A stretch of 40,308 nucleotides of DNA from assembly GCF_003605635.1 (NCBI RefSeq), contig NZ_QMDW01000023.1, positions 1 to 40,308 of the forward strand, read 5' to 3'. Source of the stretch: Halonotius pteroides. GTDB taxonomy: Archaea; Halobacteriota; Halobacteria; Halobacteriales; Haloferacaceae. Below are positions 1 to 40,308 of the stretch, piece by piece (the stretch's first letter is position 1; each line of letters begins with the position of its first letter). Both the position numbers and the translations under genes were made by a program. The notes beneath the pieces are model-generated. The model worked only from the letters and a program-made list of their open reading frames with translations. It was not told where the DNA came from and made no database searches.

Positions 1-21
1 GGTTCTGGTGACGACGACTAA
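1..21 (+). CDS. 3' end of an upstream gene (partial)
   Basis: The first seven codons read GSGDDD and then TAA in frame 1. A Gly/Asp-rich tail is typical of haloarchaeal proteins, so this is probably the C-terminus of a gene that starts outside the window and converges on ahcY. Nothing can be said about its function. A chance open frame of seven codons cannot be excluded. Confidence 0.4.
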   Translation, partial: GSGDDD

Positions 22-45
22 CTGGTATTCCCCATGCGTGGGAAG

Positions 46-65
46 CCGCGCCGTTCACGGCGCGG
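46..65. terminator. Hairpin between convergent genes
   Basis: An 8-bp perfect GC stem (CCGCGCCG / CGGCGCGG) with a TTCA loop lies between the end of the putative upstream gene and the stop codon of ahcY. Its position between convergent ends suggests a bidirectional terminator or transcript-end stabiliser. There is no long T tract, so the terminator role is inferred. Confidence 0.45.
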
Positions 66-71
66 AGGATG

Positions 72-1361
72 TCACGTTCCGTGATCCCAGCTATCGAGAT
101 ACTCACGCTGCTTGTCGCTCAGCGAGTCGTGATCGACACCTTCGGCGTCGAGTTTGATCTCGGCGATCTCCCGATCCAACTCGTCGGGGACGTCGTGGAC
201 GCCGGCCGCGTAGGTGTCGCCGTTGGCCGTGAGTTCGCGGACACAGACCGCCTGCACACCGAAGCTCTGATCCATCACCTCAACCGGGTGGCCGAGCGCG
301 ATGGGCGCGGCGAGGTTGACGAGTCGCCCCTCGGCGAGCACATTGAGCCGGCGGCCGTCGGGCAGCTCGTAGGCTTGGACACCGTCTCTGGCTTCGTAGT
401 TGTCGACGGCCTTCTCTTCGAGTGCAACGAGGTCGATCTCGATATCAAAGTGCCCTGCGTTGGCCAGGAGGACGCCGTCGGGCATCACGTCGAAGTGCTC
501 GTCGACGACGACATCGCGGTTGCCGGTGGTCGTCAAAATGAGGTCGGCGTCGGTGGCTGCCGCTTCCATCGGTTTCACGTCGTAGCCCTCCATGTGGGCT
601 TCGAGGGCTTTCCGGGGGTCGACCTCGGTGACGGTGACGTTCGCATTCTGGCCGGCGGCCTTCTTGGCGACACCCTTGCCGCAGTAGCCGTAGCCGGCGA
701 CAACGACGTTTTTGCCCGCAAACGAGAGGTTCGTCGTCATCGAAATCGTCGCCAGCGAGGACTCGCCGGTGCCGTGGACGTTGTCGAACAGCGTCTTCAT
801 CGGCGTGTCGTTGACCGCGAAGACCGGGTACTCAAGCGCGCCGTCGTCGTCCATCGCGCGGAGTCGGTGGACGCCGGTTGTCGTCTCCTCACAGCCGCCG
901 ACGATAGAATCGATGAGTTCGGGGTGATCCTCGTGGATCGCGGCGATCATGTCCATCCCGTCGTCGACGGTGATCGTCGGCTCGTGGTCGATGACAGCGT
1001 CGATAGCGTCGTAATACTCGTCGTCGTCGACGCCACGAACAGCGTAGGAGGTGATGTTCTCGTGGGCGTCGAGGGCCGCACTCACGTCGTCGTGGGTCGA
1101 CAGCGGGTTGCAGCCGGTGATCGCCACTTCCGCACCGCCGAGCGCGAGCAGTTCGACCAGATTGGCCGTTTTGGCTTCGACGTGCATCGCCATCCCGACC
1201 GTTTCGCCGTCAAGTGGTTGATTGGCCTCGAACTCCTCGCGGAGCGACTGGAGGATGGGCATATGCTGGAGCGCCCAGTCCATCTTGCGGCGGCCGTCAG
1301 TTACCGCGTCCTCGGGGTCGTCAAGGTGGGACGCGACCGGCGGATACGCTGATTTGCTCAT
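72..1361 (-). CDS. ahcY: Adenosylhomocysteinase
   Basis: A 429-aa protein of the S-adenosylhomocysteine hydrolase family, a cytosolic NAD-dependent enzyme that splits SAH into homocysteine and adenosine and so relieves inhibition of methyltransferases. Visible family features are the N-terminal substrate domain (MAMHVEAKTANLVELLA, then GCNPLSTHDDV), the central TGE segment before a Rossmann nucleotide-binding loop (VVAGYGYCGKGVA), and the GHPVEVMDQSFGVQA stretch near the C-terminus. Length is normal for archaea. The ATG at 1361 lies 62 nt after the stop of the dadD-like gene on the same strand and no clear TATA box precedes it, so the two are probably co-transcribed. In methanogens an AhcY homologue paired with DadD acts on S-inosylhomocysteine, so the in vivo substrate should be kept open. 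Confidence 0.95.
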   Translation of the reverse strand: MSKSAYPPVASHLDDPEDAVTDGRRKMDWALQHMPILQSLREEFEANQPLDGETVGMAMHVEAKTANLVELLALGGAEVAITGCNPLSTHDDVSAALDAHENITSYAVRGVDDDEYYDAIDAVIDHEPTITVDDGMDMIAAIHEDHPELIDSIVGGCEETTTGVHRLRAMDDDGALEYPVFAVNDTPMKTLFDNVHGTGESSLATISMTTNLSFAGKNVVVAGYGYCGKGVAKKAAGQNANVTVTEVDPRKALEAHMEGYDVKPMEAAATDADLILTTTGNRDVVVDEHFDVMPDGVLLANAGHFDIEIDLVALEEKAVDNYEARDGVQAYELPDGRRLNVLAEGRLVNLAAPIALGHPVEVMDQSFGVQAVCVRELTANGDTYAAGVHDVPDELDREIAEIKLDAEGVDHDSLSDKQREYLDSWDHGT

Positions 1362-1423
1362 AGATACAAAAGGTGACAGACAGTGAAAACGGTACCGAAG
1401 ACGGCGACATAGGGGAAAGCGGG

Positions 1424-2728
1424 TTACTCGGCGCGCGCAACGAGGTCGGTGGCGTGCTCACTCGCCCGCTCGCGGATGGCGGCTTCGTCCAGCGTCTGGA
1501 TCTCGCGGTCTTTCATCAGAACCTCGCCGTCACAGATCGTGTGTCGAACGTCCGAGCCGCGAACCGCGTAGGCGAGGTGGCTCACGAAGTCGTGAACCGG
1601 CGTGAGATGCGGCGCGTCGAAATCGACGACCGCGATGTCGGCGACGCCGCCGGCTTCGAGTTGGCCGACAGGCACACCGATCGCCGACGCGCTGCCCTCT
1701 GTCGCCATCCGCACCGCCGACTCGGCGGCGACATCGCGGGCGTCGCCGCGGGCGAGTTTGCCGAGCATCGCCGCGTCGCGGATCTCGTCGAAGAGGTCAA
1801 GATCGTTGTTCGATGCCGCGCCGTCGGTGCCGAGGCCGACATTGACGCCCGCGTCGAGTAGCTCCTGAATCGGCGCGATCCCGCTTGCGAGTTTCATGTT
1901 CGAGGCGGGGCAGTGGATCACGCTCGCGCCCGTCTCTGCGAGCAGCTCGATTTCGGTCTCGTCGACGTGAACGCAGTGAGCGAGGAAGTCGTCGTCGGTC
2001 AGCATCCCGATGTCGTCAGCGTATTCCAGCGGGCGGACGCCATGGTCGTCGACGATTGGCTCGACCTCGTTTCCGGTCTCGTTGGCATGGAAATGCAGCG
2101 GGACGCCGGCCTCCCGTGCTTGGGGAACGAACTCCTCCAGATACTCGGTCTCGACAGTCGTCAGCGAGTGTGGCATCAACGCCGTGGTGATCCGGCCGTC
2201 GGCCGCGCCGTCGAACTCGCGGGCGATATCGAGGCCGGTCTGGGCGTCCGCACGGGCGGCCTCGTCGTCTTTGCCGACGCTGATGAAGGCGTGACAGAGG
2301 TTCGCGCGGAGGCCGGATTGCTCGGTCGCGGCGGCGATCTCGGGCACTTCGAAGTAGCTGTCGGCGAACCCGGTGATCCCGTTTGTGATGAACTCGACGA
2401 GGCCGAGCTCGGTGCCGACACGGATATCTTCAGGCGTCAACTCGGCTTCGACCGGCCAGATGTCCTCCTGGAGCCAAGAATCCAGAGGTTTGTCGTCGGC
2501 GTAGCCGCGGAGCAGTGTCATGGCGACGTGGGTGTGGGCGTTGACCAGTCCGGGCATCACCAGCGAGTCGGTTGCATCGAGCGTCTCGGCGGCGTCGAGG
2601 TCGTCGTCGACAGCGAGAACCTCGCCAGCCTCGCGGTCGATCAGTACGTCGGCCTCGCGTGCCTCGAAGTCGGGCGTGAGGACGTGTCCCCCCTCGATCA
2701 CGAACTCGTCGGCTGCGGTCTCACTCAT
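1424..2728 (-). CDS. dadD: Amidohydrolase, 5'-deoxyadenosine/MTA/SAH deaminase family
   Basis: A 434-aa metal-dependent amidohydrolase of the cytosolic TrzN/MtaD/DadD type, which deaminates adenosine-like nucleosides such as 5'-deoxyadenosine, methylthioadenosine and S-adenosylhomocysteine. The metal motif HTHVAMTLLRG is at about residues 66-76, followed by FHANE, a later HCVH, and the LGTDGAASNNDLDLF catalytic-Asp region. The C-terminus returns to the beta-sandwich seen in this family (VADIAVVDFDAPHLTPVHD). It precedes ahcY on the same strand with a 62-nt gap, which supports a role in recycling by-products of SAM. A TTAAGAG box about 28 nt upstream of the ATG (minus strand) fits a leaderless promoter. 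The exact substrate cannot be told from sequence; guanine or chlorohydrolase relatives are alternatives. Confidence 0.88.
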   Translation of the reverse strand: MSETAADEFVIEGGHVLTPDFEAREADVLIDREAGEVLAVDDDLDAAETLDATDSLVMPGLVNAHTHVAMTLLRGYADDKPLDSWLQEDIWPVEAELTPEDIRVGTELGLVEFITNGITGFADSYFEVPEIAAATEQSGLRANLCHAFISVGKDDEAARADAQTGLDIAREFDGAADGRITTALMPHSLTTVETEYLEEFVPQAREAGVPLHFHANETGNEVEPIVDDHGVRPLEYADDIGMLTDDDFLAHCVHVDETEIELLAETGASVIHCPASNMKLASGIAPIQELLDAGVNVGLGTDGAASNNDLDLFDEIRDAAMLGKLARGDARDVAAESAVRMATEGSASAIGVPVGQLEAGGVADIAVVDFDAPHLTPVHDFVSHLAYAVRGSDVRHTICDGEVLMKDREIQTLDEAAIRERASEHATDLVARAE

Positions 2729-2751
2729 ACCGGCGATTACGGTGGGAGTCT

Positions 2752-2760
2752 CTTAATCGG
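2752..2760 (-). promoter_or_regulatory. TATA box of dadD-ahcY
   Basis: On the minus strand GATTAAGAG lies about 27 nt upstream of the dadD ATG. This is the usual position of a haloarchaeal TATA element for a leaderless transcript. Confidence 0.5.
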
Positions 2761-2800
2761 GCGGGATCGAGCGGTGATAGAATTAAATCTGTGACAAAGA

Positions 2801-2808
2801 ATTATATC
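2801..2808 (+). promoter_or_regulatory. TATA box of the winged-helix/TumE-like pair
   Basis: ATTATATC is centred about 26 nt before the ATG at 2831 in an AT-rich patch, as expected for a leaderless haloarchaeal promoter driving the two overlapping genes. It lies back to back with the dadD promoter. Confidence 0.55.
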
Positions 2809-2830
2809 TTCGCGGGCAGTACCATCAGTC

Positions 2831-3349
2831 ATGAGCGACACTGAGGACGCGCCACCACCGTTCGAGAACCCGTTCGATATGGCGCGATCCGCCGAGGAGC
2901 GGGTGTACGATACCGTCCTCCAGACGCGGCAGCCGACGACGGCCACGGAGATGGCCGACGACGCCGACTGTGATCCCAAGACCGCACGGAAGTATCTGGA
3001 CTGGTTTGGGACGCTCGGCGTCGTGACCAAGTACGACGGCGAGCCGCCGACCTACGAGCGCAACGACCGGTACTTCGAGTGGCGACGGATCAACGAGTTG
3101 GCAAGCAAACCGGCTGCAGAGCTACAATCGCAGGTACGGTCGCTGACCGAGCGGATCGAAACGTACGAACAGCGGTACGACGCCGACGATCCTGCCGAGG
3201 TAGATGCGTTGGCCCCGCCCGATGATATCTCGACGGAGACCGCATACGCGGAACTGACCGACTGGCAAACAGCGCGCTCAGAACTCCGGCGACACGAGCA
3301 GGCCCGACGCCTCCAGGCGGGCGATTCGAGCCCGCCGGTTCGGCAATGA
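2831..3349 (+). CDS. Winged-helix protein (DUF7342-like), putative antitoxin partner
   Basis: A 172-aa acidic cytosolic protein. Residues about 17-75 form a winged helix-turn-helix: RVYDTVLQTRQPTTATEMAD, then DPKTARKYLDWFGTLGVV as recognition helix, then the wing KYDGEPPTYERND. The rest is predicted helical and probably coiled coil (LQSQVRSLTERIETYEQRY). This layout matches the haloarchaeal DUF7342 family, for which I know no proven function. Its TGA overlaps the ATG of the next gene by four bases (ATGA), implying translational coupling. With the TumE-like neighbour, a DNA-binding antitoxin that also autoregulates the operon is a reasonable inference. A general transcription regulator is the alternative. 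Confidence 0.75.
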   Translation: MSDTEDAPPPFENPFDMARSAEERVYDTVLQTRQPTTATEMADDADCDPKTARKYLDWFGTLGVVTKYDGEPPTYERNDRYFEWRRINELASKPAAELQSQVRSLTERIETYEQRYDADDPAEVDALAPPDDISTETAYAELTDWQTARSELRRHEQARRLQAGDSSPPVRQ

Positions 3350-3783
3350 CCGGCGACGACAGCGTCCCCGAAATTGATCGTGGCATCCTCGAACCCGTTC
3401 GGGATCGGCTTCACACCGCCCCGCAGATCGAGACCGCAGTAATCGTCGTCGCCGAGGGGCAGACGGAACTGGAAGCCACACTGATACCGAAAGCTACGCC
3501 ATCACGGATTGAGCGACGGTTTCTTGATATTCGGTGGTACACGAACGGCGATTTTAGGATCCATTATCAGGAAGACTGGCGGGATCGGACGTGGTGTCAG
3601 CGGTGGGATCGCCATCCGAACGAACACAACGACCGGGATCACTTTCATCAACCACCGGCTGGGGCCACCCCTGGCGAGGATCGGACATGGCCGGGCGAGT
3701 TTCAAGCTGTCCTCAAACTCGTCGTCGATGGCGTCCGCACGCGGACGGACTCACTCTGGCAAGCCGTCGGAAACGGTGAGTAA
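3346..3783 (+). CDS. TumE-like (DUF6516-type) protein, putative toxin
   Basis: A 145-aa protein whose central part, about residues 60-110, carries an aromatic and histidine-rich signature: WYTNGDFRIHYQED, then WCQRWDRHPNEH, then DHFHQPP. The pattern of Y-x-x-x-W, RWD-x-HP and spaced histidines resembles the TumE/DUF6516 toxins of bacterial and archaeal toxin-antitoxin pairs; this is my recognition of the pattern, not a database result. There is no signal peptide or membrane segment. The gene starts inside the stop codon of the winged-helix gene (ATGA overlap), as is common for antitoxin-toxin operons. The mode of action of the family is not visible from the sequence. If it is not a toxin, it is an uncharacterised haloarchaeal partner protein. 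Confidence 0.7.
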   Translation: MTGDDSVPEIDRGILEPVRDRLHTAPQIETAVIVVAEGQTELEATLIPKATPSRIERRFLDIRWYTNGDFRIHYQEDWRDRTWCQRWDRHPNEHNDRDHFHQPPAGATPGEDRTWPGEFQAVLKLVVDGVRTRTDSLWQAVGNGE

Positions 3784-3803
3784 CACCACACTATTGCAGA
3801 CGA

Positions 3804-4481
3804 TCACCCGTTGGCGCGTAGCCGGTCGATCCGCTGGCCGAGCGGCGGCTGCACCTCGAAATACGTCTGCCACGTCGCCCCCTCGGGATCGACGCCGCGG
3901 TGGTCGGCGACCGCCTCGAAGGCGTCGGCCAGCGCGTCGGCACCGACGCGGTCGGCAGCCGCCCGATCCGCGCGGAACTGGAGTTGCCGACCAAACCAGA
4001 AGAGCACGAGCGCGGTGAATGCGATGACGAACAGCCCGTTTGAAAACGCGATCAAGCCACCGAACATCGCGGTGGCGACGCCGATAACAGCCGCGGCGGC
4101 GACCGCGCGGTATTCGAGATACAACAGGCGGCCGCGCTGGGCTTCGGCTGTCAGCAGCGCGGTCGCTGTCGAATCATCGAGGGTGTCGAGAACGCCCTCG
4201 GTAAGCAACAGCTGGCGGCGACCCGGCAGGCCGTGCAACGAGATCTTGATCGACGACGGGCTGGCCGTCTCGGAGATGTGGATCGCCGGCGGATCGAGGT
4301 CGGCTGCCGCGAGCAACGCGTCAAGCGACGCCTGCTCGTCGGTCGTCGGCGACCGCGTCTCCCGAAGCGACAGCGACACCCGCGGGCCGAGGGCGGCCAT
4401 CGCCAGAAACAGCACGACTGCGGCGACGACGAACCACAACGGGTCGATGGTGGCCTGTAGTGGGGTGGCGATCGCAGTCAT
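3804..4481 (-). CDS. Degenerate M48 (HtpX-type) peptidase relative, membrane protein
   Basis: About 225 aa with the outline of an M48 membrane metallopeptidase: an N-terminal membrane segment ([19 protein letters not shown]), a cytosolic stretch, two central membrane segments ([20 protein letters not shown] and [15 protein letters not shown]), and a C-terminal [11 protein letters not shown] like the M48 end. The catalytic HExxH helix is replaced by LTAEAQRGR, keeping only the Glu, and the third zinc ligand site reads [10 protein letters not shown] with Arg in place of Glu. All three zinc ligands therefore appear lost, so it is probably not a protease. An ATG at 4508 would add nine residues; the start used here is the one next to the membrane segment. 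It converges with the TumE-like gene. Confidence 0.72.
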
Positions 4482-4609
4482 GCGTTCGATTCTGGCCGAC
4501 GACCCCATAGCGGTTCCGCTCCGGGGTCACACCAACAGCCGGCGGAGTTCCTAAAGAGCAGTCAATCGAGTGAATCGGCCAGCCAAACAACCGGCCTTCC
4601 TGGCGGACT

Positions 4610-4716
4610 GAAAGGGCGAGGTTCTCTCGACGAACCCGGACGACGCAAGCACCGCACTGAGCGGAGCGAACGAGGAGCGAAGCGAGTCCCGGGAGTCGAG
4701 AGAACCGAGGGCTTTC
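4610..4716. repeat. Structured intergenic element upstream of hisG
   Basis: A perfect 12-bp inverted repeat, GGTTCTCTCGAC at 4620-4631 and GTCGAGAGAACC at 4695-4706, closes a 63-nt loop. Outside it GAAAG (4610-4614) and CTTTC (4712-4716) can pair across a small internal loop. The loop holds the repeated words GAGCGAA, CGAG, GAGCGAA, GCGAG. The 294-nt gap between the M48-like gene (ATG 4508 or 4481) and hisG contains no credible ORF. A non-coding RNA or a dispersed haloarchaeal intergenic repeat are both possible; transcription is unproven. Confidence 0.5.
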
Positions 4717-4802
4717 TACACCTACTGCTCCGCTCCAATTCTCATTCGAACATCGTCGTAGCGGAGGGAAAGACAGTTGCCCTGTCACCGAGAGAAGCGA
4801 GT

Positions 4803-5648
4803 ATGCGCATCGCCGTGCCCAACAAGGGGCGTCTCCACGAGCCGACGGTGACACTACTCGAACGCGCCGGGTTACGGATCGAAAACGGGGCCGACCGGAA
4901 GCTCTACGCCGAGACAGTCGATCCCGAGGTGACCGTGCTGTTCGCCCGCGCCGCGGACATCCCCGAATACGTCGCCGACGGCGCGGCCGCCGTCGGGATC
5001 ACCGGCCTCGATCAAGAGCGGGAGTCCGGCACCGACCTCGACGAACTGGTCGATCTGGAGTTCGGCCAGTGCCGGCTCGTCTTAGCGGCTCCCGAGGACG
5101 GCACAATCAGCGAACCCGAACAGCTAGCAGGCAAAACCGTTGCCACCGAGTTCCCCAGAATCACCCGCGAGTATTTCGACGAGCAGGGGATCGACACCGA
5201 CATCGTCGAGGTCACGGGCGCGACCGAGTTGACGCCGCACGTCGAGATGGCCGACGCCATCGTCGATATCACCTCCACGGGAACGACGCTCGCGGTCAAC
5301 CGTCTGGCGATCATCGACGAGGTGCTACAGAGTTCGGTGCGGTTGTTCGCCCGGCCCGACGCGGCCGACGACGACAAAGTCCAGCAGCTTACGACCGCCT
5401 TTGAGTCGGTGCTGGCGGCCGACGACAAGCGGTATCTGATGATGAACGTCGCCAACGAGGATCTGGAAGCGGTCAAGGACGTGATCCCCGGTCTCGGCGG
5501 GCCGACAGTGATGGATGTCGCCGGCAGCGACGACCTGGCAGTGCACGTCGTCGTCGACGAACGCGAGGTCTTCGAAGTTATCAATGACCTGAAAGCCGCG
5601 GGCGCGACTGGGATTCTCGTCACCGAGATCGAACGCCTCGTCGAGTAG
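4803..5648 (+). CDS. hisG: ATP phosphoribosyltransferase (long form)
   Basis: A 281-aa HisG catalysing the first step of histidine synthesis, condensing ATP with PRPP. It begins [16 protein letters not shown], has the type II periplasmic-binding-like catalytic fold, and carries the PRPP-binding segment [14 protein letters not shown] (about residues 155-168). The C-terminal part, about residues 205-281, is the ACT-like histidine-sensing domain of the long form ([20 protein letters not shown], then [15 protein letters not shown]), so feedback inhibition without a HisZ partner is expected. It stands alone here, with no other his genes in the window. The stop is 26 nt from the end of a convergent membrane-protein gene. 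Confidence 0.96.
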
Positions 5649-5674
5649 CTGCCGGAGCACCGCACCGGCAGTGA

Positions 5675-6070
5675 TCAGGCCGGCGCGCTCAGATAGAGGA
5701 TCACCGCTCCACCAACGACCGCACCAAGAATGACGGTCACGATCGCGTGGATCGCGGTGATCAGCGCGGTCGTCCGCCGCGGTTGCCGATAGAGCAGGTG
5801 GATCGCCCCGGCATCGACCGCGAGGGCGAGCCCCACACCGAGGAGGCTCGGCAGCGACAGAAGCGTTGTCACCGTCGAGATAATTGCGGGGCCGACACCG
5901 ACACCGAGTGCTTTGACGACGGCGACGTCGCCAACGACGTTTCGGGCCGCAAGGTGGGCCGTCACTGACAAAAACAGTGCCAACAGCCCAACCGTCCCAA
6001 GGACAGCCGTCGGGCTCGGGGATGCTTGCAGGGCGAGCGGGGCCGACACCGACGATCCAGCCACCGGCAT
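5675..6070 (-). CDS. Small membrane protein of unknown function
   Basis: A 131-aa hydrophobic protein with about four membrane segments: TAVLGTVGLLALFLSVTAHL, then VGVGPAIISTVTTLLSLP, then LLGVGLALAVDAGAIHLLY, then ITAIHAIVTVILGAVVGGAV. A short basic loop (RQPRRTT) lies between the last two. I chose the ATG at 6070 (MPVAGSS); the frame stays open to an ATG at 6151, but the extra 27 residues have a composition unlike haloarchaeal coding sequence. I do not recognise a named domain. It converges on hisG, and the next gene upstream is another small membrane protein on the same strand. Confidence 0.65.
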   Translation of the reverse strand: MPVAGSSVSAPLALQASPSPTAVLGTVGLLALFLSVTAHLAARNVVGDVAVVKALGVGVGPAIISTVTTLLSLPSLLGVGLALAVDAGAIHLLYRQPRRTTALITAIHAIVTVILGAVVGGAVILYLSAPA

Positions 6071-6162
6071 AGCTGTACACAGAGCCCGGGGGGTGTCGAA
6101 TCTGTCGTTTGGCGACGCGATATGTGGCAACACTGGTACCCAGTGTTTCAACTGGAACTGAC

Positions 6163-6501
6163 TCAGTGTGAGTTCGCGGTGATCCGGCGACTGCGGATGA
6201 TCGCCCGCAGGTTCGACAGCGTCACGAGAGCACCGATAGCCGCGACAACGATCGGGATCCCGATCGCGATCGGACTATCAGCGATGACGAGATAGCCCGC
6301 GAACGTGGCCGCCAGCGTGGCGAGTTTGAGGACGGCAAAGCCGATCGGGCCGGGCTGCCGCGAGAGGAGTCGACTGACAACAGGATTTGCTTCAACAACC
6401 GCGTACCGCCGGACGGCGACGACCGTCGTCGCGTAGTCGCCGACGCCATAACAGAGCACCGCGAGCAACCACCACCTAAGGTCGACAGCGGGGAGTGCCA
6501 T
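6163..6501 (-). CDS. Small membrane protein (DUF5658-like)
   Basis: A 112-aa protein starting MALPAVDLRWWLLAVLCYG at 6501, with about three membrane helices (WWLLAVLCYGVGDYATTVVA; IGFAVLKLATLAATFAGYLV; AIGIPIVVAAIGALVTL) and a basic tail (RAIIRSRR). The GD in helix 1 and the EANPVVSRLL loop resemble the DUF5658 family of small archaeal membrane proteins of unknown role; this match is tentative. A longer open frame extends to 7272 but runs antisense through the tRNA methyltransferase gene and was trimmed. It is divergent from trmG10, with 45 nt between the two ATGs. Confidence 0.68.
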   Translation of the reverse strand: MALPAVDLRWWLLAVLCYGVGDYATTVVAVRRYAVVEANPVVSRLLSRQPGPIGFAVLKLATLAATFAGYLVIADSPIAIGIPIVVAAIGALVTLSNLRAIIRSRRITANSH

Positions 6502-6546
6502 ACACCGGGTGGTGGGCGAGCCGACAAGAGCACACCGGGTTGGACG

Positions 6547-7653
6547 ATGGCTGCGGATCTCAGAACCGACACGCTGAAACTCGGTCTGGGAGTGGAACAA
6601 GGTGTGTACTGTCTGGAACTCGCCGGCGACGAGGATGCGTTTGCGGCCTGTGAGGCCGCTGCAGCCGCGAGTGCAGTCGATGTCGTTGCCGGCGGGGTGG
6701 CGACCGCTCGCGGGGTCAACCCCGAGGGCGTCAGGCGGCTCGCCTATACGCATGCCGCCAGCGAGCTCATTGCGAAAACCGACGCCGACATCGAGGCCGC
6801 GGCGGTCGCGCTCCGCGCAGCGAAAATCGACCGCGAGGGCTCGGTTGCGGTTCGGGCCCGTGACGTGCGGAGTCAGACGGGTGTGAGCACGCAGGCGACC
6901 GAGCGGCGACTCGGGGGCGTTCTCGTCGATCGCGGCTTCGAGGTGGATCTCGACGATCCAGACCACGAACTGCGGGTGTTGTTCGCCGGTAGCAGCGGTA
7001 CGAACGACGCGGACGAGACGAACGGCGGCGACAACGCCTGCTGTCTCGTCGGCTGGCTTGCCGTCGAGAGCCGGCGGGACTACGGCGAGCGACGACCCAC
7101 AGACCGCCCCTTTGTCCAGCCCGGGAGTATGGCTCCCTTGGACGCCCGCGCGCTTGTGAATATCGCAGGGGCCGGCCCGGAAACCACGGTCGTCGATCCG
7201 ATGTGTGGCACGGGCGGACTGCTGTTGGAGGCTGGCCTCGTCGGGAGCGACGTACTCGGTATCGACGCCCAATGGAAAATGGCCCGCGGAAGCCGGGAGA
7301 ATCTGGCCGCACTGCGCGAGACGGCTGGCGAGGAGTTCGACGGCGATATCAGCGTACTCCGTGGCGACGCCACCGCGCTTCCGCTTGTCGACGATGTGGC
7401 CGACGCGGTCGTCTTCGATGCCCCCTACGGCCGTCAGTCAAAGATCGCCCGCCACGAGTTGGGCGACCTCGTTGGCGGCGCGCTACGGGAAGCGCGCCGG
7501 ATCGCCCCGCAGGCGGTCGTCGTCGCCGACAGATCGTGGGACGATGCCGCACAGGAAGCGGGGTGGACAGTCGAACGGCGGTTTGAACGACGCGTGCATG
7601 GCTCGTTAGTGCGACACGTGCACGTCCTAGCTGCTGATTCGACTGTCGAGTAA
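6547..7653 (+). CDS. trmG10: tRNA (guanine(10)-N2)-dimethyltransferase
   Basis: A 368-aa RNA methyltransferase of the archaeal TrmG10/Trm11 type, which uses SAM to methylate N2 of G10 in tRNA. The N-terminal ~170 residues form the NFLD-like plus THUMP RNA-binding part (VAVRARDVRSQTGVSTQATER). The catalytic Rossmann domain follows, with motif I VVDPMCGTGGLLLEA at about residues 215-229, the acidic motif II VLGIDAQWKM, a GDATALPL motif, and motif IV FDAPYGRQSK. The D-A-P-Y form differs from the commoner D-P-P-Y at the second position. There is no signal peptide. Its stop is 36 nt from the end of the convergent transporter gene. Confidence 0.9.
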   Translation: MAADLRTDTLKLGLGVEQGVYCLELAGDEDAFAACEAAAAASAVDVVAGGVATARGVNPEGVRRLAYTHAASELIAKTDADIEAAAVALRAAKIDREGSVAVRARDVRSQTGVSTQATERRLGGVLVDRGFEVDLDDPDHELRVLFAGSSGTNDADETNGGDNACCLVGWLAVESRRDYGERRPTDRPFVQPGSMAPLDARALVNIAGAGPETTVVDPMCGTGGLLLEAGLVGSDVLGIDAQWKMARGSRENLAALRETAGEEFDGDISVLRGDATALPLVDDVADAVVFDAPYGRQSKIARHELGDLVGGALREARRIAPQAVVVADRSWDDAAQEAGWTVERRFERRVHGSLVRHVHVLAADSTVE

Positions 7654-7689
7654 CCAGTTCAGTACCATGAGCGATCGCCAAGGGGGCCG

Positions 7690-8694
7690 TTACACCAGAC
7701 TCACGACCGCATCGCGGATCGACCGCCCATCGTCGACGACATCCCGTCGGTAATGCATGTAGACAGCCCCGAGCGGTGGCTGCAACAGATAGGCCAGGGC
7801 AATCGGTAACACGGCTGCTGTCGGGAGGCTGTCGGCGGCGACAACGATCGCCACCGCGATCGAGAGATTACGCATGCTGGTCGCATACACCAGCGAGATG
7901 CCGCGTTCGGTGTCAAGCAGGAGCCGACCGATCCCCGCCGCGGTGGCCAGGATGATCGCATAGAAGGCACCAAGCGGAATGATGGTACCGGCCGAGGCAA
8001 GCGGATCTGCGAGAATCGCTGTCGACCGCATCGTCATCGCGATAAAGACGATCAGCATGACGCCGAGAGAGCTGAGGCCGCCAAAGAGTGGTTTGAACCC
8101 TTTGACTGCCTGTGGCGCATACCGCCGGTGAAGCCCCCAGCGGGTGAGCGTCCCGGCGACCATCGGGATCACGATCACCTGTGCGAGTTGTCGATAGAGG
8201 GCAGTCGGCTCGAAGCCGACACTGCCGGGGATCAGCAGTGACAGATACGGCGGGAGGATCGCGATCGCTGCCAGCAGATTGACCGCCATCGCAACCAACG
8301 CCGATTCGAGATCACCGCCAGCCAGCCCGGTCCAAGCGGCGGTCATCCCCGAGGTTGGAATCAACGCGATGAAGTATAGGCCGATGGCGTAGCCGACGTT
8401 GCCGGCGAAAAACACCCGTGCCAAGCCAACGGCTAACAGCGGGGCGATCCCGAAGTTCAACAGGAGGCTCACCCCGACGAGTTTCGCGTGCCGGCGGACA
8501 TGGAGGATCTCCCTGAGGTCGATATTGATCATCATCGGGTAGATCATCAGGAACAACACCGGCACGACCGCCGTTTTGAGAAGCTGTTTCGTGCCGGGGG
8601 TTGCGATCTGGCCGAAGGCAAGCCCGGTCGCCAGCGACACAACGACGACATAGATGAGATTCTGTTTGAGCGCGACCAATCCGCTACGGATCAT
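7690..8694 (-). CDS. ACR3/bile acid:sodium symporter (BASS)-type transporter
   Basis: A 334-aa integral membrane protein with about ten helices, starting MIRSGLVALKQNLIYVVVV. The BASS-fold features are the LFLMIYPMMINIDLREI segment (helix 3 and the following loop) and the crossover-like LIPTSGMTAAWTGLAGGDLE region, which resembles the ACR3 arsenite exporter motif but lacks its conserved cysteine at that site. Haloarchaeal relatives are often labelled arsenic resistance protein or bile acid symporter; the substrate is therefore open and arsenite is not supported by context. No arsR or arsC gene is nearby. A palindrome (8829-8844) lies about 135 nt upstream of its start. Confidence 0.8.
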   Translation of the reverse strand: MIRSGLVALKQNLIYVVVVSLATGLAFGQIATPGTKQLLKTAVVPVLFLMIYPMMINIDLREILHVRRHAKLVGVSLLLNFGIAPLLAVGLARVFFAGNVGYAIGLYFIALIPTSGMTAAWTGLAGGDLESALVAMAVNLLAAIAILPPYLSLLIPGSVGFEPTALYRQLAQVIVIPMVAGTLTRWGLHRRYAPQAVKGFKPLFGGLSSLGVMLIVFIAMTMRSTAILADPLASAGTIIPLGAFYAIILATAAGIGRLLLDTERGISLVYATSMRNLSIAVAIVVAADSLPTAAVLPIALAYLLQPPLGAVYMHYRRDVVDDGRSIRDAVVSLV

Positions 8695-8828
8695 GTGTTA
8701 CCCCGAATATTGTGTGTTTGTGTAAATAATGCGGCACAGCGTGGCGCGATCAGCGAGCTCTGCAACCGTGGTTCAAAACGAGATTTCAGGGACAAAATCC
8801 CGGTTCGATGGATTCGCCTCATGCATTT

Positions 8829-8844
8829 AGTTGTGCACACAACT
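8829..8844. promoter_or_regulatory. Operator-like palindrome
   Basis: AGTTGTG and CACAACT are perfect reverse complements separated by CA. The flanks (TT before, TA after) continue the symmetry with one mismatch. Such 16-20 bp dyads are typical binding sites for dimeric regulators. It lies in the divergent region between the transporter gene and pyrE, nearer the transporter. Confidence 0.4.
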
Positions 8845-8993
8845 TACAAAACTATTTTGGTGTTCATATTCTTGCCCCGCGTTTTTAGCTATTTCAACGA
8901 TATCCGCGCGTCGTTCAGGTGTCGAAGATGTGGGATCGCTATATTTCTGTACGGCAATCAGCGAACCGACGCATCCGTCCCGTATCCCGCCTG

Positions 8994-8999
8994 TTTAAG
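8994..8999 (+). promoter_or_regulatory. TATA box of pyrE
   Basis: TTTAAG is centred about 26 nt before the pyrE ATG at 9023, the standard spacing for a leaderless haloarchaeal transcript. Confidence 0.65.
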
Positions 9000-9022
9000 C
9001 CGACGGCTGGCCGAATGCGCGT

Positions 9023-9544
9023 ATGACCAACCAGGCACTCATCGATGCCTTACGCGACGCCGAGGCGGTGCAGTACGGCGAGTTTGAGCTCTCTCATGGC
9101 GGCACCAGCGACTACTACGTCGACAAATACCTCTTCGAGACCGACACGCACTGTCTTAAGCTGATTGCGGTGGCCTTTGCCGCCGAGATCAACGAACCAA
9201 AGCTCGCCGGCGTCGCTCTCGGTGCGGTACCGTTGGTCGCGGTGACCGCCGTCGAAACCGGTCGGCCCTACGTGATCGCCCGCAAGCGGGCCAAGGAGTA
9301 CGGCACCGGTAACCGGATCGAAGGACGGCTTGATGAGGGTGAGGAGGTCGTTGTGCTTGAGGATATTGCAACGACCGGTACCTCGGCGGTCGAGGCCGCC
9401 GAAGCACTGCGCGAGGCCGGCGCGGTGGTAAATCGGGTGCTTGTCGTCGTCGACCGCGAAGAGGGGGCCGCCGAGACACTAGCCGAGCATGAGCTTGAAC
9501 TCGATGCGCTCGTGACCGCGAGCGAGCTGCTGGCCGATCAGTAG
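9023..9544 (+). CDS. pyrE: Orotate phosphoribosyltransferase
   Basis: A 173-aa cytosolic type I phosphoribosyltransferase converting orotate and PRPP to OMP in pyrimidine synthesis. It begins [16 protein letters not shown] and carries [20 protein letters not shown], the VALGAVPLV segment, [19 protein letters not shown], and the PRPP loop [20 protein letters not shown] at about residues 113-132. Its length and the absence of an N-terminal HTH match the catalytic haloarchaeal PyrE (PyrE2) rather than the regulator GfcR, which is longer. A leaderless promoter with TTTAAG precedes it. It converges on the DUF373 gene with only 24 nt between the stops. Another pyrimidine gene, pyrD, lies far to the right in the window. 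Confidence 0.95.
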
Positions 9545-9568
9545 CCGCAGGGAGTTAGCGGTCGCCGA

Positions 9569-10681
9569 TCAGGCTGGCTCCGGCGTGGCCGGATACCGGG
9601 ATTCGACGACCGCGAAGGTGAGCGTACTGAGGACACCCAACAGCGTCCCAACGGTGAGTGCGATCGCCAGATCCGGGAGCGTGAAGGCGGCGATCCCGGC
9701 GATATCCGGGAGGAAGAAGCCTGACAGTCCGTAAAGGACGATGGCGATGGCGACGACGTAAAAAGGCGCGTTGAGATACCGCCACCGGAAGCGATCGGCG
9801 AGATACTCGTCGGTGACCTGGCCGAGGCTACTGGTGATCCCGGCGGCCGCAAACCACTGGACTGAGCCGTGAACGAAGGCTGCCGCTGTGGTCACAATCG
9901 TGGGCGTGTCGCCGCCGGTCGGTGTGACGGTTTCGATCACGGAGACACCCTGGACGCCGCCGACGATGACAAGCGCGAGAGCGACGACATAGGTGATCAG
10001 CGTTGCCCGGCCGGCGTACAGCCCGTTGCGGATCCGGTCGGCGGTCGCGTCGATGCTGTCCTCCAAGCCAAGCCCGCGGAACAGCGTGTAGAGGCCTAAG
10101 AGTGCCGATAAGAGGCCGAGGAGAACCGCGCCGGCGACATCAAACGCGCCAGCGATGACGACCATCGGGTAAATGAGGAGGACAATCCCGAGTGGGACGA
10201 GGATCGTCCCGCGGGTCTCAGGATCGGCCAACACCTGTTTGATCGTGTAGTACATCGATTCGAGATTTTGGGCCTGGCGGACGACAACGCGCTGGACGCC
10301 GTCGATCGGCATCCGCGAGCGAATGATCGGGATCACCGACTCATCCTGAGCACCGTCGGTGATGACGATCGCGCTGACCTCTTCGCCGGTCTGAAGGCCC
10401 GCCAGCACCGTGTCGATCTCGTCGCCGATGGTTCGGTTGGCGGTGACATCGTTGCCCTCGACGCCGGTAACGACGGCGACCTCGACGGCCTCGTCGTCGG
10501 CCTGCAGGGAGTCATATGTCGAAAGCCCCTGAAACATGACGTTGAGATCTGAGTCCTCCGGATCGACTGTCGCCAGCGCGATAGCGGCCTCCCGAACCGC
10601 ATCGCTGCCGACGACCGGGGTGTCGATGTCGGTCTTCCGGCCGACATCGTCGTCGAGGTCGATACAGAGGACGAGCAGCAT
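9569..10681 (-). CDS. DUF373 family membrane protein
   Basis: A 370-aa protein of the archaeal DUF373 family, whose function is unknown. The N-terminal ~165 residues are a soluble acidic domain starting MLLVLCIDLDDDVGRKT, with conserved stretches GSDAVREAAIALATVDPEDSD and a segment ending IIRSRMPIDGVQRVVVRQAQNLES. The rest forms about six membrane helices (for example ILVPLGIVLLIYPMVVIAGA, then ATLITYVVALALVIVGG). The ATG at 10681 is chosen because a TATA-like TCTTAACC lies about 29 nt upstream on the minus strand and because family members start MLLVLCIDLDDD; the open frame continues to 10939 without support. It converges on pyrE. Confidence 0.85.
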   Translation of the reverse strand: MLLVLCIDLDDDVGRKTDIDTPVVGSDAVREAAIALATVDPEDSDLNVMFQGLSTYDSLQADDEAVEVAVVTGVEGNDVTANRTIGDEIDTVLAGLQTGEEVSAIVITDGAQDESVIPIIRSRMPIDGVQRVVVRQAQNLESMYYTIKQVLADPETRGTILVPLGIVLLIYPMVVIAGAFDVAGAVLLGLLSALLGLYTLFRGLGLEDSIDATADRIRNGLYAGRATLITYVVALALVIVGGVQGVSVIETVTPTGGDTPTIVTTAAAFVHGSVQWFAAAGITSSLGQVTDEYLADRFRWRYLNAPFYVVAIAIVLYGLSGFFLPDIAGIAAFTLPDLAIALTVGTLLGVLSTLTFAVVESRYPATPEPA

Positions 10682-10706
10682 GCATACGACGGTACGCGAG
10701 CGATCG

Positions 10707-10714
10707 GTTAAGAC
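10707..10714 (-). promoter_or_regulatory. TATA box of the DUF373 gene
   Basis: The minus-strand sequence TCTTAACC is centred 29 nt before the ATG at 10681 and supports that start over upstream in-frame ATGs. Confidence 0.5.
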
Positions 10715-10754
10715 TTTTCTGGCGGTATACCAGGGCGGCCGGGAGACAAACGGG

Positions 10755-11414
10755 TTAGGCGGTGTGTTCGACGCCGCCGAGAAGCGCGTTGATCGCGTCG
10801 GTGTCGTCGATCCGGCGGGGATGAACACCGAAGCAGACGACGAAATCCTCGCCGACAGGAACGGCATCGGTGGTATGAAGCGTGAGATCAAGTTTGATAC
10901 CGGCCTTGGTGAACCGTCCCTCGGCACGGTAGCGAACAACCTCGATAGCGTCGCCGAGATGATCGACCGAGCGGATGCTGTTGCGTTCGACGTTTCCGAG
11001 TTGGTCGTAGCGATCCTGAATCATGGCGACGAGATCGTCGGTCGACATGTCGGCGACAGGATTGAACGACTCACTGAGGAGTTCGACCTTCGGCGTCGAG
11101 AGGACGGTAAACGTCGCCCAGCGGTACTCCTGGCCGAGAATCGAAAACCCGCGGTCGTACTCGCTGATCTTGTTGGTGACCTCGATCTCGCGGCGCTGGC
11201 CCGCAGTCTCGAAGGTGCGGGTGGTCGTCTCGGTGGTCTGTTGTGATTCGCTGTAGGGGTTCTCCGAAAGCGTTGATTCGGCGACGATAGCGCGGTCAGC
11301 CTCGGCGCTGAGCGGCCCGTTGCCGAGGGCGAAATCGAGGGCGGAACAGCCGGCCAGCGAGGCGAGACTGAGGGTACCAGAGCCCGCGAGCAGCCGTCGA
11401 CGCGTGGAATCCAT
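10755..11414 (-). CDS. Tat lipoprotein, DUF6517-like
   Basis: A 219-aa exported protein. The N-terminus MDSTRRRLLAGSGTLSLASL has twin arginines and a short hydrophobic stretch, followed by a lipobox ending LAGC at about residue 22, so it should leave by the Tat route and be lipid-anchored at the cell surface, as is usual in haloarchaea. The mature part is acidic beta-rich sequence, with ITVT-like segments such as TFTVLSTPKVELLSESFNPV and EVVRYRAEGRFTK. I associate it with the haloarchaeal DUF6517 lipoproteins, function unknown. The start at 11414 is set by the signal peptide; the open frame runs on to 11501. It lies upstream of the DUF373 gene on the same strand with a 73-nt gap. Confidence 0.82.
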   Translation of the reverse strand: MDSTRRRLLAGSGTLSLASLAGCSALDFALGNGPLSAEADRAIVAESTLSENPYSESQQTTETTTRTFETAGQRREIEVTNKISEYDRGFSILGQEYRWATFTVLSTPKVELLSESFNPVADMSTDDLVAMIQDRYDQLGNVERNSIRSVDHLGDAIEVVRYRAEGRFTKAGIKLDLTLHTTDAVPVGEDFVVCFGVHPRRIDDTDAINALLGGVEHTA

Positions 11415-11558
11415 AGCCGGTAGTGGGCGGGACAAGGAATAAACAGCGGGCCAAGCAAGGCGATCCGAAGAACCGAAACCGGTCGTGACACCGCTTTTCA
11501 TTACGCGCTCGGCGTTTCGGACGCTTTTTGTGGCGGGAAGCGATATACGTGATAACTA

Positions 11559-12554
11559 ATGATCTCCAAAGGCTGTGAACAGTGTGCCAAAGGCGGGAAG
11601 ATGGTGCTTTTTGTCTACGGCTACTGTGACCAGCGGGACTGCTTCTACTGTCCACTTGGGGAAAACCGCAAGAACGTCACCGATGTCTACGCCAACGAAC
11701 GCCTCGTTGAGAACGACGAGGACATCATCGAGGAGGCCCACCGGATGGACGCGCTGGGTACCTCGATTACGGGCGGCGAACCACAGGAAGCGATGGAGAA
11801 GACCTGTCGCTACCTTCGGATGCTGAAAGATGAGTTCGGAGCGGATCACCACACCCACCTCTACACCGGCATCACGGGCGGCCGCGAGAACATGCGGCGG
11901 CTCTCAGAGGCCGGCCTCGACGAGATCCGGTTCCACCCACCCTACGAGCAGTGGGGCGAGCTGCACGGAACTGAGTGGGAAGAGATCCTCCATATCGCCC
12001 GCGAGGAGGGGATGACACCCGCTTTCGAGATTCCCGGCATCCGCGCCGAGGAGGAGTTCCTCGAATTCCTCGACGAGGGTGCCGCGGACTTCTGCAACAT
12101 CAACGAGTTCGAGATGAGCGACGGGAACTACCGGCGGATGCAGGAGAAAGGCTACGAACTGCAGGACGGCCACATGTCCGCCGTTGAGGGATCGAAAGAA
12201 GAGATTCTGGAGACGATGGGCGATCATGAACGCGTCTATTTCTGTACCAGCGTCTTCAAGGACGCCGCCCAGCACCGCAACCGTCTCAAGCGGATGGCCC
12301 GCGTTATCGGTCGTGAGTTCGATGAGATCACCGACGACGGGACGCTCGTCTACGGGAAAACGTGGGAGCCAGAGGCGCGGCTGGAGGAGCTTGGGGTTCC
12401 CGAAGAGTTCTACACGGTCAAGTCGGATCACGTCGAGTTGGCGTGGTGGCTGCTCGAAGAGATGGTTGAGGATGGTGATGTAAGCGACGGCGAGATCGTT
12501 GAGCAGTATCCGACTGTCGACGGGACGGTCGTCGAGCGGACACCGCTGGCGTAG
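11559..12554 (+). CDS. Radical SAM protein related to pyruvate formate-lyase activating enzymes (COG2108-like)
   Basis: A 331-aa archaeal radical SAM protein of unknown reaction. An N-terminal CEQC pair (residues 6-9) precedes VLFVYGYCDQRDCFYCPLG, in which the cluster-binding cysteines are spaced CX4CX2C rather than the usual CX3CX2C. The SAM-binding GGE motif is in SITGGEPQEAME at about residues 69-80. Later strands ITGGRENMRRLSEAGLDEIRF and EGMTPAFEIPGI fit a partial TIM barrel. The C-terminal ~100 residues (RLKRMARVIGREFDEIT and onward) are a family-specific extension with few cysteines. No substrate peptide or partner enzyme is adjacent. It stands alone, divergent from the lipoprotein gene. 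Confidence 0.85.
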   Translation: MISKGCEQCAKGGKMVLFVYGYCDQRDCFYCPLGENRKNVTDVYANERLVENDEDIIEEAHRMDALGTSITGGEPQEAMEKTCRYLRMLKDEFGADHHTHLYTGITGGRENMRRLSEAGLDEIRFHPPYEQWGELHGTEWEEILHIAREEGMTPAFEIPGIRAEEEFLEFLDEGAADFCNINEFEMSDGNYRRMQEKGYELQDGHMSAVEGSKEEILETMGDHERVYFCTSVFKDAAQHRNRLKRMARVIGREFDEITDDGTLVYGKTWEPEARLEELGVPEEFYTVKSDHVELAWWLLEEMVEDGDVSDGEIVEQYPTVDGTVVERTPLA

Positions 12555-12577
12555 CAGCCGACTGTTTCTGTGCGCGA

Positions 12578-13315
12578 TTAGTTCGGCTCGTCAGTGCCCC
12601 ACCCGTCGGGGACTTCGATAACATAGCGGCCGTCCTCGCGCAGGGAGATGATGTACTCGTTGCGATCGTAGAGCTCCATCAGATTCAGCTCGTACTGGCC
12701 CGGGCTGACGATGCGGATGCTCTCGAATTGATCGTTGAGTTCCTTTCGGAGTTGATCGAGGCCTTCGGAGGCAGTCTCGTCGGCTGGGGTGTCGGGATCG
12801 GTCGCCGGATCGCGAGGCTCGTCAGCGGTGGGAGACTGTGGCTCAGACGGCGGCGCGTCCGGGAGTTCGTCGTCGGAAACGATATCGGATCGGGCGGTCG
12901 ATTGGGCCGGGGATTCACCGTCTTGGCTGGAGGTCGAATCCATCAGTTCGGCATCGCCGGCGTCAGCAACAGCGGAGTCGGTAGCCTCCCCAGTGGTGTT
13001 TGGATCGGCGGTTGTAGGGGGTGAATCAGCGGTTTGTGGGTCGGGTGCGGAAGTCGGGTCGGGAGTAGGGGTGGATGACTCACCAGTTGCGGTCTTGTCA
13101 GGGGACTCGGGCGCAGTCGAGGTGGTCTCGGGGCTATCGGTCGAGCGGTCAGCTGCGGGTTGGCTGTCGCTGGGAGCGTCCGGGGCGTCGGTGGCATCGT
13201 CGACAGAGCCCTGTTTGAACTGAAACTTGTTGCCACCGCAGTCAGGACACCCCGAAAGCATCTCCTTGGAACCGTCGGGGAAGATATGGCCGCAGTTGGT
13301 GCACTGGTGGGGCAT
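12578..13315 (-). CDS. oapC: Origin-associated zinc-ribbon protein OapC
   Basis: A 245-aa protein with three parts: an N-terminal zinc ribbon (CTNCGHIFPDGSKEMLSGCPDC, residues about 5-26), a ~150-residue low-complexity linker of Ser, Thr, Pro, Asp and Ala, and a conserved C-terminal domain (about residues 180-245: LDQLRKELNDQFESIRIVSP, then NLMELYDRNEYIISLREDGRY). This matches OapC, the third gene of the haloarchaeal oapABC cluster by oriC1. Its molecular role is unknown. The ATG at 13315 is only 4 nt after the oapB stop, so it is the last gene of the oapABC operon. The frame remains open upstream but overlaps oapB. Confidence 0.85.
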   Translation of the reverse strand: MPHQCTNCGHIFPDGSKEMLSGCPDCGGNKFQFKQGSVDDATDAPDAPSDSQPAADRSTDSPETTSTAPESPDKTATGESSTPTPDPTSAPDPQTADSPPTTADPNTTGEATDSAVADAGDAELMDSTSSQDGESPAQSTARSDIVSDDELPDAPPSEPQSPTADEPRDPATDPDTPADETASEGLDQLRKELNDQFESIRIVSPGQYELNLMELYDRNEYIISLREDGRYVIEVPDGWGTDEPN

Positions 13316-13319
13316 GACG

Positions 13320-13721
13320 CTACTTCCGGGAAACCAGCGCGCTGATGAGTTGGTCGTCCTTGTGCAGGGTTTCGATCTGATTGGCCGGGCCGATGACGGT
13401 GAGCTTCTTTGTGGACTCTCGGCCCATGAGCCGGTCGAGGAAGCTCTGATCGGCGGCATCCTCGTGGGGGTAGCTCTCGATCTCGATCCCGCTGAACTCA
13501 TCGGGGCTGATCTCGGTCATCGTGACCTCGATGAGTTTGGACTCCTCGTCCGGTGACAGTCCTTCCTCAAGAATGACGATGTTGCCATCGCGGACGCCGT
13601 CGAGGATGAGCCGGATCTTCTCCATGCTCCGAAGCCCCTCCATCCGCGACCCGCTTATCAGGTCGATCTGGACGCCGTTTTGCGATTCCGTCGTGGAATC
13701 AGAGGGTGTTGCTTCAGGCAT
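13320..13721 (-). CDS. oapB: Origin-associated protein OapB (DUF2073)
   Basis: A 133-aa archaeal DUF2073 protein, the second gene of oapABC. Characteristic stretches are VQIDLISGSRMEGLRSMEKI, LILDGVRDGNIVILEEGLSP, LIEVTMTEISPDEFSGIEIE and the C-terminal KLTVIGPANQIETL. No membrane segment or known catalytic motif is visible. Its ATG shares one base with the oapA stop (TAATG), so translation is likely coupled to the GTPase. The constant linkage to the origin across haloarchaea suggests a link to replication or the cell cycle, but no direct biochemical role is known to me. Confidence 0.88.
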   Translation of the reverse strand: MPEATPSDSTTESQNGVQIDLISGSRMEGLRSMEKIRLILDGVRDGNIVILEEGLSPDEESKLIEVTMTEISPDEFSGIEIESYPHEDAADQSFLDRLMGRESTKKLTVIGPANQIETLHKDDQLISALVSRK

Positions 13722-14362
13722 TATCCGAAGTACTCCGCGATCTTGTCGTACACTTCATCCATGTTGTTGCCCTCAAGCGCTGACAGTGGGACGGTCTCAT
13801 GCTGGGGGAAGGCGTCGGCAACACGTTTGATATCGGCCTCGTCGAGATCGATCTTGTTGGCGAAGATGAGTACCGGCAGATCGCGGCTCTCGATGATGCC
13901 GATGAGCATGGTGTTGACCTGTGTGAATGGGTCTGTCGTCGAATCGAGGACGTAGATAACGCCGTCGACATCCTCCCGGAGCCAGTGCATGGCCTCGGCG
14001 ACGCCTTCGGTCGCCTCCCGGGAGCGACGGATCGCGTCGTCCTTCTCGATGTCGTGGTCAAGGAACTCCTTGTAATCGACCTTCGTGGCGACACCCGGGG
14101 TGTCAACGATATCGATGGTGACCGACCGGCCGTTGCGTTCGATATCGACGCCTTCCTTCCGGCGTGCCCGGCGTGTTTCGTGTGGAACGTGGCTTTCGGG
14201 GCCGATGGCGTCACCAGTCCAGTCACGTGCGATGCGGTTTGCGAGGGTCGTCTTTCCGGCGTTCGGCGGTCCATAGATACCGATCCGTTTCGGATCGTCC
14301 GAGGCGAACAGGCGGTCGGTGACCCGCGAGACGCTATCTTTGAGATTTGTGAGTAGACCCAT
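13721..14362 (-). CDS. oapA: Origin-associated Era-like GTPase OapA
   Basis: A 213-aa small GTPase. Starting MGLLTNLKDSVSRVTDRLF at 14362, it shows G1 GPPNAGKTT at about residues 31-39, the HETRRARRKEG switch region, G3 DTPGVAT, and G4 NKIDLDEADI; the G5 SAL motif (VPLSALEGNN) is near the C-terminus. No KH RNA-binding domain follows, unlike true Era. It is the first gene of oapABC, reading away from the origin. The frame is open to 14431, but that extension runs through an origin recognition box at 14376-14398, so the shorter start is preferred. A GTP-dependent switch near the origin is plausible but unproven. Confidence 0.9.
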   Translation of the reverse strand: MGLLTNLKDSVSRVTDRLFASDDPKRIGIYGPPNAGKTTLANRIARDWTGDAIGPESHVPHETRRARRKEGVDIERNGRSVTIDIVDTPGVATKVDYKEFLDHDIEKDDAIRRSREATEGVAEAMHWLREDVDGVIYVLDSTTDPFTQVNTMLIGIIESRDLPVLIFANKIDLDEADIKRVADAFPQHETVPLSALEGNNMDEVYDKIAEYFG

Positions 14363-14375
14363 CCTGAGACTCCCG

Positions 14376-14398
14376 CACCTCCCCTGTTTCGCGTGGAA
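14376..14398 (-). promoter_or_regulatory. Origin recognition box, minus orientation
   Basis: The reverse complement reads TTCCACGCGAAACAGGGGAGG, matching the ORB core TTCCAnnnGAAAC followed by a G run. It lies between the oapA start and the AT-rich segment. Confidence 0.75.
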
Positions 14399-14626
14399 GG
14401 GCGTATGACGCACCTTGCATTCCGTGAACACTTAAACACTGCGTCAGACAGGGCTCAGCGGCCGGATTCAACCGGATACAGTTGGTACTGCCGAGGCGAG
14501 TCCGGCTCCGGTTTAGGCGCGTTAGCAGGGATGAGAGTGCTGGCAGCGCTAGAACTACCGAGAGTATTGAGCGCAGTCATCATGGAGTCGGTGGAGCCTC
14601 AGCCTATCAACTCGGAAACGTCGACC

Positions 14627-14657
14627 ACCCCCACACCCCTTTGTTTCGAGTGGAAAC
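14627..14657 (-). promoter_or_regulatory. Origin recognition box with G string, minus orientation
   Basis: On the minus strand GTTTCCACTCGAAACAAAGG is followed by GGTGTGGGGGT. It mirrors the plus-oriented box at 14836-14863 across the AT-rich segment and shares its G-rich tail. Confidence 0.85.
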
Positions 14658-14687
14658 GCGAAAAGAAGGGGCACCCTGAGATGGCTA

Positions 14688-14795
14688 TTACTTCCAAAAC
14701 ACTTATTATACATACTGGATAACCAGACCCGTACCACGAGAAATACTGATTATTTTATTTTGCTTGTTAGTTGTATTAGCCACTAGACTAGCTTC
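14688..14795. other. AT-rich putative DNA unwinding element
   Basis: This stretch, including TTATTATACATACTGG and GATTATTTTATTTTGC, is much richer in A and T than its surroundings and sits between two inwardly arranged strong ORBs, the expected place for duplex opening. Confidence 0.75.
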
Positions 14796-14835
14796 AAGAA
14801 ACGAACAGCAGATATCCACACCACATAGCGACACT

Positions 14836-14863
14836 GTTCCAGTTGAAACAAAGGGGTGGGGGT
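14836..14863 (+). promoter_or_regulatory. Origin recognition box with G string, plus orientation
   Basis: GTTCCAGTTGAAACAAAGG followed by GGTGGGGGT fits the haloarchaeal ORB consensus and is the partner of the inverted box at 14627-14657. Confidence 0.88.
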
Positions 14864-15204
14864 GTCAGAACCCCCGTCCAGCTACGGTTTATTCACGATT
14901 TTGCTCCGAGGCGTTTGACAGAGACTACTACTTCGGACTTCACATTCCAGCTGGCATACCTCTTTGTGGAGTTTCGACGGTTGATATCTCTGTGCAGTGA
15001 TGAGCCCCGATCAGCTCGTCTCTCACCGTTGGAATCTACCCTTCTGCCCGCGAGCTATCGGCAAATAGTATCCAAAGTGAGAACGCTTTTGTATCGTGTC
15101 TGCCTCTGTTTCGCCTGCACCATTTGAGCACGTCAACAGCCCCCGATCCGGCAAAACCGACACGCTCTGCGGTCGTGTGGCCGATCTCGGGTATTCGTGT
15201 TGAC

Positions 15205-15228
15205 GATTCCATGTGAAACAGAGGGTGG
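15205..15228 (+). promoter_or_regulatory. Origin recognition box just before orc1
   Basis: GATTCCATGTGAAACAGAGG followed by GTGG keeps the TTCCAnnnGAAAC core. It lies 33-56 nt before the orc1 ATG at 15261, where Orc1 binding could also repress its own gene. Its overlap with the GTG at 15213 argues against that upstream start. Confidence 0.75.
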
Positions 15229-15260
15229 AACGCGGAACACAGAACGATGGGATGGAATCA

Positions 15261-17078
15261 ATGACCGACGACCACGACCGACAACACGACGAGCCAACCG
15301 ATGCCGAGTCGACACCACCGCCCGGGTCGCCGGCGACGGGTGAGGGGTCAGCCGACGACGGTACCGGTGAGACCACCGAGTCGAATAGCTCGGACGAAGA
15401 TGAAGCCACTACCCCCCCAGAGCGGGATGACATCACAACCGACCCCGCCTCGGTGTTGGCGTCGGATCCGATCCCCTCGGCGGATCGATCACTTGATGAT
15501 CTCGATCTCGACGACGCCGACCGGAGCCGCGATCGCTCGAGTGCTTCCTCGGATCTCGATTTCGATCTCGACGCTGATCCGGATGGAACCGATGACAGCG
15601 AGGGGTTGTTCGATGATCTACTCTCTGGGGAGCCGATCTTCGAGAACAAGGAAGTCCTCCGGCCGTCCTACACTCCGCGTGAACTCCCCCATCGTAACGA
15701 CCAGATCAACCAGATGGCGACGATCCTTGTCTCCGCGCTTCGCGGTGACACCCCTTCTAATATCCTGATTTACGGCAAAACCGGCACCGGCAAAACTGCC
15801 AGCGCAAAGTACGTCAGCCAGGAGCTAGAGTCGACTTCCCAAAAGTACGATGTTCCCTGTGAGGTCGAGTATATCAACTGCGAGGTCACCGATACCCAGT
15901 ATCGGGTGCTCGCACAACTCGCCAACAAATTCATCGAAAAGAACGTCGCGCTCATCGAATCGCGGATCGACGTACTTGAAACCGTCCGCGAAACGCTCGC
16001 CGCGGACGACTCTCCGACGACCGCCGCCGTCAGCGACATCGACCCCAACAAGGCGGCGGTCTCGATCCCGGATGCCGAAACCAACGCCGAGGCCGACCCC
16101 GAAGGCAGCCTCCCGATCGTTACCGACCAGTACACCTCGGTCGATGCTGTCGACGAGCGCATCGAGACACTGGAGGCTGACGCCGAGGAGATGGAGCCTG
16201 TCCCGATGACCGGGTGGCCGACCGACCGCGTCTACAGCACGTTCTTCGAGGCTGTCGACTACAACGAGCGTGTGGTTGTTATCATGCTCGACGAGATCGA
16301 CAAGCTTGTCGAAAAAAGCGGCGACGACACCTTGTATAACCTCTCGCGGATGAACAACGAACTAACGAACTCCCGGATTTCGATTATGGGGATCTCGAAC
16401 GATCTCAAGTTCACCGATTTCCTCGATCCACGCGTCAAATCCTCGCTCGGCGAAGAGGAGATCGTTTTTCCGCCGTACGACGCCACACAACTCGGCGATA
16501 TCCTCCAGCATCGCGCCGAGGTCGCATTCAAACCCGACGCGCTCACCGGCGACGTGATCCCGCTGTGTTCGGCGTTTGCGGCCCAGGAACACGGCGATGC
16601 CCGCCGCGCGCTCGACCTCCTCCGCACCGCCGGTGAGCTCGCCGAGCGAAGCCAGGCTGACATCGTCGAGGAAGAACACGTCCGACAGGCGCAGGATAAG
16701 ATCGAACTCGATCGCGTCGTCGAAGTTGTCCGCACGCTCCCCACTCAAAGCAAGATCGTCCTGTTTTCGATCATCCTATTGGAACAGAACGGCGTCCACA
16801 ACATCAACACCGGTGAGGTGTTCAACATCTACAAACGCCTCTGTGAGGAGATCGACGCCGACGTACTGACACAACGCCGCGTCACCGATCTCATCAGCGA
16901 ACTTGACATGCTCGGCATCGTCAACGCTGTCGTCGTCTCAAAGGGTCGCTACGGGCGCACGAAGGAGATGAGCCTCTCGGTGCCGCTTGAGGAAACTGAG
17001 GCTGTCCTGCTGTCTGACTCTAGACTTGGCAACATCGACGATGTCCAACCGTTCGTCCAAGCTCGCTTCGATAACTGA
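15261..17078 (+). CDS. orc1: Origin recognition/initiator protein Orc1/Cdc6
   Basis: A 605-aa AAA+ initiator that binds the adjacent ORBs and loads the MCM helicase. Residues 1 to about 120 are an acidic Ser/Asp/Thr-rich extension. The conserved start IFENKEVLRPSYTPRELPHR follows, then Walker A GKTGTGKT at about 172-179, and Walker B VVIMLDEIDKL near 340-350. Between them is a poorly conserved insertion of roughly 80 residues (about 230-315) rich in Asp, Ala and Thr. Sensor and arginine regions (ISNDLKFTDFLDPRVKSSLG; EHGDARRALDLLRTAGELAE) are present. The C-terminal winged helix covers about 480-590. ATG 15261 (MTDDHD) is chosen over 15252 and the GTG at 15213, which lies in an ORB. Confidence 0.95.
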   Translation: MTDDHDRQHDEPTDAESTPPPGSPATGEGSADDGTGETTESNSSDEDEATTPPERDDITTDPASVLASDPIPSADRSLDDLDLDDADRSRDRSSASSDLDFDLDADPDGTDDSEGLFDDLLSGEPIFENKEVLRPSYTPRELPHRNDQINQMATILVSALRGDTPSNILIYGKTGTGKTASAKYVSQELESTSQKYDVPCEVEYINCEVTDTQYRVLAQLANKFIEKNVALIESRIDVLETVRETLAADDSPTTAAVSDIDPNKAAVSIPDAETNAEADPEGSLPIVTDQYTSVDAVDERIETLEADAEEMEPVPMTGWPTDRVYSTFFEAVDYNERVVVIMLDEIDKLVEKSGDDTLYNLSRMNNELTNSRISIMGISNDLKFTDFLDPRVKSSLGEEEIVFPPYDATQLGDILQHRAEVAFKPDALTGDVIPLCSAFAAQEHGDARRALDLLRTAGELAERSQADIVEEEHVRQAQDKIELDRVVEVVRTLPTQSKIVLFSIILLEQNGVHNINTGEVFNIYKRLCEEIDADVLTQRRVTDLISELDMLGIVNAVVVSKGRYGRTKEMSLSVPLEETEAVLLSDSRLGNIDDVQPFVQARFDN

Positions 17079-17143
17079 GCTAGCAGAAAACTCAATTCGG
17101 CACCGGAACTGTGTCATCGTTACTCTCCCGAACGGGTCGCCTG

Positions 17144-17896
17144 TTATGCCCCGACGGATCTGACCATCCCGTTGCTGCTTGTCATTCCGCTACTGGTAAC
17201 TATCCCGCTATCTGTGGAGGCCGTCTCACCAAGCCCGCCACTGTGTGCTGTTCCAAGCAGCGCCAACCGGAGCCGCCCGAGATACGGAATCCGGAACCGA
17301 GCGACGCCGTTGATCCAATCTGATTTCACGACTGGCGCAACGCCGTTTGCTTGATCGTACCGCCGGTTGTTGTCGCCTTTGGTGATATAGCCTGCATGCG
17401 GGGCCGGGCAGTTTGTCAACTCGGCACAACTCTCGGCATCGATCGCCTCAGGCGATGCCCGATGATACCAGTTTTCGCCTGCCTCAACCTGAAACCGAAC
17501 CCGGTGGATGATGGGTGAACCAACACGGCCAGGATAGTCGTAGACGATCACACTTCCCGGCTCATTGAACGACTCGTAGCCGGCCTCGCTCGTTTCGGCC
17601 ATCACAACCCCCTGGTCGTTGGCTTCTCCCGGCGCAAACCGCCCCGGCTCACTGACGACAACGAGATCGTATTTGTTGATGTTGGGATCCATGCTGTTGC
17701 TCTCGACGGCGACCATCGGCGGCCAGACGCCGGTCGCCGCAAAGAGCACAAGCCCGATGGCAGCCACGATCGAGAGGCTGAACAGCAGTTCCCGAAGGAA
17801 TAACAGCGGCCCGTCGTCGGCCCCGCGAAGCCGCTGGAACCACGACCTCCTGTCGGGTTCCGACTCGGCAGCCGGCTGCCGATCACCGTCACTCAT
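17144..17896 (-). CDS. sipS: Signal peptidase I (S26B type)
   Basis: A 250-aa archaeal/ER-type signal peptidase that removes Sec signal peptides at the membrane. The N-terminal ~35 residues are charged (MSDGDRQPAAESEPDRRSW), followed by one membrane segment (LLFSLSIVAAIGLVLFAATG). The catalytic serine lies in AVESNSMDPNI; the catalytic histidine that replaces the bacterial lysine is in GSPIIHRVRF; and the GYITKGDNN motif supplies the conserved acidic residue. A short tail rich in Ser/Thr/Gly ends the protein. The start at 17896 is chosen for the acidic MSDGD N-terminus; the open frame continues to 17986 but overlaps the region upstream of the polymerase gene. It is divergent from the DP1 gene and converges with orc1. 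Confidence 0.88.
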   Translation of the reverse strand: MSDGDRQPAAESEPDRRSWFQRLRGADDGPLLFLRELLFSLSIVAAIGLVLFAATGVWPPMVAVESNSMDPNINKYDLVVVSEPGRFAPGEANDQGVVMAETSEAGYESFNEPGSVIVYDYPGRVGSPIIHRVRFQVEAGENWYHRASPEAIDAESCAELTNCPAPHAGYITKGDNNRRYDQANGVAPVVKSDWINGVARFRIPYLGRLRLALLGTAHSGGLGETASTDSGIVTSSGMTSSNGMVRSVGA

Positions 17897-18008
17897 TACT
17901 ACTTCCTTCACCCGCACCGCGCTTGAAACTTCTGACCCGGGGTCGCTACCCGCCAGCTCTACCCCACCGGCTCCGGCTGTCGGCATGTTTTTGCCCGGTG
18001 ACCCCGAG

Positions 18009-19703
18009 ATGCCGACAGTGCCATCGGAGACGCCGTCCCGGATCGTTCAGACGCTGGCCCGCCACGGCTACAACGCCGACCGCGAGGCGGTCACGCTACT
18101 CGCGCGCGCGAACAACCCGGCTGCCGCCATCGACGCCGTCGTTTCGGCGGCCGGCGACGACATCCTCCGCATCACGAGCAGTGATGTTCGAGCCTGTCTC
18201 GACAGCGACACCGTTGCAACCGGCGCGGCTGTTTCCTCCGCAGTGACGACGACTGAACCACCCTCGTCGGCGGCCGCGACCGAGCCGACAGCCCCAGATT
18301 CGGCTGCATCCACCGACTCACAGCCTGAAACACCACAACAACCCAGCGCAGACACCCCTACTTCGACTGCAACCGAATTAGACCAAAATCAACAGACGCA
18401 GTCAAAATCTCCATACGAAATAGAGGGGTCGAACGCGACCGGGCGTAAAGAAGTGGTTGGGGAACCAACAGGAACCGCCCGCCCTCCGGATCGGAACCCG
18501 ACACCCGCCGAGATCACCGGCGACATCACCGGCCGCAGTACCGGCACCGGCGAGTACAGTCAGTTCGTGACGACGTTTCGGGATCGCTACGAACAGCTCT
18601 CGAAACTTCTCAAGGGTCGCGTCAACCACCGCCCGGCGTCGGCCATCGCCGACATGCCCGGCGGCAGCGACGCCGAGATGATCGGCCTCGTCAACGACAT
18701 CCGCTCGACGGCCAGCGGTCACTGGCTGATTGAACTCGAAGATACGACCGGAACGTTCCCCGCACTCGTAATGAAGGACAGACCCATCGCCGAGTTGGTC
18801 GACGAACTCCTGCTTGACGAATGTATCGCGGTGCAAGGTACCCTCGCCGACGACTCTGGCATCCTCTTCACCGACTCGATCCATTTTCCTGACGTTCCCC
18901 GAACCGCCCGTCCGAGTACGGCCGACCGCCACGTCCAGGCCGCCTTGATTTCGGATGTCCACGTCGGCAGCCAGGAGTTCATGGCCGACGCCTGGAACCG
19001 CTTTGCCGACTGGCTTCACACCGAGGAGGCTGAACACGTCGAATACCTCTTGATCGCCGGCGATATGGTCGAAGGCGTCGGCGTCTATCCGGATCAAGAT
19101 GAGGAACTCGACATCATCGACATCTTCGACCAGTACGAGGCCTTCTCGGAGCATCTCAAAGCCGTCCCCGGCGACATGGAGATCGTGATGATCCCCGGCA
19201 ACCACGACGCTGTCCGGCTGGCCGAACCACAACCCGGGTTCGACGAGGAGCTCCGCCAGATCATGTCCGCACACAATCCACGAATCTCAGGCAACCCATC
19301 GCTTGTCACCATCGAGGGCGTCTCCGTGCTGATGTATCACGGTGTCTCACTTGATGAGGTCATCGCCGAACTCCCCGAGGAGAAAGCCAGCTACGATGAC
19401 CCTCACAAGGCGATGTACCAACTGCTGAAGAAACGCCACGTCGCGCCCCAATACGGCGGCAAGATGCGACTTGCACCCGAAACAAAGGACTATCTCACCA
19501 TCGACACGGTGCCCGACATCTTCCACACCGGTCACGTCCACAAACTCGGCTGGGGGAAGTACCACGATGTGTTGGCTGTCAACAGCGGCTGCTGGCAGGC
19601 CCAAACCGCCTTCCAAAAGAAGGTCAACATCGACCCCGACGTGGCTCATGCCCCGATTGTCGATCTCGATACCTTGGAGATGACTGTCCGAAAGTTCGCG
19701 TGA
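18009..19703 (+). CDS. polD1: DNA polymerase II (family D) small subunit DP1
   Basis: A 564-aa small subunit of the archaeal replicative polymerase PolD, providing the 3'-5' exonuclease. The N-terminus (SETPSRIVQTLARHGYNADR and onward) is a helical domain, followed by a ~100-residue low-complexity linker of Thr, Ser, Pro and Gln (about residues 75-170). An OB-fold comes next (GLVNDIRSTASGHWLIELED), then a calcineurin-like phosphoesterase domain with ALISDVHVGS, LLIAGDMVEGV, MIPGNHDAVR, LMYHGVSLDEV and DIFHTGHVHKLGWGKY, i.e. the full Mre11-like metal ligand set. The ATG at 18009 (MPTVPSETP) fits the family start; 17985 is a possible alternative. It lies close to the origin and is divergent from sipS. 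Confidence 0.93.
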   Translation: MPTVPSETPSRIVQTLARHGYNADREAVTLLARANNPAAAIDAVVSAAGDDILRITSSDVRACLDSDTVATGAAVSSAVTTTEPPSSAAATEPTAPDSAASTDSQPETPQQPSADTPTSTATELDQNQQTQSKSPYEIEGSNATGRKEVVGEPTGTARPPDRNPTPAEITGDITGRSTGTGEYSQFVTTFRDRYEQLSKLLKGRVNHRPASAIADMPGGSDAEMIGLVNDIRSTASGHWLIELEDTTGTFPALVMKDRPIAELVDELLLDECIAVQGTLADDSGILFTDSIHFPDVPRTARPSTADRHVQAALISDVHVGSQEFMADAWNRFADWLHTEEAEHVEYLLIAGDMVEGVGVYPDQDEELDIIDIFDQYEAFSEHLKAVPGDMEIVMIPGNHDAVRLAEPQPGFDEELRQIMSAHNPRISGNPSLVTIEGVSVLMYHGVSLDEVIAELPEEKASYDDPHKAMYQLLKKRHVAPQYGGKMRLAPETKDYLTIDTVPDIFHTGHVHKLGWGKYHDVLAVNSGCWQAQTAFQKKVNIDPDVAHAPIVDLDTLEMTVRKFA

Positions 19704-19727
19704 TCGACCTGCCTGTCTCCGCCTCAA

Positions 19728-20153
19728 TCAGGGATCCTGATAGTACCGAATCGTCGGCGAGCCACGGAACACGGGCCCATCGCCGGCCTCCTGAAACCCC
19801 GCGGCTTGGGCGGCCGTCTGGAGATCAGTTGCGTTCTGTTCGACCAGGAGTTCCACGTCCAGTCCTTCGCTGGCGGCGAACCGAATCGGCTCGCTCAACA
19901 GTCGCTCACAGGCTTCCTTTGTCCCGCCGACCTGTGTCACGTGGACGGTCTGGTCGTGGACATCGAAGCTCACGAACCCCAACAACTCCGACTCAAGCGC
20001 GTCGGTATCGGTGTTGGGATCGTTGCCGGCCTGTTTTCGTTCGGCGACCCGGACGCTGCGATCATGCACGAGATTTCGGACGACATCCGCCGGTACGTCG
20101 GCCAGTGCCGCGATCGACTCGGCGTCCTCTTCGACAGCGTCCCGGACATTCAT
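19728..20153 (-). CDS. GNAT-like acetyltransferase
   Basis: A 141-aa acidic protein with a GNAT-type outline: the N-terminal MNVRDAVEEDAESIAALADV resembles strand 1 and helix 1, LLGFVSFDVHDQTVHVTQVG gives the central hairpin, GTKEACERLLSEPIRFAASE replaces the acetyl-CoA loop and helix, and ATDLQTAAQAAGFQEAGDGP matches the C-terminal part. The canonical Q/RxxGxG/A loop is not clearly kept, so activity is uncertain. The ATG at 20153 (MNVRD) is preferred; the open frame runs to 20207. It converges on the polymerase small-subunit gene with 24 nt between stops. Substrate unknown. Confidence 0.65.
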   Translation of the reverse strand: MNVRDAVEEDAESIAALADVPADVVRNLVHDRSVRVAERKQAGNDPNTDTDALESELLGFVSFDVHDQTVHVTQVGGTKEACERLLSEPIRFAASEGLDVELLVEQNATDLQTAAQAAGFQEAGDGPVFRGSPTIRYYQDP

Positions 20154-20278
20154 GTGACCGTATAGCACATCTACCCGGATAAAATTCGGGGCGACAGTGG
20201 GTATCACCGCAAGCTAGCCCACCACACCGCTGTTTGACACCTAAACACCTATGGGTGATGCGGTTCCGAACTGTGGTA

Positions 20279-21298
20279 ATGGTTGCAACGTTGCCGGATC
20301 TGCTTCGACTCCTTGTGATCCCGGTCTTTGGGTGGGCCGCTTGGCGTGATATCCACACCCGCCGCATCCCGAATCGGGTGTGGCCACCGCTGGTCATCCT
20401 TGGTGGACTGTTGCTCGCCTGGGAGGCCGTCCAGTTTGCCGTCTTCGGGACTCCTGGCGGCCAGGCCTTCCTGATCCGTGCCGGGATCAGCCTCCTGTTT
20501 GTTGCCCCGCTCGGCTACGCGTTCTGGTGGTTCGGCGCGTTCGGCGCGGCCGATGCGAAGGCGATGATTGCCCTCGCCGTCCTCCTCCCGACGTTCCCGA
20601 CCTACGCTCTCGGCGGGCTGGAACTCCCCGTTGTCGACACGACAATCGGCGTGTTCTCGTTGACGATACTCACAAACGCGGTGATTCTTGCGGTGGCCGC
20701 ACCAGTCGGCTTGGGCCTGGGAAATCTGCTCCGCCGCCGGATCGAACCTGCGATGATGTTTCTGGCTCGACCGGTTCGGATCGACTCGTTGCCGGATCGT
20801 CACGGCCGCCTGTTTGAAACGCCGGATGGGTTCACCCACAGCGGGCTTGATCTCGACGCCCTTCGGATGTACCTCCGCTGGCGCGGCCTTCCCATAGCCG
20901 CGCTCCGTGCGGCCCCCGATGTCGCCCGCGATCCAACCAGCGTTGAGGCGACCGGCGAGCCGACCGACGGCCGCAGCAACATCGACAACGACCTCGATTG
21001 GGACGACCCTGACGCCGCCCCGACAGTCGATAGCGACGTTGCCGCCGCTGAGACGCTCGATGACCCGTGGGCTGTCGATCAGTTTTTCGAGTCGATTGAT
21101 CGATCGACCTACGGCACCGATCCCAAACAGCTCCGCGATGGGCTCGAACTGCTGGCGACGACTGACGACGAAACCGTCTGGGTCTCACCGGGACTTCCGT
21201 TTGTCGTCCCGATGTTTGTCGGCCTTCTTGTCGCCTTCACCTCCGGTGACCTGCTGTTCGCCTTTCTTCGCTGGATCGGGCTCTTCCCGCTTGTGTAG
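20279..21298 (+). CDS. A24 family prepilin/preflagellin peptidase
   Basis: A 339-aa integral membrane aspartic protease of the A24 type, which cleaves class III signal peptides of archaellins and type IV pilins. The first catalytic Asp is in WAAWRDIHTRRIPNRVW (about residues 20-36) and the second in the GxGD-like FGAADAKAMIAL. About five membrane segments lie in the first 155 residues; a ~140-residue acidic cytosolic insertion follows, and a final hydrophobic segment (LPFVVPMFVGLLVAFTSGDL) is near the C-terminus. ATG 20279 (MVATLPDLLRLL) matches the usual start; the frame is open to 20234 with two more ATGs. Target pilins are not encoded in the window. It may be co-transcribed with endA, 75 nt downstream. 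Confidence 0.85.
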   Translation: MVATLPDLLRLLVIPVFGWAAWRDIHTRRIPNRVWPPLVILGGLLLAWEAVQFAVFGTPGGQAFLIRAGISLLFVAPLGYAFWWFGAFGAADAKAMIALAVLLPTFPTYALGGLELPVVDTTIGVFSLTILTNAVILAVAAPVGLGLGNLLRRRIEPAMMFLARPVRIDSLPDRHGRLFETPDGFTHSGLDLDALRMYLRWRGLPIAALRAAPDVARDPTSVEATGEPTDGRSNIDNDLDWDDPDAAPTVDSDVAAAETLDDPWAVDQFFESIDRSTYGTDPKQLRDGLELLATTDDETVWVSPGLPFVVPMFVGLLVAFTSGDLLFAFLRWIGLFPLV

Positions 21299-21373
21299 CG
21301 GTTCGACCGCCGACCACGGTTCCACCCGTTCTTGGATCGGTGTGCCTTTGCCCTCGCCGCCGTCCCCTTCGGT

Positions 21374-22537
21374 ATGGACGGACACCTTCGCAACGGCGTC
21401 GTCGCGGTCGGCGGCAACGCCCGCCAGCAGTTCCACGACGCCCGCGGCTACGGCCGGCCGGCCGGCGGCAACGAGATACGCTTGGCCCGCGTTGAGGCCG
21501 CCCACCTCCTGCTCCGTGGCGACCTCACGGCTGTTGTCGATCACGATGGCTCCGCTGATCGTCTCTCGTTTGCGGAGTTCTTTGTCGCCTCCGCGGCGGC
21601 CGTCGAGCGGTTCGCCCTCCGATTTTTGGTCTACGCCGACCTCCGCGAGAGAGGATTCTATCTCACGCCCGCCCGCGCGGGCTGGCCCGGTGTCGATGCG
21701 GCCGCCAGCGGCGTTGACGCGGTCGACGGCGTTGATGGGGCCGACGGCGGCAACGGAACCGATGGCGATCTGATCGATCTGATCGTTCCACCTCGGGGCA
21801 CAAAACCCGGCGACGGTGAGCCTGTCTACCGAATCGCCGTCGTCGGTGAACGCGAGTCGCTCCCGGCCGACGAGCTTGCGAATCTCACCCTCGCGGTCGT
21901 CGACGAGGAAAGCGAGATCAGCTATCTCGAAACCGCGACGCCTGAGTTCGACGGCGGGACGAGCTACAGCCCGCCGGCAGGGATCACGGGCTCGCTCATC
22001 GGTGACCGCGTGGTTGTCTGGGACGCCCCCGAGGGATTCTACGACCACGGCTTCTATGGGCAACCGCTCGAAGCCCGTGAGGCGATCATCGATCGTGCCG
22101 TCCAGCTTTCGCTGGTCGAAGCTGCCGCCCTTGCCGCTGCGGGCCAGTTGGTACTCGATGACGTTGACGACACCGACAGCTCCGCCGACTCGCCGGCCAG
22201 CCACACCACGATCCGCAAGCAGGGCCAGCAGGTCGAAGGCGAACGGTTCGACCGCCGGCTGGCAGTCTATCGCCGGCTCCGCCAGCAGGATGTGGTGCCG
22301 AAAACGGGGTACAAGTTCGGCGCGGACTTCCGCACCTACAACACAGTCAAATCAATCGAGGACTTACCACACTCCGAACGGCTTGTTCGTGTCGTCGAGA
22401 CCGACCACGAGTTTGATCCGCGTGAGCTCTCACTTGACGTGCGGCTGGCTGGCGGGGTACGGAAACGAATGGTTTTTGCGCTGACCGGCGCGAACGGCGA
22501 CATAGACTGGCTCTCCGTGAGTCGCCTGACACCATGA
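21374..22537 (+). CDS. endA: tRNA-splicing endonuclease
   Basis: A 387-aa fused-type archaeal splicing endonuclease that cuts introns at bulge-helix-bulge motifs in pre-tRNA. The N-terminal half (MDGHLRNGVVAVGGNARQQF; ALRFLVYADLRERGFYLTPA) is a degenerate repeat, joined by an acidic Gly/Asp-rich insertion (about residues 115-140). The C-terminal catalytic repeat holds the conserved Tyr/His/Lys set: GYKFGADFRTY, LPHSERLVRVV and GGVRKRMVFAL. The two-repeat form gives a homodimer. The start at 21374 removes 14 unsupported residues of the open frame. Its stop overlaps the trpS start by four bases (ATGA), so the two are translationally coupled. Confidence 0.92.
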   Translation: MDGHLRNGVVAVGGNARQQFHDARGYGRPAGGNEIRLARVEAAHLLLRGDLTAVVDHDGSADRLSFAEFFVASAAAVERFALRFLVYADLRERGFYLTPARAGWPGVDAAASGVDAVDGVDGADGGNGTDGDLIDLIVPPRGTKPGDGEPVYRIAVVGERESLPADELANLTLAVVDEESEISYLETATPEFDGGTSYSPPAGITGSLIGDRVVVWDAPEGFYDHGFYGQPLEAREAIIDRAVQLSLVEAAALAAAGQLVLDDVDDTDSSADSPASHTTIRKQGQQVEGERFDRRLAVYRRLRQQDVVPKTGYKFGADFRTYNTVKSIEDLPHSERLVRVVETDHEFDPRELSLDVRLAGGVRKRMVFALTGANGDIDWLSVSRLTP

Positions 22538-24141
22538 CCGACGATACCACCCACGACGACGATGGCACGTCCGAAGCCGGCGAGACCGACGACGCGGTTG
22601 CCACACCCGACGGCGGTGTCGAGGAGACGACCATCGATCCGTGGGGATCCGCAACGATCGCCGACTACCGCAAGCTCTTCGAGGAGTTCGGCATCGAGGA
22701 GTTTGAGGAACTTCTCGGCGGCGTACCAACCCCCCATTACCTCATGCGCCGGGGAGTCATCTTCGGCCACCGCGACTACGAGCCCGTCGCCGACGCCCTC
22801 GCCAACGACGAGCCCGCTGCCGCGCTGTCGGGCTTTATGCCGACCGGCGACCCGCATATCGGCCACAAGCTCGTCTTCGATGAGATCATCTGGCACCAAC
22901 AGCGGGGTGCCGACGCCTACGCCCTGATCGCCGACCTCGAAGCTCACTCCGCCCGCGGGATGACGTGGGACGAGATCGACGACCACACCGAAAGCTACCT
23001 GTTGAGCCTGCTGGCGCTCGGTTTCGACGCCGAGGACGGAACACTCTACCGGCAATCCGAGAACCGCGAGCTCCAGGATCTCGCCTTCGAACTCGGCTCG
23101 AACGCCCGTTTTGCGGAGTTCGGCTCGATCTACGGTTTCGACGGCGAGACCAGCGTCTCCCACACCCAGAGTGTCGTCACCCAGATGGCCGACATGCTCT
23201 ACCCGCAGTTGGTTGACGGCCCCAAACCGACGGTGATCCCGGTCGGCCCCGATCAGGATCCACATGTCCGCCTCGCGCGGGATCTGGCGGTGCGGATGCG
23301 GTATTTCAAGGTCACCGAAGCCTACGCGAGTTTTGAGGCCGATGCCGCCCAACGTGAGTTGATCGGCCGCGCCTACGACGCACTCACAGCCGATCTTGAC
23401 AGCGACGAAATGGTTCGCTGTGCGGCCGCCGCCGACTGGCTGGCCGAGTACGACGCTGCCCCCGAGTTTACCGACGCCAAGACCGCCGCGGTCGACAAAC
23501 TCAGCGAGGCCGGCAAGGAGCCGGTTCGCCCCCGCGTCCGGTTTTTCCATCGCCACGGGGCAGACGACGCCTTTGAGGCGATGATCGACGCCATCGACGG
23601 CGAAAAACGCGTCTACGAGGGCCACATCGACGCCTTCGACCTCGACTTCGAGGCGGCCGAGGAACTCGCCCGCGAGATCGAAGTCGACACCGGCGGCTAC
23701 GGCTTTATCCAGCCGTCCTCGATCTACCACCGCTTCATGACTGGGCTGACCGGCGGCAAGATGTCGTCGTCAATCCCGGCCAGCCACATCAGCCTGCTCG
23801 ACGACCCCGAAACCGGCTACGACAAGGTAAAATCCGCGACAACGGGCGGCCGCGAAACCGCCGACAAACAGCGCGAACTCGGCGGCGAGGCCGACGACTG
23901 CCCGGTCTACGAGCTGTACGCCTATCTGCTCGCCAACGACGACGATGGATTAGTTGAGGAGGTCTACGAGGAGTGTGTCGGCGGCGAGCGGCTCTGTGGG
24001 GACTGCAAGGAGCAGGCGGCGACGCTGATGGAGGAGTTCCTGAAAACCCACCAGGAGAAACGCGAGGAAGCACGTGAACTGCTCGACGACCTCGATATCG
24101 TCCTTGACTCCGACCGGAAAGGGCCGGGCGGTTCGCACTGA
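22534..24141 (+). CDS. trpS: Tryptophanyl-tRNA synthetase
   Basis: A 535-aa class I aminoacyl-tRNA synthetase charging tRNA-Trp. After an acidic ~45-residue N-terminal extension it has the HIGH-type motif PTGDPHIGHKL (about residues 107-117), the Rossmann core with GPDQDPHVRLARDLA, and the KMSKS-type loop GGKMSSSIP (about residues 409-417). The C-terminal region has CGDCKEQAATLMEEFL, typical of the archaeal/eukaryotic-like TrpRS, and ends in a charged helix. The ATG lies inside the endA stop codon. A T-rich stretch and a 22-nt inverted repeat follow the gene and probably mark transcript end. Confidence 0.96.
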   Translation: MTDDTTHDDDGTSEAGETDDAVATPDGGVEETTIDPWGSATIADYRKLFEEFGIEEFEELLGGVPTPHYLMRRGVIFGHRDYEPVADALANDEPAAALSGFMPTGDPHIGHKLVFDEIIWHQQRGADAYALIADLEAHSARGMTWDEIDDHTESYLLSLLALGFDAEDGTLYRQSENRELQDLAFELGSNARFAEFGSIYGFDGETSVSHTQSVVTQMADMLYPQLVDGPKPTVIPVGPDQDPHVRLARDLAVRMRYFKVTEAYASFEADAAQRELIGRAYDALTADLDSDEMVRCAAAADWLAEYDAAPEFTDAKTAAVDKLSEAGKEPVRPRVRFFHRHGADDAFEAMIDAIDGEKRVYEGHIDAFDLDFEAAEELAREIEVDTGGYGFIQPSSIYHRFMTGLTGGKMSSSIPASHISLLDDPETGYDKVKSATTGGRETADKQRELGGEADDCPVYELYAYLLANDDDGLVEEVYEECVGGERLCGDCKEQAATLMEEFLKTHQEKREEARELLDDLDIVLDSDRKGPGGSH

Positions 24142-24161
24142 TCCTGTTTTCGGTGCTGTTT

Positions 24162-24183
24162 TTTCACCAATGTTCAGGTGAAA
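24162..24183. terminator. Inverted repeat after trpS
   Basis: TTTCACC and GGTGAAA are perfect reverse complements around an 8-nt spacer, directly behind a run of T (CTGTTTTTTC). A further T-rich stretch (GTTTTCTTCTACTATTT) follows. This could end both the trpS transcript and the convergent salactin transcript; the repeat could also bind a protein. Confidence 0.45.
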
Positions 24184-24349
24184 CGGTGATCGGGGCTCTG
24201 TTTTCTTCTACTATTTAACGCCAATCTCAACTTGAACCGGACGAGAGTCCAGAGTACCACCCGTCTCATCTCACTCCTTCAGTTTCGACCTGAGAACCGA
24301 CAGTTTTGATTGCAACACAAAAACCACCGAACCGCTGTCAACGCGATCG

Positions 24350-25363
24350 TTACTCCTCGCCGTCCTCGCCCGCGCCGCCTTCCTCCTCTTCCTCGGAGCG
24401 CGCGGCGACCAGCGCGCCGCTGGCGACGCTGTACATCGGCTCGTCGGGCGAATGGACGCCGCTGATCGAAAACGGGATGTTTGCGTCTTCGAGGTGGTCG
24501 GCAAACAGATCCTCAAACCCGTTTGGGCTGGAGGTGCCACCTGTCACGACGACCGGCACGTCGAGGCCTTCCTCGATGTCCTCCTCGTCAACCTCTTTGG
24601 TGACGTTTTCGATCACATAGTCTAAGAGGTTCTCGTAGTAGATGGCGAGTGCACCTTCGACGCCGCCAACATCGGTCTGGAAGTCCAACTCGAAGTCGTC
24701 TTCCTTGATCGAGGTCACCTTGTCGACGGGCGTCCCCGTCGCTTGGGCGGTCTGTTCGTCGACCCAGTCGCCCCCGCGGGCGATGGAGAACTTCATGACG
24801 GGAACCGCGTAGTAGGCCAAACAGACGTTGGTCATCCCCGCGCCGAAGCTGATCCCCAGCCCGGTGAAGCTGTTGTCGGCGAGCTCGGAGTAGATGACCG
24901 CCATCCCCTCGTTGATCGGCTCGGGGTTATACCCCATGTCGCCGAGCATCGATTCCAGCGTTTTCTCGTGATACAGCGTTGAGAGATCCGAGTCGATCGG
25001 GTCAGCGGGGCTCGAATAGTAGAGCCGCTCGTCGTGTTTCGAGGGGTCGCCGACGACCTGTTCGGTGATGAGCTTGATCATCGGGATCGCCGAGGACTCG
25101 CTGCTGGAGAGGATGCCGTGTTGCATCGGCCGGCGGGTCTCCTCGCTGAAGATGTTCGCAAAGTTGAGCGCGTCATCGCCGACGACGTACACCTTGTCAT
25201 CTTTCCGGATATGGAGCACCTCGCTCCGGGAGAGCATCTGTTCGGCCATATCGCTGTACTCGATCTCGACGAACGAGTTCCGTTGTTGCACGAAGACGGT
25301 TTCAGCCCCTTCCTGCCGGCCGGAGAGAATATTCATCGTCCCAACATCAAGTCCTTTGGCCAT
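24350..25363 (-). CDS. Salactin-like actin homologue
   Basis: A 337-aa protein of the actin/Hsp70 ATPase fold. Phosphate loop 1 is [16 protein letters not shown] (residues 1-16), phosphate loop 2 is [17 protein letters not shown] (about 172-188), and the adenosine-binding loop is [17 protein letters not shown] (about 274-290). The C-terminus is an acidic tail of Glu, Gly and Asp. The overall features fit salactin, the dynamically unstable polar filament protein described in Halobacterium salinarum; this assignment is recognition, not an alignment. No membrane segment is present, so it is cytosolic. A strong BRE/TATA signal (CGAAAATTTATG on the minus strand) sits about 26 nt upstream of the ATG, indicating a leaderless mRNA. 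A MreB- or ParM-like role is the alternative. Confidence 0.82.
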
Positions 25364-25386
25364 AGTAACGTTTCAGAGCCAATGTA

Positions 25387-25398
25387 CATAAATTTTCG
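25387..25398 (-). promoter_or_regulatory. BRE/TATA promoter of the salactin-like gene
   Basis: CGAAAATTTATG on the minus strand combines a CGAAA-type BRE with a TTTATG TATA box, centred about 26 nt before the ATG at 25363. It is among the clearest promoters in the window. Confidence 0.75.
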
Positions 25399-25512
25399 TA
25401 GCACTTAGAATGCTAATATAACAAGCAATAAGAATAAAATAATCTCATCGTTGTTAGCGGAGCCTCCCGCTGGGCATCAGTAGCTACTAGCCGTCAGCGA
25501 CTGTCTGGCGTC

Positions 25513-25572
25513 GGTGACTACATTGTCACTGGCCGTCTCGCCGGTCACTACATCGTTAATGATCGTCTCGCC
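25513..25572. repeat. Two-copy 30-bp tandem repeat
   Basis: Units 25513-25542 and 25543-25572 agree at 24 of 30 positions, both ending CGTCTCGCC, and a partial third unit follows. The period equals ten codons and the minus strand is open through it (25626 to 25477), reading VTGET-type decapeptides. It lies directly behind the DUF7139-like membrane-protein gene. Confidence 0.6.
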
Positions 25573-25588
25573 GGTGGCCACGGTGCCG

Positions 25589-26479
25589 TTAAAAGAGCCT
25601 CCCAAACAGTGCTCGCAGTCGACCACTCAGTGAGCGGTCAGCCGTTTTGGCCTGCTCTTTTTGCTGTTGTTCGCGGAGTTCTCGGAGCGCGGCCGCCTGA
25701 TCGTCGGTTCCCTCACCGCTGGCGGTTTCAACCTCGCCGCCCTGTAACCCTTTGAGCTGTGAGACCGCGTTGGTGACGCTGCCGTCGTCGGTGCGGGTTT
25801 CGATCCCTGAGTCAGGTATGCTCTCGCTGTCGATATCGTCGACCGCACTCGTATCGAGATTTAGCGTTCGCGTCTCCGTTTTCGCGACGCCGCCCCAAGA
25901 GAGGTCGGCCTCATCCAGCGCGCTGTCGATGTCAGTTTGAACCTGTTCGTCGGTGACCGTCTCACCCGCTGCATCGTCGCCCGTCCCCGCACCCTCGGCG
26001 TCCGTGTCGCCGGCTGCCTGCTCTATCTGGTGAGCGACGAGGGCGGCGGCCGTTGCCGCGATGACAACGACGACCCCGACGCTGTAGATGCCGACCACCT
26101 GTGCGGCGTAATCCGGCCCGACGGAGACATTGAAATCGTTCGGGTAGACGCTGACGAATCTGACAACCCCCGCCACACAGATGACGCTGCCGCCGCTGGC
26201 GACCAGCAGCATCCGTTTATCAACCGGCAGCAACACGACGATCCCACCTAACAACGCGGGCGCGCCGACCGCACCGCTGATGATTGCGACCTGCCGTAAG
26301 CCGTAGGCCGTCTCGCTCAGCGTCGCGCTGTAGAGAAACACGAGGATCCCGGCAATACCGAGCCCCAACCCGAGAAAGAAGAGCCCAAACCCAGCATAGA
26401 CGTCGACTGCACGGTCGGGGTCACCGATATACCGGCGATAATACCGGAGGAGTTGGTTTGAATCGGTCGCTTCACGCAT
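25589..26479 (-). CDS. Membrane protein, DUF7139-like
   Basis: A 296-aa protein with about five membrane helices in residues 25-165 (FGLFFLGLGLGIAGILVFLY; QVAIISGAVGAPALLGGIVV; MLLVASGGSVICVAGVVRFV; IYSVGVVVVIAATAAALVAH) and a long acidic cytosolic tail. The tail is low in complexity, then has a Gln/Glu/Lys helix (LRELREQQQKEQ) and a basic end (SLSGRLRALFGRLF) that may lie on the membrane. The ATG at 26479 (MREATDSNQLL) is chosen; the open frame adds ten residues. Function unknown; the DUF7139 assignment is tentative. It is divergent from the zinc-ribbon gene. Confidence 0.68.
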   Translation of the reverse strand: MREATDSNQLLRYYRRYIGDPDRAVDVYAGFGLFFLGLGLGIAGILVFLYSATLSETAYGLRQVAIISGAVGAPALLGGIVVLLPVDKRMLLVASGGSVICVAGVVRFVSVYPNDFNVSVGPDYAAQVVGIYSVGVVVVIAATAAALVAHQIEQAAGDTDAEGAGTGDDAAGETVTDEQVQTDIDSALDEADLSWGGVAKTETRTLNLDTSAVDDIDSESIPDSGIETRTDDGSVTNAVSQLKGLQGGEVETASGEGTDDQAAALRELREQQQKEQAKTADRSLSGRLRALFGRLF

Positions 26480-26527
26480 AGAAGGAGCTTTTACCCGGAC
26501 TGTAATCATTGTTCCCCCGACCCCAGT

Positions 26528-26535
26528 ATTTTACA
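26528..26535 (+). promoter_or_regulatory. TATA box of the zinc-ribbon/Rho-N-like operon
   Basis: TATTTTAC is centred about 35 nt before the GTG at 26566, giving a short leader of roughly ten bases. Confidence 0.5.
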
Positions 26536-26565
26536 ACGTTGACGACGAGTAGCAACTGAACAACA

Positions 26566-26742
26566 GTGAACCCCGACTGTCCGCGGTGTGAAGCCACTCT
26601 CACAACGTTCACACTGTCGGACGGTGAGGCCTTCACCTGTGAGGAGTGTGGCTATGTCGGCGTTGAGGCTGACCACTCCGGCGAGCCCGCGGCCGTCGAG
26701 AGCTGGGAGGATGCACTCCAGCGGTTTCACGACGAGTCCTAA
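26566..26742 (+). CDS. Small zinc-ribbon protein (GTG start)
   Basis: A 58-aa protein starting at GTG: VNPDCPRCEATLTTFTLSDG at its N-terminus, then FTCEECGYVGVEADHSGEPA. Two CxxC pairs spaced about 20 residues apart form a classic zinc ribbon, followed by an acidic helix ending WEDALQRFHDES. Its TAA is only 2 nt before the ATG of the Rho-N-like gene, so the two form an operon. Haloarchaea have many such micro-proteins; the binding partner is unknown. There is no ATG in frame, which makes it easy to miss in annotation. Confidence 0.8.
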   Translation: MNPDCPRCEATLTTFTLSDGEAFTCEECGYVGVEADHSGEPAAVESWEDALQRFHDES

Positions 26743-26744
26743 CT

Positions 26745-27431
26745 ATGCCATCCATCGAGATTACCGACGACCAACACGACCGCATCGCGGCGTTGCGCGA
26801 GGAACTCGCCGATACCCACGCCGGAAGCTACACATCGGTTACGCCGCCGGATGTCATCGCCTACCTGCTTGATGTCGCTGACGCCGTCGATGACCCCGAG
26901 CGGGCGGCTACCGTCGCGACCCCCGCCGACACGGACGACGACCACTCATACCCGCGATCGCAACTCGAAGCGCAGCTTGAAGAGCGTAACCGCCGCCACA
27001 GCGATGCTGACCCTGAGGATCCGATGGATCTCTACACTATCGCCGCCGAGTACAACATCTCCGGTCGCAGCAACATGACCAAGCAGGAACTTATTACGGC
27101 GATCCTTGATGCGACCGAGCGCCGCTACACCGACCCGCTTGCGCCTGTCGATGTCGACTTCCCTGCCGACACGGAGCCGGCGGCCGACCGCGCTGACGCC
27201 GCCGATACCGACTCAGGGCCCGACATCTATGACGGTGGTTCCGATGGTGACGCCGGCGACACCGACGACGATGGCCAACTCAACGCGATGTTGAGCCTGC
27301 TTGAGACCCACAGCGACAAGTGGCACCCGGCTGACGGCGACGCCCGTTATGCGGTTGAACTGCCCGACGGCAGCGTTGAATCGGCCCGCACCAAAGACGA
27401 CGTTCGCGCGACCCTGTTCAAACACTACTAA
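26745..27431 (+). CDS. Acidic protein with Rho-N/SAP-like motif
   Basis: A 228-aa, very acidic protein with three segments. Residues 1-55 (MPSIEITDDQHDRIAALREE and onward) look like a small helical domain with ribbon-helix-helix-like spacing. Residues about 92-125 (MDLYTIAAEYNISGRSNMTK, then QELITAIL) match the Rho N-terminal/SAP-type helix-extended-helix that binds nucleic acid. After an Asp/Ala-rich linker the end (about 190-228) is a conserved globular stretch with KWHPADGDARYAVELPDGSV and TKDDVRATLFKHY. No catalytic motif is seen. It is flanked at 2-nt distance on both sides, by the zinc-ribbon gene and by a small acidic gene. A nucleic-acid-binding role is inferred. Confidence 0.72.
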   Translation: MPSIEITDDQHDRIAALREELADTHAGSYTSVTPPDVIAYLLDVADAVDDPERAATVATPADTDDDHSYPRSQLEAQLEERNRRHSDADPEDPMDLYTIAAEYNISGRSNMTKQELITAILDATERRYTDPLAPVDVDFPADTEPAADRADAADTDSGPDIYDGGSDGDAGDTDDDGQLNAMLSLLETHSDKWHPADGDARYAVELPDGSVESARTKDDVRATLFKHY

Positions 27432-27433
27432 CG

Positions 27434-27718
27434 ATGGGACTGCTTGAGACCCTCAAATCGTGGCTCAGGGTTGGCGGCGACACCGCCAGCGAGCCAGACA
27501 CCGTGACCGACGACACGCCGAGCGAGGAACCGAAACTCGACCCCAACGGCGCGACCGAAACACGGGTCACATCGACTGACTCCGCCGTCGACGCGCTCAA
27601 ACAAACCCGAACCGAGGCCGCCGACACCGTCGAGGGCGACAATGAACCACCTGTCGCTGACGAGACGATCGACAATGAGCCGGCTCCCGAGTCGACCGAT
27701 GGGAAACCTGAGGAGTAG
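27434..27718 (+). CDS. Small acidic protein of unknown function
   Basis: A 94-aa protein with an amphipathic start (MGLLETLKSWLRVGGDTASE) that could lie on a membrane or a partner, followed by disordered sequence rich in Asp, Glu, Thr and Pro. No domain is recognised. It begins 2 nt after the stop of the Rho-N-like gene and is the third member of this small operon. The composition is normal for haloarchaeal coding DNA, which is the main support. Confidence 0.6.
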   Translation: MGLLETLKSWLRVGGDTASEPDTVTDDTPSEEPKLDPNGATETRVTSTDSAVDALKQTRTEAADTVEGDNEPPVADETIDNEPAPESTDGKPEE

Positions 27719-27817
27719 TCCGTCTTCTCGGCTTCTCCTGACTCCGATTTTATCACGTGGCTGCTGTCGTCTTCGCAACTGCTAACTGACGACCCCACCG
27801 ACATCCGACAACAACTG

Positions 27818-29332
27818 ATGCGTCTCCCGGACTCACAACTCGCGGTGTTGGAAGCCGCCTCGGCGACCGAACCGACGCCAGTCGATCGGCTGGCCGATGA
27901 AACCGAGCTAAAACCCGAAACCGTCACCCGTGCGGCCTTCGATCTCCGCGACGATGGCCTGGTCACGATTGCGGAACGCACCGAAACTACCGCCGACCCC
28001 ACCGACGAGGCCCACGACTATCTCGAATCGGGTCTCCCGGAAGTCCGGCTCTACCGCGCTGCGATTGAGGCCGACGCCGACGACGCCGTCGAACTCGGCC
28101 AACTCATCGGCGCAGCCGGCTTGGAGGGCCCTGAGGTCGACATCGCGTTGGCCAACTTCGCGCGCAAGGGCTACGGCACGATCGACTCCGGCAGCGTCAC
28201 CGCCGACCCCGACGCCGATCCCGACAGCGACCCCGAAGCTGACGCCCTCGCCACGCTGGCCGACGGCGGTAGCGTCGACAACGACGCCATCGACGCCGAC
28301 CTCCTCGACCAGCTCGAACGCCGCGACCTGATCGTCCGACGCGAGCACACCGTCCGCGAGATCACCCTCACCGACGACGCCGTCACCGCCCTGATGGAGG
28401 GCATCGAGACCGCCGAAACGGTCGATCGCCTGACGCCCGAAATGCTGACCAGCGGCGAGTGGGTGGATGTCGAATTCAGCGAATACAACGTCGAAGCCGA
28501 CGCCCCCTCAATCGAGGGCGGTCGCAAGCACATCCTCCGACAGACGGCCGACCGCGCAAAGGACGTCCTCGTCGGAATGGGCTTTCAGGAGATGGACGGC
28601 CCGCATGCTGACGCCGACTTCTGGATCAACGACTGTCTGTTCATGCCGCAGGATCACCCCGCCCGCACCCACTGGGATCGCTTCGCCCTCGACGTGCCGC
28701 CGATCCAAGGCCTTCCCGATCAACTCGTCGACCGCGTCGAGTCAGCCCATCGCGACGGCGTCGGCGAAGACGGCGACGGCTACCACTCACCGTGGGATCG
28801 GGATTTCGCCGAGGCGGTCGCCCTCCGTGGTCACACAACCTCGCTGTCGATGCGCTATCTCTCTGGCTTTGCGGGTGCCGACATCGAACCGCCCAAGCGA
28901 TACTTCTCGGTCGAGAAGGTCTATCGCAACGATACGCTCGATCCGACCCATCTGCTTGAGTTCTTCCAGATCGAGGGCTGGGTACTCGCCGAGGATCTCT
29001 CGGTGCGTGATCTGATGGGCACCTTTGAGGAGTTCTACGCCCAGTTCGGGATCACCGATATCAAATTCAAACCGCACTACAACCCCTACACGGAGCCCTC
29101 CTTCGAGCTGTTCGGCGAGCATCCGACGACCGGCGAGATCGTCGAGATCGGGAACTCCGGGCTGTTCCGCCCTGAGGTGTTGGAACCACTTGGCATCGAA
29201 GCCGACGTGATGGCGTGGGGCCTCGCGCTGGAACGCCTGCTCATGTTGATGTATGGCTTCGAGGATATCCGGGATGTGCATGGAACGTTGTGTGATCTTG
29301 AACTGCTGCGAGAAACGGAGGTGCTCCACTAA
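27818..29332 (+). CDS. pheS: Phenylalanyl-tRNA synthetase alpha subunit
   Basis: A 504-aa class II synthetase subunit that binds ATP and Phe in the alpha2-beta2 enzyme. The N-terminal ~220 residues are the winged-helix-type tRNA/DNA-like domains of archaeal PheS (LPDSQLAVLEAASATEPTPV; ELKPETVTRAAFDLRDDGLV). The catalytic domain has motif 1 GGRKHILRQTADRAKDVLVG, motif 2 PPKRYFSVEKVYRNDTLDPT, and motif 3 DVMAWGLALERLLMLMYG near the C-terminus. The stop TAA shares its last A with the pheT ATG (TAATG), coupling synthesis of the two subunits. A TTTTATC element about 65 nt upstream may be the promoter with a leader, which is uncertain. Confidence 0.96.
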   Translation: MRLPDSQLAVLEAASATEPTPVDRLADETELKPETVTRAAFDLRDDGLVTIAERTETTADPTDEAHDYLESGLPEVRLYRAAIEADADDAVELGQLIGAAGLEGPEVDIALANFARKGYGTIDSGSVTADPDADPDSDPEADALATLADGGSVDNDAIDADLLDQLERRDLIVRREHTVREITLTDDAVTALMEGIETAETVDRLTPEMLTSGEWVDVEFSEYNVEADAPSIEGGRKHILRQTADRAKDVLVGMGFQEMDGPHADADFWINDCLFMPQDHPARTHWDRFALDVPPIQGLPDQLVDRVESAHRDGVGEDGDGYHSPWDRDFAEAVALRGHTTSLSMRYLSGFAGADIEPPKRYFSVEKVYRNDTLDPTHLLEFFQIEGWVLAEDLSVRDLMGTFEEFYAQFGITDIKFKPHYNPYTEPSFELFGEHPTTGEIVEIGNSGLFRPEVLEPLGIEADVMAWGLALERLLMLMYGFEDIRDVHGTLCDLELLRETEVLH

Positions 29333-31131
29333 TGCCTGTTGTCGATGTCGACCCCGACGAACTCCGCGAGTTGACCGGCCACGAGGAGAAATCCGACGAC
29401 GAACTCAAAGACGATCTGTTCAATCTTGGCCTCGAATTCGAGGGCGAAACCGACGACGGCGAGCTCCAACTCGAATTCGCGCCCGACCGGCTTGATCGCC
29501 TCTCGGTCGAGGGTGTTGCCCGCTCGCTGCGGTATCAGTACGGCGACGAAACCGGCGTCTACGTCCCCAACACGAACGACCCTGATTGGACGTACGAAGT
29601 TGCGGAATCCGTTCCTGAGGGTCGCCCTTACGTCACGGGTGCCATCGTCCGCGACGTGAACATGACCGAGGACGTGCTGGAATCGCTGATCCAACTCCAG
29701 GAGAAACTGCACGCAACGATGGGCCGCAAACGCGCGAAAGCCGCCATCGGGATCCACGACCTGACGATGCTGAAAGGTGCCGGCCTCGGTGACGACGGAA
29801 GCGGCCACTCGATCACCTACCGCGGGATCGATCCCGACGGCGACCGGTTCGTCCCGCTTGATGCCGACAGCGAGATGACGCCCGCCGAGGTGCTCACCGA
29901 CCACCCGATCGGCGACAAGTTCGGCGATCTCCTCGACGGCTTCGATCGCTATCCCGCGATCTACGACGATCTCGGATTGTTTTCGTTCCCGCCGGTGATC
30001 AACGGCCGCCGCACTGAGGTCGAAGCTGCGTCCCGGGATCTCCTCATTGAGCTCACCGGCACCGACCAGTGGACGATCGACCATATCTGCAACATCATCT
30101 GCTATGCGCTGTCGGCCCGCGGCGGCACTATCGAGGAGGTCGAAATCAATTACCCGGCCGCGACCGGCCCCTACAAAACGGTCGGCGGCGGGCTCGTCCG
30201 CCCGGATTTCGGGATCGACACCAAACACGTCGCTCACGACCGCATCGAGACGATTCTCGGTGTCGACTTCGAGCAACGCGAGGTTGCTGACCTCTTCGCC
30301 CGCGCGGGCCTGTCAGCATCGATCGTCGACGACGCTGGCAACGCTGCTGACGTGAACGCAGTTACTGACGGTGACGGCGTCGTTTACGCTGTCGAGATCC
30401 CACCCTACCGCGTTGATGTCTTACACCCGATGGATCTCATCGACGATCTGGGCCGGGCCTACGGCTTCAACGAGTTGGAGCCGCGCTACCCCGATATCGG
30501 CACCGTCGGCGGTCGCCACGACCGCACACAACTCGAAGATGCGGCTCGCGCGAGTCTCGTCGGCCTCGGCTTTGAGGATCTGCTCAACTTTCATATGATC
30601 TCCGCCGAGGCCAACTACGACCGGCTCAACATCGAGCCCAGCGCGACGGCCGGCGACGGCGACCGCCGGCTCGTCGGCGCGGGCGAGCCCGTCGAGATCA
30701 CCGGCCCTTACAGCGAGGATTACACCCAGCTTCGCACCTGGGTGCTCCCCTCGCTGCTGATGGTACTCGAAAATAACACCCATCGCGCCTACCCACAGGA
30801 TCTCGCCGAGATCGGTCTCGCCGCCGAGGTCGACGAGTCTGAAAACACGAACGTCGCCGAGTGGCGATCCATCGGGGCTGTCCTCGCCCGCAACGACGCG
30901 ACCTACGAGGACGCTAAGGCACGACTCGCCGCGCTCTGTGACGACCTCGATGTCGACCTCGAAACGCCGCCGACAGAGCATCCGACGTTTATCGACGGCC
31001 GAGTTGCCGACGTGGTGATCGACGGCGACGTGGTTGGCGTGATCGGCGAGATCCATCCCAAGGTACTGGTCGAACACGATCTGGAACTCCCGGTCGCGGC
31101 CTTCGAGCTTCGGCTTGAGGCCCTGCAGTAA
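29332..31131 (+). CDS. pheT: Phenylalanyl-tRNA synthetase beta subunit
   Basis: A 599-aa archaeal-type beta subunit, shorter than the bacterial one because it lacks the tRNA-binding EMAP-like and anticodon-binding domains. It starts MPVVDVDPDELRELTGHEEK. The B3/B4 editing region is in the first half (MGRKRAKAAIGIHDLTMLKG; FSFPPVINGRRTEVEAASRD), followed by B5 (RVDVLHPMDLIDDLGRAYGF) and the catalytic-like core (YTQLRTWVLPSLLMVLENNT). It ends with DVVGVIGEIHPKVLVEHDLE. It overlaps both neighbours by one base through TAATG junctions, forming a coupled pheS-pheT-PurM-like unit. Confidence 0.96.
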   Translation: MPVVDVDPDELRELTGHEEKSDDELKDDLFNLGLEFEGETDDGELQLEFAPDRLDRLSVEGVARSLRYQYGDETGVYVPNTNDPDWTYEVAESVPEGRPYVTGAIVRDVNMTEDVLESLIQLQEKLHATMGRKRAKAAIGIHDLTMLKGAGLGDDGSGHSITYRGIDPDGDRFVPLDADSEMTPAEVLTDHPIGDKFGDLLDGFDRYPAIYDDLGLFSFPPVINGRRTEVEAASRDLLIELTGTDQWTIDHICNIICYALSARGGTIEEVEINYPAATGPYKTVGGGLVRPDFGIDTKHVAHDRIETILGVDFEQREVADLFARAGLSASIVDDAGNAADVNAVTDGDGVVYAVEIPPYRVDVLHPMDLIDDLGRAYGFNELEPRYPDIGTVGGRHDRTQLEDAARASLVGLGFEDLLNFHMISAEANYDRLNIEPSATAGDGDRRLVGAGEPVEITGPYSEDYTQLRTWVLPSLLMVLENNTHRAYPQDLAEIGLAAEVDESENTNVAEWRSIGAVLARNDATYEDAKARLAALCDDLDVDLETPPTEHPTFIDGRVADVVIDGDVVGVIGEIHPKVLVEHDLELPVAAFELRLEALQ

Positions 31132-32168
31132 TGGCCCGAACCGGCAAGATCTCGCAGGCGTTCTTTCGGGAGCATATCGCCCCACAGCTCGGGGCCAACC
31201 GACCAGAAACGACCCTCGGCCCACAGCACGGTGTCGACTTCGGCGTCCTCGATATCGGCGGACAGGCCCTCGCTGTCGCCACCGATCCGGTCTCGATTCT
31301 TCCAGGGCTCGGCTTCGAGCGCGCCGGCCGGTTTGCCGTCCGGATCGTCCTCGCGGATGTCGCCGTCTCGGGGCTCGATCCCTCACATCTCGCGGTCGGG
31401 TTTACGCTCCCACCCGATCTCAGCGACGACGATTTTGCCGCGGTCTGGGGGGCGATCCACGACGAGTGCGAAGCGCTCGGTGTCGACATCGTCACCGGCC
31501 ACACCGCTCGGTATGCCGGCTGTTCGTTCCCGTGGGTCGGCGCGGCGACCGCGATGGCCGTTGGCGACCACGACGCGATCGTTCGCCCGGATGGGGCTCG
31601 CGTCGGCGACGACCTCCTCATCACGACGGGCCCTGCGGTCGAAGCCGCCGCGCTGTTTGCCTCGCTGTTCCCCGACGAAATCGACTGCGAGGACGACCGC
31701 CTCGCTCGTGTTGCGGCGATGCTCGACGAACTCGGTGTCGTCCGTGATAGCCGCGCTCTCGCCGGGATCGACGGTGTGTCGGCGATGCACGATATCACCG
31801 AAGGCGGGCTGCTTGGCGCGTGCCACGAGATGGCCGCCGGTGCCGACGTTCGGTTCCGTATCGACACCGACCGGGTTCCGATCGACGACGACGTGGCAGC
31901 CGTCTGTTCGACCCTTGAGATGGATCCCTGGCGAGCGACCAGTTCTGGCTCGCTGCTGCTTTCGGTCGACCCTGATGCGACCGATGATGTGGTCGGGGCT
32001 CTCCGCGACCGTGGGACGACCGTGGCTGTGATCGGGAGCGTCGATTCGGGGAGCGGTGTTGTCCGCGACGGCGAGCCGACCGAGCCGCCGGCTGGCGACT
32101 CCTCGTGGCCGGTCTACGAGCGGCTGCTCGCAGCAGCTGATGATGCCGAGCCAAACGACGCTAACTGA
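31131..32168 (+). CDS. PurM-fold (AIR synthase/HypE-like) protein
   Basis: A 345-aa protein of the PurM/ThiL/SelD/HypE ATP-binding superfamily. The N-terminal half carries VDFGVLDIGGQALAVATDPV and SGLDPSHLAVGFTLPPDLSD, the second half VGDDLLITTGPAVEAAALFA and the signature DITEGGLLGACHEMAAGADV. The C-terminus (AAADDAEPNDAN) lacks the Cys that HypE needs for CN-ligand synthesis, and no hydrogenase genes are present, so HypE activity is unlikely. AIR synthase, ThiL-like kinase, or another ATP-dependent role remains open. Its ATG overlaps the pheT stop by one base. A THI5-like gene follows after 39 nt, hinting at cofactor metabolism. Confidence 0.82.
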   Translation: MARTGKISQAFFREHIAPQLGANRPETTLGPQHGVDFGVLDIGGQALAVATDPVSILPGLGFERAGRFAVRIVLADVAVSGLDPSHLAVGFTLPPDLSDDDFAAVWGAIHDECEALGVDIVTGHTARYAGCSFPWVGAATAMAVGDHDAIVRPDGARVGDDLLITTGPAVEAAALFASLFPDEIDCEDDRLARVAAMLDELGVVRDSRALAGIDGVSAMHDITEGGLLGACHEMAAGADVRFRIDTDRVPIDDDVAAVCSTLEMDPWRATSSGSLLLSVDPDATDDVVGALRDRGTTVAVIGSVDSGSGVVRDGEPTEPPAGDSSWPVYERLLAAADDAEPNDAN

Positions 32169-32207
32169 CCACCGCTCTTTTTGATCGTCTGATCATACCA
32201 CCGACAA

Positions 32208-33155
32208 ATGACCATGATCGACCTTGCACTCGACTGGACACCGAACACGAACCACACCGGTTTCTATGTCGCACTCGCGGCGGGCTACTACGCCGACCAC
32301 GGACTCGATGTATCGATCCACTCGCCGGTCGACGACGACTACGAGACGACGCCGGCAAAACAGGTCGCCACCGGCGAGGCGACGCTGGCGATCGCGCCCT
32401 CCGAGAGCGTCATCAGCTACCAGACGCACCCTGACTACCCATCGTTGACCGCGGTCGCGGCCGTCTGTCAGGCGGACAAAAGCGCGATCGTCACTCTCGG
32501 CGACAGCGGCCTTGACCGCCCGGCTGATCTCGACGGGTGCCGCTATGCCTCCTACGACGCCCGTTTTGAGGATCACATCGTCCGCCAGCTCGTCCGCAAC
32601 GACGGCGGCGACGGCGATATCGACATCGTCACCCCGCCGAAACTCGGCATCTGGAACACCCTGCTTGCGGGTGAGGCCGACGCGACGTGGGTGTTCATGC
32701 CGTGGGAGGGGATCCTCGCCGCCCGCGACGGGATCGATCTCAATGCCTTCTATCTCGACGAGTATGACGTGCCCTATGGCTACACCCCGCTGTTGTTGGC
32801 TCGTCCGGAGACGATCGACGACGGTGCAGCCCTGGGCGAGTTCCTCGCGGCGACCGCCCGCGGCTACCAGTTTGCCGTCGACAACCCCGATCGCGCCGCC
32901 GAGATCCTCGGCGAGACAGCCGAGGGGATGGACAACGACGACCCTGACTTCCTCGCCGAGAGCCAGCAGGCACTCACCGACGCCTACCTGACAGCCGACG
33001 GTCGGTGGGGCGTGATGGCTCACGACCGCTGGGACGACTTCGTCGAGTGGCTTGCCGCCAACGATATTCTCAGCACTATCGACGACGACCCGATCCCGGC
33101 CAGCGAGTTGCCGACAAGTGGCCTCTACACGAACGACCTGCTCCCCGACGCCTAA
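32208..33155 (+). CDS. THI5/NMT1-like (SsuA-type) protein without signal peptide
   Basis: A 315-aa type 2 periplasmic-binding-fold protein of the THI5/NMT1/ThiY group. The N-terminus MTMIDLALDWTPNTNHTGFY leads straight into strand 1 and contains no Tat or Sec signal or lipobox, so it should be cytosolic. Further family features are FYVALAAGYYADHGLDVSIH, TGEATLAIAPSESVISYQTH, and LGIWNTLLAGEADATWVFMP. The cysteine-rich CCCFC motif of yeast Thi5 is absent; the region reads YLDEYDVPYGYTPLLLARPE. No ABC permease or ATPase is adjacent. A thiamine-precursor binding or HMP-related role is inferred from family and from the PurM-fold neighbour. Its last four bases overlap the end of the convergent kinase gene. 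Confidence 0.82.
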   Translation: MTMIDLALDWTPNTNHTGFYVALAAGYYADHGLDVSIHSPVDDDYETTPAKQVATGEATLAIAPSESVISYQTHPDYPSLTAVAAVCQADKSAIVTLGDSGLDRPADLDGCRYASYDARFEDHIVRQLVRNDGGDGDIDIVTPPKLGIWNTLLAGEADATWVFMPWEGILAARDGIDLNAFYLDEYDVPYGYTPLLLARPETIDDGAALGEFLAATARGYQFAVDNPDRAAEILGETAEGMDNDDPDFLAESQQALTDAYLTADGRWGVMAHDRWDDFVEWLAANDILSTIDDDPIPASELPTSGLYTNDLLPDA

Positions 33156-34876
33156 GCTTCGGCTTCGGTCTCGGTGCTGGCGTTTGTGCCACCGATTGCG
33201 TCGGGATCGACGACTCCCGGCAGTTCGACGGTCGCGGTTGTCCCCGTGGCGTCGGTCTCATAGCTCACACTGCCGCCCAGCGCGGTCGTTCCCCACTCGA
33301 TAAGCCACAGCCCGATCCCGCTGCCGTGTTCGAGATCCGTCTCTGTCCCCTCCTCGATCACGCTCAGCTCATGTTTCGGAACCCCGCCGCCGCTGTCGCC
33401 GACCTCGATCCGGACGGTTGATCCGGCGGTGGTCGCCCCAACGGTGACGGCCCCGCCGCCGTGTTCAAGCCCGTTTTCGATCAGGTTGTCGAGTACGCTT
33501 TCGAGTAGTTGGCGGTTCGTCTCGATGGTGAGATTCCCCGGGATTTCGGTGTCGACACGCCCGCCGTGGTCGTCGACGAGCGGCTCGGCAACATGATCGA
33601 CGAACCCGGCAAGCGGGATCGACTCGGTGCCCAGTTCGTCGGTTTCGAGTGTCCGTTCGACCATCCGGGCTTTCTCGCCGAGCGCAAGCACGCTGTCGGT
33701 GTTGGCTTTCGCGGTTGTCAACATGTTGGTGTACTCCTCATCGTCGACGCCGTCGGCAACCACGTCGAGATACCCGCTGGCGACGTTGAGATCGTTGCGG
33801 AGGTTGTGCCGAAGCACCCGGTTGAGAACGGCGAGTCGCTGCTCGCGTTGGCGTTCGATCGTGATGTCTTGGAGGGTGATCGTGTGGCCGACTGTGCTGT
33901 CGGCCGAATCCTCGATCGGCGAGACGGTGACAGCGTAATCGCACGTTCTGTTGTCGCCGTGGCGGATGCGCTGCTCATCGCTGTCGAGTTCGACATCGAG
34001 AGCGATGCCATCGAGTGATTTACCGAGGAGACTTGGCTTGGGGGTTCCGACGATCGTTGTCGCCGTCTCATTGGCGTTGATAACCCGCTGGTCGTCGTCG
34101 ACGATGATGACGCCGATTCCCAGATCATCGATGGCGGTCTGATCGCCCGTCCGGCGGGCTGCCGGCGTCAACTCGAACATGTTCCGCCGGAAGAAGGCGT
34201 ACATATCGAGGCCGAGATGAGCGGGAAACAACAGCGGTGCGAGGTTGAGATTCGGCATCGGCCCGGCGTCGAAGACCCACAGCAGGATTCCAGGAATGAT
34301 CGGCACCGGTGACAACGCAAGGGCAAGCGTCTGAGAGCGATACAGCGGGCCGTAACTCACGAACGTTTCAAGCAAGACGAGCACCGCGCCGGTGGTGAAG
34401 AGCATCAGCGTCAGTAGAATGAGAAACAGCCATGCCTCGTTCGTGTAGGCGACCGTCGCCGCGCCAAACGTTGGATCGATCCGGTACTCGCTCCAAACGA
34501 GATGATGGCGTGGGTTGGTAGCGATCAGCCCAACAAAGCCGAGCGTGAGAGCGACGACCCCAGCCATCGGCGTCGACCGCACCACGTCCTTCCGGCCGGT
34601 GTATTCGAGGGCAAAGGCCAGAAACAACAGGCTCGTAAAACAGGTGCCCAGCCAGATCGGGATCTCAAACACCACCCGGAGCCCCGGATCGAACACGAGG
34701 AGGGCAACGCCGTAGGAAACCGCCCACAGCGCGATGGCCCCGATCATCGCCATGAACAGCGTCGCCCCGTCCTCATCACGGTAGGGCCAGACGTAGCCGA
34801 GAAACGCAAGCGAGAGCAGACCGGATCCCAGCGAGGCGATCGCCGGCCATGAAACAGCATCAAACACTGGCCACAC
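33152..34876 (-). CDS. Membrane sensor histidine kinase with PAS domain
   Basis: A 574-aa sensor kinase starting at GTG. About seven membrane helices fill residues 1-230 (7TM sensor type). A PAS domain follows (about 245-350: AIDDLGIGVIIVDDDQRVIN). The H box is VLNRVLRHNLRNDLNVASGY, and the ATPase domain has N box LDNLIENGLEHGGG, G1 VGDSGGGVPKHE and G2 HGSGIGLWLIEWG. It should autophosphorylate on the H-box histidine and pass phosphate to a regulator, none of which is encoded nearby, so it is an orphan here. The signal is unknown. Its TAG overlaps the convergent THI5-like gene by four bases. Confidence 0.88.
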   Translation of the reverse strand: MWPVFDAVSWPAIASLGSGLLSLAFLGYVWPYRDEDGATLFMAMIGAIALWAVSYGVALLVFDPGLRVVFEIPIWLGTCFTSLLFLAFALEYTGRKDVVRSTPMAGVVALTLGFVGLIATNPRHHLVWSEYRIDPTFGAATVAYTNEAWLFLILLTLMLFTTGAVLVLLETFVSYGPLYRSQTLALALSPVPIIPGILLWVFDAGPMPNLNLAPLLFPAHLGLDMYAFFRRNMFELTPAARRTGDQTAIDDLGIGVIIVDDDQRVINANETATTIVGTPKPSLLGKSLDGIALDVELDSDEQRIRHGDNRTCDYAVTVSPIEDSADSTVGHTITLQDITIERQREQRLAVLNRVLRHNLRNDLNVASGYLDVVADGVDDEEYTNMLTTAKANTDSVLALGEKARMVERTLETDELGTESIPLAGFVDHVAEPLVDDHGGRVDTEIPGNLTIETNRQLLESVLDNLIENGLEHGGGAVTVGATTAGSTVRIEVGDSGGGVPKHELSVIEEGTETDLEHGSGIGLWLIEWGTTALGGSVSYETDATGTTATVELPGVVDPDAIGGTNASTETEAEA

Positions 34877-35010
34877 CTACAGCCTCTCATTACATAACGA
34901 TTCGCGTCGATACGAACTACTTCGATAAGCAACCCCAACAACGGTTGAGACGGAGAAAGCCCGCGACGCTCTCCTCAACGCCGGGGTTCGTCGAGCGGCC
35001 GGCCGGCCGC

Positions 35011-35037
35011 CGGCTGCCGCTAACGTGACGGCAGCCG
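35011..35037. other. GC-rich stem-loop upstream of valS
   Basis: CGGCTGCCG and CGGCAGCCG form a perfect 9-bp stem around the loop CTAACGTGA. It is preceded by a CGGCCGGCCGGCCG run. It lies upstream of the probable valS promoter, so it is not a valS leader structure; no T run follows it. Its role is unknown. Confidence 0.5.
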
Positions 35038-35185
35038 CCACGCGTGTCTCGCCATTTCAGTCTACTAGAAGACTCCGTCCCCTGATCGCCCGAAATATCC
35101 GATTTTCGCAGCCCGCCAGGAACACCGGTTGGTCGGCTGGCTGATGCTCTCGGGTAGCCCACCGTCGCCCGTGCGTTCGGAAGCC

Positions 35186-35193
35186 GATTAACC
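35186..35193 (+). promoter_or_regulatory. TATA box of valS
   Basis: GATTAACC is centred about 33 nt before the ATG at 35223. The alternative ATG at 35208 would be too close to it, which supports the later start. Confidence 0.45.
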
Positions 35194-35222
35194 TTAGTCC
35201 CCGCGGCGTGTCCCATCCCCTA

Positions 35223-37895
35223 ATGCCAACCGGAGAGTACGATCCCGACGCCGTCGAGTCCAAGTGGCACCAACAGTGGCTCGACGACGAAACGTACGCC
35301 TACCCTGACGACGCGACTGACCCGAACACGACCTTCGCCATCGACACCCCGCCGCCGACCGTTTCGGGAAGTCTTCACTGGGGTCACGTTTATGGCTCCA
35401 TCCTGCAGGATATCGTCGCCCGCTTTGAGCGCATGCAGGGCAACGACGTGTTCTATCCCTTCGGCTACGACGACAACGGGATCGCCTCCGAACGCCTGAC
35501 GGAGTCAGAACTCGGCATCCGGCATCAGGACTTTGATCGGTACGAGTTCCAGGAGAAATGCCGGGAGGTCTGTGCCGACTACGAGGCGGAGTTCACCGAA
35601 AAGATGCAGGCGATGGGCACCTCCATCGACTGGAACAGCACCTACCAGACGATCTCGCCGGACGTCCAGCGCGTCTCCCAACTCTCCTTTATCGATCTCT
35701 ACGACAAGGGCCGCGAATACCGGAAAAAAGCCCCCGCGATCTGGTGTCCAGACTGCGAAACCGCTATCTCGCAGGTCGAAACCGAAGATCACGAGGAACA
35801 GTCACATTTCAACGATATCGCCTTCGAACTCGTCGAGAGCGGACGTGAGCCTGATTCCGACGCCGTCACCGACGCGGACTACGAGTACCCGACGCCGACC
35901 CACCCAGGCGATGACATCGTCATCTCGACGACCCGCCCCGAGTTGATCCCGGCGTGTGTTTCGATGTTCGTTCACCCCGACGACGACCGCAACGCTCACC
36001 TCGTCGGCGGCACTGCTCGCGTCCCGCTGTTCGGCCACGAGGTGCCGATCTACGAGGACGACCGCGTCGACCAGGAGAAAGGCACCGGCGTCGTGATGTG
36101 CTGTACCTTCGGTGACCAGACTGATATCGAGTGGTACCAAGCCCACGACCTCGATCTTCGGGTCGCTATCGACGAGTCGGCGACGATGACCGACCTCGCC
36201 GGTGACTACGAGGGGATGAGCACCGAGGAGGCCCGCGAGGCCATCGTCGAGGATATCGACGACGCCGAGCAACTCCGCGACCGCTGGGCAATCGACCACG
36301 TCGTCCAGGTTCACGAGCGCGACGACGTGCCCGTCGAGTACCGCGTCACCGAGCAGTGGTACGTTGACGTGCTCGACAAACGTGAGGAATACTTGGAGGC
36401 CGGCCGCGAGATGGACTGGTTCCCCGAGAAGATGTTTACTCGCTACGAACACTGGATCGACGGCCTGGAGTGGGACTGGTGTATCTCCCGGCAGCGATCC
36501 TCGGGGATTCCGTTCCCCGTCTGGTACTGCGCCGACTGCGATCACGAGATCATCGCCGAGAAAGCCGACCTGCCGGTTGATCCGCTTTCGGACGAGCCAC
36601 CGGTCGACAGCTGTCCCAAGTGTGGCCACGACGAACTCGTTCCCGAAACCGATGTCTTCGATACGTGGGCGACGTCGTCGTTGACGCCGCTCATCAACGC
36701 CGGGTGGGACTGGGACGAGGAAGCGGAAGCGTTCACGATGGAGCGCCCCGAGATCTATCCGATGGATCTCCGGCCACAGGGCCACGATATCATCTCCTTT
36801 TGGCTGTTCCACACCGTCATCAAGTGCTACGAGCACACCGGCGAGGTACCGTTCGATACGACGATGATCAACGGGATGGTGCTTGACGAGAATCGCGAAA
36901 AGATGTCGAAATCGAAGGGGAACGTCGTCGATCCTGACGCCGTCCTCGACGAATACCCGGTCGACGCCGCACGGTTCTGGGCCGCTGGCAGCGCGATCGG
37001 CGACGACCTGCCGTATCAGGAGAAAGGCCTCCGAGCGGGCGAGAAGCTGATTCGCAAGCTCTGGAACGCCTCGAAGCTCGTCGACTCGCTGGCACCTGAG
37101 CCGGTCGATCGCCCTGACGACCTCGCCGCGCTCGACCGCTGGCTGCTGGCCGAACTCGACGCGACGATCGCGGATATCACGGCGTTGCTGGCCACCCGTG
37201 AGTTTTCGAAAGCCCGCGACAGCCTCCGAACCTTCTTTTGGGGCACGTTCTGTGACGATTACCTCGAAATCGCCAAACAGCGACTCGACGAGGGTGACGA
37301 CCTCTCAGCAGTGTACACGCTGCGCACCGCCCACGAGCGGTTCCTCAAGCTGTTTGCGCCGCTGTTGTCACACGTCACCGAGGAGATCTATCGTGATATG
37401 TACGATGCCGACGAGAGCGTCCACCAGTCGGCATGGCCCGAACCGCTCGGCATCGACGCCGACAGCGAGGGCGGGGCCGCTGCGATGGCGGTCGTCGGCG
37501 CGCTCCGAACGTACAAAAGCGACCAGCAGCTCCCGCTCAACGCCGAACTGCCGGCAATCGAGGTCTACGGGCCGATCGAGGGCTTTGCGGACGACATCAG
37601 CGGCGTGATGCACGTCGATGAGCTGACCGTTCTCGACAGCGAGCCGGAGGTCGAATCCGTCATCGCCGATATCAGCCTCGATTACTCGAAGGTCGGCCCC
37701 GAATACGGCTCCGCCGTTTCCGACATCGAAAACGGGATTGAGGCCGGCAAGTACGAGCTTGTCGACGACGAACTCCACGTTGCCGACAAAGAACTCAGCC
37801 CGGACTTCTTCGAGGTCAACCGCGAGCGACGCTATGCTGGCGACGGCGAGATGCTCGAAGCCGGCGACGCGATTGTGATCGTTTCCGAGGCATAG
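35223..37895 (+). CDS. valS: Valyl-tRNA synthetase
   Basis: An 890-aa class I synthetase charging tRNA-Val. It begins MPTGEYDPDAVESKWHQQWL. The HIGH-type motif is PTVSGSLHWGHVYG (about residues 45-58). The CP1 editing domain includes ISTTRPELIPACVSMFVHPD and TGVVMCCTFGDQTDIEWYQA. The zinc-binding pairs WCPDCE, YCADCD and SCPKCG are present, and the KMSKS loop is EKMSKSKGNVVDPDA. The C-terminal half is the helical anticodon-binding domain; the terminal ~90 residues are archaeal-specific, without the bacterial coiled-coil arm. The start at 35223 fits the family; the frame is open to 35208. It converges with pyrD, 18 nt away. Confidence 0.96.
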   Translation: MPTGEYDPDAVESKWHQQWLDDETYAYPDDATDPNTTFAIDTPPPTVSGSLHWGHVYGSILQDIVARFERMQGNDVFYPFGYDDNGIASERLTESELGIRHQDFDRYEFQEKCREVCADYEAEFTEKMQAMGTSIDWNSTYQTISPDVQRVSQLSFIDLYDKGREYRKKAPAIWCPDCETAISQVETEDHEEQSHFNDIAFELVESGREPDSDAVTDADYEYPTPTHPGDDIVISTTRPELIPACVSMFVHPDDDRNAHLVGGTARVPLFGHEVPIYEDDRVDQEKGTGVVMCCTFGDQTDIEWYQAHDLDLRVAIDESATMTDLAGDYEGMSTEEAREAIVEDIDDAEQLRDRWAIDHVVQVHERDDVPVEYRVTEQWYVDVLDKREEYLEAGREMDWFPEKMFTRYEHWIDGLEWDWCISRQRSSGIPFPVWYCADCDHEIIAEKADLPVDPLSDEPPVDSCPKCGHDELVPETDVFDTWATSSLTPLINAGWDWDEEAEAFTMERPEIYPMDLRPQGHDIISFWLFHTVIKCYEHTGEVPFDTTMINGMVLDENREKMSKSKGNVVDPDAVLDEYPVDAARFWAAGSAIGDDLPYQEKGLRAGEKLIRKLWNASKLVDSLAPEPVDRPDDLAALDRWLLAELDATIADITALLATREFSKARDSLRTFFWGTFCDDYLEIAKQRLDEGDDLSAVYTLRTAHERFLKLFAPLLSHVTEEIYRDMYDADESVHQSAWPEPLGIDADSEGGAAAMAVVGALRTYKSDQQLPLNAELPAIEVYGPIEGFADDISGVMHVDELTVLDSEPEVESVIADISLDYSKVGPEYGSAVSDIENGIEAGKYELVDDELHVADKELSPDFFEVNRERRYAGDGEMLEAGDAIVIVSEA

Positions 37896-37913
37896 CCCGC
37901 CACCCGACTGTTG

Positions 37914-38972
37914 TTATTCGAGGTCGACGCCGACCGCGTCTTCGACCGAGTCGAAGCCATCGCGTTCCAACAGGGTGAGTAGTCCCTTATTGATATCGCG
38001 GGCAACCGCTGGGCCTTCGAACACGAGTCCAGTGTACAGTTGGACGAGGCTCGCACCCGCACGTATCTTTTCGTATGCCCCCTCGGCGTCGCTGACCCCA
38101 CCGACACCGATGACCGGGACATCGGTTCGTTCGGCGATAAACCGGATCTGCTCGGTTGCGTCGTCTTCGATCGGTTTGCCCGAGAGCCCGCCGGTTTCAG
38201 CCTTGTTCGGATCTTGTAGCGAGTCGGGCCGGCTTGTCGTCGTGTTTGTTGCGATGACACCGTCGAGATCGAGGTCGTTGACGACCGCCAGCGCGCCCTC
38301 GACAGCGGGATCAGGAAGATTCGGCGAGAGCTTGACCAACAGCGGGGCTGCTCCGGCGTCTTTCAGGCCACCCAAGATCGCCTCCAAGGAATCCCGGTTC
38401 TGTAGTGAGCGCAACCCCGGTGTATTTGGACTGGAAACGTTGACCGCGAAGTAATCGCCCGCGTCGGCGACCCGCTCGTAGGTGTACAGGTAGTCGTCGG
38501 CTGCTTCCGCAAGCGGCGTCGACTTCGATTTGCCGATGTTGACGCCGAGCGGCACGTCAGGCTGTGGCTCGCGGTCGAGCCGGTCACCGACCTGGTCGGC
38601 CCCCTCGTTGTTGAATCCCATCCGGTTGATGAGGGCGTTGTCCTCCGGCAGGCGAAACAGCCGTGGCTGTGGGTTGCCGGGCTGTCGTTCGGCGGTGACG
38701 CCGCCGATCTCGACGTGGCCAAACCCAAGGGCGGTCAACACGCGGGGGATCTCGCCGTTTTTATCGAAGCCGGCGGCGACACCGACCGGTGTGGGAAACT
38801 CACAGCCGAACACCGACTGCCGGAGCCGGTCGTCGGTGACAGCGTATCGCTTCCCGAGCAGGGCTTCGAGTGGGGTGTCCTGAATGGCCTTGAGACCGTG
38901 ATGTACCGTGTTGTGGGCTGTTTCCGGGGGAAGCAAAAAGAGGGCCGGCTTTGCGGTGTCGTATAGGCTCAT
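37914..38972 (-). CDS. pyrD: Dihydroorotate dehydrogenase (quinone, class 2)
   Basis: A 352-aa FMN enzyme oxidising dihydroorotate to orotate. The N-terminal ~40 residues (MSLYDTAKPALFLLPPETAH and onward) form the helical pair of class 2 enzymes that attaches to the membrane and takes electrons to quinone. The barrel has PVGVAAGFDKNGE, INRMGFNNEGAD, the catalytic-Ser segment FAVNVSSPNTPGLRSLQ, IATNTTTSRPD and the phosphate-binding VIGVGGVSDAEGAYEKIRAG followed by VQLYTGLVFEGP. Length and motifs are complete. It supplies orotate for PyrE, whose gene is also in this window. Confidence 0.96.
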   Translation of the reverse strand: MSLYDTAKPALFLLPPETAHNTVHHGLKAIQDTPLEALLGKRYAVTDDRLRQSVFGCEFPTPVGVAAGFDKNGEIPRVLTALGFGHVEIGGVTAERQPGNPQPRLFRLPEDNALINRMGFNNEGADQVGDRLDREPQPDVPLGVNIGKSKSTPLAEAADDYLYTYERVADAGDYFAVNVSSPNTPGLRSLQNRDSLEAILGGLKDAGAAPLLVKLSPNLPDPAVEGALAVVNDLDLDGVIATNTTTSRPDSLQDPNKAETGGLSGKPIEDDATEQIRFIAERTDVPVIGVGGVSDAEGAYEKIRAGASLVQLYTGLVFEGPAVARDINKGLLTLLERDGFDSVEDAVGVDLE

Positions 38973-39054
38973 TGTGTATACAATCTACTCGCAGTACAAT
39001 CAATCCGACGAAGCGGTACCGCACTGTTACTGTTGTTGTGACGCTAGTAGTGGT

Positions 39055-39077
39055 GTGCAGCGCCGTTGTTGCTGCAC
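39055..39077. terminator. Stem-loop between pyrD and the AbrB-like gene
   Basis: GTGCAGC and GCTGCAC form a 7-bp stem with a 9-nt loop. It lies downstream of the AbrB-like stop codon on the minus strand and upstream of pyrD, a likely transcript boundary. No clear T run follows. Confidence 0.3.
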
Positions 39078-39164
39078 GGTACACATAGACGGCTGGGAAC
39101 GACCGATGTGTGACTGCTTGTATCGGGTAGCATGAATGGAAGCATAACCGGTGACAGCGAAGCG

Positions 39165-39362
39165 TTAGAAATCGTGCTGGACTGTATCTGGGTCGGCCTT
39201 CTGGATAATGATCTTGTCCTCGCGTACCCGCACAAAGACATCGTCGCCGATCTCCATGCCGGCGACCGCAAGCTCGTCTTCGTGCAGATTGACGTGGACG
39301 TTGTGGTACTCACCGTCGTCGTCTTTGGCCCCACTCGGACTCAGCTTCTTTTTACGAACCAT
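39165..39362 (-). CDS. Small AbrB/MazE-like protein
   Basis: A 65-aa protein starting MVRKKKLSPSGAKDDDGEYH. Residues about 20-57 (VHVNLHEDELAVAGMEIGDD, then VFVRVREDKIIIQKA) fit the swapped-hairpin AbrB/SpoVT DNA-binding domain: strand, GMEIGDDV turn, strand, strand. The basic first six residues could aid DNA contact. It is too short for any second domain, and no toxin gene is adjacent, so a stand-alone regulator is more likely than an antitoxin. A TATA-like CTTATATGC lies about 38 nt upstream on the minus strand. Confidence 0.75.
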   Translation of the reverse strand: MVRKKKLSPSGAKDDDGEYHNVHVNLHEDELAVAGMEIGDDVFVRVREDKIIIQKADPDTVQHDF

Positions 39363-39512
39363 CGCCGGTGTCTATGCTCATTCGCCACAGAATGCATATA
39401 AGTGTTGTTTGCCGCTGTGTGGTTGGTTTGGTTGTTGATCCGGAGCCAACTGCGCTTGCTGTTTTGTTGCCAGCAATCCCACCGACCAGAACCGCCGGCC
39501 GGCGTGTGATCG

Positions 39513-39520
39513 TATTTAAG
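39513..39520 (+). promoter_or_regulatory. Distal TATA box before MC1
   Basis: TATTTAAG matches the haloarchaeal TATA consensus and lies about 40 bp upstream of a second TATA box, suggesting two tandem promoters for the MC1 gene. Confidence 0.45.
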
Positions 39521-39550
39521 CTACCGGCCGTTGAGTGTTCAAATCCCCGA

Positions 39551-39561
39551 TATATTTATAT
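39551..39561 (+). promoter_or_regulatory. Proximal TATA box of MC1
   Basis: TATATTTATAT is centred about 28 nt before the ATG at 39583 and about 43 nt before the ATG at 39598. It would start a leaderless transcript at the first ATG or leave a leader of about 15 nt for the second. Confidence 0.6.
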
Positions 39562-39597
39562 CAGTGCATGTCCTCGGTTGGCATGGAGCCACAAACC

Positions 39598-39906
39598 ATG
39601 GTACGTGAAGACGGTAAGCGAAACTTTGCACTCCGCGAGGCGGACGGCACCGAAGACAGTGTCTTTTCGGGCAACACCCCCCGACAGGCCGCGTTGAAGG
39701 CGGCCCGACGGCTTGATCCAGCCCCTTCGGAGTCGGCTGCTGACCGAGTTTCACTCGAACTCCGTGAGAAAGGCACCGACAAGGTGCACAAGTATGAGGG
39801 GTGGGCGTGGGAGGAGACAGCCCCTGACAACTCACCCGACTGGATGCCCGATGAGATCACCGAGGCGAACGTTTCCAAAGAGGGCATCGAACATCTCGAC
39901 GAGTGA
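39598..39906 (+). CDS. Non-histone chromosomal protein MC1
   Basis: A 102-aa DNA-binding protein of the MC1 family, which bends DNA and packs the archaeal chromosome as a monomer. The family pattern is complete: KRNFALREADGTEDSVFSGN, TPRQAALKAARRL, LELREKGTDKVHKYEGWAWE and WMPDEITEANVSKEGIEHL. It is acidic for an MC1, as haloarchaeal versions are. I start at MVREDGK (39598), the usual N-terminus of the family; ATG 39583 (MEPQTMVRED) also fits the promoter spacing and would add five residues. It is a single-gene unit, with the AbrB-like gene divergent on the left. Confidence 0.93.
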   Translation: MVREDGKRNFALREADGTEDSVFSGNTPRQAALKAARRLDPAPSESAADRVSLELREKGTDKVHKYEGWAWEETAPDNSPDWMPDEITEANVSKEGIEHLDE

Positions 39907-39962
39907 CTGACGTTGTTGCCGTATCGACCTCGTGTTCTTTCGGCCCCCGTCGCTTCCGGTAG

Positions 39963-39987
39963 CGTTTTATCTCGGTCACACTGACCG
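39963..39987 (+). promoter_or_regulatory. TATA-like element followed by palindrome
   Basis: GTTTTATC is followed within two bases by CGGTCA-CAC-TGACCG, a perfect 15-bp dyad (39973-39987). The layout resembles a promoter with an operator directly downstream of the TATA box. Confidence 0.35.
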
Positions 39988-40016
39988 TCCGCTTGCGCGG
40001 CAATCATCCGGCGCGA

Positions 40017-40035
40017 CCCTCTGTATTACACAGGG
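40017..40035. promoter_or_regulatory. 19-bp interrupted palindrome
   Basis: CCCTCTGTA and TACACAGGG pair at eight of nine positions around a single central base. It could be a regulator site in the rRNA upstream region. Confidence 0.35.
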
Positions 40036-40205
40036 AATGACCGTTCGACCTCCAGCCGCGCCACATTTGATCGACCCTTCGCAACGAGAAGCGACGCTCA
40101 CCGTCTCTGTGTAGTGCCAATCGTACCACTCCCTCGTTGTGGCCCGTACTCTTTGATTCACCATGTGGGTTCGGCGCATGAAACCGCATGACGTGGCGGG
40201 TTTGC

Positions 40206-40224
40206 TTCGACGGTGTTTTATGTA
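40206..40224 (+). promoter_or_regulatory. rRNA operon promoter core
   Basis: TTCGACGGTGTTTTATGTA matches, from memory, the conserved core of haloarchaeal 16S rRNA promoters, including the TTTTATG TATA element. The expected rrn operon would lie to the right of the window. Confidence 0.65.
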
Positions 40225-40278
40225 AACCCCGTCTTCAGTAGAATGCACTGGCCGTGTGTGGAAACACGCCCGACCACC

Positions 40279-40301
40279 GCCGTCCGGAACCGCCGGACGG
40301 C
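40279..40301 (+). other. Stem-loop at the right edge
   Basis: GCCGTCCGG and CCGGACGGC form a perfect 9-bp stem with loop AACCG, about 55 nt after the rRNA promoter core. It may belong to the leader of the rRNA precursor. Confidence 0.45.
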
Positions 40302-40308
40302 ACCCAGT

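Follow-up and report, generated by a model that had tools for sequence, protein, structure and literature searches.

A haloarchaeal oriC1 in the oapA-orc1 intergenic region of a Halonotius-like genome, with a candidate control module before orc1

Is the intergenic region between the divergent genes oapA and orc1 a replication origin, and do the ORBs within it also control the two genes? A sequence-only reading had proposed both, describing a complete oriC1 with four ORBs whose outer boxes lie at the gene starts. Positions 14363 to 15260 of the window (the whole stretch of 40,308 nucleotides analyzed here, contig C32 of a 3.0-Mb draft genome in 115 contigs) coincide exactly with the DNA between oapA and orc1 in a Halonotius-like haloarchaeon (Table 1). 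By Orc1 identity, its nearest named relatives are Halonotius aquaticus (88%) and H. roseus (83%). The region lies directly upstream of a conserved oriC1-type orc1/cdc6 gene, the product of which matches NF001625 (ORC1-type equivalog, 647 bits), TIGR02928 (467 bits), and the Pfam families Cdc6_C and Cdc6_lid. On the other side, profile searches assigned the oapA product to the small GTP-binding domain TIGR00231 (56 bits) and the genes after it to Pfam OapB and OapC, and the oapABC context is conserved. The gene is now named arvA and encodes a GTPase in vesicle formation (PMC10927574). The scan covered 81 loci, the window and 80 relatives, of which 69 have a divergent oapA with an intact N terminus.

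Table 1. Features of the oapA-orc1 region, in window positions
Feature	Position	Strand	Remarks
oapA	13724..14362	-	Small GTPase acting in extracellular vesicle formation; oriented away from orc1; start 14362
Weak ORB-like box in oapA leader, CCACGCGAAACAGGGGAG	14379..14396	-	8.3 bits
oapA promoter-like element, GTCTGACGCAGTGTTTAAGTG	14429..14449	-	Also found before oapA in most relatives
Inner left ORB, outward G-string	14626..14654	-	Core 30.5 bits, full motif 44.2 bits
Candidate DNA unwinding element, AT-rich	14690..14810	.	Low GC
Two CTAG sites in inter-ORB segment	14783..14791	.	CTAG enrichment
Inner right ORB, outward G-string	14838..14866	+	Core 29.3 bits, full motif 44.4 bits
Predicted BRE/TATA of orc1, GAACGCTTTTGTA	15081..15093	+	Conserved at fixed distance before the block
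Putative ORB-variant block over predicted orc1 transcription start	15101..15128	-	Decayed here, TTCGCCTGCACCATTTGAG at 15110-15128
Stem-forming stretch between promoter boxes (predicted)	15131..15205	+	CGTCAACA (15131-15138) pairs with TGTTGACG (15198-15205)
orc1-proximal ORB, decayed in this genome, CCATGTGAAACAGAGGGT	15209..15226	+	6.5 bits
orc1	15252..17078	+	oriC1-type Orc1/Cdc6 initiator; start 15252 or 15261

The two inner boxes form a strong pair. On a matrix derived from 136 ORBs in other genera (maximum, 31.9 bits for the core and 48.6 bits for the full motif), both come close to the maximum. They flank the AT-rich segment in inverted orientation, each with the extended halophile G-string (GGGGTGTGGGGGTG and GGGGTGGGGGTG), and on these points the sequence-only reading is borne out. 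A repeat search recovered them as a 29-nt inverted repeat, 86% complementary, with arms at 14627-14655 and 14837-14865. The exact 14-mer ORB core occurs at two places only in the 3.0-Mb genome, namely, in this pair, and in six of eight whole relative genomes the full ORB pattern is likewise present exactly twice, as an inverted pair with zero mismatches. No match of at least 10 bits to the matrix was obtained in a 1-Mb window-Markov control. The gene for the DNA polymerase D small subunit contains ORB-like matches at 18411-18428 (10.3 bits) and 19473-19490 (9.0 bits); these score above either outer box and are probably due to chance. Between the inner ORBs, the GC content is 33 to 40% in 60-bp windows and 28% in the lowest 60 bp, against 62 to 63% in the flanks. 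The spacing of the pair showed no clear helical period.

The inter-ORB segment is also enriched in CTAG. Across 68 loci, this tetranucleotide occurs 12.2 times per kb between the inner ORBs, compared to 1.09 elsewhere in the region and 0.22 in the flanking genes. A total of 180 inter-ORB sites were observed versus 55 in shuffles, and CTAG is the most enriched four-letter palindrome there. A candidate orphan methyltransferase is present in this genome; the candidate CTAG methyltransferase is missing in 8 of 14 relatives without inter-ORB CTAG and in 1 of 16 with it (one-sided Fisher test, about 0.0035, calculated by hand on genera that are not independent). CTAG clusters at haloarchaeal orc1/cdc6 genes, together with an orphan methyltransferase, have already been published (PMC4752239; see also PMC5867850). 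The enrichment at the origin and the candidate methyltransferase are common to that description and to this genome, while the present analysis locates the sites to the base pair, within the inter-ORB segment.

The nucleotide skew changes sign at the origin, in the haloarchaeal sense. When computed on the window and on stretches of genomes, the GC skew equals +0.062 to the left and -0.058 to the right of the region, with a cumulative peak at 14,596 of the window. An equally large difference was seen at 13 of 566 background breakpoints in the same genome. The turn, which the sequence-only reading had named as a check, recurs in relatives: H. terrestris and H. aquaticus have the cumulative peak at most about 130 bp from the origin, and Haloquadratum has it within 1.3 kb. 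Skew at third codon positions differs with the direction in which a gene lies relative to the fork, in agreement with a C-rich leading strand. This inverted sense of the skew is known for haloarchaea (PMC2841640).

The layout, an AT-rich segment between two inverted G-string ORBs directly upstream of a conserved orc1/cdc6A gene, is that of the Haloarcula hispanica oriC1 (PMC3936714) and of the haloarchaeal oriC1 family (PMC3528665). The minimal oriC1 of H. hispanica has this same layout and requires each of its two ORBs and each of its two G-strings (PMC3936714). Unlike the H. hispanica origin, where an internal G-rich inverted repeat acts as the oriC1 enhancer, this region is missing such a repeat; the element, found in most haloarchaea but not defining, is absent from all five Halonotius-type loci, including this one. 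H. roseus has a run of five G on one side at the place of the internal repeat. The region also resembles the three-ORB oriC1 of Sulfolobus, in which inverted ORB2 and ORB3 flank the unwinding element and a third Orc1-1 site is present (PMC12141716), although the Sulfolobus origin is without the halophile G-string. Taken together, the region is well supported as a haloarchaeal oriC1 of the textbook type, as judged from its sequence. By analogy with characterized oriC1 origins, we infer initiation at this site and binding by Orc1. The product of the adjacent gene would bind the two strong inverted ORBs, with the G-strings pointing outward, and would then open the AT-rich segment between them and load MCM there, after which forks would depart in both directions.

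The outer boxes are a different matter, and the proposal that an ORB regulates oapA is not sustained. At the position of the oapA-side box, the ORB core is present in Halonotius, whereas nearly all other genera lack it or score under 5 bits. A score of at least 5 bits is reached in 6 of 69 loci (four Halonotius-type and two Halobaculum), showing that an ORB is not kept at the oapA start across relatives. In many other loci, the homologous place is a conserved oapA leader, CATACGCCCYTCCACGA..TCGGGAGGYGCGGGAGG, with no ORB core. As the core is found in Halonotius but hardly elsewhere, the box is best read as leader sequence. It is probably not a true ORB and would form part of the ordinary conserved oapA leader. 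Farther upstream, the oapA promoter-like GTCTGACGYAGTNCTTAAGTG is preserved in most relatives. A hairpin in the oapA leader was also considered, but folding is weak (z of -0.86 versus -0.36), and none is claimed.

On the orc1 side, comparison across relatives points to a conserved arrangement. The BRE/TATA of orc1 is kept as (C/G)AAC..TTTTTGTA or TTTAATA in most loci. It is followed by a block with the near-invariant consensus TTCNNNTGCATCANNTGGA, about 91 bp before the proximal ORB, which reads TCCANNTGATGCA on the minus strand. The block together with a downstream CCANNNGAAAC was found in 126 of 292 class genomes and in 43 of 77 genera, and the reversed control pattern gave no match among the same 292 genomes. 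Some genomes of one family (f3) carry a TTCAACTGGAC variant. Read on the minus strand, the block would be an ORB with GATGC in place of GAAAC, with a partial match to the invariant ORB letters. The ORB-variant label is one that we infer, because the block keeps the letters TCCA..GA..C and not the ORB centre or G-string. An upstream reading frame in the block was rejected because, judged by eye, the third positions of its TTC, TGC, and ATC codons hardly vary and other codons change the amino acid.

The second element of this arrangement is a plus-oriented ORB just before the orc1 start. Of 69 loci, 63 have it in the orc1 promoter/leader, where it reaches up to 31.9 bits and nearly always lies 16 to 53 bp before the start codon. 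Two of the 63 boxes (loci L084 and L093) were placed by hand because the predicted start is further off. Among all 63, 55 retain the strict CCANNNGAAAC/T core. The proximal ORB of H. terrestris scores 26.6 bits, and its counterpart in this genome is decayed. The idea of an autoregulatory box at orc1 thus draws its support from comparison, with the ORB of 63 of 69 loci joined to the near-invariant block. Since both promoter boxes are decayed here, autoregulation is less secure in this genome than in its relatives. In one genome, identical copies of the orc1 leader module lie near both contig ends (G264:C1, 18140-18249 and 3954432-3954541), perhaps reflecting an assembly overlap.

The stretch between the two promoter boxes may fold as a conserved hairpin, in RNA or in DNA. 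Among 65 non-redundant leaders, the two arms lying inside the boxes pair better when both come from one genome than when they are drawn from different genomes (complementarity of 15.2 versus 12.1). The within-genome complementarity corresponds to a z of 8.9, with none of 20,000 permutations as high, and antiparallel pairing gave z values of 6 to 9 overall. Control arms elsewhere gave z of about zero. A parallel-pairing control also exceeded permutation (z of 2.4 to 4.7; at equal arm length, 3.4). Arm composition may therefore account for some of the antiparallel signal. The mean folding z of the leaders is -2.29 in the sense and -1.53 in the antisense direction, compared to about -0.25 in two controls, and it is -1.70 without the box letters. 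In an alignment of 21 leaders, hand-picked from well-folding clades and with the structure fitted to the same rows, both partners vary at five of the six outer-stem pairs. Covariation in this alignment is 0.225 versus 0.113 when shuffled, and a +3 slide reaches 0.200. The alignment test moderately supports the predicted stem. A single class-wide RNAalifold of the 65 leaders gave little, whereas clade-wise folds were better. Counts of G-U versus A-C pairs in the stem, taken to distinguish RNA from DNA, were 7 to 3 and 10 to 8 and favored neither. Rfam returned no match.

These observations bear on how the region as a whole is to be read. A complete four-ORB origin, in which both outer boxes bind Orc1 and control oapA and orc1, would fit the GAAAC core in both outer boxes, their placement at the gene starts, and the fact that the orc1-side box is an ORB in most relatives. 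We consider it very unlikely. Of the two minus- and two plus-oriented ORBs proposed, the inner pair stands, whereas the outer two are very weak: at 8.3 and 6.5 bits, versus 30.5 and 29.3, they are weaker than the inner boxes, as had been stated, and in the matrix scan they fall below the coding matches. Resemblance of the oapA-side box to an ORB is essentially confined to Halonotius, and elsewhere the box consists of oapA-leader letters without the core. Nor is the set symmetrical, with box spacings of 257 bp on the left and 370 bp on the right. Rather than facing inward and outward, the left boxes are minus and the right boxes plus, with the G-tails outward. Moreover, the four-box description missed the minus-oriented ORB-like element at 15101-15128, a fifth element between the right inner box and orc1. 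Also very unlikely is a dormant or relic oriC1, its sequence kept while replication proceeds mainly by recombination or from an origin at another orc gene. Haloferax mediterranei does have dormant origins (PMC4595724), and the promoter ORBs are decayed here. The genome also encodes about a dozen Orc1/Cdc6 genes, and two others adjoin inverted G-rich repeats of other sequence, of the GAACCGAAGGGGTG and CACACACCCCCCAC types (G000:C71, about 91,620-92,020, and L004 on G000:C36, 1032-1393), which are candidates for further origins. With at least two such loci, another origin could exist beside oriC1 or serve as the main one. Against dormancy, both inner ORBs and their G-strings are near consensus, and the skew peak at the site is common to relatives, which argues for long use of oriC1.

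Our preferred reading is an active oriC1 with a separate pair of sites before orc1. In this reading, transcription of orc1 would start from the TATA-like box and yield a leader predicted at about 130 nt. Two weaker sites in inverted orientation, the ORB variant over the predicted transcription start and the ORB before the start codon, would form an autoregulatory orc1 promoter/leader, and Orc1 bound at this pair would most simply repress its own gene. Alternatively, the proximal box and the block could be a ribosome-binding leader and the site of another regulator, with the ORB likeness partly a coincidence, an explanation that concerns the promoter module only. In many relatives, the G-run indeed lies at a short, ribosome-binding-like distance before the ATG, the block is without the GAAAC centre, and the leader is structured. 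This alternative is possible but rather unlikely, as the whole CCANNNGAAAC/T core, beyond the G-run, is retained in most proximal boxes and is inverted relative to the block. For the autoregulatory module itself, the chances appear evenly balanced: haloarchaeal orc1 genes may share an undescribed control module, composed of the TATA-like box, the ORB-variant block over the transcription start, a covarying hairpin leader, and the ORB before the start codon, through which the initiator, possibly with leader RNA or DNA folding, sets its own level. No description of this module was found in the literature searched, but the proximal box may be among the ORBs listed in the supplement to PMC3528665.

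As a whole, we hold with high confidence that the region combines an oriC1 origin with a separate orc1 promoter/leader site pair and an oapA-side box that is ordinary leader. The origin itself was expected and adds one oriC1, from a lineage without the G-rich enhancer. The correction at oapA matters, as there is no conserved sequence link between Orc1 and the vesicle GTPase. The orc1 promoter module, rather than the origin, merits further attention. Should Orc1 bind the two promoter sites, this would be an archaeal counterpart of DnaA autoregulation, and a precise, conserved, and easily mutated target would be available in Haloferax.
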